Positions 1 to 25,324 of a DNA stretch of 25,324 nt are shown piece by piece. The position numbers and the translations under genes are program-made. The stretch spans positions 1-25,324 of IMG/VR virus record IMGVR_UViG_3300017969_000128; one strand, written 5' to 3'. The notes beneath the pieces were generated by a model, which made no database searches, was not told the DNA's origin, and saw only the letters and a program-made list of their open reading frames with translations. The stretch comes from a virus. How positions within the stretch are numbered: position 1 is the first letter of the stretch; each line of letters begins with the position of its first letter.

Positions 1-2
1 AA

Positions 3-62
3 TTTAATGCAGTTGCATTTGAGTGCTTTGAATTGATTGAACGTGGTTTTAAATTAGTATAA
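3..62 (+). CDS. C-terminal end of an upstream gene (partial)
   Basis: One frame is open from the window edge to a TAA at 60-62 and reads FNAVAFECFELIERGFKLV, which looks like an ordinary protein C-terminus. The AAGGAG ribosome-binding site of the next gene (61-66) overlaps this stop codon, the tight packing seen throughout the window. Only 19 residues are visible, so no family can be assigned. Confidence 0.5.
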   Translation, partial: FNAVAFECFELIERGFKLV

Positions 63-73
63 GGAGAATTATT

Positions 74-1024
74 ATGGCTCATGAAGTAGAAACAATGGCA
101 TACGCAGGTGCACTTCCATGGCACGGTCTTGGTACAGAAGTTAGCAATGACTTGACACCAATTCAAATGATGCAAAAAGCTGGAGTCGACTGGGAAGTCG
201 AACAACAAAAAATCGTTACAGAAACTGGTATCGAAATCAAAGATAAAGTTGCTCTTGTTCGTACGTCAGATAATACTTTGCTTGATGTTACAGGTAAAGA
301 TTGGAAACCAGTACAAAACGAAGAAGCATTTACTTTCTTCTCAGAGTTTGTAGCTGCTGGTGATATGGAAATGCATACAGCAGGATCTTTAAGAGAAGGT
401 CGTAATGTGTGGGCTTTAGCAAAAGTAAAGGAGTCTTTTGATGTATTTGGCGATGACACTGTTGAGTCTTATCTTCTTTTCTCGAATCCTCATCAATATG
501 GTAAAGCTGTTGATGTTCGTTTCACTCCTATTCGTGTTGTTTGCCACAATACTTTGACATTCTCTTTGCAACAAGATGCAGCTCGTGCTGTGAAAGTTGG
601 TCACCGTACAGCATTCGATGCTGATACTGTAAAAGAAACTCTTGGTCTTGCTTCTGAAAAGTTTGCTAAGTACAAAGAGATGGCTCAGTTCTTAGGTTCT
701 CGTAAGATTACAGCCGAAGCTTTGATTCAGTATTATAACGATGTTTTCCCAACTACATCTCGTAAAGAAGAAAAAACTCCGGTTGTAGTATATGATGATT
801 TATCTAAAGCTGCTAAAATGTGTTACGATGCTCTTGAGACTCAGCCAGGTGCTGAGTATGCCGCTGGTACATGGTGGCAAGCATTTAATAGTGTAACATA
901 TTACACTGACCACCTACAAGGTCGTAATGCTGAAAATCGTTTACATAATCAGTGGTTCGGTTATAATCAGCCTAAGAAAGTTTTGGCCGCAGAAAAAGCA
1001 GTACAATATGCTACTGCGGCTTAA
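74..1024 (+). CDS. DUF932 phage/plasmid-like protein
   Basis: A 316-residue protein. Its opening (MAHEVETMAYAGALPWHGLG) matches the start I know from the DUF932 / TIGR03299 phage/plasmid-like family, where the PWHGLG motif is a hallmark. The later stretches VRFTPIRVVCHNTL (about residues 148-161) and the Trp-rich TWWQAFNSVTYYTDH near residues 266-280 also fit that family. The biochemical role is unknown; members are common in large phages and plasmids and have been linked only loosely to DNA or recombination functions. Length is normal for the family. An AAGGAG sits 7 bases before the ATG. No membrane segment or signal peptide is visible. Family call fairly sure, function not. Confidence 0.85.
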   Translation: MAHEVETMAYAGALPWHGLGTEVSNDLTPIQMMQKAGVDWEVEQQKIVTETGIEIKDKVALVRTSDNTLLDVTGKDWKPVQNEEAFTFFSEFVAAGDMEMHTAGSLREGRNVWALAKVKESFDVFGDDTVESYLLFSNPHQYGKAVDVRFTPIRVVCHNTLTFSLQQDAARAVKVGHRTAFDADTVKETLGLASEKFAKYKEMAQFLGSRKITAEALIQYYNDVFPTTSRKEEKTPVVVYDDLSKAAKMCYDALETQPGAEYAAGTWWQAFNSVTYYTDHLQGRNAENRLHNQWFGYNQPKKVLAAEKAVQYATAA

Positions 1025-1120
1025 ATGCTGCTAATATTTGGACCATTGATTTGCTATTTCCTATTAATGTTATACGTAGCATTAATAGGAGCAGCAGGCG
1101 ATAATGCCTTATTATATTAA
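1025..1120 (+). CDS. putative 31-residue membrane micro-protein
   Basis: An ATG follows the DUF932 stop codon directly with no gap and opens 31 codons: MLLIFGPLICYFLLMLYVAL, then IGAAGDNALLY. Residues 1-23 are almost wholly hydrophobic and long enough to span a membrane once, ending in a short polar tail. There is no Shine-Dalgarno sequence, so translation would depend on coupling to the upstream gene. The same DNA holds a perfect 11-bp inverted repeat, so the stretch may instead be a structural or regulatory element that is open by chance. A holin-like or host-membrane role is possible but unsupported. Confidence 0.4.
   Translation: MLLIFGPLICYFLLMLYVALIGAAGDNALLY
1059..1090. repeat. perfect 11-bp inverted repeat
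   Basis: TCCTATTAATG (1059-1069) and CATTAATAGGA (1080-1090) are exact reverse complements around a 10-base loop. An outer pair, TGCTGC (1026-1031) and GCAGCA (1091-1096), could extend the structure. No T-run follows, so it is not a canonical intrinsic terminator. It could be an RNA hairpin limiting read-through, an RNA processing site or a dyad operator. It also lies inside the putative micro-gene. Confidence 0.6.
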
Positions 1121-1188
1121 ATTGGTATTATCAAATACTAATTAGTTATATTATAGTGAAAAAAATTACAAAAAAGTGAAATTAACCG

Positions 1189-1217
1189 TGTACATTCCTA
1201 TTTTTATGTGGTAGAAA
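1189..1217 (+). promoter_or_regulatory. promoter of the TGTACA class (copy 1)
   Basis: TGTACA (1189-1194), a 17-base spacer ending in TGTGG, then TAGAAA (1212-1217). It matches the elements before the genes at 1607 and 21413 in both sequence and spacing, although its -10 hexamer is the weakest of the set. The gene at 1244 begins 26 bases later behind an AAGGAG. The roughly 120 bases before it (1121-1188) are very AT-rich and hold no gene I can support. Confidence 0.55.
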
Positions 1218-1243
1218 GGTATTAGATAAAAAAGGAGAATCTA

Positions 1244-1537
1244 ATGTCTACATATAATAATCACTCAACATTTTGCGATTCACATGTCTATTTACTTGAA
1301 CTCGATATCGCACACGATTCGATTCATACTATTCCCGAAACCGAACAAAAATATGATATCGTATTTAAACTTGTAACCGAAAACGGACCTGCCGGGGGCA
1401 ATCCTGTTTATAACATCTATTTCTCTTCATTTAATACTATCAAATCATTCCTTCAAGACGAATATAATGATATTATGCCCTTCTTAAATATCGAAGAAAA
1501 TCTCGATCTCGATCCTGAATCTGCCGGGCTTTACTAA
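1244..1537 (+). CDS. hypothetical phage protein (97 aa)
   Basis: I do not recognise this protein. It is acidic and soluble-looking, begins MSTYNNHSTFCDSHVYLLEL, has a short GPAGGNP turn near residue 50 and an acidic C-terminus (NIEENLDLDPES). No membrane segment or known motif is visible. AAGGAG precedes the ATG by 6-7 bases, and it has its own TGTACA-class promoter. The next gene also has its own copy of that promoter, so the two behave as separately promoted small genes. That is the usual pattern for early host-takeover genes in T4-like phages, but this role is inference only. Confidence 0.7.
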   Translation: MSTYNNHSTFCDSHVYLLELDIAHDSIHTIPETEQKYDIVFKLVTENGPAGGNPVYNIYFSSFNTIKSFLQDEYNDIMPFLNIEENLDLDPESAGLY

Positions 1538-1555
1538 AAAATATTCAATTAACTG

Positions 1556-1587
1556 TGTACAAACCATTTAAAATGTGGTAGTATAAT
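1556..1587 (+). promoter_or_regulatory. promoter of the TGTACA class (copy 2)
   Basis: TGTACA (1556-1561), 17 bases, TAGTAT (1579-1584); an overlapping TATAAT lies at 1582-1587. The spacer ends TGTGG, giving the signature TGGTAGTATAAT. The gene at 1607 starts just downstream behind a strong CGGAGG. This is the best match to the repeated promoter design in the window. Confidence 0.7.
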
Positions 1588-1606
1588 ATATGAACGGAGG
1601 AATGAC

Positions 1607-1927
1607 ATGTATATAGACACATCAAAAGAACGATCATCTGCTTATATCGGTACTTTTAATATGGATGAAAGTGATCAAAAAGAACTTAAGCAAATTCGTA
1701 AAATGGTTAAGAACCTAAATAAAGATTTAAAAGAATTCGGCTATGATTACAGCTATTATGTAAAATGTCAAGGCCGCGGCGTTAATCGTACTGAGCGTAT
1801 GAAAGCATGGTTGAGTGACAAATACCATTGTCGAATTTCTGATCATTGGGCTCGTGATGCTGGCCAAAGATCTCTCCCTCTCGATATCTCAGATCGAGTC
1901 GATGCATACATTTATCGTAGATACTAA
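1607..1927 (+). CDS. hypothetical phage protein (106 aa)
   Basis: Not recognised. It is a charged, Tyr- and Lys-rich protein with a likely helical middle (ESDQKELKQIRKMVKNLNKD, about residues 22-41) and an Arg-rich C-terminal half that includes NRTERMKAWL and ends in YIYRRY. No signal peptide or membrane segment. It has its own promoter 20-50 bases upstream and a strong ribosome-binding site (CGGAGG), and it is followed 20 bases later by a textbook intrinsic terminator, so it probably ends a short transcription unit. Functions such as host takeover or nucleic-acid binding would be guesses. Confidence 0.7.
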   Translation: MYIDTSKERSSAYIGTFNMDESDQKELKQIRKMVKNLNKDLKEFGYDYSYYVKCQGRGVNRTERMKAWLSDKYHCRISDHWARDAGQRSLPLDISDRVDAYIYRRY

Positions 1928-1947
1928 TCCCTTCCCCTTGGGCTCCT

Positions 1948-1975
1948 AAAGCAGCTTCGGCTGCTTTCTTTTTTT
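1948..1975 (+). terminator. strong intrinsic terminator
   Basis: AAAGCAGC (1948-1955), a TTCG tetraloop, GCTGCTTT (1960-1967), then C and a seven-base T-run. The stem is perfect, with a very stable UUCG-type loop. The end of the T-run overlaps the first base of the late-type promoter at 1975, so one transcription unit stops exactly where the structural block begins. Confidence 0.92.
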
Positions 1976-1982
1976 ATAAATA
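1975..1982 (+). promoter_or_regulatory. T4-type late promoter TATAAATA
   Basis: An exact match to the T4 late promoter octamer, intergenic, directly after a terminator and 25 bases before the first gene of the structural block (2007), which has AGAGGA as its ribosome-binding site. In T4, such sites are read by RNA polymerase with the phage sigma factor gp55 and the sliding clamp. Those genes lie outside this window, so use here is inferred from sequence and position. Confidence 0.75.
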
Positions 1983-2006
1983 GGAGTAAGTTAGAGGAAA
2001 TACGAT

Positions 2007-3377
2007 ATGCCTAAATTTGTAAAAATGAGTCGAATAGAATGGGAAAAACCCGTTAGTCGTTCTACTGTTACGAGACGTGATGTGTTTGTGGATGCTATTA
2101 AGGCAGGTGATCCTGTTAGCGACATAGATGGCAAAGATGTGTATATTGCAAATACAGCCGCAAACATTACTGCTATTGATGATTTTATTAGTGGTAAAAA
2201 TAACACTCCTACTTTCTCTTTAGATTTAAAAAGCGGCGGAACAATTTTATCAAATAGAATTGGTAAATCACCGATATTTGGTGGAGCAGGTGTAGGTGGA
2301 GGATCTACTGGTGATACAGCAAGATTTGAATCACTTCATTGTTTATATATCGCTGCGGTATTAGGAGAAGGAACAAGAAACGAATTTTCTCATTTCACTT
2401 ATGAAACTCTTAAAAAGTATCAAGATAAAGTCAAAGTAAGTGAACCATTTGAGAAATATGTTGCTATTGATCCTTCATGGCACGAATCCTCGTATATGAT
2501 TGCACAAGAATTAATTAAAAAGAAATATGTGACAAAACAGCATACTCTTCATAGAGGTGATGCCGTAATGGATGCAATTTATAAAGCAAAAGATAAAGTA
2601 AGAAAATTAGAAGGTAAACCAAGATTAGATAGTGATAAGTGGAATCCTGGTGATATATGGGCCGTAAAGAGTGGAGTAGATCCAAAAACTATTTTCGCGA
2701 AAGCAAAAACCCTTAACGAAGTAAATATGCTAATTCTAAAACATTTTCTAGATAAAACTATTGTTGGAATATCTCTGAAAAAGGTTGGTAAAAATAAAAA
2801 AGTAAAATTATCAGAATATAATATAGAAGAAAAAATATTAGATACACACAGATTTTCAAAAGTAACTCTTGAGACTGCAGCAGGAAAAGGTATCTTTTCT
2901 TCTAAATATGGTTTCTTTTATTTTGATGGCGCAAAGAAAGCAGACATGAGAGCACCTAATTTGTATTCGGCTCTTAATATGGAATTACAAGGAAGTGGAG
3001 CACGTGCAGGTAGAGTTGGTTATGGTCAGTTAATGTATTCGGTTGCAACTCATTTAAAAACAGTTTTACCAGCAAATAAAGATCTTGTATCGCAGGCTAA
3101 ACTAATGGAAAAAGAAAAATCCCCATCAAAACTTTCAAAGGATTTTTATAAATTAGTAAAAAAGATACATCCACAAATAAAAGAAGATGAATTTATGATG
3201 GAACTTCAGACTAAACGCGGTGATGCTATTCATGCTCTATTAGCTGCAGCACATATAGGAGCTGCACTTATGAGTGCTAGTCGTACACAAAGAGATGCGT
3301 TTACATCTGAAGTAGTAAATGTTATGGCTGCGAAAACAAACGATTCGTCAGCATATGTAAAAGCGGAGCAAGCATAA
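2007..3377 (+). CDS. late-expressed phage protein, possible nuclease-like core
   Basis: A 456-residue Lys-rich protein I cannot place in a named family. A glycine-rich segment (FGGAGVGGGSTGDT, residues 91-104) is followed by RFESLHCLY. Further on, NPGDIW (213-218) lies about 38 residues before GISLKK (254-259). A conserved Asp followed by a strand ending in a Lys pair recalls PD-(D/E)XK nuclease cores, but the acidic residue usually two before the Lys is Ser here, so this is speculative. The C-terminal third is helical and includes IHALLAAAHIGAALMSASR. It is the first gene after the late-type promoter, and its stop overlaps the next start by one base, placing it with the virion genes. Confidence 0.8.
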   Translation: MPKFVKMSRIEWEKPVSRSTVTRRDVFVDAIKAGDPVSDIDGKDVYIANTAANITAIDDFISGKNNTPTFSLDLKSGGTILSNRIGKSPIFGGAGVGGGSTGDTARFESLHCLYIAAVLGEGTRNEFSHFTYETLKKYQDKVKVSEPFEKYVAIDPSWHESSYMIAQELIKKKYVTKQHTLHRGDAVMDAIYKAKDKVRKLEGKPRLDSDKWNPGDIWAVKSGVDPKTIFAKAKTLNEVNMLILKHFLDKTIVGISLKKVGKNKKVKLSEYNIEEKILDTHRFSKVTLETAAGKGIFSSKYGFFYFDGAKKADMRAPNLYSALNMELQGSGARAGRVGYGQLMYSVATHLKTVLPANKDLVSQAKLMEKEKSPSKLSKDFYKLVKKIHPQIKEDEFMMELQTKRGDAIHALLAAAHIGAALMSASRTQRDAFTSEVVNVMAAKTNDSSAYVKAEQA

Positions 3378-4108
3378 TGGCACGTTCACAATTTATGGAC
3401 TATGTCCCGATCCAAATAGCATCAGGTAAAGTATTTGAAACATCATCTCTTCATAAGTTTGGTGCTGTACCTTCTATGGGTGTAAACCAATCTGGAACAA
3501 TTTGGGACATCGATGATACTAATTATCCTTGGTCAGCTTTTACAACTGCTGGTGTTCTTACGGTTCCTGCTGTTGATGCTGCAGATAATGGGCACACGGT
3601 AACTATTATTGGATTGGACGCAGACTTTAATCCACTAGAAGAAACCATAACAGCTTCTTCTGCTACGACTACTACAACGACACAAGAATTTAAAAGAGTT
3701 TTTCGAGCATTTTGTACAGCTGGTGGTGATACTAATGCCGGTAATATAGACATCCAAAAAGACGGGACAACTGTTGCAAGAATAACAGCTGGTAAGGCTC
3801 AAACTCTAATGGCCGTTTATACTATTCCAGCAGGTTATACAGGATTTCTAATGCAAGGTGTCATGACTGTTGGCGCCAATGCGGATGCAACAGGTGATAT
3901 GTTTGTAAGATATTTTGGTCAGGATACATTTAGAGTTGGACATTCATTTGAAGTGTCAGGTATGGGTGGTCCATATAGATACCCATTTTCTATTCCGATT
4001 ATGATTCCTGAGAAATCTGATATTGATGTCCGAGCTTCTTTGCGAAGTAATAATGCACGTGTTACTGCAGCATTTGATATGATTTTAGTTCAAAGAACGG
4101 TGTTTTAA
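3377..4108 (+). CDS. putative virion structural protein (243 aa)
   Basis: A beta-rich protein of 243 residues with little Lys and much Thr, Ala and Gly, typical of phage head-surface, tail or fibre proteins. Residues 60-150 alternate short strands and turns and include a six-threonine run (SATTTTTTQEF); the C-terminal half (VGHSFEVSGMGGPYRYPFSI, then IPEKSDIDVRA) resembles small structural proteins I recall from marine T4-like phages. No signal peptide or membrane segment. It overlaps its neighbours by one base at each end (TAATG), so it is translated with them. The exact place in the virion cannot be read from sequence. Confidence 0.75.
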   Translation: MARSQFMDYVPIQIASGKVFETSSLHKFGAVPSMGVNQSGTIWDIDDTNYPWSAFTTAGVLTVPAVDAADNGHTVTIIGLDADFNPLEETITASSATTTTTTQEFKRVFRAFCTAGGDTNAGNIDIQKDGTTVARITAGKAQTLMAVYTIPAGYTGFLMQGVMTVGANADATGDMFVRYFGQDTFRVGHSFEVSGMGGPYRYPFSIPIMIPEKSDIDVRASLRSNNARVTAAFDMILVQRTVF

Positions 4109-5157
4109 TGGAAAACTTTAAGTCACATTTATCCGAACAAAAGAATACTCATATGACTCATATTGAGGATAAAGTAATTTATGGTGGCGTAAAAGGCACG
4201 CGCGATGCTATTATGGCTCTGCGGTCTTTACGAGATATGTTAAAAGGAGAACACAGTGGTTCTGTTAGTGTTAAATGGGATGGCGCTCCTGCTATTTTTG
4301 CTGGCATTGACCCTAATGACGGACGTTTCTTTGTGGCAAAGAAAGGGATTTTTAACAAGAATCCCAAAGTCTATAAAACTCCTGCTGACGTTGACGCTGA
4401 TACAAGCGGTGATCTTGCTGACAAGCTCAAAATTGCTTTGCGAGAGCTCCCAGCCTTGGGTATCAAAGGTGTCGTGCAAGGTGACTTCCTATATGGACCT
4501 GGAGATGTAAAAACAACAAAGATCAATGGAGAATCTTATGTTACATTTCATCCTAATACTATCGTCTATGCGGTACCAAGCCAGTCGCCTGGAGCTGCAG
4601 CTATTAAGAAATCTAAAATTGGAATTGTCTGGCATACAACTTATAAAGGTAATTCTTTCGAATCTATGCGAGCTTCGTATGGAGTTGATGTCTCTAAATT
4701 TAAATCAACTCGAGCTGTGTGGTCACAAGACGCAATGCTCAGAGATCTAACAAATGTAACTATGTCTAAAAGTGATACAGAGGAAGTAAATGAATATCTA
4801 TCGCAAGCTGGTAAAATTTTTAACAAAATCTCAGGAACAACTCTCCGACAACTCGAACAACAGGAAGAGTTACAGAAGCTCATTGAAACCTACGGAAATA
4901 CCTTTGTCAGAGCAGGCACAGTCATTGGAAATACAAGACGACATGTATCTGGCCTTATTTCATGGATCAAACAAAGATACCAAAAAGAAATAGATGCACG
5001 TAAAACTGAAAAAGGTAAGAATGCACAACAAAAGAAACTCGATGAAATATTAAACTTTTTTAGTCCACAGAACAGAAAAAGTTTAGAACAGATGTTCGAA
5101 TTGCAAAAAGTTATAGTTTTAGCGAAATTAAAACTTATAAATATACTTAACAAATAA
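4108..5157 (+). CDS. DUF6267-like protein with a KxDG nucleotidyltransferase motif
   Basis: A 349-residue protein resembling a family (DUF6267, from memory) common in marine T4-like phages. Near the N-terminus SVKWDGAPAIFAG (K56-W-D-G59) matches motif I of ATP-dependent DNA/RNA ligases and capping enzymes, where the Lys carries the nucleotide. VVQGDFLYG (122-130) and KIGIVWHTTY (170-179) sit roughly where ligase motifs III and IV would. I do not see a clear motif V. The substrate is unknown, and the location among structural genes is unusual for a ligase. The C-terminus is basic and helical. The frame ends at TAA (5155-5157), but the next 59 codons stay open and look like the missing end of this protein; see the following entry. 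Confidence 0.82.
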   Translation: MENFKSHLSEQKNTHMTHIEDKVIYGGVKGTRDAIMALRSLRDMLKGEHSGSVSVKWDGAPAIFAGIDPNDGRFFVAKKGIFNKNPKVYKTPADVDADTSGDLADKLKIALRELPALGIKGVVQGDFLYGPGDVKTTKINGESYVTFHPNTIVYAVPSQSPGAAAIKKSKIGIVWHTTYKGNSFESMRASYGVDVSKFKSTRAVWSQDAMLRDLTNVTMSKSDTEEVNEYLSQAGKIFNKISGTTLRQLEQQEELQKLIETYGNTFVRAGTVIGNTRRHVSGLISWIKQRYQKEIDARKTEKGKNAQQKKLDEILNFFSPQNRKSLEQMFELQKVIVLAKLKLINILNK

Positions 5158-5337
5158 GCAAAGATTAAAACCTGTGTTAAGGCTCATAATGGATATAAGG
5201 TAACAGGAGAAGAAGGTTACGTTGCTATTGACAAAATTGGTGGTGATGATGTTAAGATTGTTGATCGTATGGAATTTTCATACAATAACTTCAGCAAAGA
5301 TATATTAAAGGGATGGGATAAACCAACGAGGAAATAA
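5158..5337 (+). pseudogene. severed or read-through C-terminal module of the KxDG protein
   Basis: Right after the TAA of the preceding gene, the same frame runs open for 59 more codons to TAA at 5335-5337. It begins AKIKTCVKAHNGYKVTGEEG and continues YVAIDKIGGDDVKIVDRMEF, with no early in-frame ATG. It is protein-like, and from memory the C-termini of related phage proteins carry the same kind of G(F/Y)VAID...VK(L/I)VDR(L/M)(E/Q)FS ending as one continuous chain. One base change (for example AAA, CAA or GAA to TAA) explains the break. A nonsense mutation, stop-codon read-through or a sequence error are all possible. Confidence 0.75.
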
Positions 5338-5338
5338 G

Positions 5339-5764
5339 ATGCCGGTAGGTTTCAAAGATTATATGACCGTCGACTATAAACCTGGTGAAGACGATCAAAT
5401 CAAATATAATGCACAAAAACGCAAACGTGCAGATGTAGAAGAAGAGAATACTGACGAGGCTTTATCATTAGCAGCTCGTCGCAAGCGTTCTCGCGATATG
5501 CGTAAAAATAAAAACAAATTAAAAGTTGCTCGGTCTAGAGCAATGAAGCGTGTGGCTAATCCTGAACGTATTAAAAAGCGTGCTCGTAAGCAAGCTATTA
5601 ATATGATCTATAAAAAGTTAACAAAAGGAATGTCTCGTAGTGATTTAACTGCAGCTAAAAAAGCTGAGTTAGAAAAACGTATTGAGAAGATGAAACCTAG
5701 AGTTAATCGTCTTACAAGAAAGATACTTCCTCAAGTACGCAAGGCGGCACACGGTCAAAAATGA
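5339..5764 (+). CDS. highly basic phage protein (141 aa), virion-associated
   Basis: A strongly basic, helix-forming protein: LAARRKRSRDMRKNKNKLKV (44-63), then RSRAMKRVANPERIKKRARK and a second charged helix ending in LPQVRKAAHGQK. I recall proteins of this build between the KxDG protein and the nucleotidyltransferase in marine T4-like phages. No enzyme motif is visible. The composition fits a protein that binds DNA or serves inside the head, but that is inference. The ATG follows a GAGG by about 8 bases; the end overlaps the next gene by four bases (ATGA). Start and boundaries are solid, role is not. Confidence 0.75.
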   Translation: MPVGFKDYMTVDYKPGEDDQIKYNAQKRKRADVEEENTDEALSLAARRKRSRDMRKNKNKLKVARSRAMKRVANPERIKKRARKQAINMIYKKLTKGMSRSDLTAAKKAELEKRIEKMKPRVNRLTRKILPQVRKAAHGQK

Positions 5765-6954
5765 TTAATAGATTTAGTCAATACTTAGTTGAAGAAGAAA
5801 AGGTGGGTTATTTGGTCTTTGGCCGAATGAACCCTCCTACCATTGGTCATGGTAAGTTATTAGACAAACTCGCTAGCGTAGCTGGTCGAGCTCCTTATCG
5901 TATCTATTTGTCGCAATCAAATGATAAGAACGATAATCCACTTACATATTCAGATAAAGTAAAATTTGCTCGTAAGATGTTTCCTCGTCATGCGAGATCT
6001 ATTATTATCGATAAGAAAGTGACAACGCCATTTCATGCTTTGTCTGCTATGTATGATGCAGGATTTAAAAAGGTTATTTTAGTTGCTGGTTCAGATCGTG
6101 TACAAGAATATGATGTACGATTAAATAAGTATAATGGTAAAAAGGGTGGCCATGGTTTTTATAACTTTGACGGCGGTGTAAAGATCGTAAGCGCAGGACA
6201 AAGAGATCCTGATAGCAAAGGTGCAGAAGGCGCATCTGGTACTAAGCAAAGAGGTTATGCTAAAGATAATGACTTTACAGGATTTGCACAAGGATTAACA
6301 AAAGCTATTTCTAATCCTGATTCTCGTAAAATGTTTAATGCCGTACGCAAAGGCATGGGTCTGAAAGAACAAAGGCAATTTAAAAATCATGTACAATTAG
6401 AACCAGTTTCTGATTTAAGAGAATCATATATTCGAGATAATATCTTTGAACTTGGTGAATCTGTTGTTATATCAGCTAAAGGTATTGTAGGAACTATTAA
6501 ACATCTTGGTACAAATTATCTTATTGTTGAATCAAAGGGTGAAACATGGAGATGTTGGCTAGATCAAGTTTCAAAAGTAGATCCTAATCCAGAAATTAAA
6601 ATGGATGTTGCAGATTTTTCATTACCAAAACCAATGGCTGAATCTTTAACCGAAAGATATGATATTGGTACTGATGAATATAAGAAACACGCTTATAAAA
6701 TGACACCAGGCCAAAAAGAACAAGCATCCGCACAAGATCCTGATATAAAGGACCGCGAAGGAAGTCAGCCTAAACGTTATCATGCTGGTCTTAAAAAGGC
6801 AACAAAGGTTGCACGTGATAGACATTTTAAAAAGCATGGTAAAAAAGCTGATAATGATGCTAGTGCATATAAACCAGCACCTGGAGATAAAACCGCAAAA
6901 ACCAAAACTTCTGTTTGGACTAAAAAGTTTAAACAAATGTACGGAGACGACTAA
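5761..6954 (+). CDS. nucleotidylyltransferase-like structural-region protein
   Basis: A 397-residue fusion. The N-terminal part (about 15-120) has the cytidylyltransferase signature: VFGRMNPPTIGH (19-30, the T/HxGH motif) and a later VAGSDRVQEY (about 107-116) at the place of the second nucleotide-binding segment. This fold joins a nucleotide to a phosphorylated acceptor (as in NMN or phosphopantetheine adenylyltransferases); the acceptor here is unknown. Residues about 230-275 (GESVVISAKGIVGTIKHLG) form a small KOW/SH3-like module, and the Lys-rich C-terminus (SQPKRYHAGLKKATK, then KPAPGDKTAKTKTS) is shared with phage structural-region proteins. It sits between virion-type genes with 1-4 base overlaps, so a virion role is possible. 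Confidence 0.85.
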   Translation: MINRFSQYLVEEEKVGYLVFGRMNPPTIGHGKLLDKLASVAGRAPYRIYLSQSNDKNDNPLTYSDKVKFARKMFPRHARSIIIDKKVTTPFHALSAMYDAGFKKVILVAGSDRVQEYDVRLNKYNGKKGGHGFYNFDGGVKIVSAGQRDPDSKGAEGASGTKQRGYAKDNDFTGFAQGLTKAISNPDSRKMFNAVRKGMGLKEQRQFKNHVQLEPVSDLRESYIRDNIFELGESVVISAKGIVGTIKHLGTNYLIVESKGETWRCWLDQVSKVDPNPEIKMDVADFSLPKPMAESLTERYDIGTDEYKKHAYKMTPGQKEQASAQDPDIKDREGSQPKRYHAGLKKATKVARDRHFKKHGKKADNDASAYKPAPGDKTAKTKTSVWTKKFKQMYGDD

Positions 6955-7319
6955 TGGAAAATATGAAACTTCCAATTGCTTTAGTTGTTGCCATGGTCGC
7001 ACAAATATCTGCTGGCGTATGGTGGGTATCTCAACAAGCTGCTACCATTACTTCTTTAGAAGCCACAGTATCTGAAATGAGTTCGAAAATGGCTATCGAA
7101 GAAAATGTAAATCTTCGTAGAGACGTTGATGAACATCATAATGAAATCGATGAATTGTGGGAAGAGACTGAATATCTATGGGAAATGGAACAATCTCTTA
7201 ATATGATTTTACAGCAACAAATAGAAATAAAAGGCCGCATATCAGTTCTTGAGCATGAATTAAACTATATTAACAGAGATCATAATAATATGCTTGATAT
7301 GAAAGGCGGGATGGACTAA
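6954..7319 (+). CDS. membrane-anchored coiled-coil protein (121 aa)
   Basis: Residues 5-24 (KLPIALVVAMVAQISAGVWW) form one hydrophobic segment, followed by a long helical, acidic coiled coil (SLEATVSEMSSKMAIEENVN, then heptad-like repeats to the end). The layout is a single N-terminal anchor with a soluble domain. I recall similar short proteins with AMVxQxSxGVWWVSQQA starts in marine T4-like phages but know no function. It overlaps both neighbours by one base (TAATG). Possible roles are a spanin-like or superinfection-related membrane protein; the coiled coil would face the periplasm if the anchor is N-in. Confidence 0.75.
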   Translation: MENMKLPIALVVAMVAQISAGVWWVSQQAATITSLEATVSEMSSKMAIEENVNLRRDVDEHHNEIDELWEETEYLWEMEQSLNMILQQQIEIKGRISVLEHELNYINRDHNNMLDMKGGMD

Positions 7320-7558
7320 TGATACATTTTAAAGAATATATCAAAGAAGATAAAGCAGGTAGTTCACTTGCCGATAAGTCTAAAAAGTCAGGTATTTCTG
7401 TAGATACATTACGTAAAGTATATAATCGAGGTGTAGCAGCATGGAAAACTGGTCATAGACCAGGAACAACACCATCTCAATGGGGACATGCAAGAGTTAA
7501 TGCCTTTATTGTCAAAAAGAAAAAAGGTGGTCTTAACCACGATAAGGATTTAGCATAA
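7319..7558 (+). CDS. DUF5824-like small phage protein
   Basis: A 79-residue basic protein. The core SGISVDTLRKVYNRGVAAWK followed by TGHRPGTTPSQWGHARVN is the signature I associate with DUF5824, a short domain in many marine T4-like phages, standing alone or fused to other structural-region proteins. No catalytic motif is evident; function unknown. It overlaps the flanking genes by one base on each side, so it is probably made together with the coiled-coil protein before it and the large basic protein after it. Confidence 0.85.
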   Translation: MIHFKEYIKEDKAGSSLADKSKKSGISVDTLRKVYNRGVAAWKTGHRPGTTPSQWGHARVNAFIVKKKKGGLNHDKDLA

Positions 7559-8979
7559 TGCCATTAAAAGTTTCACACGGAATAAAATCTTGGATTGATG
7601 ATTTTCAACAGTCAAAAGATAAACGATTTGACGGTAAATCTGCTGAGAAGCGGAGAGAAATGGCTATTGCCGCATATATGGCTGCAAAGCGTGAACAAAA
7701 AGAAAACGTTAGATCAGCAGATAGTAAACCACAAGTATTTACGAAGCCTGATGGTAAAAAGGGTATACGTATGGTACCGGTAGATCGTGCAGTTGTGAAA
7801 CAAGAAAAAAATCTTGAATGGCTAAAAGCTGCACTTGAAGCACAAGCACGTAAAGCTAAACCATGTGATGAAGATGTAGAAGAAACTTCTGAAGCTAAGG
7901 TTGATGAACTATCAATGAGCTTAAAGGATATTAAAAAGACTGGTTTAAATAAAGCCGTAACTGCTAATAAAGAAAAACTTAAAAAAGATCTTGAAGCTAT
8001 GAAAGCCAAATTAAATAAAGAAGCTAAAGTTGATGAAGTTTCACTGGACACTGCAAAATCCGCGTATGTTAAGCGTAAGATAAAAGCTTATGATGCAGCA
8101 GCACAGGGTTCAATGGATTATGCTAAAAAACAAATGGCAAAGGCTCGCAAAACAAAAGCTTATATCGATAAACGTGAATCAGTAGAAGAAGCTACTATGT
8201 CAACTAAAACTGGTCGTAAACAAGCCGCGGCCGATGCAGTAGCACACCATAAAGCAATGGTGAAAAAATGGGGTATAAGTCACCCAGCAACTAAAGATGC
8301 TGAAAAAGCTGCAAACTACCATATGAAAAAAGCTAATGAAGTTCTTGACCGTCCAGGTGCATTAGATAGTTATAGAAAAAAGGCTGATGCAAGCGGTAAT
8401 AGAGCACGTAACTCTGCTACTCGTAAAATTCTAACACAACCTAAAAACGGTAAAAGACCTGATCATTCTGATGAATTGAATACTATGCGTAAGCGTAATA
8501 AAGGTCAAGACATGGCGGACAGAGCTGCTAATAGACATTTCCGCAAATCTCTTGGTTTAGGTTATAATAGCAAAAAAGAATCAGTTGAGCTAGATGAAAA
8601 GAAATACGCAGCTAAATCTGCTGAAAGACATAAAAATCTTATGAAGCAAGCAAGATCTGATATGAAAAATGCTACATCTCATTCTGACATGATTAAGCAT
8701 ATGAATAAGTATCAGTCTGCAAAGAAAGCTCATGATCGTGCAACACGTGCCCAGTTTGATGAAAACAAAGTTGATGAAATCTCAAATGCCAAGATGGGTC
8801 AATATGTACGTAAAGCAACTGATGATGCAGCACGTAGAGCTATGGATGCTGGTGAAAAAGCAGGCCGAGGCGATTCAAAGGGTTTCGGTAAACAAATGGT
8901 AAAGTCACGTCAAAGAGTTAAAGGCGTACATAAAGCCATGGATAAGATGGACAAAAACAGATTGTACAGGAGACAATAA
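7558..8979 (+). CDS. basic repeat protein, probable head-associated
   Basis: A 473-residue Lys/Ala-rich helical protein. The N-terminus (PLKVSHGIKSWIDDF, then KSAEKRREMAIAAYMAAKRE) resembles a module common in marine T4-like structural regions. The rest is built from degenerate repeats anchored on VDE(L/V/I)S: KVDELS near residue 114, KVDEVS near 157, KVDEIS near 404, with a looser VELDE near 343, each followed by a basic helix such as YVRKATDDAARRA. The next gene carries the same module (KIDELSIDTMKSY). Composition suggests binding to DNA or to other head proteins inside the capsid or its scaffold. This is inferred from build and context, as no catalytic motif is visible. Confidence 0.8.
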   Translation: MPLKVSHGIKSWIDDFQQSKDKRFDGKSAEKRREMAIAAYMAAKREQKENVRSADSKPQVFTKPDGKKGIRMVPVDRAVVKQEKNLEWLKAALEAQARKAKPCDEDVEETSEAKVDELSMSLKDIKKTGLNKAVTANKEKLKKDLEAMKAKLNKEAKVDEVSLDTAKSAYVKRKIKAYDAAAQGSMDYAKKQMAKARKTKAYIDKRESVEEATMSTKTGRKQAAADAVAHHKAMVKKWGISHPATKDAEKAANYHMKKANEVLDRPGALDSYRKKADASGNRARNSATRKILTQPKNGKRPDHSDELNTMRKRNKGQDMADRAANRHFRKSLGLGYNSKKESVELDEKKYAAKSAERHKNLMKQARSDMKNATSHSDMIKHMNKYQSAKKAHDRATRAQFDENKVDEISNAKMGQYVRKATDDAARRAMDAGEKAGRGDSKGFGKQMVKSRQRVKGVHKAMDKMDKNRLYRRQ

Positions 8980-8980
8980 A

Positions 8981-9352
8981 ATGAAAACCTTTTTTCAATT
9001 AAGAGAAAATCTAGAAGAACGTGAATATAAAGCGTTAATCGAACAAGAAATTACTGATAGAATGTTTGAAGCAATGGTAGAAATCATTGATGAAGCAGAT
9101 GCTTGGGATGTTGTAGAATCCAAAATCGATGAATTAAGCATTGACACAATGAAAAGCTATAGAACAAAGGCCAAGGCAGACGTTGCAAAACGCGGTGCTG
9201 TAGCAGACATTAAAGATAGACAGGTGAAACGTCGTGAAGGCGATGGATATGTTCATAAAGATAGCCCTGCTGCGCGATATAAAAATACTGTTCGTAAAGA
9301 TTATAGAAATTTAGCTAAAGCTAAAATCGCTGTAAAAAAAGCAAATAGTTAA
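8981..9352 (+). CDS. small protein sharing the VDELS module (123 aa)
   Basis: A 123-residue protein with an acidic helical first half (LREREYKAL-like helices; FEAMVEIIDEADAWDVVESK) and a basic second half. The junction KIDELSIDTMKSYRTKAKAD (about 49-68) is one copy of the module repeated in the preceding gene, suggesting the two arose from shared parts. It starts one base after the preceding stop, with AGGAGA before the ATG. No known enzyme motif. Probably a head or scaffold partner of the neighbouring repeat protein, but that is inference from shared sequence and position. Confidence 0.75.
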   Translation: MKTFFQLRENLEEREYKALIEQEITDRMFEAMVEIIDEADAWDVVESKIDELSIDTMKSYRTKAKADVAKRGAVADIKDRQVKRREGDGYVHKDSPAARYKNTVRKDYRNLAKAKIAVKKANS

Positions 9353-9366
9353 ACAAGAGAGCTAAA

Positions 9367-9615
9367 ATGACTACGACGAGAGAGCATCTTTTAAATATTC
9401 GTGGAATAGTTGAAGCTAAAGATCCTGGTGAATACGACCAAGAAGGTGATATGGCTAAGACACAACTTAAGACGATGATGGATGCCGCACAAGAATTGTA
9501 TGATATGATGGGCGATGATGATAATTTGCCTGAATGGGTGCAGTCAAAAATTACAAAAGCGACTGATTATATCGATACGGTCAGAGATTATTTAAAGAGT
9601 AATAATGATGATTAA
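9367..9615 (+). CDS. small acidic phage protein (82 aa)
   Basis: An acidic, helical 82-residue protein. The stretch DPGEYDQEGDMAKTQLKTMM, with a later DNLPEWVQSKITKATDYIDT, is a pattern I remember as highly conserved among T4-like phages of marine and enteric hosts, standing alone or at the end of larger virion-associated proteins. No catalytic residues are apparent and the function is unknown. Its end overlaps the next gene by 11 bases. The ribosome-binding site is weak (AGAG), which is unusual for this block and suggests coupling to the gene before it. Confidence 0.8.
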   Translation: MTTTREHLLNIRGIVEAKDPGEYDQEGDMAKTQLKTMMDAAQELYDMMGDDDNLPEWVQSKITKATDYIDTVRDYLKSNNDD

Positions 9616-10075
9616 GTTTAAAGCTTTTATGGAAGCAAACAAATCTCGAACAGATAGTCAAAAAACTGCAGCGGCTGATGCTATGCTAGGTAAAGATCAT
9701 CCATATAGTTCTACAAATATTGCTAGACGTCAATGGGCTAAAACACAAGCAAGAGTTCAAGCATATAAAAAGAGAATTCAGCAAGCAAATGAAGAAAAAC
9801 ACCCAGCTCTAAAAAGAGCTGGTGTATCTGGATTTAGTAAGCCTAAACGTACTCCTGGCCATCCAACTAAATCACATATTGTTGTGGTTAAAGATGGAGA
9901 TAAAGTGAAAACAATTCGCTTTGGTCAACAAGGTGTATCAACAGCTGGAGCTCCTAAAAAAGGAGAATCAGATAAACAAAAAGCAAGACGCAAATCTTTT
10001 AAAGCCCGTCACGCAAAGAATATTGCAAAGGGTAAAACCAGCGCAGCGTACTGGGCGGATAAAGAGAAGTGGTAA
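9605..10075 (+). CDS. DUF6321-like basic protein
   Basis: A 156-residue, strongly basic protein. Its C-terminal half contains AGVSGFSKPKRTPGHPTKSH, KTIRFGQQGVSTAG and ARHAKNIAKGKTSAAYWADK, which together match the DUF6321 domain as I remember it from phages. The domain looks like a small beta-hairpin plus basic helix; biochemical role unknown. The N-terminus has RTDSQKTAAADAMLGKDH. Two consecutive ATG codons (9605 and 9608) are possible starts; both overlap the preceding gene. The gene contains a strong RNA hairpin (9799-9825). Likely virion- or DNA-associated from its charge and neighbours. Confidence 0.85.
   Translation: MMIKFKAFMEANKSRTDSQKTAAADAMLGKDHPYSSTNIARRQWAKTQARVQAYKKRIQQANEEKHPALKRAGVSGFSKPKRTPGHPTKSHIVVVKDGDKVKTIRFGQQGVSTAGAPKKGESDKQKARRKSFKARHAKNIAKGKTSAAYWADKEKW
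9799..9825 (+). repeat. hairpin inside the DUF6321-like gene
   Basis: ACACCCAGCTCT (9799-9810), AAAA loop, AGAGCTGGTGT (9815-9825): an 11-bp stem with one bulged C. No T-run follows. It lies within codons for KHPALKRAGVSG, so it may be a chance result of coding sequence or an mRNA stability or pausing element. Confidence 0.5.
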
Positions 10076-10384
10076 ATGAAACAGCAACTGTCTTTGGAGC
10101 CAGAACTAACCATGAGCATGGAAACAAGACTCGATAGAATCGAGGAGAAACTCGACAGCTTAACTGAAGCAATGGTCGCATTGGCCAGGGCAGAAGAAAA
10201 AATTGCTGGAATTAAAGAAGATCAACTTATGATGTATGAACGAGTCAATCGTTTGTCAGCTAAATTAGATGATGTAGAAAGGGTGGTGCAGGCTAACCAC
10301 GTAACAGTGACAACTATTAATAGATTATTCTGGGTCGCTATTGTGGCCGTAGCAGGATCTATTGCAGCCCAACTATGGATGTAA
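10076..10384 (+). CDS. coiled coil with C-terminal membrane segment (XhlA-like layout)
   Basis: A 102-residue protein with a long N-terminal coiled coil (METRLDRIEEKLDSLTEAMV, then YERVNRLSAKLDDVERVV) and one C-terminal hydrophobic helix (LFWVAIVAVAGSIAAQLWM). The same build is seen in haemolysin XhlA-like phage proteins that take part in lysis, which is the closest analogy I can offer. Starts are ambiguous: ATG 10076 right after the upstream stop, or ATG 10112 / 10118 with GGAG at 10096-10099; the heptads begin at 10118. No lysis gene sits directly beside it, the spanins being 3 kb away, so a role in lysis is only possible. Confidence 0.72.
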   Translation: MKQQLSLEPELTMSMETRLDRIEEKLDSLTEAMVALARAEEKIAGIKEDQLMMYERVNRLSAKLDDVERVVQANHVTVTTINRLFWVAIVAVAGSIAAQLWM

Positions 10385-10394
10385 GGAAAGTAAA

Positions 10395-11018
10395 ATGAAA
10401 ACACAAGACATTAAAAATATGGGCCAAGCTCTGCAACAGGTCCAAGAAAGTTCAAAAGCAGCATTAGCAAAGAAACTTGCTAAGGCATCGCAATCATCTG
10501 AAAAAGGTAAAGCAGCAGTAACTCTGCCTAAAGCACCTTTTGAGATCCCAAAGAAAGATGCTAACGAAGCTTTAAAAGGTGATCAGCATAAACTAGACCA
10601 TGATAAAGATGGTGATATTGATGCAGCCGATTTTAAAGGCCTTCGTAATAAAAAGAAAAAAGATAAAGCTGAAGTAAAGCCTCGTCAGGAAACAGATACT
10701 GATAAAGGAAATGTAGGAGCAAATATGGAAAAAACTGAGTCAACTCGTTGGCCGGTATATGCTCGTATCATGGAAAAAGCTACTCATAAAGGTGGCACAC
10801 CTCCAGAAGAAATGGATTCAAAAGATTCACCTACTGCAAAAAAGATGAAAGCCGATCATAAGCCTGAAGTAAATGATACTGAAGAAAAAGGCCATCAGGA
10901 TGCAGTAGATGCTGGACGTAAAGGACCAAATGGCCAGGCTCGTCCAAATGACCAGAAAAAAGGTGATACAAAAATTGTAAACCCAGTACAAGGAGCAGTA
11001 ACAAGTGGCTCAAATTAA
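10395..11018 (+). CDS. EF-hand-containing virion-associated protein
   Basis: A 207-residue hydrophilic protein starting at ATG 10395, behind AAGGAAAG; an upstream TTG in frame would read through the previous gene's end and is rejected. It has a Lys/Ala-rich N-terminus, then KLDHDKDGDIDAADFKGLR (about residues 66-84), a canonical EF-hand loop with Asp at positions 1, 3, 5, 7, 9 and 12 and Gly at 6, which should bind calcium. A later TRWPVYARIMEKATHKGGT, followed by charged linkers, resembles a module I recall from T4-like structural-region proteins. Function likely structural, with calcium as a possible stabiliser or assembly signal (inference). Confidence 0.78.
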   Translation: MKTQDIKNMGQALQQVQESSKAALAKKLAKASQSSEKGKAAVTLPKAPFEIPKKDANEALKGDQHKLDHDKDGDIDAADFKGLRNKKKKDKAEVKPRQETDTDKGNVGANMEKTESTRWPVYARIMEKATHKGGTPPEEMDSKDSPTAKKMKADHKPEVNDTEEKGHQDAVDAGRKGPNGQARPNDQKKGDTKIVNPVQGAVTSGSN

Positions 11019-11229
11019 TCCTCCAAGTTGGGCAAAGAATGCTATCCCAACAAAACACGGCTGGATGGATCCACGTACTAAGCGTATTGTAAAAATTATA
11101 AACATCGCTGAGCAAGACATAAAAGATTATTTAGGCATAGTTGAAAAGCCGGATCGTCGTAAAAAGGTTCCAGCTCAGCCATTAGAAGAGCCAAAAGAAT
11201 TAACTTTAGAAGGATCAGAAGATGATTAA
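11005..11229 (+). CDS. small virion-region protein, GTG start (74 aa)
   Basis: Starts at GTG 11005 with AAGGAG nine bases upstream and overlaps the preceding gene by 14 bases. The 74 residues open MAQINPPSWAKNAIPTKHGW and continue MDPRTKRIVKI, then an acidic tail. The opening parallels the next gene (KAPAWVASQGGVPTEKGWKH), with a shared P(S/A)W...(I/V)PT(K/E)xGW pattern and a following helix, so the two look like a tandem duplication that has diverged. No catalytic motif; role unknown. The basic-to-acidic layout fits an adapter in the virion or scaffold. Confidence 0.75.
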   Translation: MAQINPPSWAKNAIPTKHGWMDPRTKRIVKIINIAEQDIKDYLGIVEKPDRRKKVPAQPLEEPKELTLEGSEDD

Positions 11230-11584
11230 AGCCCCAGCTTGGGTTGCATCACAAGGTGGTGTGCCCACAGAAAAAGGATGGAAACATCCAGATCGTAATG
11301 AAATTCTTCTACCAAAGAAATTTACGCAAGCTCAAATTAATGAGTACATGAATGGTACAAATTGCAATTGCGTTGATTGTGATTGCGATCCATGTACATG
11401 TGGAGAAAAAGAAGTGACAGAAGAAGTTGTACAATTAAATGAAGCGCCAGCAAATAATACTTCTCTTGAAGACATGACTAAAGTAGAACTAGAGGCTCTT
11501 GGTCGTGAGCATGGTGTAGAATTAGATCGTAGAAAAACAAAAACTACATTAGTAGAAAGAATGAAAGGTATTATCGGACGTTAA
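11222..11584 (+). CDS. Cys-cluster protein with SAP/HeH-like C-terminus
   Basis: A 120-residue protein in three parts. Residues 3-42 repeat the PxW...PTxxGW module of the preceding gene. Residues 48-60 (CNCVDCDCDPCTC) hold six cysteines spaced C-x-C-x2-C-x-C-x2-C-x-C, a regular pattern able to bind zinc or another metal. Residues about 83-118 (MTKVELEALGREHGVELD, then RRKTKTTLVERMKG) look like a SAP/HeH-type helix-extended-loop-helix, a fold that often binds DNA. It overlaps the preceding gene by 8 bases. A DNA-contacting virion protein is plausible, but this is inferred from motifs only. Confidence 0.75.
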   Translation: MIKAPAWVASQGGVPTEKGWKHPDRNEILLPKKFTQAQINEYMNGTNCNCVDCDCDPCTCGEKEVTEEVVQLNEAPANNTSLEDMTKVELEALGREHGVELDRRKTKTTLVERMKGIIGR

Positions 11585-11611
11585 TAAATAAGTTTAATTG
11601 TAACTTATTTA
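11585..11611. repeat. 10-bp perfect hairpin between genes
   Basis: TAAATAAGTT (11585-11594) and AACTTATTTA (11602-11611) pair perfectly around a 7-base loop, ending 12 bases before the next ATG. The left arm contains AATAAATA (11583-11590), one base off the T4 late octamer. No T-run follows. It could be a late promoter remnant, a weak attenuator or a translational control hairpin; all are tentative. Confidence 0.55.
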
Positions 11612-11623
11612 GAGATTTAAATT

Positions 11624-11989
11624 ATGGAATTTAATGAAGTAACCGAGGATAACTTACTTCTATATGCGGCTAAGAATTATTATAATCCTCTGGGCGCAAG
11701 TTCGGAGGATTTTTATGAAGATCTTAAGAGATTTAAATATCTTAAAAGATTAGTGAATCGATATATTACACATGGCGAATTGTCTGAGAGATTAATACTT
11801 AATCATCTTATTGTAATTTTTAATATGTTTGGTATTGAAGCCGGTTGTAAAATATTAGAATTAAAATTAAATCCTGGGCATTGGCCTATCATAAAACCGT
11901 TTTTAATTTTTTTAAGATATATTGAAAATACTCAATATACCGAATATGAAATGAATGAAAACGTAGTAGAAGTACTAAGGAAAATCTAA
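11624..11989 (+). CDS. conserved T4-like helical protein (121 aa)
   Basis: A 121-residue helical protein beginning MEFNEVTEDNLLLYAAKNYY, with EDFYEDLKRFKYLKRLVNRY in the middle and LILNHLIVIFNMFGIEAG after it. I recall proteins of this kind (DUF7207, from memory) near structural genes of marine T4-like phages. Hydrophobic runs near residues 64-73 and 93-100 are amphipathic helices more than membrane anchors. It is preceded by the 11585 hairpin and overlaps the next gene by one base. No enzymatic motif; function unknown. Ribosome-binding site is weak (GAGA about 10 bases upstream). Confidence 0.75.
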   Translation: MEFNEVTEDNLLLYAAKNYYNPLGASSEDFYEDLKRFKYLKRLVNRYITHGELSERLILNHLIVIFNMFGIEAGCKILELKLNPGHWPIIKPFLIFLRYIENTQYTEYEMNENVVEVLRKI

Positions 11990-12201
11990 TGGCGACAAAT
12001 CCTAAGTATAGCAGATATAACGACGTTGCTAATCCAATGGGGATCCCTCCTCATGATTACATCGTTAATACATATGATGCTAGTAATAATCTATTGACAG
12101 CTACTTATTATAGAGGTGGTTCTTCTGGAGAAACTGTCGGTAAACTAGTTATGACTTATGACGCAAATGATAATGTTCTTACAGTTGAAAGGACAATTTA
12201 A
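11989..12201 (+). CDS. small virion-type protein (70 aa)
   Basis: A 70-residue beta-rich protein: MATNPKYSRYNDVANPMGIP, then YIVNTYDASNNLLTATYYRG and MTYDANDNVLTVERTI. The two YDAxxNxLTxxxx segments are an internal repeat (about 25-38 and 56-68), typical of short fibre, collar or connector-like proteins with repeated strands. It overlaps both neighbours by one base, so it is co-translated with the fibre-like gene that follows. No signal peptide or catalytic motif. The exact virion position is unknown. Confidence 0.7.
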   Translation: MATNPKYSRYNDVANPMGIPPHDYIVNTYDASNNLLTATYYRGGSSGETVGKLVMTYDANDNVLTVERTI

Positions 12202-12530
12202 TGCCGTATAAGTTTAATCCTCTTACCGGTAAGTTTGATCAGGTTAGTGTTAACACGGTTAGTGTTACAAGTGAGGTTCAGACGTTGGACTTGACTAACG
12301 ATACGCTTTCTATTAGCAGCGGTAATAGTGTTGATCTATCCGGTTATGTAGATGCTGCAACTATCAACACTACACTAAATGAAACAACAGTAATTCAAAA
12401 CATCGTTGATGGATCAGGGTGGAACTTACCTGGACCATTTACTAACGAAGCTAATGCTGCATTAGGTGGTGTAGCTATAGGACAAGCATACTATGATAAT
12501 GGTGGTACGGTGAGGGTGAGACAAGCATAA
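12201..12530 (+). CDS. small fibre-like or tail-associated protein (109 aa)
   Basis: A 109-residue protein opening MPYKFNPLTGKFDQV, an N-terminal form seen in many phage tail-fibre and baseplate-associated proteins, and closing with ANAALGGVAIGQAYYDNGGT, then VRVRQA, which resembles fibre C-terminal tips of the GVAVGQxYxxxGxVxVRQ type. Between them are beta-rich Thr/Ser/Asn stretches with a short duplicated VSV(N/T)T unit (encoded at 12242-12267). The length is far shorter than a true fibre, so it may be a short tip, collar protein or fibre partner. It overlaps the genes on each side by one base. Confidence 0.72.
   Translation: MPYKFNPLTGKFDQVSVNTVSVTSEVQTLDLTNDTLSISSGNSVDLSGYVDAATINTTLNETTVIQNIVDGSGWNLPGPFTNEANAALGGVAIGQAYYDNGGTVRVRQA
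12242..12267 (+). repeat. 11-bp direct repeat, period 15
   Basis: GGTTAGTGTTA occurs at 12242-12252 and 12257-12267. The 15-base period keeps frame and gives the repeated VSV(N/T) unit in the fibre-like protein, consistent with slipped-strand duplication in a beta-rich surface protein. Confidence 0.6.
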
Positions 12531-13096
12531 TGGGAATTGTTAAAAGAGCAGCTGATCTAGTTTATACATTTAGATTTCTTAAATTGCTTGTAACGCCTTT
12601 TGAAAGCACTGAAGCTTTTAAAATGGGACTAATAGATGCAAAAGGCAAAAAACTTCGGAAGGCTGAAACTCCTGAAGAAAAAAATGTTTACACTCCTTTT
12701 CATAGATTAGTTTACAATATTAAAAAATTAATACCTGGCGGTAAGATTGGTTCGTATGCTTCTGCTCTATATCTCATTAAAGAGCATGGTAAAATGTCTG
12801 ATCAATCAGTCGAAAAGGTTATTAAAGAATTAGGTTTAGATCCATTAGATTTTCTTAATGAATCGAATACTTGGTTCTTACTAGAAGACAAAATGCTTTC
12901 TCCTGGAATGTATAGAGTTCAAGGAGCAAAGATGTTAAACTCTACGTTTGAAGAAATGGTAAAGCCAAAAGATCAAGTACGAGTTTTAGAAGATTGCTAT
13001 CCTGTTGGTGATGTATTAGGTATTGATATTTACGAAGCAATTCATATTAATACAAATCAAAAAGTTTATATCTCATCAATGGAGCTAATTAGATGA
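12530..13096 (+). CDS. conserved T4-like virion-region protein (188 aa)
   Basis: A 188-residue protein recalled as a conserved gene of marine T4-like phages. Signature stretches are RAADLVYTFRFLKLLVTPFE (6-25), TPFHRLVYNIKKLIPGGKIG (about 55-74) and SALYLIKEHGKMSDQSVEKV. The middle is amphipathic and helical and the C-terminus beta-rich (DVLGIDIYEAIHINTNQKVY). No catalytic residues. Context places it among structural or assembly genes, overlapping the gene before it by one base and the gene after it by four (ATGA). Function unknown. Confidence 0.78.
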   Translation: MGIVKRAADLVYTFRFLKLLVTPFESTEAFKMGLIDAKGKKLRKAETPEEKNVYTPFHRLVYNIKKLIPGGKIGSYASALYLIKEHGKMSDQSVEKVIKELGLDPLDFLNESNTWFLLEDKMLSPGMYRVQGAKMLNSTFEEMVKPKDQVRVLEDCYPVGDVLGIDIYEAIHINTNQKVYISSMELIR

Positions 13097-13320
13097 CAGA
13101 ATGGGTTTGCGGAGTTTGTAATAACGAACCATGTACATGCGAAGATATTTCTGAGGCTGGTCGTAAAGCTCAAGAAGATATGGGTGGTACTACTACTGCT
13201 TCTGTTGTAGGAGCTGGAGATAATCCTACAGGAACTGTTGTTATAGATAAACGTAGACGCAAAGATAAAATGCCTCGTGTATTAAAAAGGTTTAGGAAGT
13301 ACCTCGACTCAGATGCTTAG
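13093..13320 (+). CDS. small Cys-motif basic protein (75 aa)
   Basis: A 75-residue protein whose first 18 residues (MTEWVCGVCNNEPCTCED) hold C-x2-C-x4-C-x-C. The (D/E)PCTC element is the same as in the Cys-cluster protein at 11222, so the two probably share a metal-binding module. The middle is Gly/Thr-rich, and the end (DKRRRKDKMPRVLKRFRKYL) is strongly basic. It overlaps the previous gene by four bases and the spanin gene by eight. The combination suggests a small metal- and nucleic-acid-binding protein, but no named family is recognised. Confidence 0.7.
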   Translation: MTEWVCGVCNNEPCTCEDISEAGRKAQEDMGGTTTASVVGAGDNPTGTVVIDKRRRKDKMPRVLKRFRKYLDSDA

Positions 13321-13741
13321 AATATATTTGTTTTTCTTTTTGATGGCTACATTTGGTGGAATTGGTTATACAGCATATTGGTATTATCAAAACACCCAAG
13401 CCGAGTTAGAACAACTTAAAGCAAATAATATTTTACTTGAAAACGCTACTGAAACTTTAGAAAATACCGTACAAACTTTACAAGACGAAGCAGATGCTAA
13501 TGCGTTGCAAATTGTAGAATTACAAGAAGCATTACAAAAGTCAGAAGCCGGACTTGATAGGCTTAGAAAAAGATTTACTGAAATTGATATTACAAGAGAA
13601 GCGTTAGAAGATCCTGCTGATCTTGAACGGAGAATTAATCGTGGCGTTGAAAGACTCATCGAAAATATATTATCTGATACCACTCCTAATGTTGACACTG
13701 ACAGCATGCGCGAAGACGCCGGAGAAGGTAGTAGTAACTGA
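13313..13741 (+). CDS. i-spanin-like protein (Rz-type)
   Basis: A 142-residue protein with an N-terminal hydrophobic helix (residues about 3-25, IYLFFFLMATFGGIGYTAYW) followed by a long coiled coil (AELEQLKANNILLENATETL and on). This is the layout of Rz-type inner-membrane spanins: one N-in anchor and a periplasmic coiled coil that meets an outer-membrane lipoprotein. A lipoprotein gene overlaps its 3' end in another frame, as in lambda Rz/Rz1. Together they would join the two membranes and open the outer membrane at lysis. The call rests on layout and on the pair, not on sequence identity. Confidence 0.82.
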   Translation: MLRIYLFFFLMATFGGIGYTAYWYYQNTQAELEQLKANNILLENATETLENTVQTLQDEADANALQIVELQEALQKSEAGLDRLRKRFTEIDITREALEDPADLERRINRGVERLIENILSDTTPNVDTDSMREDAGEGSSN

Positions 13742-14012
13742 AAAAGAATTTGTTTATCCAAACATTCCTCTTCAAGCTGCACCTAAACCTGTTGATATGC
13801 CAGATGTTCAATGGTTTGTTATTAACGAAGATAATCTAGAAGAATCAATTGAAAGAATAAAAGAAGCTGGTGGCGTTGCTGCTTTCATGGCTATTACACC
13901 AAAGGGATATGAAAACTTATCACTTGGTATAGCCGATATACGTAGATATATCCTACAGCAAAAAGAAATTATTGCCTATTACGAGACACAAATTTCTAAT
14001 ATGGACAAATAA
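13641..14012 (+). CDS. o-spanin-like lipoprotein (Rz1-type)
   Basis: Starts at GTG 13641, eight bases after CGGAGA; an earlier in-frame TTG (13623) lacks a ribosome site. The 123-residue product opens with a lipoprotein signal (MALKDSSKIYYLIPLLMLT) ending in the lipobox LTAC, so the mature chain starts at that Cys and would be lipidated and sent to the outer membrane. The mature part is about 100 residues, with a Pro-rich stretch (PNIPLQAAPKPVDMPD) and a C-terminal helix pair (IADIRRYILQQKEIIAYYET). It overlaps the i-spanin gene by 101 bases and extends beyond it, a Rz1-like arrangement. Outer-membrane spanins imply a Gram-negative host. Confidence 0.82.
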   Translation: MALKDSSKIYYLIPLLMLTLTACAKTPEKVVVTEKEFVYPNIPLQAAPKPVDMPDVQWFVINEDNLEESIERIKEAGGVAAFMAITPKGYENLSLGIADIRRYILQQKEIIAYYETQISNMDK

Positions 14013-14031
14013 AAAAATTTAATTCTTTTTA

Positions 14032-14071
14032 CAATATCTAGCCGTTTTTATATAAAATATAGCAGATATTG
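14032..14071. repeat. inverted repeat upstream of the reductase promoter
   Basis: CAATATCT (14032-14039) and AGATATTG (14064-14071) pair perfectly around a 24-base AT-rich loop. It sits between the o-spanin stop and the reductase promoter and could be a weak terminator or an operator. No T-run follows the second arm. The 14013-14142 interval otherwise holds the promoter at 14075 and no gene. Confidence 0.45.
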
Positions 14072-14074
14072 CTA

Positions 14075-14103
14075 TTTACAAAGACGTGGTTTTGATATAT
14101 AAT
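14075..14103 (+). promoter_or_regulatory. sigma-70-type promoter of the reductase gene
   Basis: TTTACA (14075-14080), 17 bases, TATAAT (14098-14103): a near-consensus promoter 40 bases before the reductase ATG. GTGGT (14086-14090) and ACCAC (14104-14108) form a short dyad around the -10, a possible operator. It lacks the TGTACA and TGGTAG features of the other promoter class, so it may be controlled differently. The gene's AAGGA lies at about 14131. Confidence 0.72.
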
Positions 14104-14142
14104 ACCACAAGAAAAAAATCATTTATATAAGGAAATTGCAAT

Positions 14143-16359
14143 ATGGCAACAGCTTCTGTTGACACACGTAGACTTTTGTCCGAAACAAAATTCTACGATA
14201 GTTACTCACGCTTTAACGACGAAAACGAAAGATATGAAACCTGGGAGGAAGCTGTAGATCGTGTGATCGAAATGCACGCCAACCAATATAAAGAAAAAGC
14301 AAATGGATTGATTCCATATTTAGAAGAAGCTAGAAAAGCCTATAAAGAGCAAAGAGTTTTAGGAGCGCAACGAGCCCTTCAGTTTGGTGGAGAACAGTTG
14401 CTAAAACATCAAATGAGAATGTACAATTGTACTTCTTCATATGCAGATCGTGCTGCATTCTTTGGTGAAATTTTCTATATCCTATTATGTGGAGCTGGTG
14501 CAGGATTTTCTGTACAAGAACATCATGTCGCTAAATTACCAAAGGTAACGGCTCGTACTAAACCAGCAAAGACTCATGTAGTTACTGATGATATTGAAGG
14601 ATGGGCAACAGCTGTTGACGTTCTTATGTCTTCTTATTTTACAGATGGAGGCAAATATCCTGATTATGCCGGTCGTCGTGTATATTTCGATCTATCAAAT
14701 ATTCGACCAAAGGGTGCAAAGATTTCTGGTGGATTTAAAGCGCCAGGTCCTGATGGATTACGCCGTGCTCTTGATAATATCGAACATTTGCTATATGCGG
14801 TAATCGGAGATTCAAAAGAGCCAGTAGCTCTACGTCCTATCAATGTATATGATATTTGTATGCATGAAGCTGATGCTGTTCTTTCAGGCGGTGTACGTCG
14901 TTCAGCAACTATTTGCTTGTTCTCACCAACTGATGAAGAAATGATGAGTGCAAAAACTGGTAATTGGTTTGTAGATAATCCACAACGTGGACGTTCAAAT
15001 AACTCTGCGGTAATTGTACGCGATGAAACTACTGAAGAGCAGTTTGGCCGTATCATGAAAAAAGTAAAAGAGTTTGGTGAACCTGGTTTTGTATTTGTAG
15101 AATCAACTGAACATACGACAAATCCATGTGTTGAGATTGGAATGTTCCCACAAATCGATGGAGTATCTGGTTGGCAAGGATGTAATCTTACAGAGATTAA
15201 TGGCGGTAAATGTGTAACTAAAGAAGATTTCTTTACTGCGTGTCGCGCTGGTGCGATCCTTGGTACACTCCAGGCAGGATACACAGATTTTAAATTCTTA
15301 CCAGATACAACAAAAGCAATCTTTGATCGTGAAGCATTATTAGGTGTTTCAATCACAGGATGGATGAATAATCCTGACATTTTATTTAGTCCAGAGATTT
15401 TGGAGGAAGGCGCAAATATTGTCAGACAAACAAATAGAGAAGTTGCAGAAGTTATTGGAATCAACCCAGCGGCTAGAACGACTTGTGTTAAGCCATCGGG
15501 TAATGCTTCGGTTCTATTGCAAACTGCTAGTGGTATTCATGCTGAGCATTCTAATATGTATATTCGTAATGTTCAGATGAATAAAGAATCTGAGGTAACT
15601 CAGGCAATTCAAAAAACAAATCCTCATATGGTAGAAGAATCAGTTTGGTCAGCAGGTGGTACAGACGTAGTTGTGTCATTCCCTATTCTGCCAAAAGAAG
15701 GATCAATGCTCAAAGATGAATTGATTGGCGTAGACCATCTTGAAAAAGTTAAACTAGCTCAAGAACATTGGGTAAATGCTGGTACAAACGAAGAGCTATG
15801 TGCTGATAAAGGTATTCGTCATAACGTATCAAATACAATCATCGTAAAAGATTGGGATGAAGTTGAAAGCTATGTATTTAAGAATCGTCGTAGTTTTGCA
15901 GGTATTTCTTTCTTATCTTCTATGGGTGATAAAGACTTTAACCAAGCTCCAAATACTGGGGTTATTGATGCAAATACGATGGTTGATAAATACGGTACGG
16001 CTGCCATCTTTGCGAGTGGCTTAGTTGTTGATGCGCTTAATGCGTTTGATAATCTTTGGACTGCATGTTCTACGGCTCAAGGTATGGGTGAAGATCTATC
16101 GGTTGAGTCTACGCAAACGGCATTGAAGAAAGATTGGATTCGTCGCTTTAATAACTTTGCAAATAACTATCTTGATGGCAATTTAAAAGAAACTGAATAT
16201 TGTTTGAAGGATTCGTATTTGCTACATAAATGGAATAAAATTAATGCGAACTTCAAGGATATTAATTGGGAACAAGACCTGACCGAGAAGAAGTACACTG
16301 ATGTTGATACATTAGGTGCAGCAGCTTGTGCAGGTGGAGCTTGCGAGATTGACTTTTAA
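14143..16359 (+). CDS. nrdJ: class II (B12-dependent) ribonucleotide reductase, monomeric
   Basis: A 738-residue enzyme of the monomeric class II type, close in length to the Lactobacillus leichmannii triphosphate reductase. It makes deoxyribonucleotides from ribonucleotides using adenosylcobalamin to form a protein thiyl radical. Visible residues are MYNC (C96, redox pair), the radical/active-site loop GCNLTEI (C347, E351), C357, AVLSGGVRRSATICLF (substrate loop), PQRGRSNNSAV, and the C-terminal shuttle pair C729-x4-C734 (CAGGAC). No intein or insertion is apparent. It has its own promoter and lies beside a zinc-ribbon micro-gene. Class II needs no oxygen but does need B12, so the host must make or import cobalamin. 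Replacing the class I pair usual in T4-like phages is notable. Confidence 0.95.
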   Translation: MATASVDTRRLLSETKFYDSYSRFNDENERYETWEEAVDRVIEMHANQYKEKANGLIPYLEEARKAYKEQRVLGAQRALQFGGEQLLKHQMRMYNCTSSYADRAAFFGEIFYILLCGAGAGFSVQEHHVAKLPKVTARTKPAKTHVVTDDIEGWATAVDVLMSSYFTDGGKYPDYAGRRVYFDLSNIRPKGAKISGGFKAPGPDGLRRALDNIEHLLYAVIGDSKEPVALRPINVYDICMHEADAVLSGGVRRSATICLFSPTDEEMMSAKTGNWFVDNPQRGRSNNSAVIVRDETTEEQFGRIMKKVKEFGEPGFVFVESTEHTTNPCVEIGMFPQIDGVSGWQGCNLTEINGGKCVTKEDFFTACRAGAILGTLQAGYTDFKFLPDTTKAIFDREALLGVSITGWMNNPDILFSPEILEEGANIVRQTNREVAEVIGINPAARTTCVKPSGNASVLLQTASGIHAEHSNMYIRNVQMNKESEVTQAIQKTNPHMVEESVWSAGGTDVVVSFPILPKEGSMLKDELIGVDHLEKVKLAQEHWVNAGTNEELCADKGIRHNVSNTIIVKDWDEVESYVFKNRRSFAGISFLSSMGDKDFNQAPNTGVIDANTMVDKYGTAAIFASGLVVDALNAFDNLWTACSTAQGMGEDLSVESTQTALKKDWIRRFNNFANNYLDGNLKETEYCLKDSYLLHKWNKINANFKDINWEQDLTEKKYTDVDTLGAAACAGGACEIDF

Positions 16360-16499
16360 TGGTTGAATACACATATCTAACTGAATGTCATTTTTGTGGT
16401 GAAGAATCAGAGATCTATACAGAAGGAGAATTAGGCGTAGACTATTGTCCTTTCTGTGGAGAGCCAACAAATGCCATAGAATTAGACTCTGACGGATAA
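16359..16499 (+). CDS. zinc-ribbon micro-protein (46 aa)
   Basis: Begins at ATG 16359, sharing one base with the reductase stop (TAATG). The 46 residues read MVEYTYLTECHFCGEESEIY, with a second pair in DYCPFCGEPTNAIE: two CxxC knuckles 18 residues apart that should fold as a zinc ribbon. The rest is acidic. Coupling to the reductase suggests co-expression, but no reductase partner role is shown. Zinc ribbons of this size in phages are often annotated only as hypothetical. It is a real frame by the paired CxxC pattern. Confidence 0.72.
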   Translation: MVEYTYLTECHFCGEESEIYTEGELGVDYCPFCGEPTNAIELDSDG

Positions 16500-16512
16500 T
16501 ATACATACCCTT

Positions 16513-16914
16513 ATGTGGGTTTATAATAATAAAGAATTTAACGAAACCCCTGAAGAATTTCAGGGGTTTGTTTATATGATCACCGAAAAAGATACCGGTA
16601 AAAAATATATCGGTAAAAAGTTTTTCTGGAAACCGAAGGTTTTGCCAGTGACTAAGTCACGCAAACGTCGGATTCGTACGAGAGTTGAGTCTGATTGGCG
16701 CACATATTACGGATCAAGTAAAGAAGTAAAAACTTTGGTTGAAGAAAAAGGAGAAGACAATTATATAAGAGAGATTCTTAAACTCTGTAGAACGAAAGGA
16801 GAATGCTCTTATTATGAAGCTAAATATCAATTTGAGTTTGACGTGTTATTGAGCGATGAATATTACAATGAATTTATTGGATGTAAGATTCATTCTAAGC
16901 ATGTCCGAATATAA
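16513..16914 (+). CDS. GIY-YIG-type endonuclease-like protein
   Basis: A 133-residue protein with the GIY-YIG layout: GFVYMITEKDTGKKYIGKKF (18-37) supplies the GIY-like and YIG elements, followed by a basic stretch (KSRKRRIRTRVESDWRTYYG). ECSYYEAKYQFEFDVLLSDE and YYNEFIGCKIHSKH are familiar from the Seg-like nucleases of T4-like marine phages. Such enzymes nick or cut DNA and often act as free-standing homing nucleases. No Shine-Dalgarno precedes the ATG, and a strong hairpin (16544-16569) lies at codons 11-19, so translation may be held low, as for T4 homing nucleases. The family call is fairly sure, activity inferred. Confidence 0.8.
   Translation: MWVYNNKEFNETPEEFQGFVYMITEKDTGKKYIGKKFFWKPKVLPVTKSRKRRIRTRVESDWRTYYGSSKEVKTLVEEKGEDNYIREILKLCRTKGECSYYEAKYQFEFDVLLSDEYYNEFIGCKIHSKHVRI
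16544..16569 (+). terminator. strong GC-rich hairpin in the 5' coding part of the nuclease gene
   Basis: AAACCCCTGAA (16544-16554), GAAT loop, TTCAGGGGTTT (16559-16569): an 11-bp perfect stem followed by GTTT. It is the most stable hairpin by eye in the window and could stop transcripts from the reductase operon or block translation. The short T-run makes efficient intrinsic termination uncertain. Confidence 0.6.
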
Positions 16915-16917
16915 ATA
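16910..16917 (+). promoter_or_regulatory. T4-type late promoter TATAAATA (second exact copy)
   Basis: An exact late octamer at the very end of the nuclease gene (overlapping its TAA), 20 bases before the DUF6433-like start. A transcript beginning about 6 bases downstream would keep AGAGGA (16928-16933) as ribosome-binding site. Two such sites, each directly before a phage-conserved gene, support a gp55-type late system in this phage. Confidence 0.68.
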
Positions 16918-16937
16918 ATTTTATTATAGAGGATGAA

Positions 16938-17354
16938 ATGCCAAGATTAGTATATGAAGTGATTCGCCGAGCGAAGAATAAACGTAATAAAGAAGATAAA
17001 ATTAAAGCTCTACAAGAAGACGAAACATGGGCTTTGAAAGATATTTTACGAGGAGTATATGACTCATCCGTAGAATTTAATCTCCCAGAAGGAGATCCTC
17101 CATACACAGCAAATGAAGAACATAATGCTCCTACAAATTTATTGAGAGAGCATAAAAAGTTTATTAACTTTGTAAAAGGTGGGCCTGGAGATAACATGCC
17201 AGCATTTAAACGAGAAAGAATCTTTTTTGAAATCTTAGAAGGTGTACATCCTGAAGATGCTAAGCTTGTTGTCAAAATGATTAATAAAGAAAAGCTAGAT
17301 GGAATTACGAGACCAATAATCGAGGGTGCTTTTCCTGGATTATTGCGTGATTAG
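16938..17354 (+). CDS. DUF6433-like protein (138 aa)
   Basis: A 138-residue protein recalled as DUF6433, a small helical domain common in marine T4-like phages. Signature stretches: AKNKRNKEDKIKALQEDETW (12-31), LKDILRGVYDSSVEFNLPEG (33-52) and HPEDAKLVVKMINKEKLDG. It is often near tail or head assembly genes and its role is unknown. The start is ATG 16938 with AGAGGA just upstream; a late-type promoter is close. No membrane segment or catalytic motif. Confidence 0.82.
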   Translation: MPRLVYEVIRRAKNKRNKEDKIKALQEDETWALKDILRGVYDSSVEFNLPEGDPPYTANEEHNAPTNLLREHKKFINFVKGGPGDNMPAFKRERIFFEILEGVHPEDAKLVVKMINKEKLDGITRPIIEGAFPGLLRD

Positions 17355-17397
17355 ATAATGTGATAGTGACTCATTTACTTTAAGGAGACAATAATAC

Positions 17398-17550
17398 ATG
17401 TCAGAAATACAGCTAGAACGTCTTAGAAAAGATTCGCTTGAACTCCAAGAATACGCCCAAAAACTTGAAAAGAAAGGCAAGATCTCACTAATGCAAAAAA
17501 TTCTGGCTAAGCGAAAATATTTAGACAGCCGTATTAAAGAAGCTTCATAG
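17398..17550 (+). CDS. small helical protein (50 aa)
   Basis: Fifty residues behind AAGGAG, 43 bases after the DUF6433-like gene: MSEIQLERLRKDSLELQEYA and QKLEKKGKISLMQKILAKRK. The whole chain looks like two amphipathic helices joined at GKIS, as in small regulatory or adapter coiled coils. It has a strong ribosome-binding site and a well-formed stop, which support it as a real gene. I recognise no family and offer no function. Confidence 0.68.
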   Translation: MSEIQLERLRKDSLELQEYAQKLEKKGKISLMQKILAKRKYLDSRIKEAS

Positions 17551-17561
17551 TAAAAAAGGAG

Positions 17562-17590
17562 TGTACAAGCCCTGCTAAATGGTGTATAAT
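17562..17590 (+). promoter_or_regulatory. promoter of the TGTACA class (copy 3), nested in inverted repeats
   Basis: TGTACA (17562-17567), 17 bases, TATAAT (17585-17590), the best -10 of the class. The spacer carries TGG two bases closer to the -35 than in the other copies. The -10 lies in the loop of an 11-bp stem, and a second inverted repeat starts with the promoter's GGTGTATA. The gene at 17625 starts 34 bases after the -10. Confidence 0.72.
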
Positions 17591-17624
17591 AAATTATCAT
17601 TATTTAGCGGGGTGAGTATACACC
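17570..17624. repeat. two interlocked inverted repeats over promoter and start site
   Basis: Stem 1: CCCTGCTAAAT (17570-17580) with ATTTAGCGGGG (17602-17612), 11 pairs including one wobble. Stem 2: GGTGTATA (17581-17588) with TATACACC (17617-17624), a perfect 8-mer ending at the ATG. Stem 1 would cover the likely ribosome site GGGGTG and stem 2 the base before the start. RNA from upstream could form either; RNA from the internal promoter starts past both left arms and would be free. Confidence 0.75.
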
Positions 17625-18188
17625 ATGAACATTTTTATTCTAGACAAAGATCCAATAGTTGCAGCTCAATTACAATGTGATAAACACGTTGTAAAAATGA
17701 TCGTCGAGTCAGCACAAATGCTTTCAACAGCACATCGTATGTTAGATGGCGAAGAGACTAAACGTCCTTCTAAATCTGGTAAACGTATGGTAAAGTATTG
17801 GGTACATCCAAATTCTAATTTAGAAAATACTTTATATAAAGCTGTACATATGCATCATCCGTGCACTGTATGGACTATGGAAAGCGCTGCTAATTATGAT
17901 TGGCATTATATTCACTGGAAAGCTTTATGTATCGAATATAAATTTCGTTATGGCAAAACTCATAGCAGTGAAACACTACTTACAAAAATTTTATGTGATG
18001 CTCCTCAAAATATTAGTTATGAAAAAGAATTAACGCCATTTGCTCTTGCTATGCAACACGAACCGCAATGTATTCATAAAGATGATCCTGTTCGTTCATA
18101 TCAAGAATATTATCAAACAAAACAAGATCGGTTCAAAATGGTTTGGACTCGTCGACAAACACCGGAGTGGTTTAATGTGGCAGCATGA
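17625..18188 (+). CDS. conserved phage protein, possible DNA-repair type
   Basis: A 187-residue protein opening MNIFILDKDPIVAAQLQCDK, then HVVKMIVESAQMLSTAHRML. Later it has HHPCTVWTMESAANYDWHYI, SETLLTKIL and DPVRSYQEYYQTKQDRFKMV. I recall this build in large phages; remote likeness to pyrimidine-dimer glycosylase-type proteins is sometimes claimed, but the Thr2 nucleophile of T4 DenV is absent (residue 2 is Asn), so I do not assert it. It is rich in His, Cys and Trp, consistent with an enzyme. It has its own promoter and the unusual inverted-repeat leader. Its end overlaps the next gene by 14 bases. Confidence 0.72.
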   Translation: MNIFILDKDPIVAAQLQCDKHVVKMIVESAQMLSTAHRMLDGEETKRPSKSGKRMVKYWVHPNSNLENTLYKAVHMHHPCTVWTMESAANYDWHYIHWKALCIEYKFRYGKTHSSETLLTKILCDAPQNISYEKELTPFALAMQHEPQCIHKDDPVRSYQEYYQTKQDRFKMVWTRRQTPEWFNVAA

Positions 18189-18459
18189 AATACTTGACGT
18201 CGTCGAAGAATTAGTGATTGGCGATTGTAAATGGAGATTAGTCGAGAATCCTCGAAATAAAAAAAGATCTATACAAAGTTGGTCTACTCTTTCTAAATCA
18301 TGGAGTACAGTGTATAGATATAAAATACCGGAACATTGGGAATGGTGGAAAAATTATGCCACAAAAGCAGCTTTACAGACTGAAAAATCTAACAACAAAA
18401 GAAGTATTCGTAAAACAAATGACGTACGAGGAACTAAAAAAGTATCTAAGCGAAAATGA
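18175..18459 (+). CDS. small hypothetical protein (94 aa)
   Basis: Start chosen at ATG 18175 because GGAG lies 8 bases upstream and the frame before it runs inside the preceding gene. The 94 residues begin MWQHEILDVVEELVIGDCKW, then continue RLVENPRNKKRSIQ and KSWSTVYRYKIPEHWEWWKN. The last 34 residues are low-complexity and basic, and overlap another gene (18356) in a different frame, so they may be unconstrained. Not recognised. The Trp/Arg-rich middle fits a small nucleic-acid-binding protein. Confidence 0.55.
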   Translation: MWQHEILDVVEELVIGDCKWRLVENPRNKKRSIQSWSTLSKSWSTVYRYKIPEHWEWWKNYATKAALQTEKSNNKRSIRKTNDVRGTKKVSKRK

Positions 18460-18487
18460 GAACGTGACTCTATATAGAGGTTCATAG
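18356..18487 (+). CDS. FmdB-like micro-protein (43 aa)
   Basis: A 43-residue frame, 1 base before the next gene (TAGTG): MPQKQLYRLKNLTTKEVFVK then QMTYEELKKYLSENENVTLY. The pattern matches FmdB-like short proteins of phages (a beta-hairpin, then a helix MSxxExxxFLxxNPxxxx), here without cysteines and without the C-terminal GTGS part of its larger relative at 19121. It overlaps the gene before it by 104 bases in another frame. Probably a real micro-gene, as the phage-type pattern is clear; function unknown. Confidence 0.62.
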   Translation: MPQKQLYRLKNLTTKEVFVKQMTYEELKKYLSENENVTLYRGS

Positions 18488-19140
18488 TGGCATTTCTTGT
18501 ACATCCTCTTCCTCCCGTACCTGTATACGTTCGAAAAGAATATCTGTATGATTTAGAAAAAGGTCACGGAGAATTTACTCCTGGTATTTGGATCAGTGTA
18601 AAAAGTGTACAATATAAAGCATTATATTTCGAAACTCTTTTAACAGACTATGGCGCATTATATGACAAACTTCCGATCTCTGCTTTTGTCTGGAAAACTG
18701 ATCACGGTGAGCTTCTTCCTCTTGATGTCTTGCAGTTATGGGACTGCTTTGATTATGACATCACTGTCGTACAAAAACCAATATTGTCACGCTGCGAGTT
18801 TTTCGGAAAGGATAAACGTATGCACGCCGGTGAGTACGAGTTCACAATTGATAATTGTCACCGCGATACTTCCGCCCTTAACACCAACTTCTCGGAGCAC
18901 GACCCTGAGCACAAATCATTTAACATTATTAGACTCGACAACGGTCAATTCGCTGCTCAGCCTAATAATAGGGTTCTCTGGCGTGATAGCTCCTTAACAC
19001 CTGATAAATTATTAAAACCAGATTTTAAAGTATGTACTCAAAACTATGCTGTTGAAACTGAGCCTAAATGGTCAGTAGGACACACAGATGAATGGCAATA
19101 TAAAACCAAAGAGGAAGAAAATGCCGACTTACACAGTTAG
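18487..19140 (+). CDS. conserved T4-like hypothetical protein, GTG start (217 aa)
   Basis: Starts at GTG 18487 with AGAGG six bases upstream; the GTG shares a base with the micro-gene's TAG. The 217 residues read AFLVHPLPPVPVYVRKEYLY, WISVKSVQYKALYFETLLTD, YGALYDKLPISAFVW, LPLDVLQLWDCFDYDITVVQ and HKSFNIIRLDNGQFAAQPNN, all known to me as strongly conserved stretches of a large T4-like phage protein of unknown function. The likely fold is mixed alpha/beta. The C-terminus overlaps the following FmdB-like gene by 20 bases. The conservation I recall suggests a core phage function, but there is no motif that reveals it. Confidence 0.82.
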   Translation: MAFLVHPLPPVPVYVRKEYLYDLEKGHGEFTPGIWISVKSVQYKALYFETLLTDYGALYDKLPISAFVWKTDHGELLPLDVLQLWDCFDYDITVVQKPILSRCEFFGKDKRMHAGEYEFTIDNCHRDTSALNTNFSEHDPEHKSFNIIRLDNGQFAAQPNNRVLWRDSSLTPDKLLKPDFKVCTQNYAVETEPKWSVGHTDEWQYKTKEEENADLHS

Positions 19141-19354
19141 AAGAAATGTAAAAGATTCTAAGCCATATGACATTACTTGCTCATGGACAGAGTTACAAGA
19201 AATGTGCGAAGAATATAATTTAGTTCAGGTATTATCAGCTCCTAAAATTGTTTCAGGAACTGGAAGTCTTACACGTAAGACAGATGATGGTTGGAAAGAA
19301 AATCTTTCTCGAATTAAAAAGGGTGCAGGCGCAGGGAATACTATTAAATTATGA
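19121..19354 (+). CDS. FmdB-like small protein (77 aa)
   Basis: Start at ATG 19121 behind GAGGAAGAA; an earlier open stretch belongs to the frame of the previous gene. The 77 residues start MPTYTVRRNVKDSKPYDITC, then SWTELQEMCEEYNLVQVLSA, PKIVSGTGSLTRKTDDGWKE and a basic end. This is the FmdB-like phage pattern (beta-hairpin, helix, GTGS(x)R/T-K-x-D-D-G) without zinc cysteines. Function unknown. It overlaps the phoH gene by four bases (ATGA). The 18356 product appears to be a shorter relative two genes upstream. Confidence 0.78.
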   Translation: MPTYTVRRNVKDSKPYDITCSWTELQEMCEEYNLVQVLSAPKIVSGTGSLTRKTDDGWKENLSRIKKGAGAGNTIKL

Positions 19355-20046
19355 AAAGACAAAAAAGTCCAAACTCTGGTCTCACAGTAAGGCTAGATGA
19401 TTTATTAGAGTATGAACCATTAACAACAAATCAGGAGAAAGCATTTAAAGCTTGGGATGATGATTACAATTTAGTATTAGCAGGATCAGCAGGTACAGGT
19501 AAAACATTTATTGGAATGTATCTTGGTTTAGAAACTGTACTCGATCCTAATACATTACAACACCAGCTTGTAGTCGTAAGATCGATGGTACCAACCAGAG
19601 AAATGGGATTTTTACCTGGATCTAAAAGTGAAAAAGAAGAAGCATATGTCGCACCTTATAAAGCAATTGCAAATGATTTGTTTGGCGACAATGGAACATG
19701 GGGTAAAGCTTTTTCTTCAAAGAAAATTGTATTTGAATCTACATCGTTTATTCGTGGTCAAACATTTGATAACGCTGTAATACTTGTAGATGAAATGCAG
19801 AATCTTAATTTTCATGAATTAGATTCTGTGATTACAAGAGTCGGAAGAGATTCGCGTATTATATTTTCTGGAGATCATTTACAAACTGATTTTAAATACG
19901 ATGATGATAAACATGGAATATATAAATTTTTAACTATAGTTGAACAATTGAAGAACTTTGATATTATTAATTTCAGTTGGGAGGATATTGTCCGTTCTGA
20001 TTTTGTAAGAGACTATATTATGACAAAAGAGATGCTAGGATATTAG
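19351..20046 (+). CDS. phoH: PhoH-like ATPase
   Basis: A 231-residue P-loop NTPase. GSAGTGKT (45-52) is Walker A and ILVDEMQN (144-151) Walker B, with VVRSMVPTREMGFLPGSKSE (75-94), the PhoH-specific loop, and FIRGQTFDNAVI before Walker B. The remaining length fits a single PhoH domain. PhoH proteins are predicted RNA/DNA-associated ATPases, frequent in marine phages and once linked to phosphate stress; in phage, the role is uncertain. It overlaps the FmdB-like gene by four bases and is 9 bases before the endolysin gene. Confidence 0.93.
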   Translation: MKRQKSPNSGLTVRLDDLLEYEPLTTNQEKAFKAWDDDYNLVLAGSAGTGKTFIGMYLGLETVLDPNTLQHQLVVVRSMVPTREMGFLPGSKSEKEEAYVAPYKAIANDLFGDNGTWGKAFSSKKIVFESTSFIRGQTFDNAVILVDEMQNLNFHELDSVITRVGRDSRIIFSGDHLQTDFKYDDDKHGIYKFLTIVEQLKNFDIINFSWEDIVRSDFVRDYIMTKEMLGY

Positions 20047-20055
20047 GAGATAGAT

Positions 20056-20523
20056 ATGGCATTTAAACTAGGAAATAGATCAAAACAAAAACTCGAAGGT
20101 GTGCATCCAGATATGGTGGCTGTTGTTGAACGTGCCATTGAACTTACAAAAGTAGATTTTGGTGTCACTTATGGTGTACGTACTGTAGAAGAACAAGAAA
20201 AGCTTGTGGCTTCAGGTCGTTCACAAACAATGAAATCAAAACATTTGATTCAAGATACAGGCTATTCACACGCTGTTGATGTTGTAGCATATGACGGTGG
20301 AGATGTCGTATGGGAAATTAATGTGTATGATGATATTTGTGATGCATTTAAAGAAGCCGCAATTGAACATGGTGTGGCAATTAAATGGGGCGCAGCATGG
20401 TCTGAAGGTGATATTCGTACCTATGAAGGCACTGCTGAAGATGCAATGAATAATTACATTGACTTGCGTCGTTCACAAGGCCGTCGTCCATTTATTGATG
20501 GTCCGCATTTCGAACTAATGTAA
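20056..20523 (+). CDS. M15-type peptidase endolysin
   Basis: A 155-residue enzyme resembling M15 (VanY/T5-type) L-alanyl-D-glutamate or D-Ala-D-Ala peptidases that cut peptidoglycan peptides. H63 (SKH), D75 (SHAVDVV) and H151 (GPHFEL) fit the three zinc ligands; YGVRTVEEQEKL (39-50) is the family's conserved R-T-x-x-x-Q segment. Compared with the common SxHxxGxAxD spacing, there is a small insertion (LIQDTGYS) between the first ligand and the Asp. There is no signal peptide, so it would need a holin to reach the wall. An AGGAG precedes the ATG. It pairs with the spanins at 13313-14012 for lysis. Confidence 0.88.
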   Translation: MAFKLGNRSKQKLEGVHPDMVAVVERAIELTKVDFGVTYGVRTVEEQEKLVASGRSQTMKSKHLIQDTGYSHAVDVVAYDGGDVVWEINVYDDICDAFKEAAIEHGVAIKWGAAWSEGDIRTYEGTAEDAMNNYIDLRRSQGRRPFIDGPHFELM

Positions 20524-20531
20524 AGGTTAAC

Positions 20532-20666
20532 ATGGCTAAGTTTCGTCGATTCGATCCTCGTAACAAAAAGAAAAATAGAAATAAAAAGCTTTCAAAAGAA
20601 AAAGAATTTAAAGCTTTAAAACATGTAAAAAAGGGTGTACATTCGAAAGAATACGTGTTAGAATAA
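20532..20666 (+). CDS. basic micro-protein (44 aa)
   Basis: Forty-four residues: MAKFRRFDPRNKKKNRNKKL, then SKEKEFKALKHVKKGVHSKE and a short end. Over a third is Lys or Arg, like small phage proteins that bind nucleic acid or ribosomal RNA. It fills the gap between the endolysin and nuclease genes (8 bases after one, 4 before the other), has a weak AAAGG, and stops at a clean TAA. Not recognised; real by fit, composition and spacing. Confidence 0.6.
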   Translation: MAKFRRFDPRNKKKNRNKKLSKEKEFKALKHVKKGVHSKEYVLE

Positions 20667-20670
20667 TATT

Positions 20671-21348
20671 ATGAATTTTATACATGAAAAAATTGATCTT
20701 GGTTATGAAACTTTAGTAAGAGAAGACGGAGAAAAACGTCGGTATTTAACGCCTGATGGTACACCGTATCCAAGCGTTACAACCGTAACTTCTATTCTCA
20801 ACGAAGAAAAGATCGCTAAATGGCGAGCTAAAGTAGGCGAAGAAGAAGCCAATAAGATCGGACACCGTGCTGCAACTCGCGGCACGGCTGTCCATACTCT
20901 CATCGAAAAATATCTACAAAACGATCCAGATTATGCAGAAGATGTATTACCACATGTAATGCAAAGTCTGACAAATCTAAAACCCATTCTCGATAAACGT
21001 ATGAATAAAATCTACGAGCAAGAAGTTCCACTATACAGTGATTATCTTAAGCTTGCTGGTACTTGTGATTGCGCTTGTATGTTTGATGGAGTCAATAGTA
21101 TTGTAGATTTTAAAACATCTCGATTCCCTAAAAAGAAATCAATGCTTGATCATTATTTTATTCAGGCTTGTGCATATTCTATTATGTGGGAAGAACGTAC
21201 TGGTATGGCAATGCCTAATCTAGTAATTGTTATGGACGTTGATAACGGTCGTGCTCTGACATATAAAGAGCATCGTGATAATTGGACCGATAAGCTTAAT
21301 GAGACAATAGAACTTTATTACAAAAGGCAACGTCAAAAAGTCATATAA
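20671..21348 (+). CDS. PD-(D/E)XK nuclease (Cas4/RecB-like)
   Basis: A 225-residue nuclease of the PD-(D/E)XK superfamily. GTAVHTLIEKYL (71-82) is the RecB-type motif; AGTCDCACMFDG (129-140, D133) and IVDFKTSR (144-151, D146-x-K148) form the metal-binding core, with QACAYSIMWEE (165-175) as the downstream Q-x3-Y motif. It likely trims or degrades DNA ends during recombination or host-DNA breakdown. The N-terminus has YLTPDGTPYPSVTTVTSILN. No coiled-coil or helicase part, so it is a stand-alone nuclease. No clear ribosome site before the ATG. Confidence 0.88.
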   Translation: MNFIHEKIDLGYETLVREDGEKRRYLTPDGTPYPSVTTVTSILNEEKIAKWRAKVGEEEANKIGHRAATRGTAVHTLIEKYLQNDPDYAEDVLPHVMQSLTNLKPILDKRMNKIYEQEVPLYSDYLKLAGTCDCACMFDGVNSIVDFKTSRFPKKKSMLDHYFIQACAYSIMWEERTGMAMPNLVIVMDVDNGRALTYKEHRDNWTDKLNETIELYYKRQRQKVI

Positions 21349-21363
21349 TTTTTCACTTTTTTG

Positions 21364-21392
21364 TGTACATTTCATTTGAAATATGGTAGTAT
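21364..21392 (+). promoter_or_regulatory. promoter of the TGTACA class (copy 4)
   Basis: TGTACA (21364-21369), 17 bases, TAGTAT (21387-21392), again with TGG before the -10, so the signature TGGTAGTATA is present. A start about 7 bases later gives a leader of only about 15 bases before ATG 21413, including AAAGGA. It opens the HAD/glycan gene run. Confidence 0.68.
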
Positions 21393-21412
21393 ACATTATG
21401 AAAGGAAATTAT

Positions 21413-22015
21413 ATGAAAGACTTAAATAATCTAGATAAAGTAATCTTAACTGACTGTGATGGCGTTCTCATGAATTGGGAATACGCCATGAATGTATGGA
21501 TGCAATCTCAAGGATATAAGATTGTTGAAAACGGTCAAGAGCATTACGATATGGGTGACCGTTATGGTTTAGATAATGCATTGAAACAACGACTAGTTCG
21601 TCAATTCAATGAATCAGCCGCAATGGGATTTTTGCCTCCTCTTCGTGATGCTATGTATTATGTTGATCTCTTACATCGTAAGCATGGTTATACATTCCAC
21701 ATGATTACATCTCTATCAAAAGATGAGCATGCTCAAAAGCTACGTATTCAAAATACTCAAAAGCTATTTGGTGAAACTGCATTTACTAAATTTATCTTTG
21801 CCGATACTGGTGCTGATAAAGATGATGTATTAGCTCCGTATATTGGTAGTGGTCTTATTTGGATTGAAGATAAGTTTGAAAACGCTGAGCTTGGAGATCG
21901 TTATGGTCTTGAGTCAATTATGGTTGAACATGCTCACAATATGAATAATGACAAGTTTCCAACCTTTGCTAAATGGAGTGAAATCTATGAGTACATCACT
22001 GGCGAATCTGCTTAA
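21413..22015 (+). CDS. HAD-superfamily hydrolase-like protein
   Basis: Start chosen at ATG 21413 (6 bases after AAAGGA); the in-frame ATGs at 21383 and 21398 lie in or too close to the promoter. The 200-residue product has VILTDCDGVLMNWEYA (10-25), the HAD motif I (DxD: D14, D16), and later HMITSLSKDEHAQKL (motif II-like TSLS) and GLIWIEDKFENAEL (motif IV-like acidic pair). The cap is small. Substrate not readable; in phages such enzymes are usually 5'-nucleotidases or phosphatases. It opens the run that leads to the glycan-modification genes. Confidence 0.82.
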   Translation: MKDLNNLDKVILTDCDGVLMNWEYAMNVWMQSQGYKIVENGQEHYDMGDRYGLDNALKQRLVRQFNESAAMGFLPPLRDAMYYVDLLHRKHGYTFHMITSLSKDEHAQKLRIQNTQKLFGETAFTKFIFADTGADKDDVLAPYIGSGLIWIEDKFENAELGDRYGLESIMVEHAHNMNNDKFPTFAKWSEIYEYITGESA

Positions 22016-22247
22016 TCTTCGAAGTGAATATGAAGAAATTATTCGACGTTATCGCATTCCAGATGAATATAAGAATGGATGTATAGATAGTCTGGTATGG
22101 TTTAAAGAACACGGTAAAGGATCTAACCGATTACGTAGTCGTTATAGTCGTGCTATTGAAATTGCTGATATTATTTTAGAAGAATATGGACATGAAAAAA
22201 AGAGTCATATATCAGGTTTATGTGGGAAAGCGTTCCCGTCTTTATGA
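21987..22247 (+). CDS. small hypothetical protein (86 aa)
   Basis: Start at ATG 21987 with GGAG eight bases before it; the upstream open stretch is in the HAD gene. The 86 residues are MSTSLANLLNLRSEYEEIIR, RYRIPDEYKNGCIDSLVWFK, then a basic stretch and SRAIEIADIILEEYGHEKKS. The first ~69 residues look like three short helices; the last residues overlap the next gene by 56 bases in another frame. Not recognised. The helical basic build could fit a small regulator or nucleic-acid-binding protein. Confidence 0.6.
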   Translation: MSTSLANLLNLRSEYEEIIRRYRIPDEYKNGCIDSLVWFKEHGKGSNRLRSRYSRAIEIADIILEEYGHEKKSHISGLCGKAFPSL

Positions 22248-22992
22248 TCATTGCGTTGAATCCGTAAAAGATTATTGTAAAGCACATAACATTGAACATG
22301 TAGTTCAAAAACAACCAATCCTTCGTATCAAACCAGATGTCTTTGCTACAAATCGTAGTAAAGAATCTTATGAAAAACATGGCGGGTTTCTTCCAATCTT
22401 TGAGAAGGAAAACGCTTTCACATATCTAAAAACTAACGATCAAGTAGCAATTATCGATGCTGATATTTGGATTCGTCCAGGTGCTTCTAATATATTTGAT
22501 AAGGTACCAGAAGAATTTGATTTTGGCGGAGTCTTAGAACGCGATATGCCTTGCACTCCACAATACCTACGTAAGATTGCAAACTACTCACGTATGCAAT
22601 ATGGCGCGTCTCCTATCAATAAACTATTTGATTGGAAGCATCCAAGCGGAGCTGGCGCAGACTTTTATAATATGGGAATGATGGTATTAAATAAAGGCTT
22701 TGAGAAATATCTCAGAGGTCAAACACCTATGCAATTTCTTATGCGACCTGAATTTAAACCATTTATTGATGGAATGGGGAATTGGAAATGGTCAACAGAT
22801 CAAACATTACTCAATGTATTTGTAAAAGAAAGCGGAATGAAAGTAAAGAATCTAACATATCATTGGAATGGTTTATTTACTGGAATTGAAATGAATCGAA
22901 TTCCTGAATGTAATTTCGTACACTTCTTTTTAAAAGATAAACTTCCTGCACGTGGCGAAAATGTAGAGGAACTTATGACATATGTTAATTGA
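22192..22992 (+). CDS. glycosyltransferase (GT-A type, DxD)
   Basis: Start at ATG 22192 (MKKRVIYQVYVGKR), with ATG 22186 also possible. The 266-residue enzyme has AIIDADIWIRPGASNIFDKV, where D89-A-D91 is the DxD that binds a metal and the sugar nucleotide, and KWSTDQTLLNVF as an acidic D-Q pair typical of acceptor-side GT-A domains. The Trp/His-rich end (TYHWNGLFTG) is consistent with a sugar-binding site. Donor and acceptor unknown. It leads the sulfotransferase/methyltransferase cassette, with an 11-base overlap to the next gene, so these may build one product. Confidence 0.82.
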   Translation: MKKRVIYQVYVGKRSRLYDHCVESVKDYCKAHNIEHVVQKQPILRIKPDVFATNRSKESYEKHGGFLPIFEKENAFTYLKTNDQVAIIDADIWIRPGASNIFDKVPEEFDFGGVLERDMPCTPQYLRKIANYSRMQYGASPINKLFDWKHPSGAGADFYNMGMMVLNKGFEKYLRGQTPMQFLMRPEFKPFIDGMGNWKWSTDQTLLNVFVKESGMKVKNLTYHWNGLFTGIEMNRIPECNFVHFFLKDKLPARGENVEELMTYVN

Positions 22993-23668
22993 TAAAGCAA
23001 TCTTTGTACATATTCCGAAAAATGCAGGAATGACTATTCGTCATAGTCCATTTCTAAAAGATAAAATTATTGTGAATACTGCCCAAACTCATAAAAGCCG
23101 AGAATACACTCAACAGCTTTTAGATAAAATGGCAATGACAGGAGATCATCATGGAATTGAACACGCTCGTTGGAGAGACCTTAGCCCAGACTATACATCC
23201 CGTTATCGCGCTTTTGCTGTGGTTCGTAATCCTTGGGATCGGGTCGTTAGTCGTTACTTTTTTGCAAAGAAAGTTATCGAAGTTGAAAAGAAAATGGACC
23301 CATCATATGCAGACGTTTCTAGCTTTGATGCCTTTTTAGAAGAACGACATAAATGGGGAAATGAATCATTTATGTGGCATAGAGCTGTACGTGGTTGGTA
23401 TCCAGCATTCGATCATGTAAGTGATGAGCAAGGTAATGTTAAATGTGATATATTACGCTTTGAATTTTTAAATCAAGATCTTATGGAATATTTTAAAATT
23501 CCAACTATGTCTCGTGCACGTAATGTTACTGCTTTAAATCCTGGGAATTATTTAGATTTATATACAAAAGAAACTAAACAAATTGTAGCAGATTGGTATG
23601 CTAAAGATATTGAGCACTGGGGTTATGAATTTGGATATGGTCCTACTAAAAATTGTTGGGCGTCATGA
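22982..23668 (+). CDS. sulfotransferase (PAPS-type)
   Basis: A 228-residue member of the sulfotransferase 2-like family. FVHIPKNAGMTIRHS (8-22) is the 5'-phosphosulfate loop that binds the PAPS sulfate donor; AVVRNPWDRVVSRYFF (79-94) is the 3'-phosphate-binding RNPxxRxxS motif; GDHHGIEHAR (54-63) offers a catalytic His or Glu. Such enzymes move sulfate to hydroxyl or amino groups of sugars. The host must supply PAPS. In a phage this points to sulfated glycans on host or virion. It overlaps the gene after it by 4 bases (ATGA). Confidence 0.87.
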   Translation: MLIDKAIFVHIPKNAGMTIRHSPFLKDKIIVNTAQTHKSREYTQQLLDKMAMTGDHHGIEHARWRDLSPDYTSRYRAFAVVRNPWDRVVSRYFFAKKVIEVEKKMDPSYADVSSFDAFLEERHKWGNESFMWHRAVRGWYPAFDHVSDEQGNVKCDILRFEFLNQDLMEYFKIPTMSRARNVTALNPGNYLDLYTKETKQIVADWYAKDIEHWGYEFGYGPTKNCWAS

Positions 23669-24234
23669 TACGATTAAAGAAAACTGATTTTAGAGATTTA
23701 CAAGAATTTTATGACTCTATTAGGTGGTGCCATGAAAATGCGCATGGAAAAGATTATACAGCTCAACATGATGTAATTAAATTAAAAGCTTCTGAATGCC
23801 AAACTTATCGTGAATTAGGTATTATGCAAGGAGCAACGGCAGCTGCAGCAGCTTTAGCTGGATATGAAAAACTTCATTTAATTGATATAGACATTAAATC
23901 ATTTTTACCATTTAAAAGTTATTTTTCAGAAGCTAATATTAATTTTAAATTAGAAAATAAATCATCTATATCGTTTAATACAGATCAATTAGAAAAAGTC
24001 GATTTTCTTTTAATTGATTCTTTACATCTAGCTGATCATTTAAGAAAAGAATTATCTATTCATGCTTCTCGAGTAAACAAATATATATTATTTCATGATA
24101 CATTCGTAAAAAAAGAATTACAGCGTGTAATTGATAAATTCGTAAAAGCTAATTATAGAGAATGGACTTTAGTTGAATATTATCAAAAAAATGTTGGTTA
24201 TACATTAATTAAAAGGATTGGAAATGCTGGGTGA
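23665..24234 (+). CDS. methyltransferase-like protein (class I fold)
   Basis: Start at ATG 23665, in ATGA overlap with the sulfotransferase stop; an upstream TTG frame is rejected. The 189-residue chain has YRELGIMQGATAAAAALAGY (48-67), a motif-I-like E-x-G-x3-G SAM loop, LHLIDIDIKSF (70-80, acidic residue that can hold the ribose) and VDFLLIDSLH (112-121, motif-IV-like D). ILFHDTF (about 145-151) is also typical. Not a full match, so substrate and activity are open; methyltransferase 24-type domains in glycan clusters are the closest analogy. It overlaps the next gene by 11 bases. Confidence 0.7.
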   Translation: MIRLKKTDFRDLQEFYDSIRWCHENAHGKDYTAQHDVIKLKASECQTYRELGIMQGATAAAAALAGYEKLHLIDIDIKSFLPFKSYFSEANINFKLENKSSISFNTDQLEKVDFLLIDSLHLADHLRKELSIHASRVNKYILFHDTFVKKELQRVIDKFVKANYREWTLVEYYQKNVGYTLIKRIGNAG

Positions 24235-24844
24235 TTTGTTTAATAAGTATGGGTGCGATAAAACTAAAAAGCACAAGTATGATAAAATTTATGAACCTGC
24301 TTTAGAAAAATATCGCGATAAAGAAATTAATATTCTAGAAATCGGTGTTTTTAATGGACATAGTACTGAGGCTTTTCATGAGTATTTGCCAAAAGCAAAT
24401 CTATATGGTCTAGATATTTTTGTTCGAACAAAAGCAGAAGATTTACCGTGTTATCAAAAAGATCGTACACATTTTTTAAAAGCAAGTAGCATTGAACCTT
24501 CAGTAAAAACTCAGCTTATGAAAAAGTTTGGTGATGTAAAGTTTGACTTTATCATTGATGATGGTATGCATACACCTCTTGCAAATAAACTTACATTTCG
24601 ATATTTGTCGCCATTCCTAAAAGAAGGTGGCACATTCTTTATTGAAGATGTGTTTCCTCTTGAATCAATGACACTAAAAGAACTTGAACATCCTTGGCTA
24701 CAACGACATCCTGACAGGTACAATGCTCTAGAAAATAATATGTTTTTGGCTGAAATCGAAAAATCTGGTATGACTATTAAGCGTCACGATAATCGCAAAT
24801 TAACAGGAGAACCAGATAGCTACATTATCGAGTTAACAAAATGA
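24224..24844 (+). CDS. methyltransferase-like protein, class I SAM-binding
   Basis: Start at ATG 24224, behind AAGG and inside the end of the previous gene. The 206-residue protein carries INILEIGVFNGHSTEAFHEY (35-54), a clear motif I (E-I-G-x-x-x-G), YGLDIF (61-66, acidic ribose ligand) and FDFIIDDGMHTPLANK (108-123), then GGTFFIEDVFPLES. The layout is that of the class I methyltransferases found in macrolide, sugar and surface-glycan clusters. A sugar or glycan methyl group is the likely product, by context. It overlaps the truncated glycosyltransferase gene by four bases (ATGA). Confidence 0.82.
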   Translation: MLGDLFNKYGCDKTKKHKYDKIYEPALEKYRDKEINILEIGVFNGHSTEAFHEYLPKANLYGLDIFVRTKAEDLPCYQKDRTHFLKASSIEPSVKTQLMKKFGDVKFDFIIDDGMHTPLANKLTFRYLSPFLKEGGTFFIEDVFPLESMTLKELEHPWLQRHPDRYNALENNMFLAEIEKSGMTIKRHDNRKLTGEPDSYIIELTK

Positions 24845-25324
24845 AAGCATTTGCAATCACACTAGATGGTAATATGACATCAGAAGCGGCGACTGAAGAA
24901 CTAATTCGGTCGTCGCATCACGTTGGAAATGATTTTGTTGTGGTTCCCTTTCATGCTGTCAGGCCCGAGAATGCTGAAAAAGATTTGCGCGCAGAAGGTT
25001 TAACTTGGACTTATCCTTGGGCCCAACCAAAAATTGATCTAGCTTCTGGACTTACATTATCTCCATATCGAACTGCTGATAAAAGAAAACGTATTGGTTG
25101 TTTCATGAGTCATTATAAATTGTGGCAAGAATGTGAGAAATTACAAGAAGATATTTTGATTTTAGAACATGATGCACTGTTTACAAATAAGTTAGAATAT
25201 GATATAATGGATAATAATTATGGAATAATTGGTATTAATGATCCTCGCGGAGCAACTCGTAAGTCAATGTTATATCATACGATGATACAAGAAAGTCGAT
25301 ACGCAATACAACCTGTACCTCGTA
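24841..25324 (+). CDS. GT25-like glycosyltransferase (partial, cut at window end)
   Basis: Opens at ATG 24841 with ATGA overlap and stays open to the end of the window (161 codons). MKAFAITLDGNMTSEAATEE is followed by SPYRTADKRKRIGCFMSHYK and LWQECEKLQEDILILEHDAL (about 80-118), which is the RIGCxxSHxxLW...ILEDDA pattern of LPS glycosyltransferase family 25; here the usual acidic pair is H-D (LEHDAL), as in some phage members. It adds a hexose to LPS or a related glycan. The sixth gene of the cassette; the rest continues beyond the window. Confidence 0.82.
   Translation, partial: MKAFAITLDGNMTSEAATEELIRSSHHVGNDFVVVPFHAVRPENAEKDLRAEGLTWTYPWAQPKIDLASGLTLSPYRTADKRKRIGCFMSHYKLWQECEKLQEDILILEHDALFTNKLEYDIMDNNYGIIGINDPRGATRKSMLYHTMIQESRYAIQPVPR

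What the first reader, a model, noticed from the sequence alone, without database searches (positions are those of the whole stretch)
5136..5337. In-frame TAA splits a KxDG protein; 59 codons beyond the stop still look like its C-terminus
The frame of the gene at 4108 ends at TAA 5155-5157, yet the same frame remains open for 59 codons (5158-5337) with protein-like content (GYVAIDKIGG, VKIVDRMEF). It has no early start codon, and the next gene begins only after it ends. From memory, related phage proteins carry this module without a break. It may be a fresh nonsense mutation, stop-codon read-through producing a longer minor form (as in some capsid and tail proteins), or a base-call error. A TATAAATA late octamer (5136-5143) lies 12 bases before the stop, which may be coincidence within KLKLINIL.
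Basis: partly seen in the sequence, partly recalled or inferred. Interest (0 to 1): 0.78.

Follow-up and report, generated by a model that had tools for sequence, protein, structure and literature searches.

The report
One-off stop in intact phage gene
A marine T4-type phage sequence has a stop codon that cuts off the last 59 amino acids of a ligase-like protein; hundreds of complete related genes run straight through this place, so the stop is a one-off (probably a sequence error, possibly a fresh mutation), while the nearby 'TATAAATA' that was set aside as possible coincidence looks like a strongly conserved late-gene promoter hidden inside the gene.

Summary
The stop is real in the given sequence: TAA 5155-5157 in a DUF6267 gene (4108-), followed in frame by 59 open codons (5158-5334) that match the end of the same family. 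It is private to this record. All 117 distinct near relatives, and the more distant complete genes checked, are full length; three near-identical strains encode leucine there. The TAA version occurs nowhere else in viral contigs. Across the whole protein the only window residues never seen in relatives are the stop and three substitutions just after it (C356, A359, D381), one at a residue invariant in 82 diverse homologues. A functional read-through extension should keep such residues, so read-through is unlikely. A short stretch of base-call or assembly error fits best (about 0.55); a real nonsense mutation with decay is next (about 0.38). Reads are needed to decide. It is most likely a T4-type late promoter inside a coding sequence.

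The parts
4108..5157 (+). Truncated DUF6267 ORF (349 aa) of a T4-type marine phage; contains KWDG at 4273-4284
   Evidence: PF19782 1.3e-86; K56-W57-D58-G59 invariant in 82 homologues
5155..5157 (+). In-frame TAA at codon 350, private to this record
   Evidence: sense codon (112 of 117 Leu) in all distinct near relatives; TAA version absent from viral contigs, three near-identical strains carry a leucine codon
5158..5337 (+). 59-codon in-frame C-terminal remainder of DUF6267 with its own terminator TAA 5335-5337; holds EG (5212-5217, motif IV-like) and Lys383 (5254-5256, motif V-like)
   Evidence: tail homologous to all relatives; 17 of 52 invariant family columns lie here
5156..5249 (+). Cluster of five record-private base differences (5156, 5174, 5182, 5205, 5249): stop, C356, A359, one silent, D381
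   Evidence: only private residues in the whole protein; 1 transition and 4 transversions against 55 and 24 elsewhere
5136..5143 (+). TATAAATA, T4-type late promoter octamer embedded in codons 343-346
5149..5149 (+). Inferred late transcription start (octamer at -13 to -6)
   Evidence: Inference from the T4 geometry given in PMC1524935; not measured
5339..5764 (+). Next gene (141 aa), first gene downstream of the embedded octamer
   Evidence: median 194 nt from octamer to next start and 1 nt from DUF6267 stop to next start in relatives

Best explanation
The TAA is a one-off disruption of a normally intact DUF6267 gene. It sits at the head of a 94-base patch (5156-5249) of record-private, mostly amino-acid-changing differences, and the most likely cause is local base-call or assembly error in a thinly covered stretch of the contig. 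The real phage then makes the full 409-residue protein, a putative ATP-dependent RNA/DNA-ligase-like nucleotidyltransferase (KxDG motif I near the start, EGxV motif IV and a motif V lysine in the 59-residue tail). Independently of the stop, the octamer TATAAATA twelve bases before it is most likely a gp55-type late promoter inside the coding sequence, starting a late transcript near 5149 that serves the tightly packed genes from 5339 on (confidence about 0.88 for this part). Shown: uniqueness of the stop, privacy and clustering of the changes, DNA-level conservation and strand bias of the octamer. Inferred: error as the cause, catalytic role of the motifs, promoter activity.
For: All 117 distinct near CDS are 391-418 aa and have a sense codon at 350; of 234 further complete loci none is interrupted near this place. 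Three near-identical strains (L160 99.5% over 9.9 kb, L159, L161) lack all five private changes, and no viral contig holds the private alleles. Window residues absent from all 117 relatives: only codons 350, 356, 359, 381; four random codons fall within 32 of 408 with P 0.0018. Nonsynonymous share 4 of 5 in the patch against 9 of 67 elsewhere (Fisher P 0.003). Transition:transversion 1:4 against 55:24 for true strain differences (P 0.04). About 1,000 synonymous sites in 4108-5154 and 5250-8426 carry no private change, so neutral decay at the local rate would give under 0.53 changes where four follow the stop (P about 0.002). Octamer: 109 of 114 against 5.2 expected, 143 + and 0 - in 468 kb, 0 of 199 genes in other clades, Asn345 fixed only in the octamer clade.
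Against: No reads or depth could be examined, so error is inferred. The stop is the first member of the patch, which decay after a real nonsense mutation predicts and error gives only by chance (1 in 5). Short mosaic blocks of strain variation exist nearby (2111-2426, 5482-5542, 7724-7799), so an imported decayed segment is possible. The rate argument rests on few events and an assumed shared rate.
Confidence: 0.55

Rival explanations
1. A real nonsense mutation in this strain or sub-population. The last 59 residues (putative motifs IV and V) are not made, the enzyme is dead, and the untranslated tail is drifting. The phage tolerates it because the gene is dispensable and the late promoter upstream of the stop still serves the downstream genes.
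For: Private residue changes lie only after the stop, none in the 349 codons before it. The patch is 4 of 5 nonsynonymous, as expected without selection. The octamer is intact.
Against: Four further changes in 94 bases while about 1,000 synonymous sites nearby have no private change (P about 0.002), and the spectrum is transversion-rich. No other member of the family has lost this tail, so tolerance is unprecedented in the sample.
Confidence: 0.38
2. Programmed or leaky read-through of TAA gives a short major form and a long minor form, as in some capsid and tail proteins.
For: The frame stays open to the normal terminator and the tail is homologous to the family.
Against: No relative has a stop there. 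The tail has lost residues that do not vary in the family (A381 invariant in 82 homologues, F356 in 116 of 117), the reverse of selection on a used extension. TAA is the usual terminator here (24 of 38 genes) and no tRNA gene was found in the window. DUF6267 is not known as a virion protein.
Confidence: 0.03
3. Two separate genes: the tail is translated on its own from the late transcript that begins at the embedded promoter.
For: The inferred late start lies just before the tail. T4 uvsW/uvsW.1 shows that a supposed C-terminus can be a gene of its own (PMC1524935).
Against: No start codon early in the tail. Relatives encode one continuous protein with no conserved start at codon 350.
Confidence: 0.02

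Closest known systems
DUF6267 (PF19782) / PHROG 455, T4-like gene cluster 71 in P-HM2
   Same: Window protein plus tail match the family end to end. Neighbouring cytidylyltransferase as in Kyanoviridae.
   Different: Only this record has the stop and the private changes after it.
T4-type late promoter (TATAAATA, recognised by gp55 with gp33 and the gp45 clamp; PMC2988020)
   Same: Exact octamer, A/T-rich stretch directly downstream, no -35 element needed. Clade member C48C1 is annotated with a late sigma factor and a clamp and has 16 octamers in 100 kb, all on the gene strand and many just upstream of head and tail genes.
   Different: Lies wholly inside a coding sequence about 190 nt before the next gene. 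Earlier cyanophage surveys accepted only sites that were intergenic or overlapped a gene by about 10 bp (PMC3037559), so such sites were not counted.
ATP-dependent RNA/DNA ligases (T. brucei REL1 1xdn, T4 Rnl2, human DNA ligase 1)
   Same: KxDG and EGxV motifs invariant; ligases recur among the best structural matches, Z 4.8-6.8.
   Different: No sequence match to solved ligases. Z below 8 and Foldseek E above 0.04. Long helical part 220-350. Tail poorly modelled.
Stop-codon read-through in phage structural proteins
   Same: Open frame after the stop.
   Different: Stop not conserved, extension not under constraint in this record.

Membership tests
DUF6267 (PF19782) | Score above the curated cut-off (27 bits) | tested here: met
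   291.7 bits for 4108-5154 and 35.8 bits for the tail alone
T4-type late promoter | TATAAATA on the gene strand, no -35 element | tested here: met
   exact octamer, 143 + against 0 - in related loci
T4-type late promoter | Conserved beyond coding needs | tested here: met
   109 of 114 against 5.2 expected; Ile344 ATA and Asn345 AAT in all 114; residue 346 nearly always an A-starting codon; site absent in 199 genes of other clades
T4-type late promoter | A/T-rich segment just downstream of the octamer | tested here: met
   mostly A/T from +8 to +18 of the octamer in 109 sequences, one position mainly C
T4-type late promoter | gp55-like late sigma factor and sliding clamp encoded by the phage | tested here: inconclusive
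   Annotated in relative C48C1; not visible in this 25-kb fragment
T4-type late promoter | Late transcript 5' end about 6 nt after the octamer | not testable with these tools
   Needs 5' RNA mapping
Covalent nucleotidyltransferase (ligase/capping enzyme) superfamily | Motif I KxDG | tested here: met
   K56-W57-D58-G59 invariant in 82 homologues
Covalent nucleotidyltransferase (ligase/capping enzyme) superfamily | Motif IV EGxV and motif V lysine | tested here: met
   E369 G370 V372 and K383 invariant in 82 homologues; assignment of the motifs by pattern only
Covalent nucleotidyltransferase (ligase/capping enzyme) superfamily | Shared adenylation-domain fold | tested here: inconclusive
   Ligases at Z 4.8-6.8, under the level that stands out; tail pLDDT under 50
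Stop-codon read-through system | Stop codon conserved among relatives | tested here: not met
Stop-codon read-through system | Purifying selection on the extension in the record that bears the stop | tested here: not met
   changes at otherwise invariant residues

The most novel reading that the evidence does not exclude
In this one strain the stop is real and is read through at some rate, giving a short and a long form of the ligase-like protein, with the embedded late promoter letting the downstream genes escape the loss of translation beyond the stop.
Probability: 0.03. Interest if true: 0.65.

Novelty: new member of a known kind. Interest (0 to 1): 0.33.

Why it matters
The stop itself should be treated as an unverified, record-private disruption and not as evidence for recoding. 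The useful result is the octamer. In a clade of abundant marine T4-type phages a late promoter is kept inside a coding sequence strongly enough to fix codons, and apparently a residue, of the host protein. Promoter surveys that admit only intergenic sites miss such promoters, so late-gene maps of these tightly packed genomes are incomplete. The claim can be tested by one 5' RNA mapping in an isolate.

Tried and rejected
Alternative genetic code: TAA ends 24 of 38 window genes and relatives have leucine at codon 350; rejected. Separate tail gene: no early start codon and no conserved start in relatives; rejected. Import of the patch from a known relative: the private residues at 356, 359 and 381 occur in none of 117 relatives and no viral contig carries the private alleles. 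Segment copied from elsewhere in the window: best second match 46 of 91. T4 gene e / I-TevI type control, in which the long early transcript hides the ribosome site: accessibility at the next start does not differ between long and late-start transcripts (0.587 against 0.596, P 0.23); no support. Sequence search of solved structures: no convincing relative. Literature: no held paper mentions DUF6267. A host-genome scan gave only MAG contigs that hold phage-like relatives, matched along most of the protein except one contig fragment. A second element of codon constraint (codons 377-379) was seen and not explained.

Full report
Observation. The ORF at 4108 ends at TAA 5155-5157; the frame then stays open to TAA 5335-5337 without an early start, and the next gene starts at 5339. 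The upstream part matches Pfam DUF6267 positions 1-331, the tail alone matches positions 336-374, and both lie in sequence on PHROG 455. So the tail is the family's normal C-terminus. The window is a 25,324-base virus record. Annotated isolates with the same gene are T4-type Kyanoviridae, nearest Phage C48C1 at 64% identity.

Is the stop shared? No. In the 80 best IMG/VR relatives the position is a sense codon. All complete near relatives encode 391-418 residues. Among 117 distinct CDS codon 350 is Leu in 112, otherwise Ile, Val or Ala. Of 234 further complete loci from three other clades none is interrupted near this place; one, L381, has a stop at about codon 4 next to a contig end. An exact 26-base pattern with the stop finds nothing in viral contigs; the same pattern with a leucine codon finds three contigs. 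These are near-identical strains: L160 is 99.5% identical over 9.9 kb, L159 99.1% over 6.5 kb, and L161 is 92-96% in pieces.

What surrounds the stop. Against these three strains the window's private differences in 1945-8426 are six silent ones at 2111-2376, one at 5021 (N305, a residue that other relatives also use), and five at 5156-5249: the stop, F to C at 356, T to A at 359, one silent, and A to D at 381. Over the whole protein the only window residues found in none of 117 relatives are 350, 356, 359 and 381. A381 is invariant in an alignment of 82 homologues at 36-80% identity to the first sequence. The patch is 4 of 5 nonsynonymous, against 9 of 67 elsewhere (P 0.003), and 1 transition to 4 transversions, against 55 to 24 for ordinary strain differences over 17.1 kb (P 0.04). 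Four random codons would fall this close with P 0.0018.

Reading of the patch. Constraint on the tail is absent in this record. That speaks against a read-through form in use. It fits either error or decay after a real nonsense mutation. Decay explains why the stop comes first. Error explains the odd spectrum and the density, since about 1,000 synonymous sites nearby carry no private change, so that neutral drift would give under 0.53 changes where four are seen (P about 0.002; the site count is an estimate). I put error at 0.55 and a real nonsense mutation at 0.38. Reads would settle it and were not available. L159 shows that such contigs also carry other small disruptions: it lacks one base at window 5985, in the cytidylyltransferase gene.

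What is lost. The family keeps K56-W57-D58-G59 (motif I pattern) and, in the tail, E369-G370-x-V372 and K383 (motif IV and V patterns). 17 of 52 invariant columns lie in the last 59 residues. The model of the intact protein has a confident core and a poor tail. Among Foldseek's candidates re-aligned by VIA-align, RNA and DNA ligases recur (T. brucei REL1 Z 6.8, T4 Rnl2 6.5, human DNA ligase 1 5.8), mixed with unrelated helical proteins and below the level that stands out. A ligase-like nucleotidyltransferase is therefore likely but not shown. On that reading the 349-residue form is inactive.

The octamer. TATAAATA at 5136-5143 spans codons 343-346. It is kept in 109 of 114 clade members, where codon usage for the same residues predicts 5.2. 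Ile344 is ATA and Asn345 is AAT in all 114; residue 346 changes between Ile, Lys, Thr, Ser and Asn but its codon nearly always starts with A. In other clades residue 345 is mostly Arg, Lys or Asp, and none of 199 genes has the octamer in its last 260 bases. In 468 kb of near loci the octamer occurs 143 times on the gene strand and never on the other, the strongest bias of 56 anagrams of similar abundance; overlapping contigs were not removed for that count. In the first 100 kb of C48C1 there are 16, all on the + strand: 11 are between genes or at a gene boundary, several just before head and tail genes, and 5 lie inside genes, 75-198 nt from the end of the host gene. C48C1 is annotated with a late sigma factor and a sliding clamp. 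In relatives the DUF6267 stop and the next start are a median of 1 nt apart, so there is no intergenic room for a promoter. T4 late promoters are this octamer at -13 to -6 with an A/T-rich stretch downstream (PMC1524935, PMC2988020), which the site has. The start would be near 5149, and the late mRNA would carry the 59-codon tail as leader. Cyanophage surveys required promoters to be intergenic or to overlap a gene by about 10 bp (PMC3037559). Relatedness of the sequences inflates the raw counts; 85 sequences under 80% codon identity show the same constraint.

Verdict. The stop is ordinary or an artefact until reads say otherwise.

Noticed in passing
5136-5143: TATAAATA conserved as DNA inside the DUF6267 coding sequence in one clade only; likely embedded late promoter.
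   Followed up: yes
1975-1982 and 16910-16917: Two further TATAAATA octamers on the + strand, the first intergenic before the gene at 2007, the second overlapping the last bases of the ORF ending at 16914 and just before the gene at 16938.
   Followed up: no
5236-5244: Codons 377-379 (I/L-G-G) show the strongest synonymous codon conservation in the gene (GGT at 379 in 114 of 114); cause unknown.
   Followed up: partly
L159, window-equivalent 5985: Near-identical contig IMGVR_UViG_3300018049_000986 lacks one base in the cytidylyltransferase gene, a frameshift or an error.
   Followed up: partly
2111-2426, 5482-5542, 6342-6400, 7724-7799: Differences between near-identical strains are packed in short mosaic blocks with long identical stretches between: recombination or mixed-strain assembly.
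   Followed up: no
L162 / OQ984149.1 64695, 28045, 57171, 66740: In phage C48C1 four more octamers lie inside genes near their 3' ends, such as the cytidylyltransferase and the gene annotated as a clamp loader; embedded late promoters may be common in this lineage.
   Followed up: partly
L167 3934, L173 3934, L172 3892: Cyanophages S-CAM9, S-PRM1 and DSL-LC02 have GATAAATA inside DUF6267 at another position.
   Followed up: no
5761-6954: PHROG 455 covers both DUF6267 and part of the cytidylyltransferase gene, which suggests fused or linked forms elsewhere and a joint pathway.
   Followed up: no
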